NCBI RefSeq assembly: GCF_026130175.1
Contig: NZ_JAIGNI010000017.1
Coordinates: forward strand, 1-64,000
Origin: Lyngbya sp. CCAP 1446/10
GTDB taxonomy: Bacteria > Cyanobacteriota > Cyanobacteriia > Cyanobacteriales > Microcoleaceae
Direction of reading: 5' to 3'
Length of the DNA: 64,000 nt
Under the pieces are notes generated by a model. The model was not told where the DNA came from. It made no database searches and saw only the letters and a list, made by a program, of their open reading frames with translations. How positions within the stretch are numbered: position 1 is the stretch's first letter; every line of letters starts with the position of its first letter. A program made the position numbers and the translations under genes. Below are positions 1 to 64,000 of the stretch, piece by piece.

Positions 1-2
1 GA

Positions 3-131
3 ACAGTTGAATCAATTATTAAACGAATTGGATTCAGGGTGAAAATATCAGGAGCGCAATGGAATATTGAGAGCGTTCCCTCTATCCTTTCTCTTCGCTG
101 TGCTTATCTCAACGGTCAACTTTCAATTTGA
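3..131 (+). CDS. C-terminal end of an ISKra4-like transposase (cut by window edge)
   Basis: An open frame runs in from the left edge and stops at TGA 129-131. Its last 42 residues include VESIIKRIGFRVKISGAQW and end in LRCAYLNGQLSI, which matches my memory of the C-terminus of ISKra4-family transposases. Only this tail is visible, so it cannot be told whether the element is intact. The sequence just after the stop (about 139-159, CCAAAGTGAGATGCACCCC) could be the element's terminal repeat. The overlapping frame starting at 67 is a shadow. Family assignment rests on a short stretch and is moderately sure. Confidence 0.55.
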   Translation, partial: TVESIIKRIGFRVKISGAQWNIESVPSILSLRCAYLNGQLSI

Positions 132-312
132 TGTATTTGCCAAAGTGAGATGCACCCCTCACAACGACAGAACCTTTAAAAGTTTTACTACTGGATTCAG
201 GAGTTTTAGTCATGTGTCTTTACTTGAACTCGTTCGCTTAATTGTACCCAATTGACTAGCGGATGACGAGAAAAGCAGTTTACCTCTAAAACAAGATTTT
301 CTTTAAAGCTTA

Positions 313-388
313 CAGGGTATAGCTTACAATCACATTCGTTTCGTAGCCTTCCAAGCTAACTATGCGGGTTCGATTCCCGCTGCCCGCT
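313..388 (+). pseudogene. tRNA-Gly(UCC) remnant: good 3' half, degenerate 5' half
   Basis: From 343 on, the sequence is a clean tRNA-Gly(UCC) 3' half: anticodon loop CTTCCAA (348-354), anticodon stem, T-arm GCGGG TTCGATT CCCGC (364-380) and acceptor strand TGCCCGC (381-387). The matching 5' acceptor GCGGGCA is absent. The best candidate, CAGGGTA at 313-319, pairs at only five of seven positions, and no D-arm with the usual GG can be formed. A terminator follows at once. Most likely it is the scar of an integration or insertion into a tRNA-Gly gene; a functional but unusual tRNA is less likely. Confidence 0.55.
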
Positions 389-402
389 CTTTAATTAAAT
401 TA

Positions 403-440
403 CCTCAAACCTAGGATAAATCAACGGTTTGAGGCTTTTT
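403..440 (+). terminator. Rho-independent terminator after the tRNA-Gly remnant
   Basis: CCTCAAACC (403-411) pairs perfectly with GGTTTGAGG (426-434) and is followed by CTTTTTATT. It lies 15 bases after the tRNA 3' end, so it probably belonged to the tRNA transcript. Confidence 0.75.
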
Positions 441-475
441 ATTGGCGAAAATACGGGGCTGTAGGGGGTCAGGTT

Positions 476-623
476 GAATACAAAATGACTACGAAATGAC
501 CAAATTGACTATCAAATGACTACGAAATAGTCAAATTGAGTATCAAGTGAGTATCAAATCACTACCCGATCGCCCTTTTTGAATACAATTTGGAGACAAA
601 TGAATACAAATTGAATACAAAGC
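476..623. repeat. Helically phased array of TGACTAtcAAA / GAATACAA motifs
   Basis: TGAC/TGAG/TAGT-type motifs, each followed by an AAA tract, begin at 486, 497, 506, 517, 528, 537, 548 and 559 (steps 11, 9, 11, 11, 9, 11, 11; mean about 10.4). A second set, GAATACAA and its variant GGAGACAA, begins at 581, 592, 602 and 613, with another copy at 476. The step equals one DNA turn, so A tracts and motifs face the same side. This predicts curved DNA or a protein-binding array. No gene is seen between 440 and 773. Confidence 0.6.
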
Positions 624-773
624 ATACCTGTATTGAGTTTGAGCCGTTTAGCTTTGCAAGTATCTCTACAATCACTTCTACATCTCAGCTTGTGGTGAGC
701 TGGGTGCAACAATAATTGGTTAACATAGAGTGCCCTGATTTGGCAAGATTGGCGATCGCCCTCAGCTTGAGTT

Positions 774-1490
774 ATGACTGATTCAGAATCGCATCAGTCA
801 CAAGGAGAACCCGTGAAATATTTTTCAGTAGTCATGTATTTGCTGCGGGAACGGCAACAGTTTCTCGAAGAAATTCGCGACGGTGTTAAGCTCAAATCTA
901 AAATTTTCGGTTTGTTAATTTCCAGTACCATATTTTTTGGCATTTACGGAGCAATATTAGGTGCATCTAGTACGTGGATGCAATGTCTGGTTTCCGCAAT
1001 TAAATTGCCAGCACTTTACTTACTGACGCTGATTATCTGCTTTCCCACACTGTACTTTTTTAATGTCATGTTTGGTTCAAAACGCACTTTTGAACAGTAT
1101 TTGACATTGTTGATGACATCGATGGCGATGATTAGCGTTTTGCTGTTTGGATTTGCACCTGTCAGCCTGTTTTTTCTCATCAGCAGTACCAATTACAATT
1201 TTTATCTGCTGCTCAATGTTGCTATTATGGCAATCACTGGATTTTTGGGGGTAAATTTCATTTATCAAGGAATGCACTTTCTGTCCGAACAAGATGCCGA
1301 AGGCAAAGACATCAGGCTAAATATTTTGCGGTTCTGGTTGGGACTTTATGCGTTTGTGGGCAGCCAGTTGGGATGGACTCTGAGACCGTTTTTTGGCGCG
1401 CCCGGACAAGCTTTTCAACTGTTCCGAAGTCGAGACAGCAATTTTTATATGAGTCTGTGGGATTCTATTAGGTCTCTGGCAGGATTTTAA
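774..1490 (+). CDS. Multi-pass membrane protein, Yip1-like, unknown function
   Basis: A 238-residue protein with a hydrophilic first 40 residues and then about five hydrophobic segments (roughly 43-65, 73-97, 113-137, 142-165, 182-200). The layout (cytoplasmic N-terminus, compact bundle) resembles the Yip1/DUF1282 group, but I see no diagnostic motif. The gene ends 29 bp before the next ORF, itself a membrane protein, so the two are probably co-transcribed. No role can be given from sequence. Confidence 0.75.
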   Translation: MTDSESHQSQGEPVKYFSVVMYLLRERQQFLEEIRDGVKLKSKIFGLLISSTIFFGIYGAILGASSTWMQCLVSAIKLPALYLLTLIICFPTLYFFNVMFGSKRTFEQYLTLLMTSMAMISVLLFGFAPVSLFFLISSTNYNFYLLLNVAIMAITGFLGVNFIYQGMHFLSEQDAEGKDIRLNILRFWLGLYAFVGSQLGWTLRPFFGAPGQAFQLFRSRDSNFYMSLWDSIRSLAGF

Positions 1491-1519
1491 TTCATGCCAA
1501 TTTAAGGAGATTTGGAAGA

Positions 1520-2230
1520 GTGATACAAGCGGATTTGGATGGGTTAAGAATTCCTGAAAAGGAGTTGGAAGATTTGAGCGGAATAGCTGTGAGCGACGGG
1601 TTTTCAGGGAATTTTTATCGACCTGCTACACTCCGGGACGGCAAAAAGCTGTTTGCTTTTTTGTTGCATGAGTTGCTGATATTTTGTGTGACCCTTGTTG
1701 TGTCGCTCCCTGTGGCTTTGCTGGTCAACAAACATGAAGTTAGTTCAGTTAGCGATGCTGAGATATTGGTTCGGGTTTTACAAATAACTTTGGGTTTGTC
1801 GCTGGCGATTACTGTTGCTTGGAATGTCTATCAATGGGTGAAAGCAAAGCCTTTAGAAACGTTGGCGAGTCTGCTGGATGAAGTTGAGAAGTATCATGAG
1901 GTGATTCAGGCTTTAGATATTATCGATCGCCTAACGGCTGCGGGCAATTTACAAGCCAATTTAATTAATCGACAAGATGCAATTGAAGCCTTACAAATCA
2001 CTAAAGAAAGTTTGGTTTGTGCTTTAAAAACAGAGAGGATTCTGCGGGAAAATCAGCAATTTATCGGTCGCCGTTACGAGTTATTTGCTAATATTGAAAG
2101 TAATTTGGCGGCTTTGATGGCATTGGATGTCAGCGATCGGGCGTCTGAATACGGGCGGTTACTAAATGAGGCTTTGGAGATTGGGATGAGCGTGCACAAA
2201 GAGGTAAAAAAGTTGCAGAATGGCAAGTGA
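1520..2230 (+). CDS. Two-TM membrane protein with long soluble tail, unknown function
   Basis: A GTG start at 1520 is preceded by AAGGAG (1505-1510). The 236-residue product has a soluble N-terminus (1-45), two hydrophobic helices (about 48-70 and 85-108), then a helical, charged C-terminal half (115-236) likely on the cytoplasmic side. I do not recognise the family. Position 29 bp after a membrane-protein gene on the same strand suggests one operon and perhaps one membrane complex. Confidence 0.75.
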   Translation: MIQADLDGLRIPEKELEDLSGIAVSDGFSGNFYRPATLRDGKKLFAFLLHELLIFCVTLVVSLPVALLVNKHEVSSVSDAEILVRVLQITLGLSLAITVAWNVYQWVKAKPLETLASLLDEVEKYHEVIQALDIIDRLTAAGNLQANLINRQDAIEALQITKESLVCALKTERILRENQQFIGRRYELFANIESNLAALMALDVSDRASEYGRLLNEALEIGMSVHKEVKKLQNGK

Positions 2231-2284
2231 TACCATTTGAGATTTGAGATTTGAGATTGCAATGGCTGATGAATTAAGTTTTGT

Positions 2285-2343
2285 AGGGTGCGTCGCCATA
2301 AACAATCCCTAAATTCACTCAATAATCTGACGGCGACGCACCT
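2285..2343. terminator. Imperfect hairpin between convergent genes
   Basis: AGGGTGCGTCGCC (2285-2297) can pair with GGCGACGCACCT (2332-2343) across a 34-base loop. It sits between the end of the 1520-2230 gene and the end of mutS, which converge, so it may stop both transcripts. It has no T tract and may equally be a dispersed repeat. A short GATTTGA direct repeat lies just before it (2238-2259). Confidence 0.4.
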
Positions 2344-2363
2344 AGACAAATGCTATTAAAACT

Positions 2364-4991
2364 TTAATCGTCAAAGATATCTAACTGTTCGCCCTCAGAC
2401 TCTTTTTTGCCATCTTTCTTAACACCTTTCCGCAGCCCGATCGCAATTTTGCTATGTTTCTCAATCTGCTTCATCACCTGTCTCGCCCTGTCAATCACCG
2501 ACGGCGGTAAACCAGCCAACCTCCCCGCTTCAATTCCATAAGACTTATCAGCACCGCCGGGGTGAACTTCGTGCAAAAATACGATTTGATCCGGCAATTC
2601 CTTCACAGTCACCTGATAATTTGCCACATTATCCAAAATCGAAGCTAACTCGTTCAATTCGTGATAGTGAGTCGCAAAAATCGTCCGCGCCCGAATCTCG
2701 CTGGCTAAATATTCTGCTACAGACCAAGCAATCGAAAGCCCGTCAAACGTCGCCGTTCCCCTGCCAATTTCATCCAACAACACCAATGATTGCGGCGTGG
2801 CGTGATTGAGAATATTGGCAGTTTCGTTCATTTCCACCATAAACGTAGATTGACCTGTTGCCAAATCATCCACGGCGCCAACACGGGTAAAAATGCGATC
2901 GCAAATTCCCAAAGTCGCAGCTTTCGCAGGCACAAAACTGCCCATTTGCGCCATTAACTGAATCAAACCCACCTGCCGCAAATAACAACTTTTCCCGCTA
3001 GCATTCGGGCCAGTTAAAATAATTAAATCCGGGCGATTTAGCGCTGCTTCCCGACCCAAAAAAGCCGAATTCGGCACAAAAAATCCCGGTGGTAAAGACT
3101 TTGCTACCACCGGATGACAACCTTCAATAATTTTAATTTCCCGACTTTCAACCATAGTCGGGCGACAGTAATCTTGATAAACCGCTACTTCCGCCAAACC
3201 ACACAAAACATCGGCCGCCGCCACCGCGCGAGAAACGTTGCGAATAATTTCCGCGTGCTCTCCTACCTCCGATCGCAATTTCGCAAAAATATCGTATTCC
3301 AACTGATTTAAATCTTCCCGCGCTGTCAGAATTCGCACTTCCCTTTCTTTTAATTCTTCAGTGCTGTAGCGTTCTTCATTGGTGAGAGTTTGCTTGCGGG
3401 TGTAGTCGTTCGGTACTTGGTCAATTTTAGATTTTGTAATACTGATGTAATAGCCGAAAGCTTTATTGTAGCCTACTTTTAAATTAGAAATTCCGGTGCG
3501 TTTCCGTTCGTTAGCTTCTAAATTGGCAATCCATTCTTGGTCTCCTGATGCAGTTTGGCGCATTTCATCAAGCATTACATTGATTCCCGATCGAATCAAA
3601 CCTCCTTCTTTTAAATGAATCGGCGGTTCGTCAACTAAATGAGTGTGAATTTGAGTTGCTAATTCTTCGAGAAGTGGCGGGACAATTTGCAGCGCTTTCA
3701 AATAGGGCGATCGCCCTTGAGTTGCGATCGAGGCTAATTCCGGCAATTTCGAGAGAGAATCTGCTAAAGCGACCAAATCCCGCGCGCTAGCTGTTCCAGA
3801 ACCGGCACGGCCAGTCAGTCTTTCGATGTCGTAAATTTGGCGGAGTAACTGCTGCAAATCTTGGCGCAGCGGATTGTTTTCTACTAATTCTTGAATCGTA
3901 TCGTGGCGGGCGCAAATGCCTTTAATGTTGAGCAAAGGCTGCATCGCCCAGCGGCGCAAAGCCCGGCCTCCCATTGCGGTGCTGGTTTTGTCGATCGCCC
4001 ACAGCAGCGAACCGTGAAACACCCCATCTCTGACGGTTTGAGTAATTTCGAGATTGCGCCTGGTTTGGTAGTCGAGTGTGAGAAAGTCGGTGAGAGTATA
4101 AGTGTGCAATCTTTGCAGAGCAACTGCTTTTTCTTTTTGAGTTTCTTCAAGATATTGCAGCAAACCGCCCGCAGCGCGCACTGCGAGGGAAAGATGTCCG
4201 CATCCCATGCCTTCGAGCGATCGCACTTTGAACTTTTGCAGGATTCTCTGTTTGGCTTCGGACAAACTAAACGGGATTTGCGATCGCAAAGAATAGCAAA
4301 ACGAAGTCGGCAAACAATCGGGTAAATGCTCGGATTTCTCTCCTGGCCTCAACATCGTCACCAAATCCGGCGCATTAGTTGGTACCAAGACTTCCGAAGG
4401 CTGCAATCGCAGCAATTCTAGAGTTAATTGTTCTAAACTGTCCGCTTGAGTAGTGACGAATTCTCCCGTAGAAATATCAGTATAAGCCAATCCCCAATGG
4501 ACTCCAGCGATGACGACTGCTGCTAAAAAGTTATTTTGTCGGGGTTTGAGCATTCCGTCGTCTGTCAAGGTTCCGGGAGTGAGAATGCGGGTGATTTCGC
4601 GCTTGACTTGGCGGCCTTCGCGGGCGGCGATCGAGGCATCTTCAACTTGGTCGCAAACTACTACAGCATAGCCTTTTTCTACTAACTGAGAACTGTAGCG
4701 ATCGAGGGCGTGGTGTGGCACTCCTGTCATCGGCACTCGACCGATTTCTTTGCCGCTTTCTTTGCTAGTACAAACCAGTTCTAATTCCCGCGAAATTGTC
4801 ACGGCATCTTGAAAAAAACACTCGAAGAAATCTCCGACTCTAAACAATAAAAGTGCGTGCGGATACTGTTCTTTCACTTCCACATACCGCTGCATCATCG
4901 GAGTCAGCTTGGTGAATTCTAGTAGGCGGTGGTCGGCATTGGGGATGTTGGCTTGACTGGGGTCTGTTGGGGTAGATGCAGTGTAAGGCAT
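2364..4991 (-). CDS. mutS: DNA mismatch repair protein MutS
   Basis: MutS binds mispaired or looped bases and, with ATP, starts mismatch repair. Visible marks: the mismatch-contacting F-x-E in [10 protein letters not shown] near residue 54, the Walker A loop GPNASGKS near residue 660, the D-E-IGRGTAT Walker B region, and TFATHYHEL. Length (875 aa) fits the full MutS I family with all domains. An in-frame TTG lies 33 bases upstream, but I prefer the ATG at 4989-4991 because the typical MPYTAST-type N-terminus begins there; the ribosome site is weak at both. The gene converges on the membrane-protein operon. The C-terminal tail is acidic ([10 protein letters not shown]). Confidence 0.97.
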
Positions 4992-5076
4992 AAAAGGCGA
5001 TCGATAAATTTTTATCTTTAACAATTTTACCGCAAGCTCGGCTTTGAGGTATAGCTAATGATACAGTATTTGACAA

Positions 5077-5473
5077 TTAATCTTCCTGAAGCAGGGTGCG
5101 TGATGCTCAATTTTTAGGGCGAGTATTGAGCGATCCGAAAGTCAGACACCTACTTAATCATCGCTCAACCCCCTTTTTATTGAAAAATTTTAGGTAATAA
5201 ATTATCTAATGTGAGCTAATTAACGACATTTCGTGAGAATTAATGGTAGTTTCGTTATTGAATCTGACCATTGTTCTCTTAACTTGCGATCGGCAATTTG
5301 CAGAAAATAAGTGTAAAGCTCTGTGTTTTCTGCTTCTCTAAATAAGAATTTTGTTTGCTATGGATAAAACAGCCTAAAGATAGATTTATAAATAATACCT
5401 AAGATAGAGACATCTAAGATTCAATCGATTTAAAATGAAAGTTGAATTGGCATTCATTATTCAATAAAAAACA
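5077..5473. other. Intergenic region, no gene seen
   Basis: About 400 bp of AT-rich DNA between the divergent mutS and the small gene at 5474. It must hold the promoters of both. I found no ORF with coding character, no tRNA and no clear riboswitch. Confidence 0.5.
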
Positions 5474-5689
5474 ATGCTTTTACAAGAAAAAGAATCCGGC
5501 GACTTGGTAGAAATTATCGATATCGAGACTTTAATCAGCCCTGCCAAAAATCATGTATCGGGCAGAATTCAAGCTGGTGAAGAAGAGCAAGACCCGGCAA
5601 ATTTTGATAAGGATAAATTGGTTTTTCCGTCCGGCGAAGTTCTGCCGCGCTGCTGGATTGACGAAAATTATAAAACTAAAGGTTTGTAG
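5474..5689 (+). CDS. Small conserved cyanobacterial acidic protein
   Basis: A 71-residue acidic protein without signal peptide or membrane helix. The pattern (EKESGDLVEIIDIETL near the start, GRIQAGEEEQDP in the middle, FPSGEVLPRCW near the end) looks like a family of short proteins common in cyanobacteria, whose function I do not know. It stands alone, divergent from mutS, and its 3' end runs into a dispersed repeat. The start ATG has only a weak ribosome site. Confidence 0.65.
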   Translation: MLLQEKESGDLVEIIDIETLISPAKNHVSGRIQAGEEEQDPANFDKDKLVFPSGEVLPRCWIDENYKTKGL

Positions 5690-5862
5690 TAGGGACTTCA
5701 GTCCTCGATTGACTCATTAAGTAATTCAGGACTCAAGTCCGAACGCTCAAACCTAAGAGAGGACTAAAGTCCTTACTAAAAACCACAGGTTCGTAGTAGG
5801 GACTTCAGTCCCTAATTGACTAATTAAGTAATTTAGGACTAAATTCTGAATGCTCAAACCAA
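5682..5862. repeat. Two tandem copies of the GGTTCGTAGT..GGACT palindromic repeat
   Basis: Copy 1 (5682-5757) and copy 2 (5789-5862) each open with GGTT(T/C)GTAGTAGGGACTT and close with GCTCAAACC, with internal AGTCC/GGACT inverted motifs. The first copy overlaps the end of the upstream small gene. The same family recurs at 9614, 10832, 17210 and 17744. Confidence 0.75.
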
Positions 5863-5908
5863 ACTGAAAGACTAACGATTATATTTGCGGTAAGAATAAA
5901 AATGGCGA

Positions 5909-7063
5909 TTAATTGTTAACTATTCGATCGACTTGATGCGCTTCTGTGATGTCTGGAATATCCAGACGCTCGGCTAATTTGCGAATCACGGCTTCTGGTA
6001 CAGGTGCGTTGCGGGAACTGTTGCGGCGCAATACTTCCTCCAAGGGAACTTCGAGATAAACAATCCGAATTCGCGCGTTGTAAGCAGCAAATAAATCAAT
6101 TAACTGCTGCCGCATTTGTTTGCTTGTATTGGTGGCATTCCACACAAAAGAAGTTCTCGATCGCAAATATTCCTTAGCTCTTTGTTTTGCTTTGTCTAGA
6201 ATAGCACTCTGGTTTTTTTCTGGGGATATATTCATCTCCAACCTCAGCGCATCCAAGGAAATTACGGGCAAACTTGGCAGGTTTTCTTTGATCCAATAAT
6301 CTTTGCCACTTCCGGGCAATCCCGACATCAAAACAACTTCGCATTTGGTATCATCAAACATTTCAGCATCGGGATTGCCGTTATCTTTGCGGAAGTAGAT
6401 AAATCGGCTGTGTGCTGAGGGGAATTGTCGGGGAGAATTCAAGCAATTATTTTCTTGACAAAACTCCCGAAATAGTTCTATTTTATCCAGGATTTCTTGT
6501 CTGTCGCTACACTCGCGGCCGCGCACGTCGGCTTCGGCTAAAAGTGCGAGGAAATCGCAGCGAACAACTTGACTGGCTTTAATTACAGACTGCTGTGGGT
6601 TGGGTTTGTCGAGTAGCCAGATGGGTAAACTGCCGAATTGGACGATCGCGCAAACAGTCTCCCGAATGCTAAACTGCACCGGCGGGTCGAATTGAGATAA
6701 AATTTGTCTGACCATCCTCGCACCTTGACGGGCGTGACCTTTTGAGCTAATTCTCCCATTTTCTTCTATCTTGGTAAAAGCCGGTTTTGCGACATCGTGC
6801 AGCAAAGCCGCAGCAAACAGCATTGAACGTTCTTGGACGCCAAGCTGCCGCCAATTCAGGGAAGAGATTAAGGCTTCGCAGACCATTTTGGTGTGAATTA
6901 AGACATCTCCTTCAGCGTGATAAATCGGGTCTTGCTGACATCCTTCTAAGTTTTGAATCCAGTCAAAATGATTTTGAATGCTTCCCCAATCTAGGAACCA
7001 ATCGGGCGGTTCAGGACAAAAGGGAAAAGTCCAAGTTTGGGATTGTGAGAATAAAGTAGTCAT
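5909..7063 (-). CDS. HD-domain phosphoesterase / polynucleotide kinase fusion (HD-Pnk)
   Basis: A 384-residue end-healing enzyme. Residues about 45-190 form an HD domain (H57, HD at 89-90, KGH at 108-110, D179 region), expected to remove 2',3'-cyclic or 3' phosphates. Residues about 240-384 form a P-loop kinase (GLPGSGKD at 248-255; ISLDALR; a late RRNSSRN arginine-rich lid) expected to phosphorylate 5'-OH ends. This order matches the known Runella slithyformis HD-Pnk enzyme. The P-loop ends in Asp where most kinases have Ser/Thr. Downstream of, and on the same strand as, an RNA ligase gene, so healing and sealing are encoded together. Confidence 0.85.
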   Translation of the reverse strand: MTTLFSQSQTWTFPFCPEPPDWFLDWGSIQNHFDWIQNLEGCQQDPIYHAEGDVLIHTKMVCEALISSLNWRQLGVQERSMLFAAALLHDVAKPAFTKIEENGRISSKGHARQGARMVRQILSQFDPPVQFSIRETVCAIVQFGSLPIWLLDKPNPQQSVIKASQVVRCDFLALLAEADVRGRECSDRQEILDKIELFREFCQENNCLNSPRQFPSAHSRFIYFRKDNGNPDAEMFDDTKCEVVLMSGLPGSGKDYWIKENLPSLPVISLDALRLEMNISPEKNQSAILDKAKQRAKEYLRSRTSFVWNATNTSKQMRQQLIDLFAAYNARIRIVYLEVPLEEVLRRNSSRNAPVPEAVIRKLAERLDIPDITEAHQVDRIVNN

Positions 7064-7097
7064 GGTTTTACCTGTTTGTTAATATTGTAATTTCTTA

Positions 7098-7150
7098 GTC
7101 CGCGGAGGCGGATATTGTTTGTATAGTCGCGGTTTCAACCGCCGACTCTC
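7098..7150. repeat. Dispersed repeat (CCGCGGAGGCGGA / GCGGTTTCAACCGC family)
   Basis: Contains TCCGCGGAGGCGGATA, TTTGTATAGTCGCGGT and TTTCAACCGC. The same words recur at 28270, 47930-48075, 48345-48530 and 62041. Here the repeat lies between the RNA ligase gene and the HD-Pnk gene. Confidence 0.7.
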
Positions 7151-7169
7151 AACGGACTATTAGGAGTCT

Positions 7170-7973
7170 TCAACTAAAATTAAATAAATCTGCGCCGGGA
7201 CACAAAATATTAGGTACAATGGGACGATTCAGCCAATGTCCTTCGGCATTTTTAATAGCAGTCAAAAAGCTAGCGCGCACGTACTTATAACGCGCCTTGA
7301 CAATTCCATTTTCTTCGATTTTAATATACAAGCCCTCCATAAAATCGCTCTGATCGGTCTCCTTCAAACACCGCTCTTCATCTAATCCTAATTGCCGGCA
7401 TTGCAAGCGTAACCGATTCAAATGTCCGGGTTCAATAAAATTAGATTTTTCCATAAACTGCATCATTTGCTTGGGCGATTTTAGCACTCCCGAAAACAGC
7501 ACTGGAACTGACATTAACGGCAGTCCGCTTAACAACTTGCAGCGGGCTTCTGTACTCAAAAATTGACGATTTTCTAAGTCCAGCACATCGTATTCCATAA
7601 AATAATGCGGCAAAAAATCATAAAAAACCGTGTGTTTGGCATAAAGCCATTCGCCGTACAGAATATAGCGATTTCCCAGCACTTCTCCCAGCACTCCGCT
7701 GAGACTGAAAGCCCACTGTTTGAACAAATTAAAATGTTTTTCTCTGGGCCCGCCGGTGAGATAGTGGCCACGACTTTGCAGCAGCATTTGTCCGTCTGGG
7801 GCGAAGCTGATGCCTGTATTTGCGCCGTCTACCTTTTCTTCGATGATTAAAGGGCGATCGGCAATAGCGCTAAACGGCACGCTGTCGAGGTCTTCATCAC
7901 CCGGCTGGAAACGCGAACCTTCGATGTGATAAGTTCTAGGATATTTCACAATTTCCACCATCAGCTTACCCAT
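7170..7973 (-). CDS. ATP-dependent RNA ligase family protein
   Basis: A 267-residue nucleotidyltransferase-fold ligase. Motif I is EEKVDGANTG with the expected AMP-accepting Lys at 47; Arg68 follows in QSRGHY; motif III is YGEWLYAKHTVFYD (106-119) with MEYDVLD after it; motif IV is EGLYIKIEE; motif V is KARYKYVR. It should join RNA ends prepared by the HD-Pnk protein encoded 106 bp downstream. I place the start at ATG 7971-7973; an in-frame ATG four codons later is possible. The upstream side is a heptanucleotide repeat. The substrate, perhaps a tRNA nicked by a toxin, cannot be read from sequence. Confidence 0.87.
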   Translation of the reverse strand: MGKLMVEIVKYPRTYHIEGSRFQPGDEDLDSVPFSAIADRPLIIEEKVDGANTGISFAPDGQMLLQSRGHYLTGGPREKHFNLFKQWAFSLSGVLGEVLGNRYILYGEWLYAKHTVFYDFLPHYFMEYDVLDLENRQFLSTEARCKLLSGLPLMSVPVLFSGVLKSPKQMMQFMEKSNFIEPGHLNRLRLQCRQLGLDEERCLKETDQSDFMEGLYIKIEENGIVKARYKYVRASFLTAIKNAEGHWLNRPIVPNILCPGADLFNFS

Positions 7974-8011
7974 CCATTTTATATTTTATATTTTATATTT
8001 TATATTTTAGA
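7974..8011. repeat. Heptanucleotide tandem repeat TATTTTA
   Basis: About five units of a 7-base TATTTTA repeat lie directly upstream of the RNA ligase start. The divergent ligase and prohibitin genes share this 66-bp gap, so repeat length could affect their promoters. Confidence 0.75.
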
Positions 8012-8066
8012 GGCTATCCAATCCATTTAACCATTATAATTGAATTATCACAAAGGAGCATATATT

Positions 8067-8936
8067 TTGAAATCTCAAAATTTCCAGAGCATATCATCAG
8101 CAATCGCTGGGATTCTATTAGTAGTCGCGATACTCCTCGGCTTTAACTCTTTTGTTGTCATCAATCCGGGTGAAGCAGGGGTGGTCAGCGTTTTGGGGAA
8201 AGCCACAGATGGAGCATTGTTAGAGGGATTTCACCTCAGACCCCCGTTGATATCCAAGGTAGATATATACGATGTAACAGTGCAAAAGTTTGAAGTTCCC
8301 GCCCAAAGTGCTACTAAAGACCTTCAGGATTTAAATGCTAGTTTTGCGATCAACTTTCGCCTCGATCCTACGAGAATTGTTGATGTCAGAAGGACTCAAG
8401 GAACCTTGGAGAATATAGTCTCAAAGATTATTGCTCCTCAGACGCAAGAAGCGTTTAAAACAGCGGCTGCACTGAGAACGGCTGAACAATCTATCACTCA
8501 AAGAAGCGAACTGAAAAAAGACTTTGATGCTGCACTGAAGGAACGGCTGTCAAAATATGATGTAATCGTGCTTGATACCAGCGTTGTCAACATTCGATTC
8601 TCGACAGATTTTGCCAAAGCAGTTGAAGAGAAACAGGTTGCTGAACAGCGGGCGCAAAGGGCTGTTTATGTTGCTCAGGAAGCAGAACAACAGGCTCAAG
8701 CTGACATTAACCGCGCTCAAGGTAGGGCAGAAGCTCAAAGACTTTTGGCGGAAACTTTGAAAGCTCAGGGCGGCGATTTGGTGCTGCAAAAAGAGGCGAT
8801 TGAAGCTTGGAGAAGCGGCGGTGCTCAGATGCCAAAAGTGCTGGTTATGGGCGCAGGTTCAAGTCGGGTTCCTTTCATTTTTAATATGAATGATATGCAG
8901 GAAGAGCCCGCTCGCAAAACAGTGACTAACAATTAA
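8067..8936 (+). CDS. Prohibitin / SPFH (Band 7) family membrane protein
   Basis: Prohibitin-like proteins form membrane-anchored rings linked to membrane quality control. Here a single N-terminal helix (about residues 10-30, ISSAIAGILLVVAILLGF) precedes the SPFH domain (about 30-190) and an Ala/Glu/Gln-rich coiled coil (about 195-240, VAEQRAQRAVYVAQEAEQQ). I chose TTG at 8067-8069 as start because AAGGAG (8053-8058) lies eight bases before it; an earlier TTG at 8040 would place that site inside the gene. Length 289 aa is normal for the family. It appears monocistronic. Confidence 0.9.
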   Translation: MKSQNFQSISSAIAGILLVVAILLGFNSFVVINPGEAGVVSVLGKATDGALLEGFHLRPPLISKVDIYDVTVQKFEVPAQSATKDLQDLNASFAINFRLDPTRIVDVRRTQGTLENIVSKIIAPQTQEAFKTAAALRTAEQSITQRSELKKDFDAALKERLSKYDVIVLDTSVVNIRFSTDFAKAVEEKQVAEQRAQRAVYVAQEAEQQAQADINRAQGRAEAQRLLAETLKAQGGDLVLQKEAIEAWRSGGAQMPKVLVMGAGSSRVPFIFNMNDMQEEPARKTVTNN

Positions 8937-8951
8937 AATCGGACTGACGCC

Positions 8952-9022
8952 AAGAAACCCGGTTTCTCCGAAAATATTGGCTTTGCTAACGATAAATCCC
9001 GCCAGCAACCGGGTTTGCTCAG
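8952..9022 (+). terminator. AGAAACCCGGTTTCT palindrome and partner, possible terminator
   Basis: A near-perfect 15-base palindrome (about 8953-8967) lies just after the prohibitin gene, with CAACCGGGTTTGCTCAG about 40 bases later. The same AAACC/CGGTTT words form the long hairpin at 48112-48176, so this is probably a dispersed repeat that may also act as a terminator. No gene is seen from 8937 to 9173. Confidence 0.4.
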
Positions 9023-9173
9023 AAAGCGTACATAAGTTTTATGAGAGTTTGCGGAGTATGCTACACTGCTGAAAGCCAAAAGATAACGACAGCTTAAAAC
9101 CTGTCGCTATCAAAGCAAAGTCCGCAATTCATATGCAGACAACACACTCATTCTAGAAAGTAAGGAAAAAATC

Positions 9174-9593
9174 ATGACCCGCGCGATTATGGAAACGAAC
9201 AAAGGCACAATCAATTTGGAATTGTTTGATGCAGATGCGCCTAACACAGTTAATAATTTTGTTGACTTGGCAGAAAAAGGTTTTTACGACGGATTAGCGT
9301 TTCACCGAGTCATTCCTAACTTTATGGTTCAAGGTGGCTGTCCAAAAGGTACTGGAACCGGCGGCCCCGGCTACAAAATCAAGTGTGAAATCAACTCCAA
9401 AAAACATATTGCAGGAACTTTATCGATGGCTCATGCAGGTAAAGATACGGGCGGCAGCCAATTCTTTATTTGCCATTCTCCCCAGTCGCATTTAGATGGA
9501 GTTCACACAACTTTTGGCCAAACAGATGATATGTCTGTCGTGAATGCAATCCGCCAAGGCGATAAGATTATTTCGCTCAAAATCGAGCATTAA
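9174..9593 (+). CDS. Cyclophilin-type peptidyl-prolyl cis-trans isomerase
   Basis: A 139-residue single-domain cyclophilin that speeds proline isomerisation during protein folding. It shows [13 protein letters not shown] (active-site Arg and Phe), the [10 protein letters not shown] segment and [10 protein letters not shown] near the C-terminus. There is no signal peptide, so it should be cytoplasmic. TAAGGA lies 8-9 bases before the ATG. The terminal stretch ([17 protein letters not shown]) is found again, degraded, at 10762-10812 beyond the next gene, a sign of an old duplication. Confidence 0.95.
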
Positions 9594-9613
9594 TCCTCAT
9601 TAATTACTTTCGT

Positions 9614-9643
9614 TTGTAATAAGGACTTTAGTCCTTATTACAA
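9614..9643 (+). terminator. Perfect-stem hairpin after the cyclophilin gene
   Basis: TTGTAATAAGGACT (9614-9627) pairs with AGTCCTTATTACAA (9630-9643) across TT. It belongs to the same GGACT palindrome family as 5682 and 17210 and sits 21 bases after the stop codon. It may end the cyclophilin transcript, although no T tract follows. Confidence 0.5.
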
Positions 9644-9840
9644 CAAATTAAATACTAAATATATATATCTAATAAGTTATACTTTGGGATTCAAGAGGAT
9701 TATGCTATCAATTGGCGATCGACCTTATTTGCTTGCATGACTTTTTTTGTAAATTTTTGCGATCGATATATTGCTCCTGAGATCAGTAATGATATAAAAT
9801 AAATATAGTTCAGATCGGCAATTAAAAAAGTGAAATTAGT

Positions 9841-10737
9841 ATGCTCAATAGAGGTTTGAGGAAAATAAAAAGAGAAGCTTCTCTGCTTCAATCTAGCTTA
9901 TCTTATAAGTGGAGACTTTTGCAACACATCAAAAAATTACCTGCACTGAATCCGACGAATCAGTCCATTGTCGAGGCTCTTAGGAAGGAAGGGGCTTTTA
10001 TTACTTCTCTACAAGCTTTGTCATTGCCAATGAATGAACAACTTTTGGATGCAGTGAAGGCGATATTACCTAATAATCCAAAATCTCCGGCTTTTGAAGA
10101 TCAATACGTTTATCATGTTAATTCAGCAGAAATTATCAAGAATTCAGAAATCTTTTTATGGGGTCTTCAAGAGCGGTTGTTTGACATTGCTGAAAATTAT
10201 CTTGGGGTTCCCGTTGCTTACCGGGGTTTGTTTTTTCAGAAAGATTTTGCGAACGAACAGCAGGTACATACAAGATTGTGGCATAAAGACCCTGAAGATC
10301 ATAGACTTCTCAAAATAGCTGTTTACTTGAATGATGTGAATCCTGAAAATGGCCCGTTTGAATATATTCCAAAGCATTTCAATTCTCAGTTAAGCCCTCT
10401 CAAACGAAAACTTTTATTTTCTGATGCAGAAGTAGCGCAACATTTAGACCAATCAAATTGGGTTTCATGTACAGGGCTAGCAGGTACTGTTGTTTTTTTC
10501 GACTCTCACCATGTTTTTCATCGCGGTAAGATGCCTATCAAGTCACACCGCGACGCAATATTTTTTAATTATCACTCCAGACAACCGATTAAAGTGTTTT
10601 CTGATCATTGGAAAGCTCCTTTTTCACCAGATGAGTTACTCGTGCTTTCAAAAACTCTTTCTCCACGCCAGAAAGAATCAGTTTTTTGGTGGGAAAATGG
10701 TGCGGAGTCATTCCAGCCAAAGTTGATGGCTAGGTGA
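9841..10737 (+). CDS. Phytanoyl-CoA dioxygenase (PhyH) family Fe(II)/2-oxoglutarate oxygenase
   Basis: A 298-residue protein whose C-terminal two thirds carry the PhyH-type jelly-roll marks: LWHKDPEDHRLLKIAVYL supplies the His-x-Asp pair, and SHHVFHRG the distal His, with an Arg nearby (SHRDAIFF) for 2-oxoglutarate. The basic N-terminal 35 residues are family-variable. The substrate is unknown; bacterial relatives often hydroxylate small molecules. No ribosome site is obvious before the ATG. The gene lies between the cyclophilin gene and a decayed copy of that gene's 3' end, so it seems to have arrived by insertion or duplication. Confidence 0.82.
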   Translation: MLNRGLRKIKREASLLQSSLSYKWRLLQHIKKLPALNPTNQSIVEALRKEGAFITSLQALSLPMNEQLLDAVKAILPNNPKSPAFEDQYVYHVNSAEIIKNSEIFLWGLQERLFDIAENYLGVPVAYRGLFFQKDFANEQQVHTRLWHKDPEDHRLLKIAVYLNDVNPENGPFEYIPKHFNSQLSPLKRKLLFSDAEVAQHLDQSNWVSCTGLAGTVVFFDSHHVFHRGKMPIKSHRDAIFFNYHSRQPIKVFSDHWKAPFSPDELLVLSKTLSPRQKESVFWWENGAESFQPKLMAR

Positions 10738-10761
10738 AACATTTAATCAAGGAGAGGGGAA

Positions 10762-10862
10762 GTGAATAGTATCCGCCAAACCGACAATATTATTTCATTA
10801 ATCGAGCATTGATTCTCAGTAATTGAGTTGCGTTTGTAGTAAGGATTAAAGTTCTTATTATA
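10762..10862 (+). pseudogene. Decayed copy of the cyclophilin 3' end and its hairpin
   Basis: GTG AAT ... CAT TGA at 10762-10812 encodes VNSIRQTDNIISLIEH, against [17 protein letters not shown] at the end of the intact cyclophilin; one codon is lost. The similarity continues past the stop (TCTCAGTAATTGAG..GCGTTTGTAGTAAGGA) into a mutated copy of the palindrome (10832-10862). The rest of the gene copy is gone. Confidence 0.85.
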
Positions 10863-10884
10863 AACTTAACTCGGTTAAATTGAA

Positions 10885-12030
10885 TCATTCATCTTCAAGG
10901 GAAATGTCTAACTGTTCAATCTCTAAATTTTCTTCCTCATCCTCATAATTAAATTCCAATCTGCTCTGCTTAATAATTTCGTTCAACATATTATTTAAAT
11001 ATCCTTTGGCAACAGCCTCTTCAAATCTTTCGATAATAATAGCAACATTAATTATTTCTTCTATACATTCCATGTAACGTGAAACTATTGCATTTATTGA
11101 ATACTGTTTTCGAGCTTGCGCCTCAATTTTAGATTTAATTTCAATATCAGAATCTGAAGATTTAACGACAAATGTTATCGGATACTTTTCAATTTTATCA
11201 ATGTCTAGGAAATATTTATTCATATCTACAGTTTCTGTCACCTGAAAAAACCGTCCCAAAGGCTTCATTACAAAATCAATGCCACCATCATTTGCATTTG
11301 TCCGGCCTGTTTTAAACAGTTTTAAATTTTCTTGCTGGAGCTGATCAACCTCATAACCCCAATAAATCGATCGGTCACTATAGTAGTATTTTAATATACT
11401 GTAGCTGACGATCTCGAAGATTCTAGCATCTACCGTTGGTGCGAGTATTTGTTTAATAAATTCTATTACTTGACCCTCTGTCAATGCTTGAGCATCTTTA
11501 CAAAGTTGAAGAAATTTTTCAAAGCTATCTCTCTTAGCTTCAACGTAGGCGTCAATAATTTGAATTACTGTTTCGGCTATATTATGTACGTTTTCCTGAA
11601 TTTTAACTTTTAATAAATTCTCGTTAAACCAATACCTGTTAGTTTTTGGATTTCTCAGAATTGGGATGAAGTCACAAGTAGGAAAATATCTTTTAAATTC
11701 TTCATTAAGTCTGTGGTTCAAAGCATGGTTCTGAAGCTTTTGTCCAAACGGTAATTCGCGCTGTCTCTTAAAAATATTTGTATAAACTGCACCTTCATAA
11801 TCTGAATACATCTCGCTTTGATGAAAATCTCTTGAAAAATAGTCTTCAACTAAAACATATATACCGTATAAATTGGCAAAACTCCCTCTTGATTTTGAGC
11901 CTTTATTTGCAGATTTAGTTTTGATATTCAAATATTGAATTAGCTCGCTTCCAGCAAATATTTGCTCGCCCGACGCACCAAAGTTTTCTTGTAAAACTTT
12001 TTTAATTGTTTTTGTAAATTCGTGTTCCAT
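10885..12030 (-). CDS. Probable type II restriction endonuclease
   Basis: A 381-residue protein encoded four bases after the DNA methyltransferase gene, in one operon. A nuclease-like core is suggested by E206 (IFEIVSY), NANDGGIDFVMKP (Asp252) and FFQVTET (263-266), which looks like a PD-(D/E)xK arrangement with a non-standard third position. The C-terminus is very acidic. I do not recognise a close family from memory; the identification as the partner endonuclease rests on gene order and the nuclease-like segment. If the methyltransferase is ATGCAT-specific, so should be this enzyme. Confidence 0.7.
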   Translation of the reverse strand: MEHEFTKTIKKVLQENFGASGEQIFAGSELIQYLNIKTKSANKGSKSRGSFANLYGIYVLVEDYFSRDFHQSEMYSDYEGAVYTNIFKRQRELPFGQKLQNHALNHRLNEEFKRYFPTCDFIPILRNPKTNRYWFNENLLKVKIQENVHNIAETVIQIIDAYVEAKRDSFEKFLQLCKDAQALTEGQVIEFIKQILAPTVDARIFEIVSYSILKYYYSDRSIYWGYEVDQLQQENLKLFKTGRTNANDGGIDFVMKPLGRFFQVTETVDMNKYFLDIDKIEKYPITFVVKSSDSDIEIKSKIEAQARKQYSINAIVSRYMECIEEIINVAIIIERFEEAVAKGYLNNMLNEIIKQSRLEFNYEDEEENLEIEQLDISLEDE

Positions 12031-12034
12031 TTTA

Positions 12035-12886
12035 TCAAAATTGTAAATTAAGTGTTAGTTGTTTTGGTGAACTTGCAAGTGAATTGACTTCGGAGCTTTG
12101 AGCCTGCTGATTGTCATCAGAAGTAATCTGTAATCTATTTAATCCTATTTCTACATATTTTTCTTGTAATTCTATTCCGACTGACTTTCTATTAAGCTGT
12201 TTGGCAACAAATGATGTAGTAAAAGTTCCAGAAAATATATCTAGTACAACGTCTCCCTCATTACTACTTGCTTTAATAATTCTTTCTAACAAAGATGTTG
12301 GTTTCTGGGTAGGATGATCTTCATATTGGGGCATACGATATCTGACTCTCGGAAACTCCCATACATTACCTGGAACTTTTTCAGAATTATATACTGATGG
12401 TGTAGACTTGCGGTAATCAATTAATTTTCTGACAGATCCAGTTTTTGCTTCTACCAGAATATCTGAGGAATTAAATGTATAATTTCGTTTGTCTTTGACA
12501 CAATATAAAATAGGTTCGTACAGAGAACCATAATATTTTTTTGCTTGGACACCAGAACTGTCATAATACCACACTATGCGAGAAAGAACTGTTAAACGAT
12601 CGCGCAAATATAAGTCAAAGTAAGGCATACATTGAGTGGATGCCATCAAATACAAGCTGCCGTTTTGCTTGAGCTTATCAATACATAAATTCAACCAAGT
12701 ATAACTCCATTCTAAATAAGCGCTTTCAGATTCCCACTTATCTTTAAAACCATTGAAGTCCTTGCCAATATTATAGGGAGGGTCGGCAAAAATTAAATCA
12801 ATTGAGTTGTCTTTAATTTCACTAGAAAGGACTTCTAATGCATCTCCCAATATGAGCTTGTGTCTGTCTACTTCAAAGATTTTCAT
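12035..12886 (-). CDS. Adenine-specific DNA methyltransferase, YhdJ-like (beta class)
   Basis: A 283-residue enzyme transferring a methyl group to adenine N6. Motif IV FADPPYNIG is at residues 33-41 and motif I LDIFSGTFTTSF near 222, the beta-class order. Long stretches (RIVWYYDSSGVQAKKYYGS, TGSVRKLIDYRK, KVPGNVWEFPRVRYRM, HPTQKP) match Escherichia coli YhdJ as I remember it; YhdJ methylates ATGCAT. It is the first gene of the pair with the endonuclease. The C-terminal tail beyond residue 260 is low in conserved character. Confidence 0.92.
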   Translation of the reverse strand: MKIFEVDRHKLILGDALEVLSSEIKDNSIDLIFADPPYNIGKDFNGFKDKWESESAYLEWSYTWLNLCIDKLKQNGSLYLMASTQCMPYFDLYLRDRLTVLSRIVWYYDSSGVQAKKYYGSLYEPILYCVKDKRNYTFNSSDILVEAKTGSVRKLIDYRKSTPSVYNSEKVPGNVWEFPRVRYRMPQYEDHPTQKPTSLLERIIKASSNEGDVVLDIFSGTFTTSFVAKQLNRKSVGIELQEKYVEIGLNRLQITSDDNQQAQSSEVNSLASSPKQLTLNLQF

Positions 12887-12951
12887 TTTGCCTAACCTTT
12901 TTCAATCAATACGCGCTCTTGTCGGATATAGTTGGTATTTGCCAGAAATAT

Positions 12952-14076
12952 TCAATACAATTCATACTTGAGCAAAGTACACGGAATTGAGCCATTGTAA
13001 ACTGGAATCCGCTTTGATGTCCTGAGTCCAACTTGTTTCCCCAATTCCTTATTTCCTGTCAAAATAAACGCATTCCAACCTTTAAAACGCTGCTTGAAAA
13101 TATCGCCTAACATTTTATAAAGTTCCCCTAATTCGCTAGCGTCTCCCAGTCGCTCTCCGTAGGGAGGATTGCATATCAGAATGCCGCTGTCTGATGGTGG
13201 TTCTAACTCGGATAACTCGGTACGAGCAAACTTGATTTTACCGGCAATACCTGCTTGCTGCGCGTTAGTGCGAGCTTGATCTAACATATCAGAATCGCGA
13301 TCGCACCCGGAAATCATTTCTGGAAGCTCTGACAATTCGCTGTTTTCCGCTTCGGCCCACAATTTATCCCACAAAGGCTCGTCAAAATCCCGCCACGTCA
13401 TAAATCCAAACTTTTCTCGAAACAATCCCGGTGCAATATTTAAGGCTTTTAAACTCGCTTCCAAAGGCAAAGTTCCCGAACCGCACATCGGGTCTAAAAA
13501 TGGTAAATCTGGCGTCCATTCTGCCATTTCTAAAAGGGCCGCAGCGAGGGTTTCTTTGAGCGGAGCCAGCCCCATTGCCGGTCGGTATCCCCGCCGGTGC
13601 AAACTGCCGCCGGAACTGTCTAAACTCAAAATAGCGCGATCGCGATGAATGTGAATATTAATCAGCAAATCGGGATTCTCGACATCAACACTCGAACGCT
13701 TGTTAAATTGGTGGCGCTGTTGGTCGGCGATCGCATTTTTGACCTGCAAAGCTGTAAAGTGAGTATGATTTAACTTGTCGTTCCCACCTGTACAGTTGAC
13801 TGCTAAGGTATTATCAGGATTTAGATATTCGTCCCAAGGAATTCTCTGGACTGCGCCGTAGAGCATATCTGAGTTATAACACTGAAATTCGGCGATCGGC
13901 ATTAACACTCGAAAAATTGTTCTTGACCAAAGATTGACGCGGTACAATAAAGCGCGATCGCCCGCAAAGTAAACTCCTGTAAAATCTGGCTTGACATCCT
14001 GCGCGCCTAAGCTTTCTAATTCTTGGGCGGCAATTGTTTCTAAACCGCGCGCAACTGTAGCAAAATATTGATTCAT
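12952..14076 (-). CDS. THUMP-domain class I rRNA/tRNA guanine methyltransferase (RlmL/TrmN family)
   Basis: A 374-residue RNA methyltransferase. The N-terminal part (about 1-155) contains a ferredoxin-like and THUMP RNA-binding region; the catalytic part has LDPMCGSGT (194-202) for S-adenosylmethionine, GCDRDSDML for the acidic ribose contact, and NPPYGERL as motif IV typical of guanine-N2 enzymes. Length and layout match the YpsC/RlmL-N group acting on 23S rRNA G2445 or a tRNA guanine; the exact target cannot be read. The gene is separate from the restriction-modification pair by about 65 bp. Confidence 0.9.
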   Translation of the reverse strand: MNQYFATVARGLETIAAQELESLGAQDVKPDFTGVYFAGDRALLYRVNLWSRTIFRVLMPIAEFQCYNSDMLYGAVQRIPWDEYLNPDNTLAVNCTGGNDKLNHTHFTALQVKNAIADQQRHQFNKRSSVDVENPDLLINIHIHRDRAILSLDSSGGSLHRRGYRPAMGLAPLKETLAAALLEMAEWTPDLPFLDPMCGSGTLPLEASLKALNIAPGLFREKFGFMTWRDFDEPLWDKLWAEAENSELSELPEMISGCDRDSDMLDQARTNAQQAGIAGKIKFARTELSELEPPSDSGILICNPPYGERLGDASELGELYKMLGDIFKQRFKGWNAFILTGNKELGKQVGLRTSKRIPVYNGSIPCTLLKYELY

Positions 14077-14086
14077 TGATGATTAC

Positions 14087-14150
14087 GAAGGAAGAAGGAA
14101 GAGGGAAGAAGGAAGAGGGAAAAAGGAAGAGGGAAGAGGGAAGAAACAGG
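14087..14150. repeat. Purine-strand low-complexity repeat (GGAAGAG units)
   Basis: More than 60 bases of almost pure purine (GAAGGAAGAAGGAAGAGGG...) lie upstream of the methyltransferase gene. The rest of 14151-14588 holds a cluster of HIP1-type GCGATCGC sites (about 14337-14390) and no gene that I can support. Confidence 0.7.
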
Positions 14151-14622
14151 TATGTGTGTATTCGTGACTTCTGGATCGCGAATAAAGGTTGTTGGGGATT
14201 GGGAATGGGTTTTTCTCGATCGCCCTTCATTTAGATAGTAGCTCGTTTTCATCCTAACTCTCACAAACAATACTCTACCTTAAGGTAGATGCCGAGAATC
14301 AAAGAACTGCTATATTGCAGGAAAGTTTATCAACAGGCGATCGCCCGCCTAGTCCTGTAGTTAAAAGGGCGATCGGGCGATCGCCACACCCGCTCAACCT
14401 CCAAAATCTAGCGGCAGAGCGGATTCACGCTTAATTCTCACCAAGGTTGGCAACTGCTGCGAATTATCCTGTCGGCCTGTTTATTGAACAAAATTCTTAA
14501 CTATTTGCACAGGTTATTAACTTCATGTTACACTTTTAGTCAAAGTTGAGAATTCAAGCCCTAACGTCACAGTCAGGGAAAATTTCAGCTAAATTGGTGT
14601 ACTACAACAATTAGAGGCCATT

Positions 14623-14775
14623 ATGTCAAAGCAAATCAACGCATCGGCTCTCAAACTGTCCCGCGCTAGCAAAATCCAAGTAGAAGTCAAGGAAATTGCC
14701 AAGCACGCCACAGCTAAAAACATCTCTTCTACCCTCAATGTTGATGCCGATGGTAGCGATGTTACCAACGAGTAA
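14623..14775 (+). CDS. 50-residue peptide, candidate precursor of a modified peptide
   Basis: ATG 14623-14625 is preceded by TTAGAGG with six bases between. The product has a basic, helical first part (MSKQINASALKLSRASKIQV then EVKEIAKHATAKN) and a short acidic tail rich in Asp, Asn, Ser and Thr (DADGSDVTNE). That split resembles a leader plus a core peptide. It precedes an Fe(II) oxygenase and a sucrase/ferredoxin-like gene on the same strand, with a strong hairpin in between as is common after precursor genes. No Cys and no signal peptide. Function is inferred only from size, position and composition. Confidence 0.65.
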   Translation: MSKQINASALKLSRASKIQVEVKEIAKHATAKNISSTLNVDADGSDVTNE

Positions 14776-14854
14776 TTGCAGGTTTTTCCGTTAGACTTCG
14801 CCTCCCCAAACAAGAAGTAATAGATTTTATTTTTTGATGTCGGGAAGTCTGGAG

Positions 14855-14890
14855 TAATTGAGGACAAGCGCAAAGTGTTGTCCTCAATTA
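14855..14890 (+). terminator. 13-bp perfect hairpin between peptide gene and oxygenase gene
   Basis: TAATTGAGGACAA (14855-14867) pairs perfectly with TTGTCCTCAATTA (14878-14890), loop GCGCAAAGTG. There is no strong T tract, so it is more likely a partial terminator or an RNA-stabilising element that lets the peptide be made in excess over the enzymes. Confidence 0.6.
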
Positions 14891-14941
14891 TTAAATTGCT
14901 AAAATCTTATTGATAATTTTTATCGTTTATTTTTAAAATTT

Positions 14942-16090
14942 ATGCGATCGCTCGCCAATCTCCTCAAACCATACAATCTGGAAGATTTTTTAAATAACAA
15001 CTGGACAAACAAAGCAGTTGCGATTAAAAGTGAAGGAAAAAAAGACTTTGCACACCTATTTTCCTGGGAAAAACTCAACCACCTGCTCAACTTTTACCAA
15101 TTAAAATATCCCGACATTCGCTTAGCAGTAGAAGGAAAAGTTCTCGACGAAAGCGAAAATGAAAATCTCATCAAATTGTGCCAATCTGGAGCAACGTTAA
15201 TTATCAATCAAGTCCACAAACTCATACCAGAAATAGCTGAATTTGCAGCAGAATTTAAAGCAGACTTGGGTTATGGAAACCAAGTAAATGCCTACTGTTC
15301 TTGGCCGGAAAAACAGGGTTTTTCCTCCCATTACGACACCCACGAAGTTTTTATCTTGCAGACAGACGGAATCAAACAGTGGTACGTCTTTGCCGACACA
15401 ATTAAATACCCGCTTACAGACCAAAAATCCTCCACTTTTCCGCCGCCAGAAACCCCACCCTATTTAACCTGCACATTGCACCCTGGCGACGTGCTTTACA
15501 TACCGCGCGGACATTGGCATTATGCAATTGCTTCCGACGAACCGTCGCTGCATTTAACATTAGGAATTCACTGCAAAACAGGAATTGATTTTTTAGAATG
15601 GTTGGTGGGCGAATTGCGACAACAATCAGAGTGGCGGCAAAGTTTACCGCTGCGAATAAATCAAGATTCAATCGATACAAGTGTAAATAATTTAATTGCT
15701 GAATTTCACGGCTACACAAACAGTAAAAATCTGGGAGAAGAGTACAGCAGCTACCTCGATAGTTTAGCCAAACCTGTGGCGAAATATTCTCTCCCTTATC
15801 AAGCAGGGTTCAACATTTTTCCCTACGGCATTCAAACTAAATATAGAATTCCCAAATTTCAGCGGGTGAGAATTCACGAATTGCCTGACGGGTGCGGATA
15901 CAAAATCGTTGTTGGAGGCAAAGAAGTATCTCTGAAAGGAGTAACGGATAAATTTACAGACAATCTATTCAGTACAGAAGTTTTTACAGGAGAGGATGTG
16001 ATGGATTGGTTGCCGGATTGTGATTGGGAAATAGATGTAATGCCGCTTTTGTCGAGGCTAGTTGTTGAAGGAATTATTTTTGTTAGTTAA
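14942..16090 (+). CDS. JmjC/cupin-fold Fe(II)/2-oxoglutarate oxygenase
   Basis: A 382-residue protein of the cupin_4/JmjC group that includes bacterial and eukaryotic ribosomal-protein hydroxylases. The iron site is H130-x-D132 in FSSHYDTHEVF with distal His193 in YIPRGHWHYA; LQTDGIKQWYVF and SLHLTLGIH are typical strands. The part after about residue 215 resembles the dimerisation and winged-helix region of these enzymes. Such enzymes hydroxylate protein or peptide side chains. The small peptide encoded upstream is a natural candidate substrate. AT-rich DNA without a clear ribosome site precedes the ATG. Confidence 0.85.
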   Translation: MRSLANLLKPYNLEDFLNNNWTNKAVAIKSEGKKDFAHLFSWEKLNHLLNFYQLKYPDIRLAVEGKVLDESENENLIKLCQSGATLIINQVHKLIPEIAEFAAEFKADLGYGNQVNAYCSWPEKQGFSSHYDTHEVFILQTDGIKQWYVFADTIKYPLTDQKSSTFPPPETPPYLTCTLHPGDVLYIPRGHWHYAIASDEPSLHLTLGIHCKTGIDFLEWLVGELRQQSEWRQSLPLRINQDSIDTSVNNLIAEFHGYTNSKNLGEEYSSYLDSLAKPVAKYSLPYQAGFNIFPYGIQTKYRIPKFQRVRIHELPDGCGYKIVVGGKEVSLKGVTDKFTDNLFSTEVFTGEDVMDWLPDCDWEIDVMPLLSRLVVEGIIFVS

Positions 16091-16163
16091 AGCTACATAA
16101 GAGTAATAGCTGCGATAAATTGGTTTGTAACATAGTAATTTATGACACACAATGAGGTATAAC

Positions 16164-17186
16164 ATGACGAATAGTTTTTTGTGCGCTGATGCTTCTAAAT
16201 GCGTTCAAGAGGATATTATTGGTAGCGGTACTAATTACCAAACCTATGTATTAATTGAATGCTGTTTGCCTTGGGAATCAGAAGCTTTTAATTCCCAACA
16301 AGTTCCCCAGAATCTCAGGGATTTGGTGGAGGAAGTAGAACATTCAAAGCAAAAAATCAGATTTTTGTTGATAAATAGTGAATCAACTAAATGTGCAGAC
16401 CGTCGCAAAATTTTGATTTACGAAAACAAAAGTCAAGATATTTTTGGTGGTTACGAAAAGCACGAATTTAATGCGAATAATATTGAAGAAGTGGCGGAAA
16501 TAGTCAAAAGCTATTTAGCTGGAGAAGTCCCGGATTGCGAAGTTGAAAATAACCCAATTAGAGATATTTTGGTTTGCACTCACGGGAGTCACGATAGATG
16601 TTGCGCCAGATACGGCAATCCTTTTTATGCCCAAGCAAAAGCTGTGGTTTCCGAGTTAGAATTGAGTGATGTTCGTGTTTGGAAATCCAGTCACTTTGGC
16701 GGACACCGCATGGCACCGACTGCGATTGATTTGCCTGACGGTAGATATTACGGAAATCTCGATCGCACTTCGTTCAAATCTATTCTGACGCGCACTGGCG
16801 ATATTGAATGTTTGAATAAAGTTTATCGGGGTTGGGGAATTTTGCCAAACGCAATTCAGGTTTTGGAACGAGAATTTATCATGCGCTACGGTTGGGATTG
16901 GTTCAACTACAAAGTTGCGGGGCGCATTGTTGAAAAATATCCAGAAAATGATGGTTTTGTTGCTGAATTAACTTTTGAAAAAGTCGATGGGACGTACACC
17001 TATCGGGCTAATTTAGTCAAAAATGACAGTAAAACAGTTCGGCTGAAAGGTTCCTGCGGTGCGAAACAAGAATCAGAGTTTGTCAAGTATTTGGTAAAAA
17101 ATTATTACTTTTACTCGAAGACTGAAGAGTCAAAATTTGTCATCTATCCGGGAAGTCCGCAGCCGATATTGGTAGAGACAATGTGA
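16164..17186 (+). CDS. Sucrase/ferredoxin-like family protein (thioredoxin-fold Fe-S)
   Basis: A 340-residue member of the Suc_Fer-like family. The segment ILVCTHGSHDRCCARYGNPF carries the clustered Cys typical of the 2Fe-2S thioredoxin-like ferredoxin fold, followed by VWKSSHFGGHRMAPTAIDLP, the family's second signature. GAGG (16154-16157) lies six bases before ATG 16164, so I prefer this start to the in-frame ATG at 16152. It follows the JmjC-type gene by 73 bp on the same strand and could supply electrons or redox control to that oxygenase; this link is inferred. Confidence 0.85.
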   Translation: MTNSFLCADASKCVQEDIIGSGTNYQTYVLIECCLPWESEAFNSQQVPQNLRDLVEEVEHSKQKIRFLLINSESTKCADRRKILIYENKSQDIFGGYEKHEFNANNIEEVAEIVKSYLAGEVPDCEVENNPIRDILVCTHGSHDRCCARYGNPFYAQAKAVVSELELSDVRVWKSSHFGGHRMAPTAIDLPDGRYYGNLDRTSFKSILTRTGDIECLNKVYRGWGILPNAIQVLEREFIMRYGWDWFNYKVAGRIVEKYPENDGFVAELTFEKVDGTYTYRANLVKNDSKTVRLKGSCGAKQESEFVKYLVKNYYFYSKTEESKFVIYPGSPQPILVETM

Positions 17187-17209
17187 GATGAAACAATCAC
17201 AATCAAATA

Positions 17210-17272
17210 GGTTCGTAGTGAGGACTTTAGTCCTTGCATTTTGGATGCGGACTAAAGTCCTCACTACGAACC
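17210..17272. repeat. Perfect 24-bp inverted repeat (GGTTCGTAGTGAGGAC family)
   Basis: The left arm (17210-17233, starting GGTTCGTAGTGAGGACTTTA) is the exact reverse complement of the right arm (17249-17272), with a 15-base loop. It lies between convergent genes and could terminate both. It is the cleanest copy of this dispersed family in the window. Confidence 0.9.
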
Positions 17273-17287
17273 TTATCATGACACTAA

Positions 17288-17722
17288 TTAAATCTCTAAC
17301 TGCATGAATACGTGCGGAATTCCCAGGTAATCAAAAGGACTTTCTTGTGCGGAAAATCCGAGTTTTTGGTAAAATTGAACAGCGTTAATGCGAGACATCA
17401 GTCTCAGTGTTTTGAAATTATTTTCCTTAGCTTGTGCGATCAATTTTTCCATCAGTTTAGTGCCAATTCCCTGATTTTGGAATTCAGGAAGCACAGCAAC
17501 ATAAGAGATGCTTCCTAATTCTGGGGATAATTCTCGGAGTCGGCCTGATGCGATAATTTTGCGATCGCCCGTTGCTATGATATGACAAGCACCATTTTCG
17601 TGATCGTCCTTTTCGCTACCCCTTTCCATACCCAGGGGCGATCGCAAAACCAACCACCGCTGGTAAAACATCTCTTCTAATTCTTGTGCGTTTTTAACCG
17701 GACGTATATCTATATTTGGCAT
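17288..17722 (-). CDS. GNAT family N-acetyltransferase
   Basis: A 144-residue single GNAT domain. The acetyl-CoA loop is QNQGIGTKLM (about residues 83-92), after the beta-4 strand ISYVAVLPEF; LMSRINAVQFYQKLGF is the usual second half. The substrate is unknown; the MPNIDIRPVKNAQEL opening resembles small stand-alone acetyltransferases. Palindromic repeats of the same family lie on both sides of it (17210-17272 and 17744-17802). Confidence 0.9.
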   Translation of the reverse strand: MPNIDIRPVKNAQELEEMFYQRWLVLRSPLGMERGSEKDDHENGACHIIATGDRKIIASGRLRELSPELGSISYVAVLPEFQNQGIGTKLMEKLIAQAKENNFKTLRLMSRINAVQFYQKLGFSAQESPFDYLGIPHVFMQLEI

Positions 17723-17743
17723 TTTTTTTGATAAATTACTGTA

Positions 17744-17802
17744 GGTTCGTAGTGAGGACTTTAGTCCTTCTTATGTAAAGGACTAAAATTCTCACTACAA
17801 AC
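17744..17802. repeat. Imperfect copy of the GGTTCGTAGTGAGGAC palindrome
   Basis: Opens GGTTCGTAGTGAGGACTTTA and closes with a mutated complement (GGACTAAAATTCTCACTACA). With the copy at 17210-17272 it brackets the acetyltransferase gene. Confidence 0.8.
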
Positions 17803-17838
17803 ATCCGCTAACTGGCGGACTCATTGAATAACCACCTA

Positions 17839-19185
17839 TCACAAACTGTCAGTAACACTCGTGAAATTAAAAGCTTTCACGCGCACTCCGGGCACGACAT
17901 TACCGCCGTAACGTTTCACCTCGGTAACTGCATCGACATCGCGCAACATATCAGGTAAAACTTGATTGAAACGCATATTTTTAATCGGGTAAACAATCTT
18001 ACCATTTTCAATCCAGAAAGTACCGTCGCGAGTCATGCCGGTTACTTCCGATGTTTTCGGATTCACGTAATTTACATACCAAGCTCGACTGACAAAAATT
18101 CCCCGCTCGGTTTGAGCGATTAAATCTGCTAAACTTTGATCGGAACCTGTCATCACTATCGGGTAATAAGCACCTTTCGTTTCTTTCCCTTTTTGCGCGG
18201 CCCAATAGCGGGAATAAGACAAACTTTGAGGGATGCCATTTTTGATGATTTCCAAATAGTTATTGCTGAATCCGTCGCCGAAAAAATTACCAGATCGCAA
18301 CAAAGGATGACTTGGATCGCGCTGTACCTGCACTAACGGGCTGAAAAGTTGTTCTCCCGCGCGGTTTCCAGCGGGTTTTCCAGACTCATCGGCGATCGAC
18401 ATAAACGATCGCCCTTCATCCGCCGCCCGCGCATCCATACCCCAAATTATCCACGGTAGCAAGTCCGAAAACGCAGCGCCATCAAAGATTACAGGATAAA
18501 CAGCGGGAGTAATTTCGCGGGGGTTGCGGGAGGCCTTCGCGCGATCGACAACTTGTGCTGCTAATTCGGCCACTTGTAGTTGACTAATACTCCAAGCTGT
18601 GGATTCAGTCCAGCTAGAACCGTTGTCAATGCGGGCTGTAAAGCCGAAATTCGCCTCTGTAGATTGGTTGCAGGCGCGGAGTCCGGTTGACGAGGCGATC
18701 GCGTACAGCGAAGCCTCAGCGCTCAATGTACCGGAAGCTTCCGCGCCTTCGCCAGATGCGATCGCACAAGCCTGTCGCACCATTTCTGCGCGGGCTAGAG
18801 GCGATACAGCGGCCGTTGCTTCATCAAACGCGGGCCTCGGTAAATCGTAGGTTTGAGGGGGCAGCAAGGGCATCCATTCGGGGTCTGCGGGGGCAATTCG
18901 GGCGAGTTCTTCCGATCGCTTGATGGTTTGGGCGATCGCATCTTCATCAAATTCAGTAACAGCAGCAGAAGCACTTTTGTTGCCAAAATAGCTAGTAATG
19001 TTGAGGCTAAATACAGTCTTGCTAATATTTTGGCTGATTTGATTTTCTGAGAAACGGGAAAGAGATTCTTCGCCAGTAGAGAGACTGACAAATACTGCTT
19101 CTGCTGAGGATTGTTTGACTACATTTTCTAGTAAAGATAAGGCTTGGTCTTCACTTAAAATTGCGGGAGATGTTGTAACGGTCAT
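17839..19185 (-). CDS. tldE: TldE/PmbA subunit of the TldD/TldE metalloprotease
   Basis: A 448-residue TldD/PmbA-family protein without the zinc HExxxH motif, as expected for the non-catalytic TldE half. Features include the glycine-rich DGAAFSDLLPWIIWG region and the C-terminal GMTRDGTFWIENGKIVYPIKNMRF barrel strand typical of the family. TldD/TldE degrades unfolded peptides and, in some bacteria, trims leaders from modified peptides. The partner tldD is upstream on the same strand, but 660 bp away because a small gene pair lies between them. Confidence 0.9.
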   Translation of the reverse strand: MTVTTSPAILSEDQALSLLENVVKQSSAEAVFVSLSTGEESLSRFSENQISQNISKTVFSLNITSYFGNKSASAAVTEFDEDAIAQTIKRSEELARIAPADPEWMPLLPPQTYDLPRPAFDEATAAVSPLARAEMVRQACAIASGEGAEASGTLSAEASLYAIASSTGLRACNQSTEANFGFTARIDNGSSWTESTAWSISQLQVAELAAQVVDRAKASRNPREITPAVYPVIFDGAAFSDLLPWIIWGMDARAADEGRSFMSIADESGKPAGNRAGEQLFSPLVQVQRDPSHPLLRSGNFFGDGFSNNYLEIIKNGIPQSLSYSRYWAAQKGKETKGAYYPIVMTGSDQSLADLIAQTERGIFVSRAWYVNYVNPKTSEVTGMTRDGTFWIENGKIVYPIKNMRFNQVLPDMLRDVDAVTEVKRYGGNVVPGVRVKAFNFTSVTDSL

Positions 19186-19246
19186 AAGCTATAATGCTAG
19201 CATGATTTGTTGGTATTTGAAAACATATTGAGCCGCAATATTACGG

Positions 19247-19495
19247 TTAACTTGCCTGTACTAAAGAGCGAACTGTTAACACTTCATCAGCTCGTAAAGG
19301 TTCCACATCTGAACGGGAGACAGCCACGACTAAAATCGATTCTCCTAACGCATTAAATATTTCTAACACGCAGCCATCTTCGCCTTGGATTGGGTGAGGT
19401 ACGCGATCGACTAGCATAGCTACATCGCCTTTTTTTAGTTGATATAGAGGCATATCCCGGCACAATGCTACACGCTGATAAAGTTCAAGTTTCAC
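19247..19495 (-). CDS. DUF4926 family small protein
   Basis: An 82-residue protein. The string MPLYQLKKGDVAMLVDRVPHP and EDGCVLEIFNALGES match the DUF4926 family as I know it. I chose GTG at 19493-19495 because AAGGAG lies about seven bases before it and the family N-terminus (KLELYQRVAL) starts there. Its start overlaps the end of the DUF6883 frame by 11 bases, so translation was probably coupled. DUF6883/DUF4926 pairs are common in cyanobacteria and look like toxin-antitoxin or similar two-gene units; this is not proven. Confidence 0.75.
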   Translation of the reverse strand: MKLELYQRVALCRDMPLYQLKKGDVAMLVDRVPHPIQGEDGCVLEIFNALGESILVVAVSRSDVEPLRADEVLTVRSLVQAS

Positions 19496-19826
19496 GTCGA
19501 GGCTCCTTTTTAGGTTTGAGAGTAATAAAATGAAAACTTCCGTCAATTTGCCACTGCAACCAAATTGTAACAACTGCTAAATTACGTCCATTAACTGCTG
19601 GTAACTCACCTTCAGCGCGAAAGAACTTTCCGAATTCATTAGCACCATCTTCTACTGCCTCAGCAGATGCGATTAAAGACTGAATTGCTGCTAGCAAAGC
19701 TTCTGGGTTATATTGACTAAAACCACCCTGAGCCAGAAATTTTTATTTGTCATCTTGCGCTTTTAAAATAAGTAGATAGCGCGTTAATTTGGCTTCTGGT
19801 ATGATAGCATCCGCTGGAATTTTCAC
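19485..19826 (-). pseudogene. DUF6883 gene interrupted by a nonsense codon
   Basis: Reading from GTG 19824-19826 gives KIPADAIIPEAKLTRYLLI and then, after AQDDK, an in-frame TAA (19743-19745, codon 28); the frame then continues KFLAQGGFSQYNPEALLA to a normal end at 19485. Relatives usually carry a Ser or similar residue at the stop position (DDKSKFL-like), so a single base change seems to have broken the gene. No frameshift is needed. It precedes, and overlaps, the DUF4926 gene. Either a true pseudogene or a sequencing error. Confidence 0.8.
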
Positions 19827-19847
19827 GTTAACAACCTACGCTTTAAA

Positions 19848-21335
19848 TTAAGCCCTTCCCCCAATTTGAATATCCCTTACCCGCACCGGCACACAAGCGT
19901 GAGTCATTTGAGCAACCTGTATCGGTTCACCTTTGCCGCACATATTCGTACCACATTGTACCCGTTCGGAAGCAGGGCCAATCGCATCTACTTGATTCCA
20001 GAAATCAGTGCTCATTGAATGATAGGTTACATCCTTCAACATCCCGACAACTTTACCTTTTTCCACCTTCCAAAACGCATTACCGCCGAATTGAAAATTG
20101 CGCCGCTGTTGGTCAATTGAAAAACTACCAATACCATCAATTAAAATCCCATCTTCCGTATCAGCAATCATCTCATCTAAAGTAGCAGTATGACTGCCAC
20201 CATCCGGGCCTGGTTCCAATCCCAAATTAGGAATTCTCACCATCGGTACACTCGACCAACTGTCAGCGCAGGCAGAACCGTTGCTGCTACCGCGTCCGAG
20301 GCGATAAGCTGTTTCTCTGTCAGTGAGATAATCAACTAAAATTCCATCCTTGACAACGTACCAATCCTGTGATTTTACGCCCTCATCGTCGTAACCCATT
20401 GTACCGCGGCCGTGGGGTTGAGTGCGATCGCACTTGAAGTTAACCCAAGGTGCAGCGTATTGCAGCTTATTTAACTTATCGGTAGTAGCAAAACTCGTGC
20501 CAGCAAAATTAGATTCGTAGCCGTAAACCCGGTCTAATTCTGTTGGGTGTCCGACGGATTCATGGATTGTCAGAAACAAATTTGTCGGCTTGAGAATCAG
20601 AGATTTGCAAATACCAGCCGGGACTTTTGGCGCAGCGACTTTCTCAATCGCTTCGGCCGCAACTCGTGCGACTTGACTCAACAAATCATCTGGATTAATG
20701 TGTTCGTAACCGATGTTTAGGGGCGGGCGTTCGTAACTGCGACTTTGGGCATCGCCGCCCGCAATTGCCGTACAGCCAAAACCCGGATAGCTGCGGTAGA
20801 TTGTTTGTTCGATTAGCGAGCCTTCTGTGGACGCAAAAACCTTGTCTTCGCGATTGAATGTCAAAAAAGAATAAGCTTTTTTGATGCCTTGTGATTCGTG
20901 TGCTAGCAGGCGCTCGTTGATGGTTAATAAAAGTTCGGCTTTGTCAGCAACGGGTACAGAAAACGGGTCAATTGCGATCGCACTAATGTAAGTATCGACA
21001 TATTTTTCGACTGGTACTAAGCGCACCGGTTCCTTTTGAGTCAAGCGGCTGCCTTTAGCGATTTCCACAGCCAAAGCCACGATTCTGGCAACCTCTGCGG
21101 TGGTTTTGCTGTGACTAGCGGCAAAGCCCCAAGCACCGTCTAGCAGCACTCGCACGCCAAAACCGGAACTTACATTATCGGAGATATTGCTTAAAGAGCG
21201 ATCGCGCGCATACAAACCTTGCCTCCGGTAACTGCAAAAACGCACATCACCGTATTCGCACCCACTTTTCCGAATTAACTCTACAGCTAAATTTGCCAAT
21301 TCGTTAGCAGAGACTTTTGCAGTTAACAGTACCAT
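19848..21335 (-). CDS. tldD: TldD catalytic subunit of the TldD/TldE metalloprotease
   Basis: A 495-residue TldD-family zinc protease. The zinc motif is in LTIHESVGHPTELDR (H-E-x-x-x-H), with further ligands expected near the C-terminal CGTNMCGKG region. GTMGYDDEGVKSQDWYVV and DGIGSFSIDQQRRNFQFGG are characteristic. It is the first gene of the tldD / DUF6883 / DUF4926 / tldE group. In other bacteria the TldD/TldE complex digests small unfolded peptides and matures some peptide antibiotics, which is worth noting given the candidate peptide gene at 14623. Confidence 0.93.
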   Translation of the reverse strand: MVLLTAKVSANELANLAVELIRKSGCEYGDVRFCSYRRQGLYARDRSLSNISDNVSSGFGVRVLLDGAWGFAASHSKTTAEVARIVALAVEIAKGSRLTQKEPVRLVPVEKYVDTYISAIAIDPFSVPVADKAELLLTINERLLAHESQGIKKAYSFLTFNREDKVFASTEGSLIEQTIYRSYPGFGCTAIAGGDAQSRSYERPPLNIGYEHINPDDLLSQVARVAAEAIEKVAAPKVPAGICKSLILKPTNLFLTIHESVGHPTELDRVYGYESNFAGTSFATTDKLNKLQYAAPWVNFKCDRTQPHGRGTMGYDDEGVKSQDWYVVKDGILVDYLTDRETAYRLGRGSSNGSACADSWSSVPMVRIPNLGLEPGPDGGSHTATLDEMIADTEDGILIDGIGSFSIDQQRRNFQFGGNAFWKVEKGKVVGMLKDVTYHSMSTDFWNQVDAIGPASERVQCGTNMCGKGEPIQVAQMTHACVPVRVRDIQIGGRA

Positions 21336-21395
21336 AGTTATTCGTCGTTTGTCGTTGGTTATGAATGATTATAGCGCTGTTTAAGGATTTAAACG

Positions 21396-21495
21396 AACCG
21401 CGAAGACGCGAAGAGCGCGAAGGAAGACAAGAGAGAGAAGTTTTTCTGCTCTTCTTCTCTCTCTCTTCCTTCGTGTCCTTAGCGCCTTCGCGGTT
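21396..21495. repeat. 100-bp inverted-repeat element (AACCGCGAAGACGC family), copy 1
   Basis: Begins AACCGCGAAGACGCG and ends CCTTCGCGGTT, with long purine-rich and pyrimidine-rich arms (GAAGGAAGACAAGAGAGAG against CTCTCTCTTCCTTC). It lies just past the end of the aminotransferase gene and could form a long hairpin. Confidence 0.85.
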
Positions 21496-21504
21496 TATTA
21501 AATC

Positions 21505-22809
21505 TTACTCCAATTCCTGCAAAACCGCTGTTAAAATTTCCAAAATGCGATCGATATGTTCCTGTTCAATAATCAACGGAGGCGACAAAGCAATAATATC
21601 ACCAGTAGTCCGAACCAGCAACCCTTTTTCAAAGCACTGCAAGAAACAATCAAAAGCCCGTTTCCCCGGCTTCCCAGGGATAGATTCCAACTCAATCCCC
21701 GCCACAAGTCCGAGATTCCGCACATCAATTACATGGCGCACGCCCTTCAAAGAATGAACCGCATTTTCCCAATAATCAGCCAACTTATTAGCCCGTTCAA
21801 ACAGCCTTTCTTCCTCATAAATATCCAGCGTCGCCAAAGCAGCCGCACAAGCCAGCGGATGCCCAGAATAAGTATAACCGTGAAAAAGCTCGATCGCATT
21901 TTCGGGAGCATTCATAAAAGCATCATAAATTCCCTCCTTCACAAACACCGCCCCCATCGGCACAGTACCGTTAGTTATCCCCTTCGCCACCGTCACAATA
22001 TCGGGAACCACCCCAAAATATTCAGTAGCAAAACTCGAACCCAGCCTGCCAAATCCAGTAATTACCTCATCAAAAATCAGCAGAATCCCGTACTTGTCAC
22101 AAATCTCCCGCAGCCGCTGCAAATAACCTTGGGGCGGAATCAAAACCCCCGTAGAACCAGCAACAGGTTCGACAATTACCGCCGCAATATTAGACGCATC
22201 GTGCAAAGCCACAATCCGTTCCAATTCATCAGCAAAATGCGCGCCCCATTTCGGTTGTTTGCGACTGAAAGCATTGTGCTCTAAATTATGAGTGTGAGGT
22301 AAATGATCAACTCCTGTCAGCAAACTGCCAAAAAATTTACGATTAGGGCCAATACCACCGACAGAAATTCCCCCAAAACCAACGCCGTGATAACCGCGTT
22401 CCCTACCGATTAATCTTTGACGAGTTCCTTCACCTTTCACCCGGTGATAAGCAATCGCAATTTTCAAAGCAGTTTCCACAGACTCCGAACCCGAATTAGT
22501 GAAGAAAACGCGATCGAAATTGCCCGGAATCATCTTCACCAAACGTTCCGCTAATTCAAAAGCGCCGGGGTGTCCCATCTGAAAAGGTGGGGCATAATCT
22601 AGGGTCGATACTTGCTTATGAATTGCCTCGATAATTTTCGGGCGACAGTGGCCTGCATTCACGCACCAAAGCCCCGCAATCCCATCTAAAATGGATCGGT
22701 TATCATCGGTTGTAAAGTGCATATCTTTTGCCGAAACCAAGATGCGCGGATTTGCCTTAAACTGTCGGTTAGCCGTGAAAGGCATCCAGTAAGCGTCCAT
22801 ATTTGTCAT
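21505..22809 (-). CDS. Class III omega-amino acid:pyruvate aminotransferase
   Basis: A 434-residue PLP enzyme. DEVITGFGRLG holds the Asp that contacts the cofactor ring and VAKGITNGTVPMGAV the Schiff-base Lys; FFTNSGSESVETALKIA is the phosphate-binding segment. The YWMPFTANRQFKANPRIL opening is typical of beta-alanine/omega-amino acid--pyruvate aminotransferases. It should pass amino groups from an omega-amino acid to pyruvate; the donor is not clear from sequence. Copies of one long inverted repeat lie on both sides (21396 and 22915). Confidence 0.9.
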   Translation of the reverse strand: MTNMDAYWMPFTANRQFKANPRILVSAKDMHFTTDDNRSILDGIAGLWCVNAGHCRPKIIEAIHKQVSTLDYAPPFQMGHPGAFELAERLVKMIPGNFDRVFFTNSGSESVETALKIAIAYHRVKGEGTRQRLIGRERGYHGVGFGGISVGGIGPNRKFFGSLLTGVDHLPHTHNLEHNAFSRKQPKWGAHFADELERIVALHDASNIAAVIVEPVAGSTGVLIPPQGYLQRLREICDKYGILLIFDEVITGFGRLGSSFATEYFGVVPDIVTVAKGITNGTVPMGAVFVKEGIYDAFMNAPENAIELFHGYTYSGHPLACAAALATLDIYEEERLFERANKLADYWENAVHSLKGVRHVIDVRNLGLVAGIELESIPGKPGKRAFDCFLQCFEKGLLVRTTGDIIALSPPLIIEQEHIDRILEILTAVLQELE

Positions 22810-22914
22810 GTTTTTTATCCTTTTATATTCATCTTTCCGTTTTCAGACTATAACTTGTTACCGATTGCCGATCGACCGACACTTATTATAATTTTACAAA
22901 TATCTCTTTTAAAC

Positions 22915-23050
22915 AAACCGCGAAGACGCAAAGAGCGCGAAGGAAGATAAGAAAGAGCTTTTTCTCATTTTTAAATCAAGTCTTTGCCTAAAAAGATTTA
23001 CCTATCTTCCTCTTTCTCTTCCTTCTCTTCCTTCGTGCCTTCGCGGTTCG
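22915..23050. repeat. Inverted-repeat element (AACCGCGAAGACGC family), copy 2
   Basis: Begins AAACCGCGAAGACGCAAAG and ends CTTCGTGCCTTCGCGGTT, with a longer, diverged middle than copy 1. It sits upstream of the aminotransferase gene, so the gene is bracketed by the family. Confidence 0.85.
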
Positions 23051-23092
23051 TTAAATAGATATTATTTGCTAATTAACGATCGCACCAACCGA

Positions 23093-24106
23093 CTAATGTT
23101 GCAACAAACCCGTCAGTATTTTCACAGGCCGCCCATCGTAGGGCCACGCGAAAGCATGGCGGAAAGCGGCCTCTTGACAGGCTTGTAACTGCCGAAAATC
23201 AATGATATCCAAAGTTAACAAATTCTCGTACTCAAAAGGCAGCCGCACGTTGTGCAATCCCGCATTGTCAGTACAAATAGCAATATCGACGCCAGCCTCA
23301 AAACATCGATCGAACACAACCTTCAATTCCCCCATATCCTGTAACGTCCCCGTCTTGAGATAGGTAGTCGGGCAAACCTCTAAGCATTGACCCCTGCGCG
23401 CGACCTCTGGCAGCAGTTCGGGATATTTTAGCGGAATTTGAATCCCGTGGCCGATACGCATCAAATAGGGCAGAAGTTCGGGATAACAGCCAGAGGTAGT
23501 TTCGTAGAGATGGCCGGTTGTCTTAATGCCGATCGACCTTGCGTACTGATACAATGCCACAAACTCATCCAGGCGATCGCCAATAGCAGCATCACCGCCC
23601 GCAAGATCGATCGCACAAACATATTCTCCCATCTCGGCTGCCAAATCGACGATCGCCCGATTCACCTCATGGGGTAAACGCGAGTGCATACACAAAATTT
23701 GGCTAGTCACAATCGGACAATCACCAATTTGACTTGCCTTCCCCACAACCCGTACAATTTCTGCCATCAAATCAATGCGTTTTGACTGTGACAAATGCTC
23801 TGGAGTCCGCAAATAAGGCGTATAGCGCAACTCCAAATAAGCCAAATTTTCAAATACATAAGCGCCGCGCATCAACCGATAGATAAAATAAGGCAAAGTC
23901 TCCACAGTTTGCACGCTTTCTACCAGCGTGTGCAGTTCCAAATACTCATCGAGAGTATTGCGCGGACGAGTGTAAAAATCCTCAAAAGCAGAGTAGTGTT
24001 GAAAGCGATCGACCATTTCAGCATTATGGCGATCGAAATAGCGCCACAGAATCCGAGGAACCACAGAACCGCCTAAATGTCGGTGCAACTCAGCGTGTAA
24101 AGTCAT
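23093..24106 (-). CDS. Adenosine deaminase-like metal-dependent deaminase
   Basis: A 337-residue amidohydrolase of the adenosine/AMP deaminase superfamily. Metal ligands H8 and H10 are in AELHRHLGG; TGHLYETTSG replaces the usual HAGE, and ICTDNAGLHNV replaces the usual NTDDP, so the substrate pocket differs from classic adenosine deaminase. The substrate may be a modified purine nucleoside or base. Codon use and length look normal. The gene stands alone, divergent from purA. Confidence 0.8.
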   Translation of the reverse strand: MTLHAELHRHLGGSVVPRILWRYFDRHNAEMVDRFQHYSAFEDFYTRPRNTLDEYLELHTLVESVQTVETLPYFIYRLMRGAYVFENLAYLELRYTPYLRTPEHLSQSKRIDLMAEIVRVVGKASQIGDCPIVTSQILCMHSRLPHEVNRAIVDLAAEMGEYVCAIDLAGGDAAIGDRLDEFVALYQYARSIGIKTTGHLYETTSGCYPELLPYLMRIGHGIQIPLKYPELLPEVARRGQCLEVCPTTYLKTGTLQDMGELKVVFDRCFEAGVDIAICTDNAGLHNVRLPFEYENLLTLDIIDFRQLQACQEAAFRHAFAWPYDGRPVKILTGLLQH

Positions 24107-24300
24107 GCGATTTTAGATTTTAGATTTTGGATTTTAGATTGAAGAATTGGGAATGACTTACAGGATAATAAAGAAGATTGCAATAGACTATCCCATTCTC
24201 CCATTCTCCCATTCTCCTTTCGGAAGTCCCCCGATAGTGCTGGGAGTCTTTGATTGAGAGTAATACAGGCTCAATGCTCTTAATTGTAACAAAAATATAT
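24107..24300. other. Intergenic repeats upstream of purA
   Basis: Contains a heptamer run (GATTTTA units, 24112-24140) and three or four CCCATTCT units (24193-24218). No gene seen. The promoter for purA starts at its right end. Confidence 0.6.
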
Positions 24301-24329
24301 TTGACATCTGGGACACATTGCTACATAAT
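24301..24329 (+). promoter_or_regulatory. Sigma70-type promoter for purA
   Basis: A perfect -35 box TTGACA (24301-24306) and a -10 box CATAAT (24324-24329) stand 17 bases apart, about 40 bases before the purA start codon. This is the best consensus promoter I found in the window. Confidence 0.7.
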
Positions 24330-24349
24330 CAGAGTTTGTGTCAACCTGA

Positions 24350-25696
<1,347 letters not shown>

Positions 25697-25797
25697 CGTT
25701 GCCTTTAAAATACATTTTGGGTATCAACCAATCATACTCAAAGCTGTTGCCAGTCTCGCCGCTACCTACTTAGTTTAAGGTTCCAGCAGATTTAGTG

Positions 25798-25834
25798 CAC
25801 TTGACCCACGGCGAGGTCAAGTGTATCTTTATTT
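25798..25834 (+). terminator. Rho-independent terminator after purA
   Basis: CACTTGACC (25798-25806) pairs with GGTCAAGTG (25815-25823), loop CACGGCGA, then TATCTTTATTT. Confidence 0.75.
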
Positions 25835-25850
25835 ACAGGGAGTCAAGTAA

Positions 25851-26057
25851 ATGACTGACGAAGATGAACTGATAGCACGGCTAGAAGTTCACAGAGATAT
25901 GATTGGATGGCTTATAATGGAATTAAGCAAAGAAGGAATACAAGCCAAAAGAACAACCGGAAACAATCCCAAAGGTGATATTTTGATCGTCAACGATCGG
26001 GATGTTCCGCGAGTTAAACAGCTACTCCGCAATTTACAGATCGAATTTAATGGTTAA
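25851..26057 (+). CDS. Small protein of unknown function (68 aa)
   Basis: ATG at 25851 follows AGGGAG at a good distance. The 68-residue product is mixed alpha/beta (LIARLEVHRDMIGWLIMEL helix; GDILIVNDRD strand; VPRVKQLLRNL helix), soluble and near neutral. I do not recognise it. It opens a run of three short genes on one strand between the purA terminator and rplY, likely one transcript. Confidence 0.6.
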   Translation: MTDEDELIARLEVHRDMIGWLIMELSKEGIQAKRTTGNNPKGDILIVNDRDVPRVKQLLRNLQIEFNG

Positions 26058-26088
26058 TTTATCAAAATAATAAAAAGTATAAACAATA

Positions 26089-26307
26089 ATGAATGAACCG
26101 CATATTGAAATTAAAGCCTGGAAAAACAAAAAACTAGATTCCACAAAAGCTAAGGAAATATGTCAAAAAGGAACTGTAATTGGAGTTATTACCACAGGGG
26201 GAATTACTAAACCAGCTAAGGTTGTATTCGACAAAGCAGATGTAGCTTGGGTAGAAAATTTTCCAGAGAGTAAGTTGGTGAATCAGGAAGGTCAGGAGGA
26301 AAGCTAA
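26089..26307 (+). CDS. Small protein of unknown function (72 aa)
   Basis: A 72-residue product with a basic first half (KAWKNKKLDSTKAKE) and an acidic tail (NQEGQEES). The segment GTVIGVITTGGITKPAKVVFDKADVAWV looks like a compact beta sheet. No family recognised. Its stop codon overlaps the next start (TAATG), so the two are translationally coupled. Confidence 0.6.
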   Translation: MNEPHIEIKAWKNKKLDSTKAKEICQKGTVIGVITTGGITKPAKVVFDKADVAWVENFPESKLVNQEGQEES

Positions 26308-26678
26308 TGTTAGACATGATTTTTTATGCCTTCAAAACTAATCAGCCACCCCACTATGTCGGAATGTCTGAAGACGTTTATGAGTGGTTGGCAAAATCAG
26401 AATTTTCCAAAATTGGCAAATCTGTCCCCAGAAATATTTTGATAGATGAAGAGGAGGAGAAGCTACCTTTAGTTGAGTTAGATCAAGATATACGCCAGAA
26501 GTTTAGAAATTTTTTCCGCGATGCAATCATCTGCGAAAGCGATACCGTCCTTGCTAAGCTGGGTGATTCCCCTCTCAAAGAAGAATACCAAGCAGGAACG
26601 TACCGTTTGAGGAAAATGCTGGAATTGCTTAAGTGTCTGGAAAATGAGAATTATCAGTATCTTCAGCGAGTCGTTTAA
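26307..26678 (+). CDS. Protein of unknown function (123 aa)
   Basis: GGAGGAAAGCTA supplies a strong ribosome site before the ATG at 26307. The product is soluble and helical, with an acidic middle (LIDEEEEKLPLVELDQD) and a C-terminal helical part (YRLRKMLELLKCLENEN). No family recognised. It is coupled to the 72-residue gene by a one-base overlap. The trio has the look of an accessory cassette, such as effector/immunity or chaperone genes, but nothing in the sequence decides this. Confidence 0.65.
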   Translation: MLDMIFYAFKTNQPPHYVGMSEDVYEWLAKSEFSKIGKSVPRNILIDEEEEKLPLVELDQDIRQKFRNFFRDAIICESDTVLAKLGDSPLKEEYQAGTYRLRKMLELLKCLENENYQYLQRVV

Positions 26679-26742
26679 TTAGGTGCGATCGCGATATCAC
26701 AATTCTGGTAAAATGTGAAAACAATCAACAGAAAGTCATAAA

Positions 26743-27351
26743 ATGGAACTCGCAGTAGAATGTCAAAAGCGGGTAGAAGGCAGCAAGCCTAACGCCCTCC
26801 GCCGCTCAGGAATGATTCCCGCCGTCCTCTACGGACACAACGGCTCTGAATCCATTTCCCTTACCATCAAAGCCAAAACAGTTGAACACCTGCTCAAAAA
26901 GCACGTAGTCAACAACGCCCTAATTGACCTCAGCATTCCCGAACTCTCTTGGACAGGAAAAACCTTGCTGCGGGAAGTTCAAGTTCATCCTTGGAAAGGC
27001 TTTCCTTACCACCTGAGCTTTTTCTCCGTCGCAACTCAAGATAGCCTGGAAGTTGAAGTATCGCTGAGTTTTGTCGGCGAAGCTATCGGTGTCAAGTTAG
27101 AATCCGGTATGTTAGAAACTGTGTTGACGCAAATCGCAGTTAAGTGCAAACCTGATAGCATTCCTGATGCAATTGAAGTAGATGTTTCTAACTTAAAGGT
27201 AGGGGATGCGCTGCACATTCATGAGTTAGTTTTGCCTCCGGGAGCAGAAGCTCTTGGCGATCCAACTCAGGTGGTTGTTACCGTTCTGGGAACTAAAGCC
27301 AGTGCTGAAGAGATAGCAGAAGAAGAAGAAGCAGCAGCAGCAGCAGCTTAA
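26743..27351 (+). CDS. rplY: 50S ribosomal protein L25/general stress protein Ctc
   Basis: A 202-residue long-form L25, which binds 5S rRNA. The N-terminal domain ([10 protein letters not shown]... [15 protein letters not shown], residues 1-90) binds RNA; the C-terminal TL5/Ctc domain (about 95-185, [19 protein letters not shown]) follows; the end is an acidic/alanine tail ([10 protein letters not shown]). Length is right for the cyanobacterial form. It is followed by a good terminator. Confidence 0.95.
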
Positions 27352-27394
27352 TTAGTAATTGCTAATAGTTGTTAAGTAATTCTTGAAAAAAAGG

Positions 27395-27428
27395 CGATCG
27401 CTCGATCCGAAAAGGGCGATCGTTTTTT
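27395..27428 (+). terminator. Terminator after rplY
   Basis: CGATCGC (27395-27401) pairs with GCGATCG (27416-27422), followed by TTTTTTAT. The stem is made of HIP1-like bases. Confidence 0.7.
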
Positions 27429-27444
27429 ATTCAATAAGGCTATT

Positions 27445-28113
27445 CTAGTTTTGGTGCGATCGCACTTGCATTGCTCCGCCTTGAATCTGCTGTCGCACCC
27501 ATTGACGAAAATCAATCTCTGCGGCAACTTCATCTATGAAAGCCACTTCTAGAAACTGGTATAAATCCGTTTTTTCAATAATCCCAAAAGTGGGAGATCG
27601 ATCGCACTCGACACAAGCCCCATCGACTAATTGCAGAATCCGCCATACCCGCCCGTTAAACCGCCAAAACTCAGGCACGCCCATACTCGCATAGAGTGTA
27701 TTTTTATTGATATCGGTATGGGTAATATCCACTTCCACGACTAAATCGGGGGCTGGATCGATATTCAAGTTAACCGGGCGATCGGCAACTAAGGCATAAT
27801 TCTGAATATAATATCCATTGTCTGGCTCGGCGCTCTTGAGTAGGTCTTCGCGATCGAGCGTAGTCGATCCCATCGTCTTAATTTTCATCCCCATCTCAAC
27901 CACAAGGACTCTCACAAAGAGTTCAATCAAGCGAGCAGAGCGTTCGTGTCCTTCGAGGCCTCTGGTAATTTCTAACGCTCCGTTATCGTAGGTAAAGCGG
28001 GCGCGGGTGCGCTCAGTCAGCAAACTTTGAATTTGCTTGAAGGCGCGCCAATCGAGATCGCGAAAGGTGAGGCGCTTTTCTCCGACAAGTTGAGGTGGTG
28101 GTTGTAACAACAT
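27445..28113 (-). CDS. Uma2 family putative endonuclease (PD-(D/E)xK fold)
   Basis: A 222-residue Uma2 (DUF820) protein, a group expanded in cyanobacteria. The nuclease-like core is PAPDLVVEVDITHTD followed by YASMGVPEFWRFNG; Asp and Glu of the core are present and the usual Lys is replaced, as in many members. I place the start at ATG 28111-28113, where the family N-terminus begins (LLQPPPQLV); an upstream extension to 28224 has no family character. Function in cells is unknown. It converges on rplY. Confidence 0.88.
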   Translation of the reverse strand: MLLQPPPQLVGEKRLTFRDLDWRAFKQIQSLLTERTRARFTYDNGALEITRGLEGHERSARLIELFVRVLVVEMGMKIKTMGSTTLDREDLLKSAEPDNGYYIQNYALVADRPVNLNIDPAPDLVVEVDITHTDINKNTLYASMGVPEFWRFNGRVWRILQLVDGACVECDRSPTFGIIEKTDLYQFLEVAFIDEVAAEIDFRQWVRQQIQGGAMQVRSHQN

Positions 28114-28440
28114 CAAAATTACCGCAATTTGAGGAAAAGTTGACAGAACATTTACTGTGCACTTATTGTAAGATATTTCTGCAATAAGTCTTGTGGTGCA
28201 GGCATCCTGAGTGCGATCCATCAATTTTGATACTACTCGTTCTGCTCTTCAACCCTTGGCAATGCGGGTTTTGTTTGTATAGACGCGGTTTCAACCGCTG
28301 AGTGTCTCCCCAGCACCCGAAGTCAAAAAAATTAATAATTAGGGGAACAACCCTGCTATTGTTAGTGTCAAACCCGACTATAATTGTGAAACGCTTTAAC
28401 TAGCCTATTTAATTGCTGCCTCGGTCGCCACCGCCTATAT
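28114..28440. other. Intergenic region with one dispersed repeat
   Basis: Holds GTTTGTATAGACGCGGTTTC (28270 on) from the GCGGTTTCAACCGC family. It should contain divergent promoters for the Uma2 gene and the TPR gene. No gene seen. Confidence 0.5.
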
Positions 28441-30900
28441 ATGCCATCAACAGTCAGTACAGAATCAACAGCGGTTCAATTTAACCAACAGGGAGAAACG
28501 TATTTATCCCAAGGGAAATTAGAAGAAGCGATCGCCTCCTGCGAGCAAGCTTTGAAGATTCACCCCAATTTTGCCCCGGCTTACAAGACTTTGGGTAACG
28601 CGCTGCAAGCTCAAGGCAGGATGGAAGAGGCGCGGCACTGGTACGCTAAAGCTATTGAAATAGCACCGAATTTTGCGGAAGTATACGCGAATTTGGGCAG
28701 CATTAGCGCGCAGCAGGAAAAATGGTCGGAGGCGATCGGATTTTATCAAAAGGCGATCGCCCTGAAACCGAATTTCGCGGGAGTATACCGCAATTTAGCC
28801 AAAGTATTTGGACAAATTGGCAAAGGGGCAGAAGCTCAGGAATGCTGGTATCGTGCATTCTCTTTGGAACCAGAAAAAGCATCGCCGGCAGAACACTTAG
28901 GTATGGGTGATGCTTTTTTCCGGCAAGAAAAGTTTCCCGAAGCTATTTCTTGTTACGATCGCGCCATAAAATTAAATCCTAATTTGCCCCAGGCTTACCA
29001 AAATTTGGGCGAAGCGCTGAAAAAACAAGGCAAGTTAGAAGAAGCGACAGTATATTATCGCAAAGCTATTGAACTGAACGCAGCTAATGCGAGAAACGGC
29101 AGCGAGGGAGAGCAAACTTTGGCTGGTGCAACCGCGACTAACGGTGCTGCTAAGCCGCCACAAGTTCAACAACAAATACCGCAAAAAATTCAACAACCAC
29201 AATTTCAACAACAAATACCTGAGCAAATATTGCGAAAAATACCGCAAGAAATACTGAAACAAATACCGCAACAACTTCAACAACAGCTTGGGCGTCAACA
29301 AGTTCAGCAACCTGTTAATGCTGGAATTACTACAGAAGATCCAGAAGCATACAAAATACTGGCAGAAGGTTATTTTGCTCAGGGGAAATGGGAACAGGCA
29401 ATTTCTGCTTGCAAGAAAGCTCTACAAATTAAGCCGGAAGCGCCGCTTTACAAAATGCTCGGCAACGCCCTCCAAGCTGTTAGCAAAATTGATGAAGCTA
29501 AAAGTTGCTATGTCAAAGCAATAGAAATTAATCCGAATTTTGCTGAAGCTTATGCTAATTACGGCAGCATTTGCGCGCAGCAAGAACAGTGGCAGCAAGC
29601 GGTTTCTGCTTACGAAAAGGCGATCGCGCTGAAACCAGATTTTGCAGGTGCTTTCCGCAATTTTGCGAAACTTTTGACTCAGTTAGGTAAGTCGGAAGCG
29701 GCGGCCGAAGCTTTGTATCGAGCTTTGGCGATCGACCCGAAATCGGTTCCGGCTGAGGAACATGAGAATTTAGCTAAAACTTTGATCGAGCAAGGTAAGG
29801 TAGAGCAAGGAATTGACTGTTACCGGCGCGCGGTTGAGTTGAACCCAAATGCTGGCGCAGCTTATCACGAATTGGGCGAACTTCTGAAGGGTCAAGAACA
29901 GTGGGAAGCGGCGGTAGATGCTTACACCAATGCCATTAAAACTAATCCCGAACTTTCTTGGTCGCACAACAATTTAGCTGAGTCGTTGGTGAAGTTGGAA
30001 CGCTGGGAGGAAGCTGTAAATGCTTACCGCAAGGCGATCGAATTAAATCCTGATTTTAGTTGGTCTCACAACAATTTAGCAGACGTGCTGCTGAAGTTGG
30101 AACGCTGGGATGAAGCGGTTGTGGCTTACACCAAAGCAACTGAATTAAATCCAGAGTTTAGTTGGTCTCACAATTATTTAGCTGACGCGCTGATTAAACT
30201 GGAACGGTGGGAAGAGGCAATTTCGGCTTACCAAAGGTCGATCGAACTTAACCCCGAACATTTTTGGGCGCACAACAATTTAGCAGAAGCGCTGGTGAAT
30301 TTGGAACGCTGGGATGAGGCGGTGGTTGCGTACCGGCGCGCTAATGAACTGAATCCGAGTTTCTTCTGGTCGCACAGTAAGTTGGGCGACGTGCTGCTAG
30401 AAATGGAAAGGTGGGATGAGGCGATCGAGGTTTACCGTCGCGCGGCGGAGTTGAATGGCGATTTTCCGTGGACTTATTACAACATGGGGACGGCTTTTGA
30501 GAAGCTGGAACGGTGGGATGAGTCGATCGCTGCTTACCGCTGTGCTGTGGAAATTCAGCCGAATTTGCCGTGGATTTCGCAGAAGCTGGCTGATGCTTTG
30601 AGGATGCGATCGCAGTGGGATTTGCAGCAGGCGATGCGTTTGTACCGCAGGGCGATCGAGGAGAAGCCTGATGATGTGCAGTTGTATCACAAGGCGCTGG
30701 AAATTGCGCCGAATGATGCTGATCTTTATGTGGGGTTGGCTGATGCTTTGGTGCGGCAGAATTGGCCTGATGGGGCGATCGTCTTTTATCAGATGGCGTT
30801 GCAGGTGCGGCCTGATGACGAGGCTATTTCTGGGCTGTTAGAAGAAGTATTAAAAAAAAAGGGTATAACTAAAACGACGGGAAAGGGCGATAGATATTAA
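28441..30900 (+). CDS. TPR-repeat protein with Trp-rich repeats
   Basis: An 819-residue protein made mostly of tetratricopeptide repeats in two blocks: residues about 10-215, then a Gln/Pro-rich linker (about 235-290, low complexity), then about 300-800. In the second block at least seven successive 34-residue units share L-x-(K/E)-L-E-R-W-(D/E)-E-A-(V/I) and F-S-W-S-H-N-N-L-A, so a Trp at fixed positions marks recent expansion. TPRs bind proteins; such proteins often lie with cell-envelope glycan genes, as here. The 3' end seems altered: a TPR-like stretch follows in another frame. Confidence 0.9.
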   Translation: MPSTVSTESTAVQFNQQGETYLSQGKLEEAIASCEQALKIHPNFAPAYKTLGNALQAQGRMEEARHWYAKAIEIAPNFAEVYANLGSISAQQEKWSEAIGFYQKAIALKPNFAGVYRNLAKVFGQIGKGAEAQECWYRAFSLEPEKASPAEHLGMGDAFFRQEKFPEAISCYDRAIKLNPNLPQAYQNLGEALKKQGKLEEATVYYRKAIELNAANARNGSEGEQTLAGATATNGAAKPPQVQQQIPQKIQQPQFQQQIPEQILRKIPQEILKQIPQQLQQQLGRQQVQQPVNAGITTEDPEAYKILAEGYFAQGKWEQAISACKKALQIKPEAPLYKMLGNALQAVSKIDEAKSCYVKAIEINPNFAEAYANYGSICAQQEQWQQAVSAYEKAIALKPDFAGAFRNFAKLLTQLGKSEAAAEALYRALAIDPKSVPAEEHENLAKTLIEQGKVEQGIDCYRRAVELNPNAGAAYHELGELLKGQEQWEAAVDAYTNAIKTNPELSWSHNNLAESLVKLERWEEAVNAYRKAIELNPDFSWSHNNLADVLLKLERWDEAVVAYTKATELNPEFSWSHNYLADALIKLERWEEAISAYQRSIELNPEHFWAHNNLAEALVNLERWDEAVVAYRRANELNPSFFWSHSKLGDVLLEMERWDEAIEVYRRAAELNGDFPWTYYNMGTAFEKLERWDESIAAYRCAVEIQPNLPWISQKLADALRMRSQWDLQQAMRLYRRAIEEKPDDVQLYHKALEIAPNDADLYVGLADALVRQNWPDGAIVFYQMALQVRPDDEAISGLLEEVLKKKGITKTTGKGDRY

Positions 30901-31018
30901 TTCTGATTTAGCTGAAGTTCATGATAAGTTGGGTCATAGTTTGGCTAAAGTGGTGCGACAACAGGAAGCTAGTGTTTGTTGTAGTCGGGGACTGGAAGTG
31001 AAGGCGAAGGGCAGGTGA
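30887..31018 (+). pseudogene. Out-of-frame TPR remnant after the TPR gene
   Basis: In the +1 frame relative to the gene, AIDINSDLAEVHDKLGHSLAK and VVRQQEASVCCSRGLEVKAKG can be read before TGA at 31016-31018. The first part fits a TPR helix pair. The main frame instead ends in KGITKTTGKGDRY after a run of nine A (30852-30860). The ancestral protein probably continued here. Confidence 0.65.
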
Positions 31019-31082
31019 TAGTATTCCTATATCTGCAATTCCATTGAAGATTGACTGTAATTCAGTAAAAGGTAGTAAAACT

Positions 31083-34000
31083 ATGCTTATGGAAATTAAA
31101 AAAATGGAAGTGGCTGAACTATTAATATTAGGGAATACACTAAGAGAACAAAATAAAATAGATGAAGCGGCGGCAGTTTACAGTCAATCGCTCTATCTCA
31201 ACCCTAGTTGTTTTTGGGCCCATTATCACTTAGCTAATATTTGGTTAGAACAGGCGAAAGTAAATGAGGCAATAGTTTCTTACCAAAGAGCAATTGAGAT
31301 TGATCCTAGCTTTCATTGGAGTTATCATCATCTGGGCAATGCTTTTGCCCAACAACAAAGATGGCAGGAAGCTGCTGTTTCCTTCCAGCAAGCGCTCTCT
31401 CTTCACTCGGAGCATTATGGAACTTATCATGGCTTGGGTCAAAGTTTACAAAAACTAGGAAACTTTGACGAAGCGATCGTGGCTTTTCAGAAAGGAATAG
31501 AATTAAACCAAGATAGTGATTGGCTAAAATCAGATTTAATTGGGGCAATTGAACAAAAGCTAGATCTAAAAAATCAGCTTTTATTCAATACTTATTACTC
31601 ATTGGCTCAGTCTTTTGTAAAACAGGGCAAACAAGAAGAAGCTATAAGTTACTGGCTGATAATTTTACAGCAGTTCTCAAATATTTTGGAACCAGAAACT
31701 TTAAGACAAGTAGCTAGTAATATTATAGGGGAACAATTAGTAGATGACGATCGCATAAAAATCTATGGCAAAATAAGTAAAATGTTTTTTCATAAAGGAC
31801 AGTTAGAACAAGCGATTACTATTCTGTGTAGCGCCATTTTACTTAACTCTAATTGCCAAGAATTATATCACATTCTTGGGGAAATTATTTCTCAAAAAAT
31901 GGGATTACAATCAGAATTAGACCAGTTGAGAATGGATTTAGATGAAACACAAACTCAATTGCTACAAGTTCAGGCAAAATTAACTAAGTCGGAAGATATT
32001 AAAACAGCCTTTAATGAAACACAAACTCAATTACTACAACTTCAGGCAGAATTAACTATATCTAAAAATATTGCTAAAAAATCTATTAGCTATTACCAAT
32101 GGGCTGTTGAAAGCCATCCTGAAGAATTGCTAAGTAAAAAAGAGTGGGAGCAAGCAACTAATACCTTACGTTACGCTATGGAAATTGCCCCAGAGTCGGG
32201 GTATAATGCTTATGTTTTGGGGTTAGCATTGACTAGAATTGGTCAAGAAGAAGAGGCACTTGCGGTGTTTCATAGGGCGGTAGAATTATTAGAACAACAA
32301 GCAAAGGTAGAATTGACGATACTTTCCTATCAAGAGATGCTAAAGCTATCGTCAAATGGAGATATATTCTTTAAATTAGGGATGCTGCTGGCACAGTGTG
32401 GTCGGTTTGCAGAAGCCTTAACCGCATACGAACAGGCTTTGCAAAGCCCGTCAGGAAAACCAGAAGATTATGCCAAATTGGCAGTGATTTTAGTCCAGCA
32501 AGGATTTGGAGAAGAAGTATTTAATTGCGGTCAAAAGTTAGAAAGAACCAATGATCTGATTAAGCTCTATCAAGAGCTAGGTTTGTTGTTATACCAAGAA
32601 GGTTTGGTAACTGAGGCGGTTAGATTTTTTCAGCAAGTACCGGGAGTCAAAACGTCTGGGAAATGGAAAATTTATCAGGACATTTGGGATGATTTGAACC
32701 AAAAAGATGTGTTAGCAGCAGGAGATTGGAACTATCCTACAGAAATTGAGTTAGAAGAAGTGGCAAAATACTTTGCTAATATTAGTAACTACAGAGTAAT
32801 GACTCTGGATTCATTGAGTGAATCTGATAAAGATTATCTAGAAAAGCATGGCTTATATCTGCCATATTTGAAACTATTTATAAATAAAACTTTTAGCTTA
32901 GAGCAAATACTAATTAAGAGTTTTGATGACTCACCAGAAATATTAGGCAAAAAAATTAACTTAGCAGGCTATGGTTCTTGTGATTTTTCTTATGAACAAA
33001 GTCTGATAGAAACAGGCTATATCTACTCGTTCTGTCCCTTCAGTGGAAAAATTTTGCGCTCTAATCAATCCCTTGTAATTAATCACAGAGACCTTGATGA
33101 TAAGCAACGATTTGATCTTCATGGTTTTTGTTATAGATTTGTGGGAGAGGAAGTGTTTTACCTGATGACAGGTCATGTCTTTGGCTACATTTTGCTGATC
33201 TACTTTCCTAAATTAGATTTAATTATAAACATTAATGCCTATCACCTAGCAGATTTCAGTTACAAACCGGTAGAAAATATGAACAAACTCAAAAGTTATA
33301 TGGTTACTTGCTGGAAACAGGTAAAATCATACATCGCATCCCCTCATGTAAAACAAGTAGTTGATGTAATTGGTTTACAATTTAATATGGGTCATTACTT
33401 TTGGCAAGATCTAGTAGGTATTCATGTTCTGTGTAAAAATGGTCTTCTTCATAAACTAGATAAAATTTTAGTAGGACCCGGAGATTATTTGAGGGCTAAA
33501 GACGTATTTCCGGAAATACCCTCGGAAAAATTTGTTGAAGTTGAGGATGTGTTGCAAGTTTTTAAAACTGTTGTAGCCAATAATTATGTAGCCTTAAAAG
33601 TCAATGGGATTTTTATAGAAGAGGATTTAGCTACTAAGGTATATCAGGGTGGAATCAAGCAATCTTCAAATGTTTTTTTACAGGAAGTGGAAAAAGCTAA
33701 AAAACATTTTCCTTTAATATTGATATGGATTCGTAGTCATAGCCGAGTCTGGTTGTCTCAAGTAGAAGGATTTGCTAATATCATTAATACATTAGCTGCT
33801 GAGTTCCCTAATTTAGGGATTATATTTGATGGTTGGGGAAGCAAAAAAACTTATGAGGAAGGTACCGCTAGAGAAATAGAAAGGGTCAATGAAACTATCC
33901 ATAAAATTTTACCTCTGATTACTCAAGATGTTTACATATATAACTCTAATGGTAGCATGAACCATCAAAAAGTGGTGTGTTCAAGACTTATAGACTGTTA

Positions 34001-34256
34001 CATAGCATCTCATGGAAGTGCTCTGACTTTTCCTGTATGGATAGGGGGTAAACCAGGTGTTGTACATGGAACACCTTATGACAAGGAACAATTTTCTAAA
34101 TGTGAATTTTCAGGCATTTTTAGAGAAAATGTTGTAGATGCTATACCTTTATTACCTGATGTGTTTGACTCAAATGGATGGGTAAATGAGTATGATATGG
34201 ATTGGCGAAGAATTTACGAGGAAGTTGTCAAAATAATACGCGGTCTTTCCAGTTAA
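31083..34256 (+). CDS. TPR protein with C-terminal glycosyltransferase-61-like domain
   Basis: A 1057-residue protein. Residues about 10-270 and 370-520 are TPRs, split by a short coiled coil with two copies of ETQTQLLQ-x-QA. Residues about 560-1050 form a domain with LVGPGDYLRAKDVFPEIP, a long helix-strand series and SHGSALTFPVWIGGKPGVVHG, which resembles the glycosyltransferase family 61 (DUF563) nucleotide-sugar site; this part is an inference. I prefer ATG 31083 to the TTG at 31044. It likely modifies a surface glycan or a protein, fitting the glycan cluster that follows. Confidence 0.8.
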   Translation: MLMEIKKMEVAELLILGNTLREQNKIDEAAAVYSQSLYLNPSCFWAHYHLANIWLEQAKVNEAIVSYQRAIEIDPSFHWSYHHLGNAFAQQQRWQEAAVSFQQALSLHSEHYGTYHGLGQSLQKLGNFDEAIVAFQKGIELNQDSDWLKSDLIGAIEQKLDLKNQLLFNTYYSLAQSFVKQGKQEEAISYWLIILQQFSNILEPETLRQVASNIIGEQLVDDDRIKIYGKISKMFFHKGQLEQAITILCSAILLNSNCQELYHILGEIISQKMGLQSELDQLRMDLDETQTQLLQVQAKLTKSEDIKTAFNETQTQLLQLQAELTISKNIAKKSISYYQWAVESHPEELLSKKEWEQATNTLRYAMEIAPESGYNAYVLGLALTRIGQEEEALAVFHRAVELLEQQAKVELTILSYQEMLKLSSNGDIFFKLGMLLAQCGRFAEALTAYEQALQSPSGKPEDYAKLAVILVQQGFGEEVFNCGQKLERTNDLIKLYQELGLLLYQEGLVTEAVRFFQQVPGVKTSGKWKIYQDIWDDLNQKDVLAAGDWNYPTEIELEEVAKYFANISNYRVMTLDSLSESDKDYLEKHGLYLPYLKLFINKTFSLEQILIKSFDDSPEILGKKINLAGYGSCDFSYEQSLIETGYIYSFCPFSGKILRSNQSLVINHRDLDDKQRFDLHGFCYRFVGEEVFYLMTGHVFGYILLIYFPKLDLIININAYHLADFSYKPVENMNKLKSYMVTCWKQVKSYIASPHVKQVVDVIGLQFNMGHYFWQDLVGIHVLCKNGLLHKLDKILVGPGDYLRAKDVFPEIPSEKFVEVEDVLQVFKTVVANNYVALKVNGIFIEEDLATKVYQGGIKQSSNVFLQEVEKAKKHFPLILIWIRSHSRVWLSQVEGFANIINTLAAEFPNLGIIFDGWGSKKTYEEGTAREIERVNETIHKILPLITQDVYIYNSNGSMNHQKVVCSRLIDCYIASHGSALTFPVWIGGKPGVVHGTPYDKEQFSKCEFSGIFRENVVDAIPLLPDVFDSNGWVNEYDMDWRRIYEEVVKIIRGLSS

Positions 34257-34530
34257 TTAAAAGCCACACAATACAATTAATTTTAGATATCTAGTGAGCC
34301 TAAGTCATTGGTGTAAATATGTAGAAGCGATGCCAAGATTGCCTCCAGGCATTGAGATGGCAACTACGGGGGAATTGCCTCTGGAAGGGATACACAATTC
34401 ATTCAGCCTCGCTATAGTTCATTGGAACTGTTTTATAATCTAACAATGTGGTACTATCTAATTACTAGAAATCACCCATGCTAGAAGTAATCTAAGGAAA
34501 CAACACAATGATAAGCCATCATAAATGAAC
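34257..34530. other. Intergenic region before a MITE, nothing recognised
   Basis: About 270 bp without an ORF of coding character. A mobile palindromic element starts at 34540. Confidence 0.5.
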
Positions 34531-34539
34531 TTAGAAATT

Positions 34540-34665
34540 GGCGTTGCTGAACTTCAGTATGATCTGCCTGTAGGGGTAGAGCCAAGAGTGCTTACCCCGT
34601 CGGCGGTAGGAGCTCGACCGGGGGGGATTGCCCCTACGAATTTCATACTGAAGTTCAGCAACGCC
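34540..34665. mobile_element. MITE-like element with 23-bp terminal inverted repeats and 8-bp target duplication
   Basis: The left end (34540-34562, starting GGCGTTGCTGAACTTCAGTA) is the exact reverse complement of the right end (34643-34665). Both ends are flanked by the direct repeat TAGAAATT (34532-34539 and 34666-34673), the mark of a transposition event. The 126-bp element has no ORF; its middle is GC-rich. It lies 44 bp upstream of the first gene of the glycan operon and may affect its expression. Confidence 0.85.
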
Positions 34666-34708
34666 TAGAAATTTTCTACTCGGTTACTGATGAATGAGGA
34701 ATCATAGA

Positions 34709-35767
34709 ATGGCTAAAATTCTCGTCGGCGGCTCAGGTGGCGCTCCATCTAACAACTTTATTCGCTCATTACGCGAATCTTCTCGTAATGACTATCTAAT
34801 CGGTATGTCTTGCATTCCTTCAGATCTATTCTTAGCAGATACCGAAGAAAAGCATCTGGTTCCTTATGCAGTAGATCCTGAATATCCAGAAGCAATACTG
34901 AGACTTTTACAGAAGACTCAACCAGACTTTTTACACTTGCAAAATGATTTTGAGGTACTAGCTATCTCTCGCCTCCGAGATCAAGTTCAAGCGCTGGGAG
35001 TCAAGCTTTTTCTGCCTGCCTCAGATACGGTGGAAAATTGTGTAGATAAGTATGAATCCTACAAGATTTGGAGTCAATCTGGGATTAAAGTGCCTGAAAC
35101 TATCATGCTCCATACTCCAGAAGACCTAAAATTGGCATTTGAAAAGTTTGGTCATAAGGTTTGGGTGAGAGCCATTACAGGAGGTGGCGGACGCTGGGCA
35201 CTCCCAACGGATAACTTTGATTTTGGCAAGTTATGGATTGACCGTTTTCAAGGTTGGGGTGAATCTACAGCAGCAGCGTGCCTCACTCCCCAGAGTATTA
35301 CTTGGCTCTCCATTTGGTACGAGGGAGAGCTGGTAGTAGCTCAAACCAGGCGGCGGAGAAGTTGGAACTTTGGCAACCGAACACTTTCTGGAGTTACTGG
35401 AATTACAGGGGTTGCTGAAACCTGTTCCGATGCGATTGTAGACCAAGTGGCACAAGATGCTATCTTAGCAATTGACCAGAAGCCACACGGGATATTTGGC
35501 GTAGACATGACCTACGACCAAGAAGGGTGCCCTAACCCTACGGAGATCAATATTGGTCGATTCTTTACTACCCATTACTTTTTCACTAAAGCTGGTCTAA
35601 ATATGCCAGAAATCTACTGTAATATTGTTTTAGATGGAAAATTTCCAACTCTCGATCGTAAAATTAATCCGCTACCGAATGGCTTGGTGTGGATCAGGGG
35701 TATGGATGTGGAACCTGTGATGACAACTGTTGAAGAAATGGAAAAAATGGAGCAATGTCAACTTTAA
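34709..35767 (+). CDS. ATP-grasp (CarB-like) carboxylate-amine ligase
   Basis: A 352-residue ATP-grasp enzyme: N-terminal Rossmann-like region (AKILVGGSGGAPSNNFIRSL), then the ATP-grasp fold with VWVRAITGGGGRWAL (flexible loop), FGVDMTYDQEG and PTEINIGRFFTT holding the metal ligands. It should join a carboxylate to an amine or to another group with ATP. AGGA eight bases before ATG 34709 decides the start over an in-frame ATG at 34694. It begins a tight five-gene run; its stop overlaps the next start, so it acts with those sugar genes. Confidence 0.85.
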   Translation: MAKILVGGSGGAPSNNFIRSLRESSRNDYLIGMSCIPSDLFLADTEEKHLVPYAVDPEYPEAILRLLQKTQPDFLHLQNDFEVLAISRLRDQVQALGVKLFLPASDTVENCVDKYESYKIWSQSGIKVPETIMLHTPEDLKLAFEKFGHKVWVRAITGGGGRWALPTDNFDFGKLWIDRFQGWGESTAAACLTPQSITWLSIWYEGELVVAQTRRRRSWNFGNRTLSGVTGITGVAETCSDAIVDQVAQDAILAIDQKPHGIFGVDMTYDQEGCPNPTEINIGRFFTTHYFFTKAGLNMPEIYCNIVLDGKFPTLDRKINPLPNGLVWIRGMDVEPVMTTVEEMEKMEQCQL

Positions 35768-36702
35768 ATTTATTGGAGAGAAAGACAGTTTTAGTGACTG
35801 GTGCTACTGGGTTCATTGGCGCTCATTTAGTGCGCCGTCTGTCCCAGAATCCTGCCATCCATCTGGTGCTTCTTACTAGAAAACCTATGGTTGAAAGTCG
35901 AGATGGCATAACTTGCATAGCAGCAGCTCTCGACCAACTGACAAAGAAAACCTGGCAAGCAGCAGGCATAGAAAAAATTGATGTGGTACTTCATCTGGCG
36001 GCATTCATTCCCAAAAGTAATGATGCCATTAATGCGGTGGAACAGGTGTACCGAGACAACCTTCTGGGAACCCGCAGCCTATTAGAAAGCCTTCCAACTC
36101 CGCCTCAACGAATTGTTTTCGCTAGTACCATTGATGTGTATGCCGCACTACCTGATGGCGTAGCTTTGAGTGAATCATCACCCATTGAACCTGCTAGTTT
36201 ATATGGGGCATCAAAGCTATTTTGCGAACAACTAATTCGTACCTACGCTCGCCAGCAAGATTGCAATTATGCTATTTTGCGTTATGGTCATATATTTGGT
36301 TCAGGGGAAGCAGCTTATAAGAAGTTAATCCCCCAGACAATCCAGCGATTACTTCAAGGGAAAGCTCCAATTTTGTATGGGGACGGGAGTGCGGAGCGGG
36401 ATTTTTTGTACGTGGAAGATGCAGTTGAAGCAACTTTGCGAGCAGCTACTTCTGAGATCCAGCAAATAAGCCCTCTTAACATAGTGCGTGGAGAATCAAG
36501 CTCAATCCGCAGCATCATTGAAACTCTCATTCAGCTTACCGAATTTTCAGGGACTATTCAATATTTAGCGGATAAGCCAGTAGGAAATTCTTTGCGTTTT
36601 GACAGTAGCAAAATGCAGGATATTCTGGGGAAATGGAAACTTATTTCCTTAGAAGAAGGTCTAAAAAATGAAGTTGAGTATTTTCGGAATCTAATCCCAT
36701 GA
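35755..36702 (+). CDS. NAD-dependent epimerase/dehydratase
   Basis: A 315-residue extended short-chain dehydrogenase. The nucleotide loop GATGFIGAHLVRRL is at residues 17-30 and the catalytic YGASK near residue 153, with the upstream Ser/Thr in FASTIDVYA. It acts on a nucleotide-activated sugar. It overlaps the ATP-grasp gene by 13 bases and the following methyltransferase by four. The exact sugar is not readable. Confidence 0.9.
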   Translation: MSTLNLLERKTVLVTGATGFIGAHLVRRLSQNPAIHLVLLTRKPMVESRDGITCIAAALDQLTKKTWQAAGIEKIDVVLHLAAFIPKSNDAINAVEQVYRDNLLGTRSLLESLPTPPQRIVFASTIDVYAALPDGVALSESSPIEPASLYGASKLFCEQLIRTYARQQDCNYAILRYGHIFGSGEAAYKKLIPQTIQRLLQGKAPILYGDGSAERDFLYVEDAVEATLRAATSEIQQISPLNIVRGESSSIRSIIETLIQLTEFSGTIQYLADKPVGNSLRFDSSKMQDILGKWKLISLEEGLKNEVEYFRNLIP

Positions 36703-37415
36703 GCCATAGTGAAGAAAAAGACAGAGTTGAACAGATATCAGATTGGTATTTAAAGGAGCAGCTTGATTTTGACAAGCGCTTAATTCGCCTCCGCTACCAA
36801 AGTCTGAAACCTTACTTGCAAGCACCGGAAGGCTTGGAACTAGGGTCAGCAGAAGGGGAAATGACCCAATTTTTATTACAGGACTTTGCAAGACTAACCT
36901 GTGTAGAAGGTTCGGCTGAACTGTTGGCTAATATTCTTGATGCTCCCAATTTGGTCAAGATACACGCACTATTCGAGGAGTTTGAACCAGACAGGCAATT
37001 CAATACGATTGTTATGGAACATATTCTGGAACATATAGAGGAGCCAGTGGCATTGTTGCAACGTGCCAAACATTGGTTAGCTCCTGGGGGGAAAATCCTC
37101 GCAGGTGTGCCAAATGGTAATTCTATTCATCGGCTTGTCGCTGTCAAAATGGGACTATTGAAACATCCTTGTGAACTGAACGCAAGAGATCATTCCTTGG
37201 GACATCGCCGTGTGTACACGCCTGAAACATTTAGGCAGGACATAGAACTTTCAGGACTTCATATTACTGAAATGGGGGGTGTTTTTTTCAAACCTCTTTC
37301 CAATCAGCAAATTCAGGATTATTGGACGGAAGAGATGATTCAAGGTTTCTATGAATTAGGTAAGGATTTTCCCCACTATGCGGCAGAGATATATGCTGTT
37401 TGTGAACTGCCATGA
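36699..37415 (+). CDS. Class I SAM-dependent methyltransferase
   Basis: A 238-residue methyltransferase. Motif I is LELGSAEGEMTQFL (about residues 46-59), CVEGSAELL the acidic second motif, and VMEHILEHIEEPVALL the post-core helix. The substrate is likely a sugar nucleotide or a glycan intermediate, judging only by the operon. Overlaps both neighbours by four bases. Confidence 0.9.
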   Translation: MSHSEEKDRVEQISDWYLKEQLDFDKRLIRLRYQSLKPYLQAPEGLELGSAEGEMTQFLLQDFARLTCVEGSAELLANILDAPNLVKIHALFEEFEPDRQFNTIVMEHILEHIEEPVALLQRAKHWLAPGGKILAGVPNGNSIHRLVAVKMGLLKHPCELNARDHSLGHRRVYTPETFRQDIELSGLHITEMGGVFFKPLSNQQIQDYWTEEMIQGFYELGKDFPHYAAEIYAVCELP

Positions 37416-38062
37416 TTCAATTTGTTATTGTTGACCTAGACGGCCCTATTTTGGATGGAAAATTTCGACATTATGCCTGTTATAGTCAAATTTTAATGCA
37501 ACGAGGCTATACACCAATTAGTTTGGAAAACTATTGGCAGATGAAGCGAGAACAAGTGAATCGGAGAGAGCAGTTAGCAGCATCTGGATCTGAATCAATG
37601 TATGAAGAATTCTTACAGGCTTGGCTGAAATTAATTGAACAGCCACAATTTCTGGCGTTAGATCGCCCACAACCGGGTATGATTGATAAATTACAACAAT
37701 GGCGCAATTCGGGACTTCAATTAATTTTGGTCACTCTGCGACGCTCCCCAGAACGTCTTCATGCTCAACTGGTTGAATTAGGCTTAGATAGTCTTTTAGA
37801 TTATGTATTGCCGTGCGCTCATCAATTAGGAGCAAATGGCAAAGTTGAACAAGTTAAAAAAGCAGTTAGCCAAGTATCTCCTGAAAATTCTATTTGGATT
37901 GGGGATACAGAGGTAGATGTTGAAGCTGCCAGATTACTGGGATGTCCCATCTGGGCAGTTACCTGCGGTCTTCGCACAGAATTATACTTAGCATCCCTAT
38001 CTCCTGATTTCTTAAGTCCTGACTTATCAAGTATTAATTTGAGGTGTTTAGATGGGAATTGA
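37412..38062 (+). CDS. HAD superfamily hydrolase (phosphatase)
   Basis: A 216-residue HAD enzyme. FVIVDLDGPILDG (residues 3-15) has the nucleophile Asp and the general acid Asp; LVTLRRSPERL gives motif II (Thr); WIGDTEVDVEAARLLGCP gives the late Asp pair. Expected to remove a phosphate from a sugar phosphate or a similar compound in the same pathway. Overlaps neighbouring genes by 4 and 11 bases, so co-translation is likely. Confidence 0.9.
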   Translation: MIQFVIVDLDGPILDGKFRHYACYSQILMQRGYTPISLENYWQMKREQVNRREQLAASGSESMYEEFLQAWLKLIEQPQFLALDRPQPGMIDKLQQWRNSGLQLILVTLRRSPERLHAQLVELGLDSLLDYVLPCAHQLGANGKVEQVKKAVSQVSPENSIWIGDTEVDVEAARLLGCPIWAVTCGLRTELYLASLSPDFLSPDLSSINLRCLDGN

Positions 38063-38459
38063 GCAATGTCGGATTATTGAATTACCAAAAATTTCAGATC
38101 CTAGAGGAAACTTAACTTTTGTTGAAGCTAATAGGCATATTTCATTTGATATAAAGCGAGTTTACTATCTTTATGATGTTCCAGGGGGTTCGGAACGGGC
38201 GGCTCACGGTCACAAACAATTGCAGCAGCTATTTATTGCCATGTCAGGGAGTTTTGATGTACTAATAGATGATGGGTATGAAAAAAAGAAGTATCACATG
38301 AACCGTTCTTATTACGGTTTATATATTTGCCCTATGATCTGGCGAGACCTTGATAATTTTTCGTCAGGATCGGTTTGTATGGTTTTAGCCTCTGATTACT
38401 ACGATGAGTCTGACTATTACCGTGAGTATCAAGATTTTATCAATGCAGTTAAGAGGTAG
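38052..38459 (+). CDS. FdtA/QdtA-type dTDP-hexose 3,4-ketoisomerase (cupin)
   Basis: A 135-residue cupin of the WxcM/FdtA group, which moves the keto group of dTDP-4-keto-6-deoxyglucose from C4 to C3. RGNLTFVEANRHISFDIKRVYY and AAHGHKQLQQLFIAMSGS are the family signature, with the catalytic His pair in HGH. It comes before the aminotransferase that would use its product. FdtA (galacto product) and QdtA (gluco product) cannot be told apart by eye. Confidence 0.9.
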   Translation: MGIEQCRIIELPKISDPRGNLTFVEANRHISFDIKRVYYLYDVPGGSERAAHGHKQLQQLFIAMSGSFDVLIDDGYEKKKYHMNRSYYGLYICPMIWRDLDNFSSGSVCMVLASDYYDESDYYREYQDFINAVKR

Positions 38460-38462
38460 GAA

Positions 38463-38588
38463 ATGAATATTTATTTACAAAAAATTGATCGCCATGAGCC
38501 TCATGCTGTGCGCTCGACATTCAAGCCGCGCCAAGCGGCTAGGAAAGATTTTTTTGAGGTAGAGCATATGCTTATAAAAAACCTCTGA
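38463..38588 (+). CDS. Short ORF between FdtA and FdtB (41 aa), doubtful
   Basis: ATG at 38463 lies at the end of the FdtA gene (stop at 38459) and gives a 41-residue product ending in VEHMLIKNL. Its start could be the relic of a third gene, perhaps the acetyltransferase expected here, but I do not see acetyltransferase repeats. The remainder of 38589-38745 shows nothing. Confidence 0.3.
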   Translation: MNIYLQKIDRHEPHAVRSTFKPRQAARKDFFEVEHMLIKNL

Positions 38589-38745
38589 AAATTAGGAAGA
38601 GAAGTAGACTTTCTTGTGGATAGCGATTCCTTCAATAATTGGAAATATGATAAATTTGATTAACACATCTTGAATGGTAGTTACGGTCTAGAATGACAGG
38701 CAAACGATGGCTCGATTTAAATATTTGACTAAGGAGTGAATTTCA

Positions 38746-39849
38746 ATGCTTATTCCCTTTCTAGATCTAAAAGCACCTTACCTAGAACTCAAGGAAGAAT
38801 TAGACAATGCTTACCACCGAGTGATGAACTCTGGCTGGTATCTGCTCGGAAAAGAATTAGAAGCGTTTGAAGCAGAGTTTGCTAGCTATTGCGAAGCCAA
38901 ATACTGTGTGGGAGTCGGCAATGGTTTAGAAGCTTTGCACCTAATCTTGAGAGCTATGGATATTGGCCCTGGTGATGAAGTGATTGTACCAGCCCATACT
39001 TACATTGCTACCTGGCTGGCAGTTTCCTATGCAGGAGCTACACCTGTTCCTGTCGAGCCTGACGAAAAAACCTATAATATCGATCCAACTCGTATTGAAG
39101 CTGCAATTACAGAACGCACCAAGGCAATTTTACCAGTGCATCTTTATGGTCAACCTGCTGATATGGATTCCATCAATCAAATCGCAGTACGATATGGTTT
39201 GAAAGTGATTGAAGATGCTGCTCAAGCTCACGGCGCGTGTTATAAAGGACGACGGGTTGGTGGGCTGGGAAATGCTGCGGGTTTTAGCTTCTATCCTGGA
39301 AAGAATTTAGGTGCTTTTGGAGATGGGGGTGCAGTTGTTACAAATGATGCGATAGTGGCAGAACGGGTAAAAATGCTCCGTAACTATGGGTCTAGTGTTA
39401 AGTACCATAACGAAATAAAAGGATTAAACTCTCGGTTGGATGAGGTGCAAGCTGCTTGGTTGCGAGTTAAATTAGCCAAGTTAGATGAATGGAATAATCG
39501 TCGGCGACTGATAGCGAGGTACTATATTGAATCTCTTCAAGGCTTTTCTGACTTGACTTTACCCTATGTGCCAGAATGGGCGGAACCTGTTTGGCACTTA
39601 TTTGTTATCTGTCATCCCCATCGAAATATATTACAAAAAAAACTAATAGAGGTGGGGGTTGCAACGTTAATTCATTATCCCATTCCCCCTCATTTGCAAT
39701 CAGCCTATGCAGACATGGGATTTCAGCCTGGAAGTTTTATGATTGCAGAAAAATTAGCTAATCAGATATTGAGTGTTCCTATTGGCCCCCATTTATCTGA
39801 TGAAAGTCTGCATATAGTTATCTCACAACTTCGACTAATCCTCAATTAA
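38746..39849 (+). CDS. DegT/DnrJ/EryC1 aminotransferase, FdtB/QdtB type
   Basis: A 367-residue PLP-dependent sugar aminotransferase. [16 protein letters not shown] binds the cofactor phosphate, [11 protein letters not shown] holds the ring Asp and His, [16 protein letters not shown] the Schiff-base Lys. Next to FdtA it should make dTDP-3-amino-3,6-dideoxyhexose. AAGGAG lies about eight bases before the start. It ends the plus-strand glycan run; the following genes converge on it. Confidence 0.93.
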
Positions 39850-39928
39850 ATGGTTTTACCTTAAGCCATTTTTCCCCAAGAACTGGGTTCTTTAGGTTAT
39901 GATTTACTGAGATGTAAGATCGATCGCT

Positions 39929-41626
39929 CTAATTCTGATTCGACTGTTTCAGTTTTAAGCTTGATCGCTCTAATTCTATCTGAATCTGCTGGGCTGTCTG
40001 TTTCCAACTCTTTAATTGGGCTTCCGTCCAGTCTTCGTGCTTTTGGGTCCGTTCTACCTTCTGTGCTGTTTCTCCCCATATTTCCCGTTGAGATTGGATC
40101 TGCTGTTTTTCTTCCTGAATCTGATGCAAATGTGCGATTGCTTCTTGTTTATCTGACTGGAGTGCTAGATGTTGAGCTTCTATCATAGCCGAGTTACCCT
40201 GAACATACTGGGTATATTTGTTGTAAATAATCTCCCTAGTTCTGAAAAAATCACTACGATTTTTACTTGTCGTTGTGCTTCCATCATTTCTCCATACAAA
40301 TTCACAGGTGGTTTCTTTGATGTGAGCAATACTAAATTTGCGAGATAACCTGATTAGCAAATCCCAATCTTCGTGAGTGCCAAGATTTAAATCGAATGCT
40401 CCTGTTTCATCTAAACATGATTTTTCGTGCATTAGGCAAAGAATAGGAATGAAGTTATTGACTAGAATTTTGTCATAGTCAAAATCAAAAGAATAGGGGA
40501 CGCTGCGATCAGTGGTGACATACTTGCCATCTTGCTTTTGCTGTTCCGCCATCACTGCGTCGGTATAGGCTACTTTGTATTCGCTATTTTTCAATAATTT
40601 TACTAGGGTTTCTAGATGATTCGGATAATAGGTATCATCATCGTCTAAATAGGCGACATATTTGCCACTTGCAGCGTGAATGCCTGTGTTGCGGGCTGCC
40701 GAACGGTCAAGATTTTGATCGTGTTTCAGATAGAGGATATTTCCCTTTGAGTTAAGAGGAGTGAGAATATTTTGGACATCTATACCACCGTCGTTAATTA
40801 CAATAATTTCGATATCAGAGAAGGTTTGATTGAGGACGCTTTTCACAGCCTGGGCAAGCATTTCTGGCCGGTCTTTGGTGGGGATGATGACGCTGACAAG
40901 AGATTTTGCTGCTGTTCGATAGGGTAAGGCTTGGAGTTCTGATGCAAAAACTGGTGCAGGGATGGAAGTCTTTGCTGTCACTACACGCTTGAGGATGCCA
41001 TATTCTTCCAGTATTAGATTGGTTTCTTGCTGAGATATTGGCGAAGCGTGTTCCAATCCTTGTTTATTGTTATAGTACAATCCAAGAATTTGTGGGAGAC
41101 GCACAATATTTTCTGTTTTGCCTATTCGCAGCCAAAACTCATAATCACCAGCCGAAGTGAATTCTGATCTGAAATACCCGTATTTTTCGTGCAGCAACTT
41201 TCTCCACATCGGCTGTGGGCCTAGAATACAACGCCGTTCAAGTTCCCTGTAGTCAAATGATGGCCAGTTCCAGCGTTGATTAGCTTTAGTTGTCGCCCAT
41301 GTATCGTTACTAATGTTGGTTATTAACTGATCGGCAAAGACTACACTTGTTTGAGAGTGAGTGTCTAAGTAGCTTGCCATTACTTCCAAAGCGTCGGGGC
41401 GGTGTCTATCATCAGTGTTAGCATTGGTGATGTACGCCCCACGTGACATTTTAATTGCTCTATTCCATGAAGCGTAGAGAGTTTCACGCTTGGAAGTACG
41501 CTCATAAACTATATTCGGATATGTCGCTTTAAACTTTTGAATGATTTTCTGTTCGTTTTGTTCAGAGGCACTGTCAATTACTATGATTTCAAGCAAACCT
41601 TTTTTGTATAGAGTTTGATTGATCAA
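39929..41626 (-). CDS. Tandem family-2 glycosyltransferase (3' part of a split gene)
   Basis: Two GT2 domains in 565 residues. The first (about 1-235) lacks its first strand; the second (about 240-470) is complete, with VSVIIPTKDRPEMLAQAV and YVAYLDDDDTYYP carrying the metal-binding acids. A coiled coil closes it (about 490-560). The missing start of domain 1 (KLSAIVSTYNSEKFISNCV) is coded in the same frame further upstream, to a run of ten A at 41701-41710, where the upstream gene's frame meets it. So the TTG at 41624-41626 is not a natural start and both ORFs were probably one gene. Confidence 0.8.
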   Translation of the reverse strand: MINQTLYKKGLLEIIVIDSASEQNEQKIIQKFKATYPNIVYERTSKRETLYASWNRAIKMSRGAYITNANTDDRHRPDALEVMASYLDTHSQTSVVFADQLITNISNDTWATTKANQRWNWPSFDYRELERRCILGPQPMWRKLLHEKYGYFRSEFTSAGDYEFWLRIGKTENIVRLPQILGLYYNNKQGLEHASPISQQETNLILEEYGILKRVVTAKTSIPAPVFASELQALPYRTAAKSLVSVIIPTKDRPEMLAQAVKSVLNQTFSDIEIIVINDGGIDVQNILTPLNSKGNILYLKHDQNLDRSAARNTGIHAASGKYVAYLDDDDTYYPNHLETLVKLLKNSEYKVAYTDAVMAEQQKQDGKYVTTDRSVPYSFDFDYDKILVNNFIPILCLMHEKSCLDETGAFDLNLGTHEDWDLLIRLSRKFSIAHIKETTCEFVWRNDGSTTTSKNRSDFFRTREIIYNKYTQYVQGNSAMIEAQHLALQSDKQEAIAHLHQIQEEKQQIQSQREIWGETAQKVERTQKHEDWTEAQLKSWKQTAQQIQIELERSSLKLKQSNQN

Positions 41627-41673
41627 GTTCTCTACACAGTTTGATATAAACTTTTCTGAATTGTAAGTAGAAA

Positions 41674-44355
41674 CTATTGCTGAAAGTTTATAACAGTGAC
41701 TTTTTTTTTTGAATCATCAAATTCAACACTAACATCTTTTGCGAGATATTGTTGTGGACAATACTTAATGATTTTAGTTCTTTCATTGGTATAAATTTTG
41801 TCCAGAATATAGTCTCCTAATTTAACCAACGGATCGAAACTATACCAATTTTCATGGCTATAATTGTCGGACTGTATTTCTTCTACCATTTTCGCATAAG
41901 AAGCATAATCTAGGTAGTATCTCCCTATTTTCATGCCATACTTTCGCCAAGCCAAATCAGAAAAATTAGTAGGATGTACAACATGATAAGCTACTCTTGA
42001 ATCTAGAAACTTCAAGTTAACATTTGTGGGAAAAAGAGCAGCGGGCATCCAGTAATCCCACCAAGGCATACCAATACAAAATGTGTCGGTTGGATATAGG
42101 TCTATGATAGAAGTATCAAAGAAAAAATAATCAAAACCATGTTCATACTTCCCTACTGTATTATCTATCCAATCAATTTGCTGTAAATATACATCATCAA
42201 TGGAAGCTAGATTAATCCTGTTACCAAATACAAGAGAATTAACCGACTCTTGGGCAATAAACAAACGAAAGTTAGAATCTGCTTTCAAACATATATCTGA
42301 ATTGACAATGCCACCTATTTTTGTACCATGTTGTCGTAGATACAGCAGCATATCATCAAGATACACCAGTGGTCTGCCCGCCTCAGAATGTGCGTCACGA
42401 GTGACGGCATGAAAAAGTACATTTGCGTAAAGAGTTTGTAGTTGGTCAATTTCTGACTGTATATTTAATGAAACAACCGAAAATCCTAAAGCTTGCCAGC
42501 TATCTATCGCAGCGCGTTGTTTTTCGTAATTATTGGGCGCAATACTTGTCACAATTATTACATCATCTTTCTGATTAGATTGCTTTTTAGACTCTCCTTT
42601 CTCAAGAATTGTAACTGTGGCTCTACCCCTGTTATTATCTTGTTGTTCATTTTGTTTTTTAGGAGCAAAAATTTCTCCAATCGGTACCTTAACAATGATT
42701 GGTTTTGGTGCAGGTGTTGAACTGGTGTATTCTCCATGCTCTGTCAAAAGGCGTTCCTGACTCACAACCAACTCTACTTCCTGCATATATTTATCTATAT
42801 ACAGTTTTGACCGCTGACCTTCATAGGATCTAAACCCTCCTAAAAAATCATCGATAGCAAATAAAGGGGCATATCGAGAGAAACGCACCCACAACTCGAA
42901 ATCACCTGCAAGTTCGAGACCTAAATTTAGATTGGAACCTGCTTGCTCCCAAAGAGAACGTTTCCAAAATGTACTTTCTTGTTGAATAAATCTTCGTCTT
43001 TCTCTAATTTCTTGAGTTAAATTCAACAGATATTCTCTTGACCATTTTGGAATAGATGCTTCAAAGTAAGTAAGTTTGCCATCTCTATCCCATGCAGTGG
43101 CTCTGCCAGTTAGCCACTGTATTTCTTGATAGTGAGTAAAAGCTGCTACTACTTTAAAAAAAGCGTTTTGATGATATTTATCATCTGAATTTAACCAGGC
43201 CATGATTTCGCCTGTAGTATTTTTAAAAGCATCATTAATGGCAATATATTGACCACCATCTGGCTGACTTTGCCAGTAGCTTAGATACTTTTCATATTTT
43301 TTAATTATCTCAACTGATCCATCTTTACTACCACCATCCATAATAATATATTCAAGATTAGGATAACCCTGTTCCAAAATTGATTGAATACATTCCTCTA
43401 AAAATTCTCCTTGATTAAAAGAGGGTGTAACTATTGATATTTTGGGTAGTATTTTTTTGATGATAAGGCTTGCTGACACATTGTTACAGTTATTTTGTAT
43501 CGAATTATTTACAGGAGAAGATGGTAAACTCGAAGATACATTGATACTATTAATTGATTGTTCTTTCAACAGTTCTTGCTTTTTCCATAAAACATTATAT
43601 GACAGTGGCTTCCCAAATATTTTATAGCTTTGATGAGTAACAGGTTCCCACATCGCATTGTAAGCCTCTTCAGGCATTACATACAAATCCCCGTCTTTTT
43701 GCATTTCAGAAAATGGAATCATCTGATTCACGGTTTCAATGTGTTGAAAAATATATAATAGAAGTTGATTTGTCCAAACATTTGTCTGAACACCTTCTTT
43801 TTCGATCACAACATCGAATAAATGAAGAGAAAGACCACCTGATTTCAAAACTCGATTGATATCATCACAGACATTTTTAAAAGTTTCGTTATTTTCTGGA
43901 TATACGTGTTCTAATGTGGAGAGACTGAATACACAGTCAAAATAATCATCTGGAAGTTCAGGACTAAACTCTCCCATGTATGCAGAAACAAGATGATAAC
44001 CAAGCTGATCGTGGATTTGTTGAGGGCCATTGCCTACGCCTTCAAATTTATCCACATTCCAGATTTCGTATTGCTGCTTTAATGCTTGAATAACACGAGA
44101 GTTACCTCCTCCAACTTCTAACAGTTTTGAACCAGGAGGCAGATTGTCAACTATGAAGTTGTATACAAGAATATCTTGATATAACTTCAAGTTAGCTAGG
44201 TTATGATTTACTCCTATATGTTCGCCGAATCTAGGAAGCTTATAAAAATGACTTTGCTTGGAATAGGTAAAATATTCAAAGTCATTCCACATAGATTTTA
44301 GATTGATATACACTTCGTTTATATCATTTGATTGAGAATTAAAATCGCTAAACAT
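41674..44355 (-). CDS. Methyltransferase / glycosyltransferase fusion (5' part of a split gene)
   Basis: An 893-residue multidomain protein: class I methyltransferase (about 75-200, KLLEVGGGNSRVIQAL; LSTLEHVYPE), a GT2 domain (about 300-510, ISIVTPSFNQGEFLEECIQS; EIMAWLNSDDKYH), and a third, GT-A-like domain (about 600-860, VIIVTSIAPNNYEKQRAAI; GGIVNSDICL). GAGG six bases before ATG 44355 decides the start. The last residues (VTVINFQQ) are read after an A10 run; one extra A would join this frame to the tandem glycosyltransferase downstream. A surface-glycan assembly role is likely. Confidence 0.85.
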   Translation of the reverse strand: MFSDFNSQSNDINEVYINLKSMWNDFEYFTYSKQSHFYKLPRFGEHIGVNHNLANLKLYQDILVYNFIVDNLPPGSKLLEVGGGNSRVIQALKQQYEIWNVDKFEGVGNGPQQIHDQLGYHLVSAYMGEFSPELPDDYFDCVFSLSTLEHVYPENNETFKNVCDDINRVLKSGGLSLHLFDVVIEKEGVQTNVWTNQLLLYIFQHIETVNQMIPFSEMQKDGDLYVMPEEAYNAMWEPVTHQSYKIFGKPLSYNVLWKKQELLKEQSINSINVSSSLPSSPVNNSIQNNCNNVSASLIIKKILPKISIVTPSFNQGEFLEECIQSILEQGYPNLEYIIMDGGSKDGSVEIIKKYEKYLSYWQSQPDGGQYIAINDAFKNTTGEIMAWLNSDDKYHQNAFFKVVAAFTHYQEIQWLTGRATAWDRDGKLTYFEASIPKWSREYLLNLTQEIRERRRFIQQESTFWKRSLWEQAGSNLNLGLELAGDFELWVRFSRYAPLFAIDDFLGGFRSYEGQRSKLYIDKYMQEVELVVSQERLLTEHGEYTSSTPAPKPIIVKVPIGEIFAPKKQNEQQDNNRGRATVTILEKGESKKQSNQKDDVIIVTSIAPNNYEKQRAAIDSWQALGFSVVSLNIQSEIDQLQTLYANVLFHAVTRDAHSEAGRPLVYLDDMLLYLRQHGTKIGGIVNSDICLKADSNFRLFIAQESVNSLVFGNRINLASIDDVYLQQIDWIDNTVGKYEHGFDYFFFDTSIIDLYPTDTFCIGMPWWDYWMPAALFPTNVNLKFLDSRVAYHVVHPTNFSDLAWRKYGMKIGRYYLDYASYAKMVEEIQSDNYSHENWYSFDPLVKLGDYILDKIYTNERTKIIKYCPQQYLAKDVSVEFDDSKKKVTVINFQQ
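41701..41710 (-). other. A10 run: frameshift or slippage site joining two glycosyltransferase ORFs
   Basis: On the minus strand the run reads TC-A10-GTC. In the upstream frame it codes S-K-K-K-V and stops 27 bases later; re-reading one base gives S-K-K-K-S-H-C-Y-K-L-S-A-I-V and enters the GT2 domain without a stop. Either -1 slippage at this site, or a length mutation. Confidence 0.75.
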
Positions 44356-44385
44356 AAGACACCTCTTCCTCTTCAAAGTATAACT

Positions 44386-44718
44386 TTATTCTATTACAAG
44401 GGTTGTTGTTTGTGTTTGATTTTTTTTGTAATTCGCTTGTATAGCTCTTGACAACAAAAATCGTGAAAGTTCTAGATCCTCTTTTGTAAAATCTGTTACA
44501 TAACCTAATCTTTTCAACACTTGAGAATATTCTTGGTTTAATTTTCTAATCGTTGACATTTTTAGTTTGCGCCTATGATCTCCAGGTTCAACTTGCCTTT
44601 TGTGTGCATACATATTTTCTTCTACTTCAAAATTAGTAGAATTAATTAAATTATTTAATACTTTTTGGTCTGGTTTTTTGTCAACTCCAAAATTATTATT
44701 TGCAAATTTATTGACCAT
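44386..44718 (-). CDS. Small basic protein of unknown function (110 aa)
   Basis: A 110-residue basic, helical protein (GDHRRKLKMSTIRKLNQEYS; LGYVTDFTKEDLELSRFLL). No family recognised. The start could be ATG 44718 or the TTG at 44730 that overlaps the upstream gene's stop; I prefer the ATG. Position between a coiled-coil protein gene and the methyltransferase/glycosyltransferase gene puts it in the glycan operon. Confidence 0.6.
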   Translation of the reverse strand: MVNKFANNNFGVDKKPDQKVLNNLINSTNFEVEENMYAHKRQVEPGDHRRKLKMSTIRKLNQEYSQVLKRLGYVTDFTKEDLELSRFLLSRAIQANYKKNQTQTTTLVIE

Positions 44719-44726
44719 AACAGAAC

Positions 44727-45755
44727 TCAACCTTTACCTACACTAATTCGGCGTTGCATCAGTCTCTTCCACTCTTGTGAATTTGTCAACTCATAAGTAT
44801 CAAAGAGTTGTCCCTTTTCTGCCGAGAATTGGCAAAAATTTTCTAACCAATTGAGTAAAGACTCTGTTAGTGAGACTGATGTAAGTTTCAAAGAGTCCAG
44901 CAAATACTCCTGCATTTTTTGCAAATCACCATTTTGATAAGCATACCACGCATCCCATACAAGTAATTTATACTTAATATTATTTTCTAACTGCGGCTCA
45001 GTTTTTACAGACTGTTGTTGTAATTTAGTCCTAACTAATTCTAACTGTGTTACAGAAAAATGAGCTTTTAATTGTTCTAACTCTTCCTGAGCCTGATGTA
45101 ATTTAGCTTTGATTTTATGTAATTGAGATTGATTTGCGGCTAAGTCAGCCTTAGTTTGGTAGAGTTGAAATCGATAACTCTCGAATCCCCAATTTTGCTG
45201 GTACAGTTGAGACTGCGACTGTTCCAATACCCCCTGAGTTTGGTGGAGTTGCGACTGCGACTGTTCCAATTCCCCCTGAGTTTGGTGGAGTTGCGACTGC
45301 GACTGTTCCAATTCCCCCTGAGTTTGGTGGAGTTGAGACTGAGACTGTTCCAATTCCCCCTGAGTTTGGTGGAGTTGCGACTGCGACTGTTCCAATTCCC
45401 CCTGAGTTTGGTGGAGTTGCGACTGCGACTGTTCCAATTCTCCCTGAGTTTGGTGCAGTTGCGACTGCGACTGTTCCAATTCCCCCTGAGTTTGGTGGAG
45501 TTGCGACTGCGACTGTTCCAATTCTCCCTGAGTTTGGTGCAGTTGCGACTGCGACTGTTCCAATTCTCCCTGAGTTTGGTGCAGTTGAGACTGCGACTGT
45601 TCCAATTCTCCCTGAGTTTGGTGCAGTTGAGTTTGGTAATTTTCTACTTCCACCCTAAGCTGGTGCAATTGCCCTAGATGGTATTGCAATTCACTTTGAG
45701 TATGCTGTGGCAGTCCATAAGGCATAGTAGGCAACTTATTTTCTGAATCAGTCAT
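44727..45755 (-). CDS. Coiled-coil protein with ten 14-residue repeats
   Basis: A 342-residue protein. After a 43-residue head come ten near-identical copies of LHQTQGELEQSQSQ (two heptads each), then degenerate copies to about residue 240, giving a long uninterrupted coiled coil, and a helical C-terminal domain (about 250-342, WDAWYAYQNGDLQKMQEYL; TSVSLTESLLNWLENF). It may act as a ruler or scaffold for a surface-glycan complex, as long coiled coils do in some O-antigen systems; this is inference. It overlaps the sulfotransferase gene by eight bases. Confidence 0.85.
   Translation of the reverse strand: MTDSENKLPTMPYGLPQHTQSELQYHLGQLHQLRVEVENYQTQLHQTQGELEQSQSQLHQTQGELEQSQSQLHQTQGELEQSQSQLHQTQGELEQSQSQLHQTQGELEQSQSQLHQTQGELEQSQSQLHQTQGELEQSQSQLHQTQGELEQSQSQLHQTQGELEQSQSQLHQTQGVLEQSQSQLYQQNWGFESYRFQLYQTKADLAANQSQLHKIKAKLHQAQEELEQLKAHFSVTQLELVRTKLQQQSVKTEPQLENNIKYKLLVWDAWYAYQNGDLQKMQEYLLDSLKLTSVSLTESLLNWLENFCQFSAEKGQLFDTYELTNSQEWKRLMQRRISVGKG
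45208..45627. repeat. Ten 42-bp tandem repeats inside the coiled-coil gene
   Basis: The plus-strand word GAGTTTGGTG recurs at 45236 and then every 42 bases to 45614 (ten copies). Copies differ at only a few bases, so the array is young and probably variable in length. Multiples of 42 keep the reading frame. Confidence 0.92.
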
Positions 45756-46782
45756 TTGATTTGGTTTCCTGTCTATTCAATAAAGCAATCGATGAAATTA
45801 GCTTAGCAAAATACTGCTCTTCTTTCCAGCTTTCCCTCTCTTGGGGGTTTGCAAGCAATATATCTAGTGGAATTGTGTTCCACAGATCCTGCCAGTGAGG
45901 ACGTTTGGAATCCAGCACATCTCGCATTTCTTCGTAAGAGTAACCCAACTGAATAAACTGTTCTGCCCCTAAAAATTCTAAATAATCATTAGCTAATCGC
46001 CAGATTTGAGGCTTTTCTAAATCCAATACCCATCTATCTACATTTAGGGGATCGGGTTTAGTCTGTTGATAAACCTTATTTTGATCTCCATATCTCCAAG
46101 CGGGACAATCTTTGACCTTTCCATAATTAATCATCTCTGGCAAAAAATCAACTCCTAACCAGCTACAAATCTTACTCATTTCCCATTCCGGATTGAGCAG
46201 CAACCATTCATAATGTAATACTATGCAGTTATTTTTTAACTGATTGATGCTATTGAGTAATCTAACAGGAGCTTCTAATAAATCATGCTTGTATAGATGA
46301 AGCTTAAACCAATCGTCTTGAGTCCAAGTATTTATCATAGAACATAAAACAGCCAGAGGATTCCGAATAAGAATAATATAGTAAGCCTCTGGAAATGTTT
46401 TGTAAAGCTCAGAAATTATAAAATAATAGCGTGGTGTTTTGTCCAAAAAATAACGCTTTCCTGAAGGGATAGTAGCACAACTATACAAATAAGAATACAT
46501 TCGACGCAAGCCATTAAAATAAGATTCCTCTCCCTCCGGGATATCATTAATAAAACCTTGTACAGCATCCCTAGCCCATTGAGTATTATATTCTACTTCA
46601 TATCCCTCAGAACGCAAAGCATAGAAAGGATGAAGCATTAACCAAGGTTCAGAAACTGTATGAATTTCTGAGTGACTTCCCAATATTCGTTGTGTTAGTG
46701 TCGATCCAGCACGAGGTTGAGAAATTAAAAATATTAAGTTCTTACCTTTCAAAATACTATCTTCTGAGATATCATTGGTCAT
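45748..46782 (-). CDS. Sulfotransferase family protein
   Basis: A 344-residue PAPS-dependent sulfotransferase-like protein. The 5'-phosphosulfate loop is LISQPRAGSTLTQ near residue 20, and the 3'-phosphate motif is LIRNPLAVLCSMINTW near residue 140. It should sulfate a sugar or another group on the surface glycan. AGGAA about nine bases before ATG 46782 decides the start over earlier in-frame TTG/ATG codons. It is the first gene of the minus-strand run with the coiled-coil and glycosyltransferase genes. Confidence 0.88.
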   Translation of the reverse strand: MTNDISEDSILKGKNLIFLISQPRAGSTLTQRILGSHSEIHTVSEPWLMLHPFYALRSEGYEVEYNTQWARDAVQGFINDIPEGEESYFNGLRRMYSYLYSCATIPSGKRYFLDKTPRYYFIISELYKTFPEAYYIILIRNPLAVLCSMINTWTQDDWFKLHLYKHDLLEAPVRLLNSINQLKNNCIVLHYEWLLLNPEWEMSKICSWLGVDFLPEMINYGKVKDCPAWRYGDQNKVYQQTKPDPLNVDRWVLDLEKPQIWRLANDYLEFLGAEQFIQLGYSYEEMRDVLDSKRPHWQDLWNTIPLDILLANPQERESWKEEQYFAKLISSIALLNRQETKSND

Positions 46783-46948
46783 ACTTTTCATTTCCTGCAA
46801 GACTCTTTGACTGTATGTTGCCTGAATAATTTAGTGCCCCCAGTCTAACAGCCTCACCATTATCCCACAGCTCGTTCAAATATTTATACTCCCGGTAAGT
46901 ATCCATCGCGAACAAGAAACCGCCCTACGAGTCAGCCATCAACTGCCC

Positions 46949-47902
46949 TCAAACCATCCTCGCCTCCACCATCATCCGCACTACATCGGGCATCTTGTAC
47001 TTCGCCTCCCATCCCAACTTTTCCTTCGCCTTACCCGGATTGCCCAACCCAACCGCAATCTCCGTCGGTCTGTAGAGACTCGCATCAGTTACCAAATGTT
47101 CCTGCCAATCCAAACCCGCACAAACAAAAGCCGATCGCACAAACTCCTCCAAAGGATAACTTACACCAGTAGCAATGACATAATCATCCGGTTCATCCTG
47201 CTGCAACATCAAATACATCGCCTCCACATACTCCGGCGCCCAGCCCCAGTCCCGCTGCACCGAAATGTTGCCCAAATGCAGTTTTTCCGAACTACCCGCA
47301 GCAATTCGGCACACCACAGATACAATCTTTTGCGTCACGAACCTCTCCGGCCGCAGCGGCGACTCGTGATTGAATAGAATACCAGAACACGCAAACAAAT
47401 TGTACGCTTCCCGATAATTTGCTACTTCCCAAAATGCGGTGGCTTTCGCTACCGCGTAGGGACTTCTGGGGCGAAAAGGCGTATTTTCATCCGCTGCTGT
47501 GCCTCCGGTATCCCCAAAACATTCGCTAGAACTAGCATTGTAAAGTTTGATTTCCCCCCCGGTAAACCGGATTGCTTCTAACAGATTTAATGTGCCTGTG
47601 GCAATGCTTTCGAGGGTTTCTACAGGTTGCTCAAAAGACAAGCCGACGGAACTTTGACCTGCTAGATTGTACACTTCGTCGGGCTGAATTTTCGCTAGTA
47701 CCTGCAAAACGCTGCGAAAATCGTTGAGAGACATGGATTCTAGTTTTACTCTGTCTCGGATTCCCAAACGGGCTAGATTTCCGAAACTCGACATTTGCGC
47801 GTCCCTGGAGGTGCCGGAAACTTCATAACCTTTATCCATAAGCAGTTGGGCTAAATAAGCTCCGTCTTGACCGGATATACCACAAATTAACGCTTTTTTC
47901 AT
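46949..47902 (-). CDS. GDP-mannose 4,6-dehydratase-like enzyme
   Basis: A 317-residue short-chain dehydrogenase close to GDP-mannose 4,6-dehydratase (Gmd). GISGQDGAYLAQLLMDKGY is the nucleotide loop typical of Gmd, YNASSSECFG and SPYAVAKA supply the catalytic Ser/Thr-Glu and Tyr-Lys, and VQRDWGWAPEYVEAMY is a Gmd signature. It should start the route to GDP-rhamnose, fucose or perosamine for the glycan. A 4-epimerase or synthase is not visible nearby. Confidence 0.9.
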   Translation of the reverse strand: MKKALICGISGQDGAYLAQLLMDKGYEVSGTSRDAQMSSFGNLARLGIRDRVKLESMSLNDFRSVLQVLAKIQPDEVYNLAGQSSVGLSFEQPVETLESIATGTLNLLEAIRFTGGEIKLYNASSSECFGDTGGTAADENTPFRPRSPYAVAKATAFWEVANYREAYNLFACSGILFNHESPLRPERFVTQKIVSVVCRIAAGSSEKLHLGNISVQRDWGWAPEYVEAMYLMLQQDEPDDYVIATGVSYPLEEFVRSAFVCAGLDWQEHLVTDASLYRPTEIAVGLGNPGKAKEKLGWEAKYKMPDVVRMMVEARMV

Positions 47903-47929
47903 ATAATTTTTGTTTTTAAAACTCTACCG

Positions 47930-48075
47930 TAGAAGAACGGGCGGTTGCAACCGCGTCAATACAGACAAAACCCACCTCCGTGGGTTGAAGACCGGGCGGT
48001 TGCAATTGGGTTATTCTTCCGTCCGCGGAGGCGGACATCGTTTGTGTAGACGCGGTTTCAACTGTACCTCTACAT
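47930..48075. repeat. GCGGTTGAAACCGC / CCTCCGTGGGTTGAAG repeat cluster, block 1
   Basis: Contains GGGCGGTTGCAACCGCGTC, ACAAAACCCACCTCCGTGGG and TCCGCGGAGGCGGACATCG. Same family as 7098, 28270, 48345 and 62041. No gene in this intergenic region (47903-48537). Confidence 0.85.
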
Positions 48076-48111
48076 CTACAAACAAATTTCAGGACTTACG
48101 CCGGGGACTAA

Positions 48112-48176
48112 AGAAACCGGGTTTTTTACCGATATTAAGGGTTTGAACCAAATATTGGGGAAAAAACCCGGTTTCT
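48112..48176. repeat. 16-bp inverted repeat, AGAAACCGGGTTTTTT family
   Basis: AGAAACCGGGTTTTTT (48112-48127) is the exact reverse complement of AAAAAACCCGGTTTCT (48161-48176), with a 33-base loop. Related short forms lie at 8953-9015. Confidence 0.9.
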
Positions 48177-48221
48177 GCTCACCCGTGTGATATCGCGAAA
48201 TCTCGTTTATATCCGAGGCCT

Positions 48222-48330
48222 GATCCCCCTAAATCCCCCTTAAGAAGGGGGACTTTGAGAAGACTCCTGTCCCCCCATTTTTTAGAGAAGACTCCTGTCC
48301 CCCCCTTTTTAAGGGGGGTTAGGGGGGATC
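48222..48330. repeat. GATCCCCCTAA..TTAGGGGGGATC hairpin repeat
   Basis: Outer arms GATCCCCCTAAATCCCCC and GGGGGGTTAGGGGGGATC, with internal CCTTAAGAAGGGGGA and TTTAAGGGGGG parts. A second copy is at 59871-59951. Confidence 0.88.
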
Positions 48331-48344
48331 TGGGCCTAAGAAGA

Positions 48345-48530
48345 CCGGGCGGTTGAAACCGCGTCTATACAGACAAAACCCACCTCCGTGGGTTGAAGAC
48401 CGGGCGGTTGAAACCGCGTCTATACAGACAAAACCCACCTCCGTGGGTTGAAGACGCGGCACTTACAATTGGGTTATTCTTGAGTCCGCGGAGGCGGACA
48501 TCGTTTGTGTAGACGCGGTTTCCACCTTAC
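48345..48530. repeat. GCGGTTGAAACCGC / CCTCCGTGGGTTGAAG repeat cluster, block 2
   Basis: Two tandem units of about 60 bases (GGGCGGTTGAAACCGCGTC then ACAAAACCCACCTCCGTGGG), then an inverted TCCGCGGAGGCGGACATCG unit. Directly downstream of gap2. Confidence 0.88.
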
Positions 48531-48537
48531 GTCCTAT

Positions 48538-49557
48538 CTAGCCTTCCCACCGTTGGGCGACCAATTCAGCCAAGTCAACAACCCGCTGACTGTAGCCCCA
48601 CTCATTGTCGTACCAAGACAACACCTTTACCAGGTCGCCGTCCATAACTAGCGTCAAGCTGGAATCCAGGATCGAAGAAGCATCATTTCCGCGATAGTCG
48701 CAAGAAACCAGAGGCAAATCGTTGTACTCCAAAATCCCCTTCATCGGGCCTTCGGCTGCTTCTTTGAAAACTTGATTTACCTGCTCGGTAAAAGTCTTTT
48801 TCTCTACCTGAGCCACAAAATCAACTACCGACACATTCGGAGTCGGCACGCGCATGGCTATGCCATTTAACTTACCCTTCAACTCTGGAATCACCAAAGC
48901 CACAGCTTGAGCAGCACCAGTAGAAGTTGGCACAATGTTCATCGCCGCAGCCCGCGCCCGCCGCAAGTCGCGGTGGCTGGCATCCAACAAGCGCTGGTCG
49001 CCAGTATAGCTGTGCGTAGTGGTCATCATGCCTTTGATGATGCCAAAATTGTCGTTAAGCACTTTCACTACGGGAGCTAGACAGTTAGTGGTACAGCTAG
49101 CATTGCTGATGACTGTGTAGTCACTGTGCTTGTAGTTGTGGTGGTTGACTCCCATCACATAGGTGCCGACTTCAGGCCCTTTGCCCGGAGCTGTAATCAG
49201 CACCTTTTTTGCGCCTGCTGTGATATGCTTCGATGCACCAGCTTGGTCAACGAATACACCAGTCGCTTCAATAATCAGATCAATACCCCAATCTTTCCAA
49301 GGCAGGTTGAGCGGATTACGATCGCTCACACATTTAACTGTCTTGCCATTGAGAATAATCGAATTTTCATCCGTACTGATGTCCACACCCTTCAACGTTC
49401 CCATCATGGAATCGTATCTCAGCAAGTGAGCATTAGTTTTGGGATCGGAAGTGTCATTAATTGCTACCAGCTCAAGCTGGCTATTTTCTCGGCCCAGCAA
49501 GCAGCGCGTAAAACTGCGCCCAATACGTCCAAAACCGTTGATCGCGACTCTAATCAC
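48538..49557 (-). CDS. gap2: Glyceraldehyde-3-phosphate dehydrogenase, Gap2 type
   Basis: A 339-residue enzyme of the Calvin cycle/gluconeogenesis that interconverts 1,3-bisphosphoglycerate and glyceraldehyde-3-phosphate. [13 protein letters not shown] is the NAD(P)-binding start, [14 protein letters not shown] the catalytic Cys segment. Sequences such as [19 protein letters not shown] and [16 protein letters not shown] match the cyanobacterial NADP-using Gap2 as I remember it rather than Gap1. A GTG start (49555-49557) is preceded by a strong AGGAGG. It is followed by a repeat-rich intergenic region. Confidence 0.94.
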
Positions 49558-49729
49558 CTAGTACCTCCTAATGATGGCAGCCCTTAGCTCAGGCTGAAAT
49601 TTTGGAAAAATTTAAGAATTGACTTATGAGACAAAATCATATCGCAAAGCTCGATCCTTTCTCACTTTTTGTGTTTATCCAAAAAACCTAAACTTTTTTA
49701 GAAGGCAGAAATCCCAACACACAAGGCAT

Positions 49730-50419
49730 TCAGCTTTCGACTGCTGGTTGCTGGTAAAGGCTGTGAGTCGCAATATAACTTCGGACACTTTCGGGTACTA
49801 AGTAGCGGAAGTCGCGACTTTCGGCCGAGCAGCGACGGATGTGGCTTGACGAAATCTCGATCGCCCGCATCGCCAAAACCTGCCACCGAAGTTGCACTCC
49901 CAAAACAGCCATCTGTTCAGCAACTTTACAGCAAACAGCACTTGTCTCAACCTGCATATTGTCTCCGGCCCAATCATCAATGCTCGACTTTCCCATCTCC
50001 GACTCCCCCACTCCGACACTTTCCCGTCCCGCCACCAACCAGTCACACAAACCGGCAATTTCCGCACAGCGGGGCCATTTGGGGAGAGTTTGGAGTGCGT
50101 CAGCACCGATAATCCAGTAACGCTGAGCCTCGGTCGCCAAATTTTGTAAATACAGTAGGGTGTCAATAGCAGAAGTTCCAGAGGCATTGGTATCCACTGG
50201 CAAAAATGCAAAATCCGACCGCCCGGCCGTTGCCAGAGCCACCATTTCCCGCCGTTGGTCAAAACTTGCCAAAACACTGTGCGACTTGTGACGAGGCGTG
50301 TGATCGATCGCCCAAATGACTCGATCGATCCCAAATTGACTCACCGCCGTCTCGGCCATCAACAAATGCCCGCAGTGAACCGGATCGAAAGTCCCCCCCA
50401 AAATTGCTACTTTTTCCAT
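49730..50419 (-). CDS. nadD: Nicotinate-nucleotide adenylyltransferase
   Basis: A 229-residue nucleotidyltransferase that joins nicotinate mononucleotide and ATP in NAD synthesis. GGTFDPVHCGHLLMAE at the N-terminus carries the T/HxGH-type motif; the late ISSSHIRR is the SSTxIR-type motif. I place the start at ATG 50417-50419; 15 extra codons upstream are not family-like. The region near residues 115-160 has a longer than usual loop. A TTGACAG heptamer array lies upstream. Confidence 0.9.
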   Translation of the reverse strand: MEKVAILGGTFDPVHCGHLLMAETAVSQFGIDRVIWAIDHTPRHKSHSVLASFDQRREMVALATAGRSDFAFLPVDTNASGTSAIDTLLYLQNLATEAQRYWIIGADALQTLPKWPRCAEIAGLCDWLVAGRESVGVGESEMGKSSIDDWAGDNMQVETSAVCCKVAEQMAVLGVQLRWQVLAMRAIEISSSHIRRCSAESRDFRYLVPESVRSYIATHSLYQQPAVES

Positions 50420-50475
50420 ACAAAGTGGTAGTCTTGGTAAATCTTTGTGGGTTTCACCCCACATCGGGCTTAATT

Positions 50476-50532
50476 CAGTTGACAGTTGACAGTTGACAGT
50501 TGACAGTTGACAGTTGACAGTTGACAGTTGAC
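50476..50532. repeat. TTGACAG heptamer array, copy 1
   Basis: About eight tandem CAGTTGA units upstream of nadD. The same heptamer, with TTGACTG variants, recurs at 54848-54950. Confidence 0.92.
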
Positions 50533-50938
50533 TGCTTGAGGGCGACCTCTACCTAAAAGCAAGAGAATTGGAGTAATGAATAGTTTTCTTTTAATTTCTC
50601 CCGATCAGGGTTCCGGCTTTAAACCAATTCTTTCTGATAAAAACATCCCCCGGCTGTGCTGACGTATCCCAGCACAGCCAGGAGATGGAAAAAAATCATA
50701 CAGGAATATGCGATGCGATCGGCCCAAATCAGTCTGTTGCCCCAGACTGCAAAGCCCATCCTCTCTAACCTGCAATTTTATAGTTGTGACTATTCCGGAA
50801 ATCGACTCGGTACTAAGTCAAATAGGATACAAGACAAACCTCTCTACAAATCCCCAAATTTAGGGAAGGGCAGAGAATTGTATACAAAAATGTCTAGCGA
50901 ACTGTATCCTGAAAAAAACAATTCTTGATGTCAGGAAC
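50533..50938. other. Intergenic region with a hairpin and weak short ORFs
   Basis: GGCTGTGCTG (50652-50661) pairs with CAGCACAGCC (50669-50678), a strong hairpin. A 28-residue ORF (50576-50662, GGAG before its ATG) and an ORF of up to 90 residues (50656-50928; 71 from ATG 50713) are possible. Neither has recognisable family character, so I do not call them genes. Confidence 0.4.
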
Positions 50939-51150
50939 CTCAGCTATCAGGCATGAGGCTTGTAAGATTCTTACGAGCCGTTCTGACCAGCTATAGTCTT
51001 AACTGACTACGTTTTTTGAGTCACGACTGAGGATGCGAAGCTAGTCCCCTGAGAGTGTCATTTGCAGTTAAACAGTTCTAAGGTCACTGGAACGGTGCTG
51101 CAAGTCTAAAAAGCTCTTAAAACTTTGACCGACAAGCTAACTTTACCCCA
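50939..51150 (+). ncRNA. Structured RNA, copy A (possible orphan HEARO/omega-RNA-like)
   Basis: Shares with copy B (54053-54290) long identical blocks: TTCTGACCAGCTATAGTC (50985 on), ACTGACTACGTT, GGATGCGAAGCT, TTAAACAGTTCTAA and GACCGACAAGCTAAC, while stems differ in sequence. GACT (51025-51028) pairs with AGTC (51043-51046); copy B has GACA/TGTC at the same place, a compensating change. A hairpin (GGCTTGTAAG/CTTACGAGCC) precedes the first block. More hairpins follow to about 51225. It may be an IscB-type RNA (HEARO), but no nuclease ORF is near. The plus strand is my guess. Confidence 0.55.
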
Positions 51151-51331
51151 CAAGGGAGTTTTGGAGACAACCATATCTCCACGGAGGGGCAACCATGCTC
51201 CTCCTTCCCGAAAGGGAATATAAAGCCGTCCTATAAGGCTCGCCCTGAGCTTGCCGAAGGGACGGGGTTTCTACCCATTTTTTTGATGATATCGCGTGTT
51301 ATTGGCGTGGCGTGGTGTGTGAGGAGCGAAG

Positions 51332-52885
51332 ATGCCGAGTTCTGTTGATTTCAGCGGTAGACCATTTCATTTCATCGGCATTGGCGGGATTGGGATGTCA
51401 GCCATTGCCTATATTCTAGCTAAACGCAAGTTGCCTGTATACGGCTCCGACATTAAATCGAGTCACATAACCGAGCGCTTGCAAGGAATGGGAGCTCATA
51501 TTTTTTGGAGTCAAGACGCCAGCAATTTTGAAGTATTTCAAACGGCACTCAACGGTAGCAGTCCTGACAGCGAGATGATTGGGGTCGTATCCTCGGCAGT
51601 CGCTGGTACGGTAGGAACTTCCGTCGCGACAGCCGAAGCTCTCAAATTGAACGGCAACGGTTCAAGCGCCCAAGCAATTGGGGGATTGCCTCAAGTAGTC
51701 TGTTCGACGGCAATTCACCCGGCAAATGCCGAATATCGAGCTGCTTTAGATTTGGGCTGTCCGATTTTTCATCGATCGGATGTGTTGGCAGCCTTAATTC
51801 AAGATTACCAAAGTATCGCCGTAGCCGGGACTCACGGCAAAACTACTACTAGCAGCTTAATTGGCTTCATGCTGATGGCTGCGGGTCTAGATCCGACGAT
51901 CGTAGTCGGAGGCGAGGTAAATGCCTGGGAAGGTAATGCCCGTGCCGGCGAAGGCCCCTACTTAGTTGCCGAGGCTGATGAATCCGACGGTTCTCTCGTC
52001 AAGCTGGTAGCAAAAATTGGCATAGTGACCAATGTGGAACTGGATCATCCAGACCATTACGAGACTCTCGATCAGGTGATAGACATATTTAAGGTGTTTG
52101 CCCAAAACTGTCAAACCTTGGTGGGCTGCATAGACGACGAAATCGTCAAAGACTGCCTCGCCCCTCATGTCAGCTACAGCTTGCAGCCGGACAAGGGTGC
52201 TGACTACACGGCTTCGGACGTGGAGTACGGCGCAGAAAGCACTAAGGCTCAAATTTGGGAGCGAGGAGCTTTCCTGGGGGAAATGGAGTTGAAGTTGCTA
52301 GGTAAACACAATCTCAGCAATGCACTAGCTGCGGTAGCAGTGGGTCGATTGTTGGGGTTGGAGTTTTCGGCGATCGCGACAGCGATTGCCGGCTTTGAAG
52401 GCGCTCGCCGCCGTTTTGAGGTGCGGGGTTTTCATAATGACATCCTGTTTGTGGACGACTACGCCCACCACCCCAGCGAAATTCTTGTCACCTTGGCGGC
52501 GGCTCGGTTGCGCATCGCAGGTAGCGACAAGACTCCCCAATCCCGAAGAGTAGTTGCTATTTTTCAACCCCACCGTTACAGCAGGACTCTGACATTTTTG
52601 CCAGAATTTGCTCAATCTTTTGGGGATGCCGATTTGGTTGTGGCTTGCGATATTTATAGTGCTGGGGAACCGAATTTAGGAGAGATTAGCGGGCAGCAAG
52701 TTGCTGATTTGATTGCTAAAGAAGGCCGAGAAGTTGTGTTTGCGCCTTCTCTGGAATCGGTAAGTAAGTTTTTAACCGAAAATCTGCAACCGGGGGATTT
52801 GGCTCTGTTTTTGGGTGCTGGTAATCTGAATCAGATTATTCCAGAGGTTATGGCTTTCTATCAAGCAGCCGATCGCCCGGATTAG
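51332..52885 (+). CDS. murC: UDP-N-acetylmuramate--L-alanine ligase
   Basis: MurC adds L-alanine to UDP-MurNAc in peptidoglycan synthesis. FHFIGIGGIGMSAIAYIL is the UDP-binding N-terminal loop, VAGTHGKTTTSSLIG the ATP loop (about residues 170-180), EADESDGSL and FVDDYAHHPSEI further family marks. At 517 residues it is longer than usual; the segment around residues 75-120 (ALNGSSPDSE..LKLNGNGSSAQAIGG) is an insert I take to be lineage-specific. GAGG lies about ten bases before ATG 51332. murB follows after 150 bp on the same strand. Confidence 0.96.
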   Translation: MPSSVDFSGRPFHFIGIGGIGMSAIAYILAKRKLPVYGSDIKSSHITERLQGMGAHIFWSQDASNFEVFQTALNGSSPDSEMIGVVSSAVAGTVGTSVATAEALKLNGNGSSAQAIGGLPQVVCSTAIHPANAEYRAALDLGCPIFHRSDVLAALIQDYQSIAVAGTHGKTTTSSLIGFMLMAAGLDPTIVVGGEVNAWEGNARAGEGPYLVAEADESDGSLVKLVAKIGIVTNVELDHPDHYETLDQVIDIFKVFAQNCQTLVGCIDDEIVKDCLAPHVSYSLQPDKGADYTASDVEYGAESTKAQIWERGAFLGEMELKLLGKHNLSNALAAVAVGRLLGLEFSAIATAIAGFEGARRRFEVRGFHNDILFVDDYAHHPSEILVTLAAARLRIAGSDKTPQSRRVVAIFQPHRYSRTLTFLPEFAQSFGDADLVVACDIYSAGEPNLGEISGQQVADLIAKEGREVVFAPSLESVSKFLTENLQPGDLALFLGAGNLNQIIPEVMAFYQAADRPD

Positions 52886-53034
52886 CTCTCAGATGCGGGA
52901 TTAGCTCGACATGATGGCGGTGCAGGTTCTACCGACACCGCTGGAAGAGCGGCTCGCTCAAAGCAGCGACATAAGTTGCGTAAATGAATTTTCAACCACC
53001 TCTTCAAGCGAATGTATTTTTAAGGATTTTCAAG

Positions 53035-53991
53035 ATGGTGACTATCTCGAATGACTCCTCTGTTAAGGAAAATCGGCGAGTGTATTCTCCTATTTCTTTG
53101 CGGGGAACTGACTGTAAGATTAACTCCCAAGTGGCGCTGGCCGGTCTGACTTCCTTCCGAGTGGGCGGCCCGGCCGAGTGGTACGTGGCTCCCCGCAGTT
53201 TGGAGGATTTACAAGCGAGTTTTGCCTGGGCACACGATGAAGGAGTGCCGGTGACTCTGCTGGGCGCGGGTTCTAATCTGTTGGTGAGCGATCGGGGTTT
53301 GTCCGGTTTGGTCGTCGGCACTCGCTACCTGAAACAGGTAAATTTTAATGCAGAAACAGGTCAAGTTACAGCCGGGGCGGGGGAGTCAATCCCTCGTCTC
53401 GCTTGGTTGGCTGCTAAACGGGGCTGGAAAGGTCTCGAATGGGCGGTTGGTATACCTGGCAGCGTGGGAGGGGCTGTGGTGATGAATGCGGGGGCTCACA
53501 GGGGCTGTGCTGCTGATATTCTGGTCAATGCTCGCGTCCTATCCCCCGGTGGTAAGCTGGAAATTCTCACACCGGGAGATTTGGGCTATCGCTACCGGAC
53601 TTCTCTGTTGCAAGGGGGCGATCGCCTGGTAACAGAAGCGACTTTCCAGTTGCAGCCAGGATTCGATCGATCGCAAGTAATGGCAGAAACTAATCACAAT
53701 TTTAGCCAGCGGCGGACGAGTCAACCCTACCATCTGCCTAGCTGTGGCTCAGTTTTCCGCAACCCCAGCCCGAAGGCGGCAGGCTGGTTAATCGAACAAG
53801 CGGGACTGAAGGGATATCAGATCGGCGGCGCACAAGTAGCTCAGCGCCATGCTAATTTTATACTTAACTGCGGGTCGGCAACGGCCAATGATATTTTTCA
53901 AGTGATCCGCCACGTTCAACAGCAAGTCGAGCAGCGGTGGTCGCTGTTGTTGGAGCCAGAAGTTAGAATACTGGGAGAGTTCCCTTTCTAA
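53035..53991 (+). CDS. murB: UDP-N-acetylenolpyruvoylglucosamine reductase
   Basis: MurB reduces UDP-enolpyruvyl-GlcNAc to UDP-MurNAc, using FAD and NADPH. LGAGSNLLVSDRGLSGLVV and GIPGSVGGAVVMNAGAHRG bind FAD; YRTSLLQ and the late LPSCGSVFRNP (catalytic Ser) and LEPEVRILG (Glu) are family marks. AAGGA eight bases before ATG 53035 decides the start; an upstream ATG at 52984 adds 17 unlike residues. It forms a cell-wall pair with murC. Confidence 0.95.
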   Translation: MVTISNDSSVKENRRVYSPISLRGTDCKINSQVALAGLTSFRVGGPAEWYVAPRSLEDLQASFAWAHDEGVPVTLLGAGSNLLVSDRGLSGLVVGTRYLKQVNFNAETGQVTAGAGESIPRLAWLAAKRGWKGLEWAVGIPGSVGGAVVMNAGAHRGCAADILVNARVLSPGGKLEILTPGDLGYRYRTSLLQGGDRLVTEATFQLQPGFDRSQVMAETNHNFSQRRTSQPYHLPSCGSVFRNPSPKAAGWLIEQAGLKGYQIGGAQVAQRHANFILNCGSATANDIFQVIRHVQQQVEQRWSLLLEPEVRILGEFPF

Positions 53992-54052
53992 GGCATCATT
54001 GAAGTAATACGAAGGCGGCAAACTGCCAGCCCACACACCATCAGAAACTAGC

Positions 54053-54290
54053 TGTCAGGAACTCTGGTCTAAAGACACGCTCGCTTGGTCGCGAGCAAGT
54101 CTCGAAGCAAGCTATTCTGACCAGCTATAGTCTTAACTGACTACGTTATTTAGGTCACGACACCCTGTGGATGCGAAGCTGTCCCCTGCTCTGTCGCTAG
54201 TGGTTAAACAGTTCTAAAGTCACGCTTTACAGTGCTGCTAGCCCTGCGCAAGCCCTGATAACATTGACCGACAAGCTAACATCACCCCGC
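54053..54290 (+). ncRNA. Structured RNA, copy B (possible orphan HEARO/omega-RNA-like)
   Basis: Second copy of the element at 50939-51150. Conserved blocks begin at about 54112 (TTCTGACCAGCTATAGTC) and end with GACCGACAAGCTAAC (54266-54280). The hairpin before the first block has a different sequence (GCTCGC/GCGAGC) but the same place. GACA (54159-54162) pairs with TGTC (54180-54183). It lies after murB and before the YbaB gene; no IscB or TnpB ORF is present. The region 54291-54497 has further weak hairpins. Confidence 0.55.
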
Positions 54291-54497
54291 TTTCGTAGGC
54301 TCTAATCGAGCAAACATTATGCGTACAGGGTTGTAAGGTTTGAGATGGTAATTGTCCCATCGAAAGTACACTACAAAAGTACACCTGATCGAACAACTCG
54401 CCCGGCGGTAATGGAAAGATTCAATGCGGTTAAAACCGCCTGGTCGTTTTTCTCTCAGGTCTAAAGACTCTGAGTTTCCCACTTACCTAGTGTTTTT

Positions 54498-54845
54498 ATG
54501 ACAAAATCAGGACAAGGATTTGGCTTCGGCCTGGGCAAAATGAAGGAACTGACTGAAGCTTTCAAAAAAGCTCAGCAGGTTCAAGAAGGAGCTAAAAAGC
54601 TCCAAGAAGAGTTGGATGTAATGGAAATTGAGGGAACTGCCGGCGGCGGCTTGGTTAAGGTTTTTCTCAGCGGCAACCAAGAACCCCGCCGGGTGGAAAT
54701 TTCGCCGGATGCGATCGGTGAAGGTGCTGATGTGGTTTCTGAACTCGTCACGGTGGCGATGCTGGATGCTTACACTAAGTCTACGGCAACGATGCGGGAG
54801 AAAATGGAAGAACTCACCGGCGGACTGAATCTCCCTGGTTTCTAA
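54498..54845 (+). CDS. YbaB/EbfC family nucleoid-associated protein
   Basis: A 115-residue DNA-binding protein of the YbaB/EbfC family. The first half is a long helix ([28 protein letters not shown]), then the [26 protein letters not shown] beta part, and [28 protein letters not shown] at the end. Normal length. The [10 protein letters not shown]-terminus is a typical short disordered start. Confidence 0.93.
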
Positions 54846-54847
54846 GT

Positions 54848-55052
54848 CAGTTGGCAGTTGACAGTTGACAGTTGACTGTTGACAGTTGACAGTTGACAGT
54901 TGACAGTTGACTGTTGACAGTTGACAGTTGACAGTTGACTGTTGACTAAAATCTTGTAACTACCAACTATTAACTGTTGACTAAAATCTGGTAACTGCCA
55001 ACTGCCAACTAGCCACCGCCAACTGCCAATTAGCCACTGCCAACTGCCAACT
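54848..55052. repeat. TTGACAG/TTGACTG heptamer array, copy 2, and GCCAACT run
   Basis: About 14 heptamers of CAGTTGA with some CTGTTGA from 54848 to 54950, then a CCAACTG / TTAACTG-type run to 55052. It fills the whole gap between the YbaB gene and the phosphatase gene. Confidence 0.9.
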
Positions 55053-55057
55053 GACTA

Positions 55058-55558
55058 ATGACTAAATTATTGTTTGTCTGCCTGGGAAACATCTGCCGAT
55101 CGCCCTCAGCAGAAAATATCATGAATCACTTAATAAAAAAAGCTGGTTTGGGCGATCGCATCACCTGCGATTCGGCTGGAACTGCCGGCTATCACATTGG
55201 TAGCCCCCCTGACAGCCGGATGGCGTTGGCAGCGAGGAAGCGAGACATTGAATTGTTAGGCGCAGCCCGCCAATTTAAAAAGAAAGATTTTGAAGATTTC
55301 GATTTGATTCTGGCGATGGATCGGGACAATTATCGGAATATTCTTGCTGTTGATACTGCGGGGAAATACAAAGATAAAGTGCGCTTGATGTGCGATTTTT
55401 GCCAGCAATACGACCTCAAAGAAGTTCCCGATCCTTACTATGGTGGGCCGGAGGGATTCGATCGGGTAATTGATTTGCTGCTGGACGCTTCGGAGGGTTT
55501 GTTGGAGTATGTTATCAGTCAAGAAAAATTCCGAGTTAGCGGCAAGCAATCAATTTAA
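55058..55558 (+). CDS. Low-molecular-weight protein-tyrosine phosphatase
   Basis: A 166-residue cysteine phosphatase. The active loop CLGNICRSPSA (residues 8-18, CX5R) is at the N-terminus and the general acid is in DPYYGG near residue 129. Bacterial relatives regulate capsular polysaccharide export or other tyrosine-phosphorylated proteins. No kinase is seen close by. Ends four bases inside the convergent membrane-protein gene. Confidence 0.93.
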   Translation: MTKLLFVCLGNICRSPSAENIMNHLIKKAGLGDRITCDSAGTAGYHIGSPPDSRMALAARKRDIELLGAARQFKKKDFEDFDLILAMDRDNYRNILAVDTAGKYKDKVRLMCDFCQQYDLKEVPDPYYGGPEGFDRVIDLLLDASEGLLEYVISQEKFRVSGKQSI

Positions 55559-56967
55559 AAAAGTGCCTTCTTCCGCCCGAATATTAGCAATACTGTAGGG
55601 GGGACAACGCTGACAAAACTCGTCACTAGGGATATCAGATTTTTGCCAGCACCCCCTCCCAAGAGAATACTTGGTGACAAACAAAAAGTTAAACTTGTCA
55701 ATACAAAATTGGGAGAATTGATACTTAAAGCAGCAATTGGCAGCAAAATTGATGGATACCAAGGCATTAGCCAAGGTGTAGCAAACAAAAACAAAGTTAG
55801 AGTCGTCCATCCAATATCTGATACCAAATTAATTGCCGAATCATTTTTGCGGAAATATGATTTAATTAACGTCCCTGCATAGTAAAGTATCCAGCTTAAA
55901 TACGCAAAATATTTGAGGAATGATAAAATACTTTCCCTGGCTTCAACAGTTACATTGGGGAAAAAATTCAGAAATAAATTGATAGCATGGTGAAACGATC
56001 GAGCTGTAGCCCCCGACACTCCTGGATTTAACAAACTTCTCCAAGCTGAAACTGTTGGCAGAAATGTATAAGTTACCACCACGATAATTAATAAAGAAAG
56101 TAAGATTAATACTGCTAAATCTCTCCACCGACGGTGCTTGCAGAGAAAGACAAAAACTAAGGGCAGCCAAATAATAGGCAATGTTTTGACGAGAAAACCC
56201 ACCCAAATTGCTAAAACTGCCAAAACATATCGCCGATAGTAAAGATATCCTATTAAAACAATCAATGTATTAGCAAGAAATACGTCAAGGTGAGCATTAG
56301 CGATCTGCTCGTTTAACAAAATTGGATTGATTAAATAGGCTATTGTTATGAGGTTACGGTTTTCATAGTTTGTTAGCAACCTCCAAATCAAGTAGGCATT
56401 GAGTGTATGTACCAAGACGCAGATTATTTTAAAAATATAAACTCCCAGTAGAGGGCTAATTGGTAAAGCAAGTGCTGATATAGCAAAAAAGAATAGAGAA
56501 ACTGGGCCGTAGGTAGAAGTTTGCCGCCAGTGGAGGAAAGGAGATACGTTAGAAACAAATGTAGAGGAACTATTAAGATAAGGATTTATTTTATGTAAGC
56601 TCAACGATCCGTAATGCAAGTACAAATAAATATCACTGCTTGCGGGATAAGCTATGAGGGCAAGTGCCAGAAAGGGGATTGCATACTTGCAAATATCTAA
56701 AAAGCTAGAAATGGTCGCCTTTTTTTGAATTAACCAGATAATATATGTAACTGTTGCTATTAAGTAGGAACCGTTAATTAGAAGTCTGATGACACTGAAA
56801 CGGCTGGTAGGGAAATCGTTATAGTTTTCTCCCCCCTGTAAAACGCTGTAAAACTTGGTGATTCCCATTGATGTCATGGAAATACAGAATATTATGGAAG
56901 CTGCTAATGCGACAGCATATAGAATTTTCTCATTTTTTAAGTAATTTTTGAGTGTGCTGTTATTCAT
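55555..56967 (-). CDS. Polytopic membrane glycosyltransferase, mannosyltransferase-like (GT-C fold)
   Basis: A 470-residue protein with about eleven to twelve hydrophobic helices. A GT-C-like acidic loop is likely in AYPASSDIYLYLHYGSLSLHKINPYL (about residues 107-132), and ANAHLDVFLANTLIVLIGYL is a second family-like part. It resembles MptB/GT87-type enzymes that use lipid-linked sugars at the outer face. Acceptor unknown. It stands alone upstream of the response-regulator gene's strand partner; its 3' end overlaps the phosphatase gene by four bases. Confidence 0.8.
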   Translation of the reverse strand: MNNSTLKNYLKNEKILYAVALAASIIFCISMTSMGITKFYSVLQGGENYNDFPTSRFSVIRLLINGSYLIATVTYIIWLIQKKATISSFLDICKYAIPFLALALIAYPASSDIYLYLHYGSLSLHKINPYLNSSSTFVSNVSPFLHWRQTSTYGPVSLFFFAISALALPISPLLGVYIFKIICVLVHTLNAYLIWRLLTNYENRNLITIAYLINPILLNEQIANAHLDVFLANTLIVLIGYLYYRRYVLAVLAIWVGFLVKTLPIIWLPLVFVFLCKHRRWRDLAVLILLSLLIIVVVTYTFLPTVSAWRSLLNPGVSGATARSFHHAINLFLNFFPNVTVEARESILSFLKYFAYLSWILYYAGTLIKSYFRKNDSAINLVSDIGWTTLTLFLFATPWLMPWYPSILLPIAALSINSPNFVLTSLTFCLSPSILLGGGAGKNLISLVTSFVSVVPPTVLLIFGRKKALF

Positions 56968-57015
56968 ATTTGTGGGCTAAGTGCAGGTAATTTTCGTGCC
57001 AAAAGCGGTTTGCGG

Positions 57016-57750
57016 TTATCTGACTAAATGGTGTTCCATCGCAAAACGCACGAGTTCTGCACGGTTGTTTCTTTCAGTTTTTCTGAACAAGCTGCTAACG
57101 TGCTTTTCGATGGTGCGAGGACTGAGGTGGAGCCGATCGCCAATTTGAACATTAGAAAGACCTTCTGTCAGCAAATCTAGCACTTCCTGCTCTCGCTGCG
57201 TCAATTTCGGAGCATTTGGGCTTGGAGATGCACGCGCGGCGTAGCTCTCCCGTAGGGAATCACCCGTTTTTGACTTTTGAGTTAAAAAATCCGTTTCTGG
57301 CTTGTCATTGGCTCTGCTGCGTGCCTCTAATGGCATCGGTTCGGGTTCCGGGGAACGAGACGGTGCCTGAGCAATTAGAGCATAGCGATCGAGCAAAGAG
57401 CGAATTACCGCCCCCAATTCCTGGAGTTCAAAAGGCTTAGCCAGAAAATTGTCGCACCCCATCTGATAGCCACGAATCCGTTCCTCAGTGCTCGTGCGTT
57501 CCGTCAAAAAAATCACCGGCAGCAAGCGGAAAGCGGGACGAGTCCGAACTCGTCGCACAAATTCGTAGCCATCCATTTCGGGCATTGTAATGTCGGTAAC
57601 AATCAAGTGGGGCTGAAATTCCTGTACCAACCCTAAAGCTTCTTTGCCGTTCTCAGCAGCGATGACAGAGTATCCGATAATTTCCAGATAATCGGTAATC
57701 GACAAGCGAGTCGCAAAATCGTCGTCAGCAACCAGAATCGTCAAGGGCAT
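57016..57750 (-). CDS. NarL/LuxR-type response regulator
   Basis: A 244-residue two-component regulator. Receiver domain (1-120): DDDF acids at 9-11, phospho-acceptor Asp in IVTDITMPEMDG near 53, Thr in FLTERTS near 82, Lys in LAKPFEL near 105. A Pro/Ser-rich linker follows (130-175), then the HTH (180-244, LTQREQEVLDLLTEGLSNVQIGDRL; RTIEKHVSSLF). It resembles plastid/cyanobacterial Ycf29-type regulators. No histidine kinase gene is adjacent. A terminator upstream separates it from pgi. Confidence 0.93.
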   Translation of the reverse strand: MPLTILVADDDFATRLSITDYLEIIGYSVIAAENGKEALGLVQEFQPHLIVTDITMPEMDGYEFVRRVRTRPAFRLLPVIFLTERTSTEERIRGYQMGCDNFLAKPFELQELGAVIRSLLDRYALIAQAPSRSPEPEPMPLEARSRANDKPETDFLTQKSKTGDSLRESYAARASPSPNAPKLTQREQEVLDLLTEGLSNVQIGDRLHLSPRTIEKHVSSLFRKTERNNRAELVRFAMEHHLVR

Positions 57751-57775
57751 GGGGGGAAATTAAAAATTAAACATT

Positions 57776-57812
57776 AAAAATTAAAAGTGAGTAATTTCAC
57801 TTTTAATTTTTT
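57776..57812 (-). terminator. Hairpin between pgi and the response regulator
   Basis: AAAAATTAAAAGTGA (57776-57790) pairs with TCACTTTTAATTTTTT (57797-57812). On the minus strand it ends pgi, which stops at 57823, and T-rich bases follow. Confidence 0.6.
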
Positions 57813-57822
57813 ATTCTACTGT

Positions 57823-59415
57823 TTAATTCTCTTGATAAGTTGCAGTTAAAGTAACAGGCTGTGCTAAATTTCCCTCCAAAGCTACGCCGCGCCCGTTGGC
57901 GGCCAAATGCCGCAGAGTTTTGTAAATTGTCTCAATTTGCTCTGGGCTGCCGGCTTTTTTGGCTATTTCTGCTACAGATAGAGGTGTTTGGGCGTCTTTG
58001 AGCACTTGCAGTACCCGTTGCTGCAAGTCCAACACAGCAGCAGCGGCTTTTTTGCCTGCTTCCACCCCTGGCTGGTGATAGGCATTGACATTCACCAAGG
58101 AACCGTAAAAACCTACGGCTCTTTCGTAGAGGGCGATTAATGCTCCTACTGTCCGAGGGGTGACTTGGGGAATCGTGACTGTGATTGAATCTCGGTGATT
58201 TTCGTACAAAGCTTGTCGAGTTCCCTGCAACAAACCAGATAAATAATCTCCACAAGTGACTCCGGTTTCTACTTCCACAGAAATGCCTTGTCTGTCTTCC
58301 AATACTTCGATAAATGTTAGGAAGAAATTCGGCACGCCGTCTCGCAGTTGCTGGACGTAGGCGTGTTGATCGGTTGAACCTTTGTTGCCGTAAACTGCGA
58401 TTCCTTGATGAACTATGTTGCCATCTAAATCTTTTTCTTTGCCTATAGATTCCATGACTAATTGCTGCAAATAGCGGCTGAACAATAGCAGGGAATCTTT
58501 GTATGGCAAAACTACCATGTCTTTTTCGCCACGTCCATTGCAGGCATCATACCAGGACATGGCTAAAATGGCGGCAGGATTGTGTTTAATGTCGGTAATT
58601 CTGGTAGCTGCGTCCATAACTTTCGCACCTTCGAGCATCGCCCGAATGTCGATGCCTTGCAAGGCTGCTGGCAAAAGTCCTACTGTTGAGAGTTCCGAAG
58701 TGCGTCCTCCCACCCAGTCTGCCATCGGGAAGGTGGTAATCCAGCCTTCGGATTTGGCTAATTTGTCTAGTTTGCTGTCTGTGCCGGTGATGGCAATTGC
58801 TTGTTTGGCGAAGTCGAGTTTTTGGGCTGCGAAGGCTTTTTGAACTTCGATCATGCCGTTGCGGGGCTCCGGGGTGCCGCCGGATTTGGAGATGGTAATT
58901 ACTAGGGTGCTGGCGAGTTTGTCTTTGAGTTGGTTGAGGATGCGATCGATCCCAGCGGGATCTGTGTTGTCAATAAAATGAATTGCTAGGGGTGGAATGT
59001 CTGGTGATAGGGCTTCGGCGACGAATTGGGGGCCGAGGGCGGAACCGCCGATGCCGATCGAGATTATATCGGTAAATTGTGGAGCAAATGGCGGTTTGAT
59101 ATCGCGGCTTTGAATTTTTTTGACAAAATCTTCGACTTGTGCTATGCCTTCGACTATTTCTTGTTTTAATTCTGGAGTGGGAGCTAAATCGGGGTTTCGC
59201 AGCCAGTAGTGGCCCACCATGCGGTGTTCGTCGGGATTGGCGATCGCTCCTGCTTCTAAAGCTGCCATGTCTTTGAAAGCTTTGTCAAATTTGGGTTTCA
59301 TTGCTGCTACGAAAGCGTCGTCGAACCCCATGCGGCTGACATCGAGGTAAAGTCCCAATCCCTCGTGATAGTAAAGCCAGTCTTGATAGCGTTGCCAGAG
59401 TGCTGCGGCGTCCAT
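57823..59415 (-). CDS. pgi: Glucose-6-phosphate isomerase
   Basis: Pgi interconverts glucose-6-phosphate and fructose-6-phosphate. [17 protein letters not shown] is the phosphate-binding loop, [16 protein letters not shown] the sugar isomerase motif, [11 protein letters not shown] a family signature, and [14 protein letters not shown] the late catalytic Lys region. Length 530 residues is right for the cyanobacterial form. It appears monocistronic with a terminator behind. Confidence 0.96.
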
Positions 59416-59870
59416 AGGAATTCTCTACAATTTTTATAATGTTCGATCGGCATCGTCGGGAATCCAACAATTGTAGTTTAAAACGATCTGATGTCATGAT
59501 TTTGCAGCATCCCAATAAATTTAAGCATTAGTCGCCTGAAGGCTGAAGGCTGGGTGCGGCAGAATTAAACAATAAAAATATGACTTGGGTGGCACTTTTC
59601 GTAAGTAGATCGCCCATTGGTGGTAACGCCCCATAGATCGATCGCTCGTCAAGGGACAGTGGCATATAGATTGACGAGTTGTCCGGGTTGGGCTTTGGGT
59701 GCTGGTTTGACAATACTCGAATTCGGGCGATCGCCCGCTGTAAAATAGGCATTACAGTCTGGTTAAATATACTTTTAGCTGTCACTCAATCATCGGCTAA
59801 AAATATAATGAACAACTGTAAAATACCAAAATTGTAGTATAATATACAGCAATACGGTTCACTTAAGACT
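59416..59870. other. Intergenic region, no gene supported
   Basis: About 450 bp upstream of pgi and dus. An 85-residue frame on the minus strand has no family character. HIP1 sites and the GATCCCCC repeat close the region. Confidence 0.45.
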
Positions 59871-59951
59871 GATCCCCCCTAGCCCCCCTTCTTAAGGGGG
59901 GGACAAGAGTATTTTCAAAGTCCCCCTTCTTAAGGGGGATTTAGGGGGATC
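59871..59951. repeat. GATCCCCCC..GGGGGATC hairpin repeat, copy 2
   Basis: GATCCCCCCTAGCCCCCC and GGGGGATTTAGGGGGATC form the outer arms, with CTTCTTAAGGGGGGG and CCCCCTTCTTAAGGGGG inside. Same family as 48222-48330. Lies upstream of dus. Confidence 0.88.
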
Positions 59952-60023
59952 TCCGAGCAATAAACAGCGCTAACTGAACAGTATTGGAATATACAGATAT
60001 TAGAATTCAAAGTGCGATCGACT

Positions 60024-61034
60024 ATGCTTACTCTATCTCCCGAATTAAAAGAAAAATTAGCAACTCCGCTCAAAATCGGCGACTTTGAAGTCAAAAGCCG
60101 CGTCCTGCAATCGCCCTTATCCGGCGTTACCGATTTGGTATTTCGCCGCCTGGTGCGCCGCTACGCACCGGATTCGATGATGTACACCGAAATGGTGAAT
60201 GCTACGGGTTTGCACTACGTGAAGCAACTGCCGAGAATTATGGAAATTGACCCAAACGAGCGCCCAATTAGCATTCAATTGTTTGACTGTCGCCCGAATT
60301 TCTTGGCAGAAGCGGCGCAGAAAGCTGTGGCAGAAGGAGCGGATACTGTTGATATTAATATGGGCTGTCCGGTTAACAAAATTACTAAAAACGGCGGCGG
60401 TTCTTCTTTGCTGCGAGATCCCGAAAATGCCGAGGCAATTGTGCGGGCGGTTGTGGAAGCTGTAGATGTTCCTGTGACTGTTAAAACTCGCATCGGTTGG
60501 ACGGATAAAGAAATTAATATTTTGGACTTTGCCAAGCGGATGGAAGATGCGGGAGCAAAAATGATTACTATCCACGGCCGCACTCGATCGCAAGGTTACA
60601 CTGGCCCGGCAAAATGGGAGTGGATTCGCCGCGTTAAGGAAGTTTTATCGATTCCCGTTATTGGTAACGGAGACATTTTTTCAGTGGAAGCAGCGATGCG
60701 GTGTCTGGAAGAAACCGGCGCTGACGGAGTGATGTGTTCGCGGGGAACTTTGGGCTATCCTTTTATGGTGGGAGAAGTTGATTATTTCTTGAAAACTGGT
60801 GTGGAAAAGATACCTCCGACACCAATTGAACTCCTCGAATGTGCTAAGGAACATCTGCGGGGTTTGTGGGAATATAAAGGTGAAAGCGGTGTCTGTCAAG
60901 CGCGCAAGCACTTAACCTGGTATGCTAAGGGTTTCCCCGGTGCTGCTGAATTACGGGGCCTGTTGGCTGTGGTAGAAACGGTGGAGCAAGGTTGCGATTT
61001 GATCGATCGCGCGATCGATCAATTGCCCGCATAA
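60024..61034 (+). CDS. tRNA-dihydrouridine synthase
   Basis: A 336-residue flavoenzyme (Dus) that reduces uridine in tRNA D loops. FMN-barrel marks: LQSPLSGVTDLVFRRLVRR, INMGCPVNKITKNGGGSSLL (catalytic Cys in the MGCP segment), TIHGRTRSQGYTGPA, VIGNGDI. The DusB-like C-terminal helical domain follows. I prefer ATG 60024 over an in-frame GTG at 60012. No gene is co-directional closer than argF, 72 bp downstream. Confidence 0.94.
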   Translation: MLTLSPELKEKLATPLKIGDFEVKSRVLQSPLSGVTDLVFRRLVRRYAPDSMMYTEMVNATGLHYVKQLPRIMEIDPNERPISIQLFDCRPNFLAEAAQKAVAEGADTVDINMGCPVNKITKNGGGSSLLRDPENAEAIVRAVVEAVDVPVTVKTRIGWTDKEINILDFAKRMEDAGAKMITIHGRTRSQGYTGPAKWEWIRRVKEVLSIPVIGNGDIFSVEAAMRCLEETGADGVMCSRGTLGYPFMVGEVDYFLKTGVEKIPPTPIELLECAKEHLRGLWEYKGESGVCQARKHLTWYAKGFPGAAELRGLLAVVETVEQGCDLIDRAIDQLPA

Positions 61035-61105
61035 ACCTTGAAACAAAACCCGCCTCTGCCGGTTAAAATTTAAGACACAGTTAGAATTTTGTGTGTGGGG
61101 AAAGC

Positions 61106-62026
61106 ATGGATTCATTAAAAGGGCGAGATTTATTAAGTCTGGCAGATTTAAGCATTGATGAATTAAATTATTTGCTGGATCTAGCAGCCAGTTTAAAATC
61201 AGGAATGGTCAAGCTGAAACGCAATAAAGTTCTCGGCTTGTTATTTTCCAAAGCTTCAACACGAACGCGGGTGAGTTTTACTGTGGCAATGTATAAATTG
61301 GGAGGGCAAGTAATTGACCTCAATCCCAACGTTACGCAAGTCAGCCGCGGCGAACCCTTGGTAGATACAGCCAGGGTTTTAGACAGATATTTGGATGTTT
61401 TGGCCATTCGGACTTTCGATCAAAAGGATTTAGCAACATTTGCCAATTATGCAAAAATTCCTGTGATTAATGCCCTGACAGATGACGAACATCCATGCCA
61501 AGTGTTGGCGGATTTAATGACAGTCAAAGAGTGTTTTGGTAAGCTGGAAGGAGTGACATTAACTTATTTTGGCGACGGTAACAACATGGCAAATTCGCTG
61601 ATGTTAGGCTGTGCAATGACAGGGATGAATGTCAGAATTGCTTGTCCTGAAGATTTCCGACCAAATCCTGAGATTGTGGCAAAAGCTCAGGCAATTGCTA
61701 ATGGAAAAACAGAAGTTATTGTGACTGCTGATGCGGCAGCGGCGGCGAAGAATGCTCAAGTTATTTATACTGATGTTTGGGCGAGTATGGGACAGGAAGA
61801 GGAAGCGAAACTCAGGATTCCTTTGTTTGAGCCTTATCAGGTAAATGAAAAACTTCTAGAGTTATCCGATCGCAATGCAATTGTACTGCACTGTTTGCCG
61901 GCACACCGGGATGAAGAGATTACGGATGCAGTAATTGAAGGTTCGCGATCGCGCGTTTGGGATCAAGCGGAAAATCGGATGCACGCTCAGCAAGCTTTGT
62001 TGGCTGCGATTCTCGAAAGCGATTAG
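61106..62026 (+). CDS. argF: Ornithine carbamoyltransferase
   Basis: ArgF makes citrulline from ornithine and carbamoyl phosphate. FSKASTRTRVSFTVAMYKLGG is the carbamoyl-phosphate site, NALTDDEHPCQVLADL and VLHCLPAHRDEEIT (ornithine Cys/His loop) the other signatures. 306 residues is normal. GGGGA about five bases before ATG 61106 decides the start; an in-frame upstream start at 61091 adds only five residues. Likely own promoter, though dus is near. Confidence 0.96.
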   Translation: MDSLKGRDLLSLADLSIDELNYLLDLAASLKSGMVKLKRNKVLGLLFSKASTRTRVSFTVAMYKLGGQVIDLNPNVTQVSRGEPLVDTARVLDRYLDVLAIRTFDQKDLATFANYAKIPVINALTDDEHPCQVLADLMTVKECFGKLEGVTLTYFGDGNNMANSLMLGCAMTGMNVRIACPEDFRPNPEIVAKAQAIANGKTEVIVTADAAAAAKNAQVIYTDVWASMGQEEEAKLRIPLFEPYQVNEKLLELSDRNAIVLHCLPAHRDEEITDAVIEGSRSRVWDQAENRMHAQQALLAAILESD

Positions 62027-62040
62027 ATAAGATCAGATTA

Positions 62041-62112
62041 GACGGCGGTTGAAACCGCGTCTACACCGACAAAACCCAGATGGTGCGTGGGTTGAAGAGT
62101 AGGCGGTTAAAA
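62041..62112. repeat. GCGGTTGAAACCGCGTC repeat, degenerate copy
   Basis: GACGGCGGTTGAAACCGCGT then AAAACCCAGATGGTGCGTGG, the same layout as at 48345, after argF. No gene in 62027-62214. Confidence 0.8.
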
Positions 62113-62214
62113 TTACGTGATATTCTGAGTCTTCCGTTATTTCAAGCGCCGTTTTATCTGAACCGTATTGGATTAAAATCGACTGCAATTATTGTATTAG
62201 TTTGATGGCGGTTT

Positions 62215-62799
62215 TCAATTTGATATAATCGGTGGCAGCATTTCCTGAATTGCGATATTAAAAGCGGGAAATTGCAGCGGTGAAATGCTCGCAATTTCCC
62301 CAATAATTACTTCGCTTTGATATCCATCTTCAGCGGGTTCTCTAAAAATGTGCAGTTGTCTGTCATTTACATTTAGTACCCAATAATCGGCAATTCCAGA
62401 TCGCGCGTAGATTTTGGCCTTAATTTCGCGATCGTAAGCCAAGCTGCTGTCTGCCACTTCGATAATTAGATATACTTCTGAGGGAGTCGGATGGTGAGTG
62501 GCGTAGTCCAAGGGATCGATTCTGACTACGGCGATATCGGGTTCTGGTTCGGAATTGTCATCGAGGGCGATCGGATCTTGAGTATAGACAGCAGCCAGGT
62601 TTTCGAGAAGAGCGCGCAGAAGCGTCGCAGTGCGTCTAGTTGCGGAAGTATGGGCAGTTCCTTTTGCACTCATTCTGATAATATTTCCTGAAATTAATTC
62701 AACTCGTTCCTCTGGGTGAAAAAATCCCATCTCTCCCAGCTTCTGATATTCTTTAACTGTCCATTTGCGGAGCGTGAAAGGAGCTTCTGTACTCAGCAT
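62215..62799 (-). CDS. Uma2 family putative endonuclease, second copy in window
   Basis: A 194-residue Uma2 (DUF820) protein. Core: PEPDIAVVRIDPLDY, VYLIIEVADSSLAYDREIKAKIYARSGI and the YWVLNVNDRQLHIF strand. Here the Asp, the Glu and the Lys of the PD-(D/E)xK nuclease pattern appear to be present. It is only distantly like the Uma2 protein at 27445. The cellular role is unknown. Confidence 0.92.
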   Translation of the reverse strand: MLSTEAPFTLRKWTVKEYQKLGEMGFFHPEERVELISGNIIRMSAKGTAHTSATRRTATLLRALLENLAAVYTQDPIALDDNSEPEPDIAVVRIDPLDYATHHPTPSEVYLIIEVADSSLAYDREIKAKIYARSGIADYWVLNVNDRQLHIFREPAEDGYQSEVIIGEIASISPLQFPAFNIAIQEMLPPIISN

Positions 62800-62885
62800 A
62801 GTTCCCTCGCTAATTGATAATTTTATTGTAACTCATATCTTAGATCAAATCCAGTAACATCGGAATTATGATTAGCAGAAATGAT

Positions 62886-63004
62886 GAGACGGCAATGCCG
62901 TGTCCCTATAATATTATTTTGGGTAGAAATGAGGAGACGGCAATGCCGTGTCCCTACAATATTATTTTGGTTGGGTAGGGACACGGCACTGCCGTGTCGT
63001 CTAT
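62886..63004. repeat. Direct and inverted GAGACGGCAATGCCGTGTCC repeats
   Basis: GAGACGGCAATGCCGTGTCC occurs at 62886 and, 48 bases later, at 62934, each followed by an AATATTATTTTGG motif. A reverse copy (GGACACGGCACTGCCGTGTC) follows. Possible remnant of a palindromic mobile repeat. Confidence 0.85.
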
Positions 63005-63035
63005 ATTCTGGTGCAACCGGAATTGATATTTAACT

Positions 63036-63060
63036 GGTTCCCAGGCTCTGCCTAGGAACC
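63036..63060 (-). terminator. GGTTCCCAGGC hairpin after the glycosyl hydrolase gene
   Basis: GGTTCCCAGGC (63036-63046) pairs with GCCTAGGAACC (63050-63060) with one mismatch. It lies 16 bases past the stop of the minus-strand gene. Confidence 0.5.
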
Positions 63061-63075
63061 ACTAGAATGAGTAGA

Positions 63076-64000
63076 TTAAGAGGCTCCGAAATTCACTTTT
63101 GTGACTCCGCCAGCGACAACATTAACTGTTTGTTGAATTTGACTACCGTCAACTTTCAACTGATAAGAACCGGGCGCAAGCTCGATCGCCCCAAACCATC
63201 CTTTACCATCCGCGCGCAGTTGCCGCGCCTTGCTAGTAGCATCGATCGCCTGCAATGTCAAACTCGCACCGTCGCAAGTTCGATCGCACTGCTGCAAATT
63301 TCCGGCGATCGCCCCAGCAGTAGGCCGCGACTTCCAAGGCATATCGGGAACCGCTGCCGGCATTGTCCACACCGGCTGAGTTTCAACGGTTCTGCCCGTA
63401 GCGCCGTCAACGTATTGACTCGGCTGCGAGAGGGCGGTGTAAAATAGATCGTTGCTTTTCGGCAGGTATTTCCAAGGCTGACGGGGTAAATCTCTGCTGT
63501 TGCCGCCAGTTCGCAGTTCAACGTTGGTGTACACGTTGCTGCTAGCGTAGGAATACAGGACAGTACCCGCAACGTGATTCCCAAGGGCTGAAGGGGCTTC
63601 GGCGCGGCGGACTTGCGAAAGGGTGTCTTCGATGTAGTTGAGGTAATTGCCGGGGCCGATCGCAATTTGGCGGTTGTACTGGTGGTTTTTGGCGTACTCG
63701 ATCCAATTGTCGTAAGCGATTTTTTGCGATCGCTTGTATTCGCGCTGGTAAGTCATCGGCATCGCCATGTCGAGAATACCTTCTTCTAGCCAAGCGCGCC
63801 AATCTTGCAAGACTTCTTTGTAAGGTTGAGTTTGCATCCAGTCGCGATCGTTTTTCGGGCCGTCTCCCCAGGCGATGGTGGCGGCGGTAATTTTCACGCG
63901 CGGTTTAATTGCTAGGGCTTCTACATAAAGCTTTCGTACTAAATTTGTCACCTGATCGCGCCGCCACTGCATCCACAGGGGATCTGTGGGTGCGGGTTTG
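63076..64000 (-). CDS. Family 10-like glycoside hydrolase (GHL10), C-terminal part, cut by window edge
   Basis: The frame stays open to the right edge, so only the C-terminal 308 residues are seen. The part VKITAATIAWGDG and GILDMAMPMTYQREYK match the (beta/alpha) barrel end of GHL10 (family 10 glycosylhydrolase-like) proteins, which are frequent and secreted in cyanobacteria. A C-terminal beta domain follows (LQQCDRTCDGASLTLQAID; GAIELAPGSYQLKVDG), perhaps a carbohydrate-binding or Ig-like module. The substrate is unknown. Confidence 0.82.
   Translation of the reverse strand, partial: KPAPTDPLWMQWRRDQVTNLVRKLYVEALAIKPRVKITAATIAWGDGPKNDRDWMQTQPYKEVLQDWRAWLEEGILDMAMPMTYQREYKRSQKIAYDNWIEYAKNHQYNRQIAIGPGNYLNYIEDTLSQVRRAEAPSALGNHVAGTVLYSYASSNVYTNVELRTGGNSRDLPRQPWKYLPKSNDLFYTALSQPSQYVDGATGRTVETQPVWTMPAAVPDMPWKSRPTAGAIAGNLQQCDRTCDGASLTLQAIDATSKARQLRADGKGWFGAIELAPGSYQLKVDGSQIQQTVNVVAGGVTKVNFGAS

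What the first reader, a model, noticed from the sequence alone, without database searches (positions are those of the whole stretch)
14623..17186. Candidate peptide-modification cluster: 50-residue peptide, JmjC oxygenase, Suc/Fer-like protein
A short gene with good ribosome site encodes a leader-like peptide with a Ser/Thr/Asp/Asn-rich tail, then a stable hairpin, a side-chain hydroxylase-type oxygenase and an Fe-S thioredoxin-fold protein. This organisation is typical of ribosomally made, modified peptides, and I do not know of a described system with exactly this set. TldD/TldE, which trims leaders in other systems, lies 1-4 kb away.
Basis: inference. Interest (0 to 1): 0.8.

Follow-up and report, generated by a model that had tools for sequence, protein, structure and literature searches.

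The report
Cyanobacterial JmjC-modified aspartate-rich peptide cluster
A tiny gene for an aspartate-rich peptide sits in front of an oxygen-using enzyme that probably decorates it, and the same pairing with different peptides recurs in many cyanobacteria and in three Streptomyces, pointing to a widespread and apparently undescribed family of modified peptides.

Summary
The 50-codon gene is under purifying selection (median dN/dS 0.19). In the genus it occurs in the same 14 of 29 genomes as the close JmjC orthologue. A profile of genus peptides alone finds 47 hits among 11,288 small ORFs of 104 JmjC loci; all 47 lie on the same strand just upstream of JmjC. Precursors share a beta-strand-like leader (SKIQVEVKEI) and carry a changing core with DxDG units in 43 of 49, often repeated. 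That is RiPP anatomy.

The enzyme is a ROX-type (NO66/YcfD-like) JmjC oxygenase; its C-terminal domain has the strand/helix order of a RiPP recognition element. Best reading: it binds the leader and hydroxylates core Asp. Suc/Fer also occurs without JmjC in many genomes. Two loci lie among TonB-receptor and binding-protein genes, so a ribosomal iron chelator is a bold, unproven option. Hydroxylation, its site and the product are untested.

The parts
14613..14617 (+). Ribosome-binding site (AGAGG) of the precursor gene
   Evidence: read from the sequence; GAG(G/A) before the start kept in the genus alignment
14623..14775 (+). Precursor peptide gene, 50 aa
   Evidence: 14 of 29 genus genomes; purifying selection; profile hits upstream of JmjC
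14668..14697 (+). Codons of the conserved leader motif SKIQVEVKEI (residues 16-25), beta-strand-like
14737..14772 (+). Codons of the putative core NVDADGSDVTNE (residues 39-50) with one DxDG unit
   Evidence: where the core begins is inferred
14853..14892 (+). Hairpin between precursor and JmjC genes; not conserved across the genus
14911..14925 (.). Fur/Zur-like palindrome TGATAATTTTTATCG, 2 mismatches to the recalled 7-1-7 consensus
14942..16090 (+). JmjC_2 (ROX-type) 2-oxoglutarate oxygenase, 382 aa; Fe ligands H130, D132, H204 and K145 invariant in 14 of 14 aligned relatives (roles recalled from ROX enzymes)
15866..16066 (+). Codons of the C-terminal RRE-like winged-helix domain (residues 309-375)
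   Evidence: secondary structure order of the AlphaFold2 model
16152..17186 (+). Suc/Fer-like protein (likely start 16164); C142, C150, C151, H181, H185 invariant in 8 of 8 aligned relatives
17288..17722 (-). GNAT acetyltransferase, convergent with Suc/Fer; conserved neighbour, probable accessory

Best explanation
This is a small RiPP cassette. The 50-aa peptide is a precursor with a leader and an Asp-rich core. The JmjC enzyme grips the beta-strand-like leader (SKIQVEVKEI) with its C-terminal RRE-like winged-helix domain. With Fe(II), oxygen and 2-oxoglutarate it then hydroxylates core side chains, most likely the Asp residues of the DxDG unit(s). Suc/Fer, a probable [2Fe-2S] protein, acts next, either as a second redox step or on a metal held by the product; GNAT probably acetylates the product or protects the host. 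Shown by computation: conservation, pairing, architecture, fold, co-occurrence. Inferred: leader binding, hydroxylation, the target residue, and the Suc/Fer and GNAT roles. No dedicated leader protease or exporter was identified.
For: Peptide and JmjC in the same 14 of 29 genus genomes. Purifying selection. Genus-only profile: 47 of 47 hits at E <= 0.01 lie same-strand within 1.6 kb upstream of JmjC, 35 of them outside the genus, out of 11,288 small ORFs. Constant leader and changing core; DxDG in 43 of 49, two or more by an overlapping pattern count in 20 of 49. Other precursor types before the same enzyme family: twin ORFs in G019, secreted D/N/Y-rich ORFs, Streptomyces. Fold: NO66 Z 28.1 over residues 1-382, while B. 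subtilis YxbC matches only 1-277; residues 309-375 run strand-strand-strand-helix-helix-helix, the order required of an RRE in PMC12710340 (passages and one section), which also reports RREs fused to JmjC PF08007 and bacterial relatives in RiPP-like contexts. 19 of 49 precursors have no His or Arg in their last 22 residues, so the usual ROX targets cannot be general. A JmjC enzyme hydroxylates ornithine in a RiPP precursor (BipG; PMC12707348, passages).
Against: No mass spectrum or binding data. Leader-RRE binding was not modelled. The RRE assignment rests on secondary structure order of a model with pLDDT 82.8 made from 14 sequences; the same domain matches the winged helix of ROX enzymes that act on ribosomal proteins. 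6 of 49 precursors lack DxDG. Suc/Fer persists without JmjC or peptide in G008 and in many other genomes. Some JmjC loci showed no precursor by my criteria: 28 of 51 outside this class.
Confidence: 0.72

Rival explanations
1. The product is a ribosomal metallophore: hydroxylated Asp residues at DxD spacing bind Fe(III) as beta-hydroxyaspartate siderophores do, Suc/Fer reduces the ferric complex, and TonB receptors take it up. This is a special case of the best explanation.
For: L104 carries precursor, JmjC, TonB receptor, Peripla_BP_2, MFS and a Suc/Fer on one strand; L117 has TonB receptor and Peripla_BP_2 before the precursor, then JmjC, Suc/Fer, GNAT and, further on, MFS. Of 18 Suc/Fer loci fetched away from JmjC, 6 have a Peripla_BP_2 gene beside Suc/Fer (L213, L214, L215, L220, L221, L222) and 4 of these a TonB receptor. 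Cyanochelin B, a cyanobacterial siderophore, contains beta-OH-Asp-Ser-beta-OH-Asp (PMC12628792, passages), the spacing of FDSDGGD cores. A Fur-like palindrome precedes JmjC with <= 2 mismatches in 14 of 53 class loci against 0.05% of controls.
Against: Only 2 JmjC loci show the uptake link, both in GTDB family f12, and the Suc/Fer of L104 is divergent (196 bits; long branch). 32 of 53 class loci, L104 and L117 among them, have no Fur-like box within 3 mismatches; 10 of 11 lone Suc/Fer genes lack it; of 4 siderophore-type operon starts tested 2 had it within 3 mismatches. The four best such boxes in the window's own genome do not precede genes I recognised as iron uptake; near two of them lie an ALAD-like and a multicopper-oxidase gene. 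No exporter seen in the window.
Confidence: 0.2
2. The peptide is not a released natural product but an intracellular modified peptide, such as a cofactor-like or metal-buffering peptide or one that regulates JmjC/Suc/Fer.
For: No signal peptide in the precursors of this class and no transporter or protease conserved beside them.
Against: The sister group of the same enzyme has precursors with signal-peptide-like N-termini (by eye), and L084 has an ABC exporter-like gene just before JmjC. Core units repeated head to tail are typical of released multi-core products.
Confidence: 0.25
3. The JmjC acts on a ribosomal or other housekeeping protein, as its ROX relatives do, and the upstream ORF is an attenuator or uORF unrelated to it.
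For: Best structural relatives are ribosomal oxygenases NO66, MINA53 and YcfD; a hairpin follows the ORF in the window.
Against: The ORF's protein sequence, not its position or hairpin, is conserved; repeated cores and unlike precursors before the same enzyme; the enzyme is patchy, absent from 14 of 29 genus genomes at E <= 1e-5.
Confidence: 0.05
4. The JmjC catalyses something other than plain Asp hydroxylation, such as Asn, Ser or Gly oxidation or a cross-link.
For: A 2-oxoglutarate enzyme that forms a Cys-Tyr cross-link in a RiPP has been reported (passage in PMC12636437; very probably Xia 2025, which I could not read). Core Asn is also frequent, and Asn-rich (SN)n tails occur in the sister group.
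Against: Region after the leader has Cys in 4 of 49 and Tyr in 7 of 49, so a general Cys-Tyr link is excluded for this class; Asp is the shared core residue.
Confidence: 0.25

Closest known systems
BipG/BpmG/PbsQ JmjC or cupin-like hydroxylases of biphenomycin-type RiPPs (PMC12707348, PMC12257519; passages seen)
   Same: JmjC-type 2-oxoglutarate enzyme hydroxylating a side chain of a ribosomal precursor
   Different: There it acts on ornithine after MNIO and arginase steps, with radical SAM and TldD-type protease genes; none of these accompanies the cassette here, and the substrate here is Asp-rich
RRE-JmjC (PF08007) fusions noted in PMC12710340 (passages and one section seen)
   Same: JmjC PF08007 with an RRE-like beta3-alpha3 domain; bacterial relatives said to be in RiPP-like contexts
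   Different: That paper gives fish and algal examples and, in the parts I saw, no precursor family, no Suc/Fer and no cyanobacterial cassette
ROX ribosomal oxygenases NO66, MINA53, YcfD
   Same: Whole-length fold including the C-terminal winged helix; NO66 Z 28.1
   Different: Known targets are His or Arg of ribosomal proteins (recalled; the PDB titles say so); here a dedicated small peptide gene sits upstream
Apd1/Aim32-type Suc/Fer [2Fe-2S] proteins (PMC11126956, passages)
   Same: Suc_Fer-like Pfam family; a Cys pair and a His pair are invariant, spaced C-x8-C and H-x3-H as I recall for Apd1
   Different: Bacterial, in peptide-JmjC or TonB/binding-protein neighbourhoods; cluster binding not tested
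Beta-hydroxyaspartate siderophores such as cyanochelin B (PMC12628792, passages)
   Same: Possible beta-OH-Asp at DxD spacing, cyanobacterial
   Different: Made by NRPS-PKS, not ribosomally

Membership tests
RiPP biosynthetic cluster | Conserved short gene beside the modifying enzyme with leader and variable core | tested here: met
RiPP biosynthetic cluster | Post-translational modification of the core by the clustered enzyme | not testable with these tools
   needs co-expression and mass spectrometry
RiPP biosynthetic cluster | Leader removal | tested here: inconclusive
   no protease gene recurs beside this class; TldD/TldE only within the genus
RRE (strict definition of PMC12710340) | Three strands then three helices in order | tested here: met
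   residues 309-375 of the AlphaFold2 model: E309-313, E319-324, E327-332, H336-344, H350-356, H362-375, with a short E347-349 between
RRE (strict definition of PMC12710340) | Binds the leader peptide | not testable with these tools
   no complex prediction or binding assay
ROX-type JmjC 2-oxoglutarate oxygenase | JmjC_2 domain with HxD...H iron site | tested here: met
   PF08007 E 1.8e-24; H130, D132, H204 invariant in 14 of 14
ROX-type JmjC 2-oxoglutarate oxygenase | C-terminal winged helix | tested here: met
   alignment to NO66, MINA53 and YcfD reaches residue 382
ROX-type JmjC 2-oxoglutarate oxygenase | Hydroxylates a ribosomal protein | not testable with these tools
   activity unknown
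Apd1/Aim32 bis-histidinyl [2Fe-2S] family | PF06999 with two Cys and two His ligands | tested here: met
   ligand spacing recalled, cluster not shown; Suc/Fer model only pLDDT 67.4
Biphenomycin-type RiPP | MNIO, arginase and B12 radical SAM genes in the cluster | tested here: not met
   ORFs between 9000 and 23000 scanned (8 of them) show none; not every ORF of the region was scanned
Ribosomal metallophore | Binds a metal | not testable with these tools
   only gene context

The most novel reading that the evidence does not exclude
A widespread family of ribosomally made iron chelators: an RRE-JmjC oxygenase writes beta-hydroxyaspartate into genetically encoded DxDGGD repeats, and a Suc/Fer [2Fe-2S] protein reduces the bound Fe(III). 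That would be a siderophore-like molecule built without a nonribosomal synthetase.
Probability: 0.18. Interest if true: 0.92.

Novelty: new variant of a known kind. Interest (0 to 1): 0.72.

Why it matters
It gives a ready test system for a RiPP type in which one RRE-bearing JmjC oxygenase may be the main modifying enzyme, found across cyanobacteria such as Microcoleus, Tychonema, Okeania, Trichodesmium, Moorena, Symploca and Scytonema. It ties the winged helix of ROX oxygenases, including human NO66 and MINA53, to leader-peptide recognition. It also offers a first cellular context for Suc/Fer proteins, whose function is open, and if the iron reading holds, a genetically encoded siderophore that could be designed by changing codons.

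Tried and rejected
TldD/TldE as leader proteases: rejected as part of the system. Among loci L047, L048 and L065-L204, TldD homologues are in 6 loci and TldE in 9, all in the genus; flanks there are mostly 4-7 kb, so more distant copies would be missed.

Suc/Fer as a dedicated RiPP enzyme: not upheld as stated. It is in 167 of 388 order genomes. In the Suc/Fer tree (71 rows) the linked and unlinked labels need 8 changes; nine lone rows of family f33 lie in a supported group with JmjC-linked Scytonemataceae rows. In Iningainema (L144) the peptide-JmjC-Suc/Fer-GNAT set stands between a ROK and an ABC gene, the two genes that flank lone Suc/Fer in L205. This fits loss of peptide and JmjC there, but the root is not fixed.

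Hairpin as a conserved element: rejected.

Fur regulation: kept only as a hint. It is contradicted in part by lone Suc/Fer genes (10 of 11 without a box), by 32 of 53 class loci, and by the own-genome sites. In the first scan over 700-1500 nt most non-genus loci had no site better than shuffles.

L102, an ABC ATPase before a secreted-type precursor, looked iron-related; Pfam gives only ABC_tran and TOBE_2, so not claimed.

Five divergent loci (L047, L098, L108, L117, L168) were called class A by eye, knowing their Suc/Fer; they are kept apart from the profile-defined 49. The sister-group count (23 of 51) uses a loose motif plus D/N/Y content; the same rule gave 8 of 51 on the opposite strand and 2 of 51 downstream.

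AlphaFold2 of Suc/Fer was of low confidence (pLDDT 67.4), so no fold search was made with it. NCBIfam gave no family for the peptide, JmjC or Suc/Fer.

Print search: (open-licence PubMed Central only). I saw no paper describing this cassette. Xia et al. 2025 (JACS) is not held; a passage in PMC12636437 suggests it concerns a Cys-Tyr link.
Full report
What is there. Three genes follow each other on the + strand: a 50-aa peptide (14623-14775), a JmjC oxygenase (14942-16090) and a Suc/Fer-like protein (16152-17186, likely start 16164); a GNAT gene (17288-17722 -) faces them. Its JmjC is 93% identical to that of Tychonema sp. LEGE 07203, so it is probably a member of the Microcoleaceae (inference).

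Is the peptide real? In the genus 14 of 29 genomes have it, 15 have the JmjC and 16 the Suc/Fer. The 14 peptide genomes are the same as the 14 with a close JmjC (81-100% identity). The fifteenth JmjC (G019, 35%) is preceded by two 46-aa ORFs that resemble each other and not this peptide. The sixteenth Suc/Fer (G008, 71%) stands alone beside the same neighbours. The peptide gene evolves under purifying selection: 78 pairs, mean dN 0.066, mean dS 0.364, median ratio 0.19.

A family beyond the genus. JmjC relatives occur in 33 of 61 family genomes (E <= 1e-15) and 96 of 388 order genomes (E <= 1e-30). After removing duplicates by JmjC sequence, 104 distinct loci remained. A profile made from the 14 genus peptides alone, run on all 11,288 small ORFs of these loci, gave 47 hits at E <= 0.01. 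All 47 are on the JmjC strand and end within 1.6 kb upstream of it; 12 belong to the genus and 35 do not. With E <= 0.05 there are 49 loci, called class A.

Anatomy of the precursors. The leader motif ([R/S]SKIQ[V/I]E[V/I]K[D/E]I) is nearly constant and alternates hydrophobic and polar residues, as a beta strand does. The C-terminal part changes: VDADGSDVTNE here, NTDADGGDLNTDADGGDLTT in Symploca, NFDSDGGDRNFDSDGGDRHFDSDGGDRHH in Okeania. DxDG is present in 43 of 49; a pattern count that allows overlaps finds two or more in 20 of 49 (in L072 this is one overlapping run). 19 of 49 have no His or Arg in the last 22 residues; after the leader, Cys is in 4 of 49 and Tyr in 7 of 49. A conserved leader with a multiplied, variable core is the signature of a RiPP precursor, and the one residue common to these cores is Asp.

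Sister groups. Outside class A, 23 of 51 loci have upstream an ORF with a similar motif and a D/N/Y-rich tail; the rule is loose and gave 8 of 51 on the opposite strand and 2 of 51 downstream. By eye many of these have a signal-peptide-like start and tails such as (DQDY)n or (SN)n. Three loci (L080, L094, L101) have ORFs beginning MIISDL.YLEV with VDVD-type runs. Three Streptomyces loci have a conserved 46-47-aa ORF directly upstream. In a FastTree of 82 thinned JmjC sequences class A rows are not one clade and the Streptomyces rows fall among cyanobacterial ones, so the enzyme family is older than any one precursor type.

The oxygenase. By sequence the nearest solved structures are NO66 (E 2.5e-32), MINA53 and YxbC. 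The AlphaFold2 model (14 sequences, pLDDT 82.8, pTM 0.69) matches NO66 at Z 28.1 (rmsd 5.7 over 371 residues), MINA53 at 27.3 and YcfD at about 20 over the full length; YxbC matches residues 1-277 only. H130, D132, H204 and K145 are invariant in 14 of 14. The last 70 residues run strand-strand-strand-helix-helix-helix. PMC12710340 uses this order to define RREs and reports RREs fused to PF08007 JmjC in fish and algae, with bacterial relatives in RiPP-like contexts (passages and one section seen). In Okeania, extra copies of just this domain lie between JmjC and Suc/Fer. Leader binding by this domain is therefore a good, untested guess. ROX enzymes usually hydroxylate His or Arg (recalled); these cannot be the general targets here, while Asp can. 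Hence Asp hydroxylation is the best inference. A JmjC enzyme hydroxylating a RiPP core residue has precedent in BipG (PMC12707348, passages).

Suc/Fer and GNAT. Of 104 loci, 5 end too close to a contig edge. Suc/Fer lies within 5 kb in 43 of 47 profile-defined class A loci, in 5 of 5 loci assigned by eye (not independent), and in 3 of 47 others; all three of these have 425 bases or less upstream of JmjC, so a precursor could not be seen. GNAT lies within 5 kb in 41 of 51 loci with Suc/Fer and in 2 of 48 without. Many of these loci are close relatives, so the counts are not independent events. Against exclusivity: Suc/Fer is in 167 of 388 order genomes, 70 of them in family f33, of which 63 have no JmjC match at 1e-30 (counted). 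Suc/Fer keeps a Cys pair and a His pair invariant in 8 of 8, as expected of the Apd1-type [2Fe-2S] domain (PMC11126956, passages; spacing recalled).

An iron link? Two class A loci of GTDB family f12 sit among uptake genes: L104 and L117, each with a TonB receptor, a Peripla_BP_2 protein and an MFS protein. Of 18 loci fetched for Suc/Fer away from JmjC, 6 have Peripla_BP_2 beside Suc/Fer and 4 of these a TonB receptor. A Fur/Zur-like palindrome lies about 20 bases before JmjC: <= 2 mismatches in 14 of 53 loci against 0.05% of Markov controls, <= 3 in 21 of 53 against 2.3%. But 32 of 53 lack it, L104 and L117 lack it, 10 of 11 lone Suc/Fer genes lack it, and the best four boxes of the own genome lie near genes such as ALAD and a multicopper oxidase. 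The DxD spacing equals that of the two beta-OH-Asp of cyanochelin B (PMC12628792, passages). I give a ribosomal metallophore about one chance in five.

Known or new? No described RiPP class with this precursor family came up in ten searches of open-licence papers; subscription papers are mostly not held. JmjC hydroxylases in RiPPs and RRE-JmjC fusions are known, so I file this as a new variant of a known kind rather than a new kind.

Noticed in passing
L069:8672-8830 and 8847-9128; L071:6349-6621 and 6649-6807; L070:6628-6774: In several Okeania genomes separate copies of only the C-terminal RRE-like domain of JmjC (about residues 290-381) lie in tandem between JmjC and Suc/Fer, some with stops. 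Stand-alone RREs or recombination debris.
   Followed up: partly
window 17210-17272: A 63-base inverted-repeat element right after Suc/Fer has about 48 places in the genome (96 matches on both strands): a dispersed hairpin repeat.
   Followed up: partly
L187, L188, L197, L199, L200, L115: Secreted-type ORFs before JmjC consisting largely of (SN)n repeats after a signal-peptide-like start; possible Asn/Ser-rich substrates of the same enzyme family.
   Followed up: no
L192, L193, L202: Streptomyces JmjC relatives (42-45% identity) each with a 46-47-aa ORF ending in NLEVDQKDV directly upstream.
   Followed up: partly
L047:3674-3814 and 3857-3997: Two 46-aa ORFs of one type (PKFTK..W.SGE) before a 35%-identical JmjC and Suc/Fer in G019, unlike the window peptide.
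   Followed up: partly
window 9841-10737: A PhyH-like dioxygenase gene lies 4 kb upstream; no homologue among the genes called in the fetched JmjC loci, so no sign of a link.
   Followed up: partly
L080, L094, L101: JmjC relatives with upstream ORFs starting MIISDLxYLEV and holding VDVD-type runs, apparently a third precursor type.
   Followed up: no
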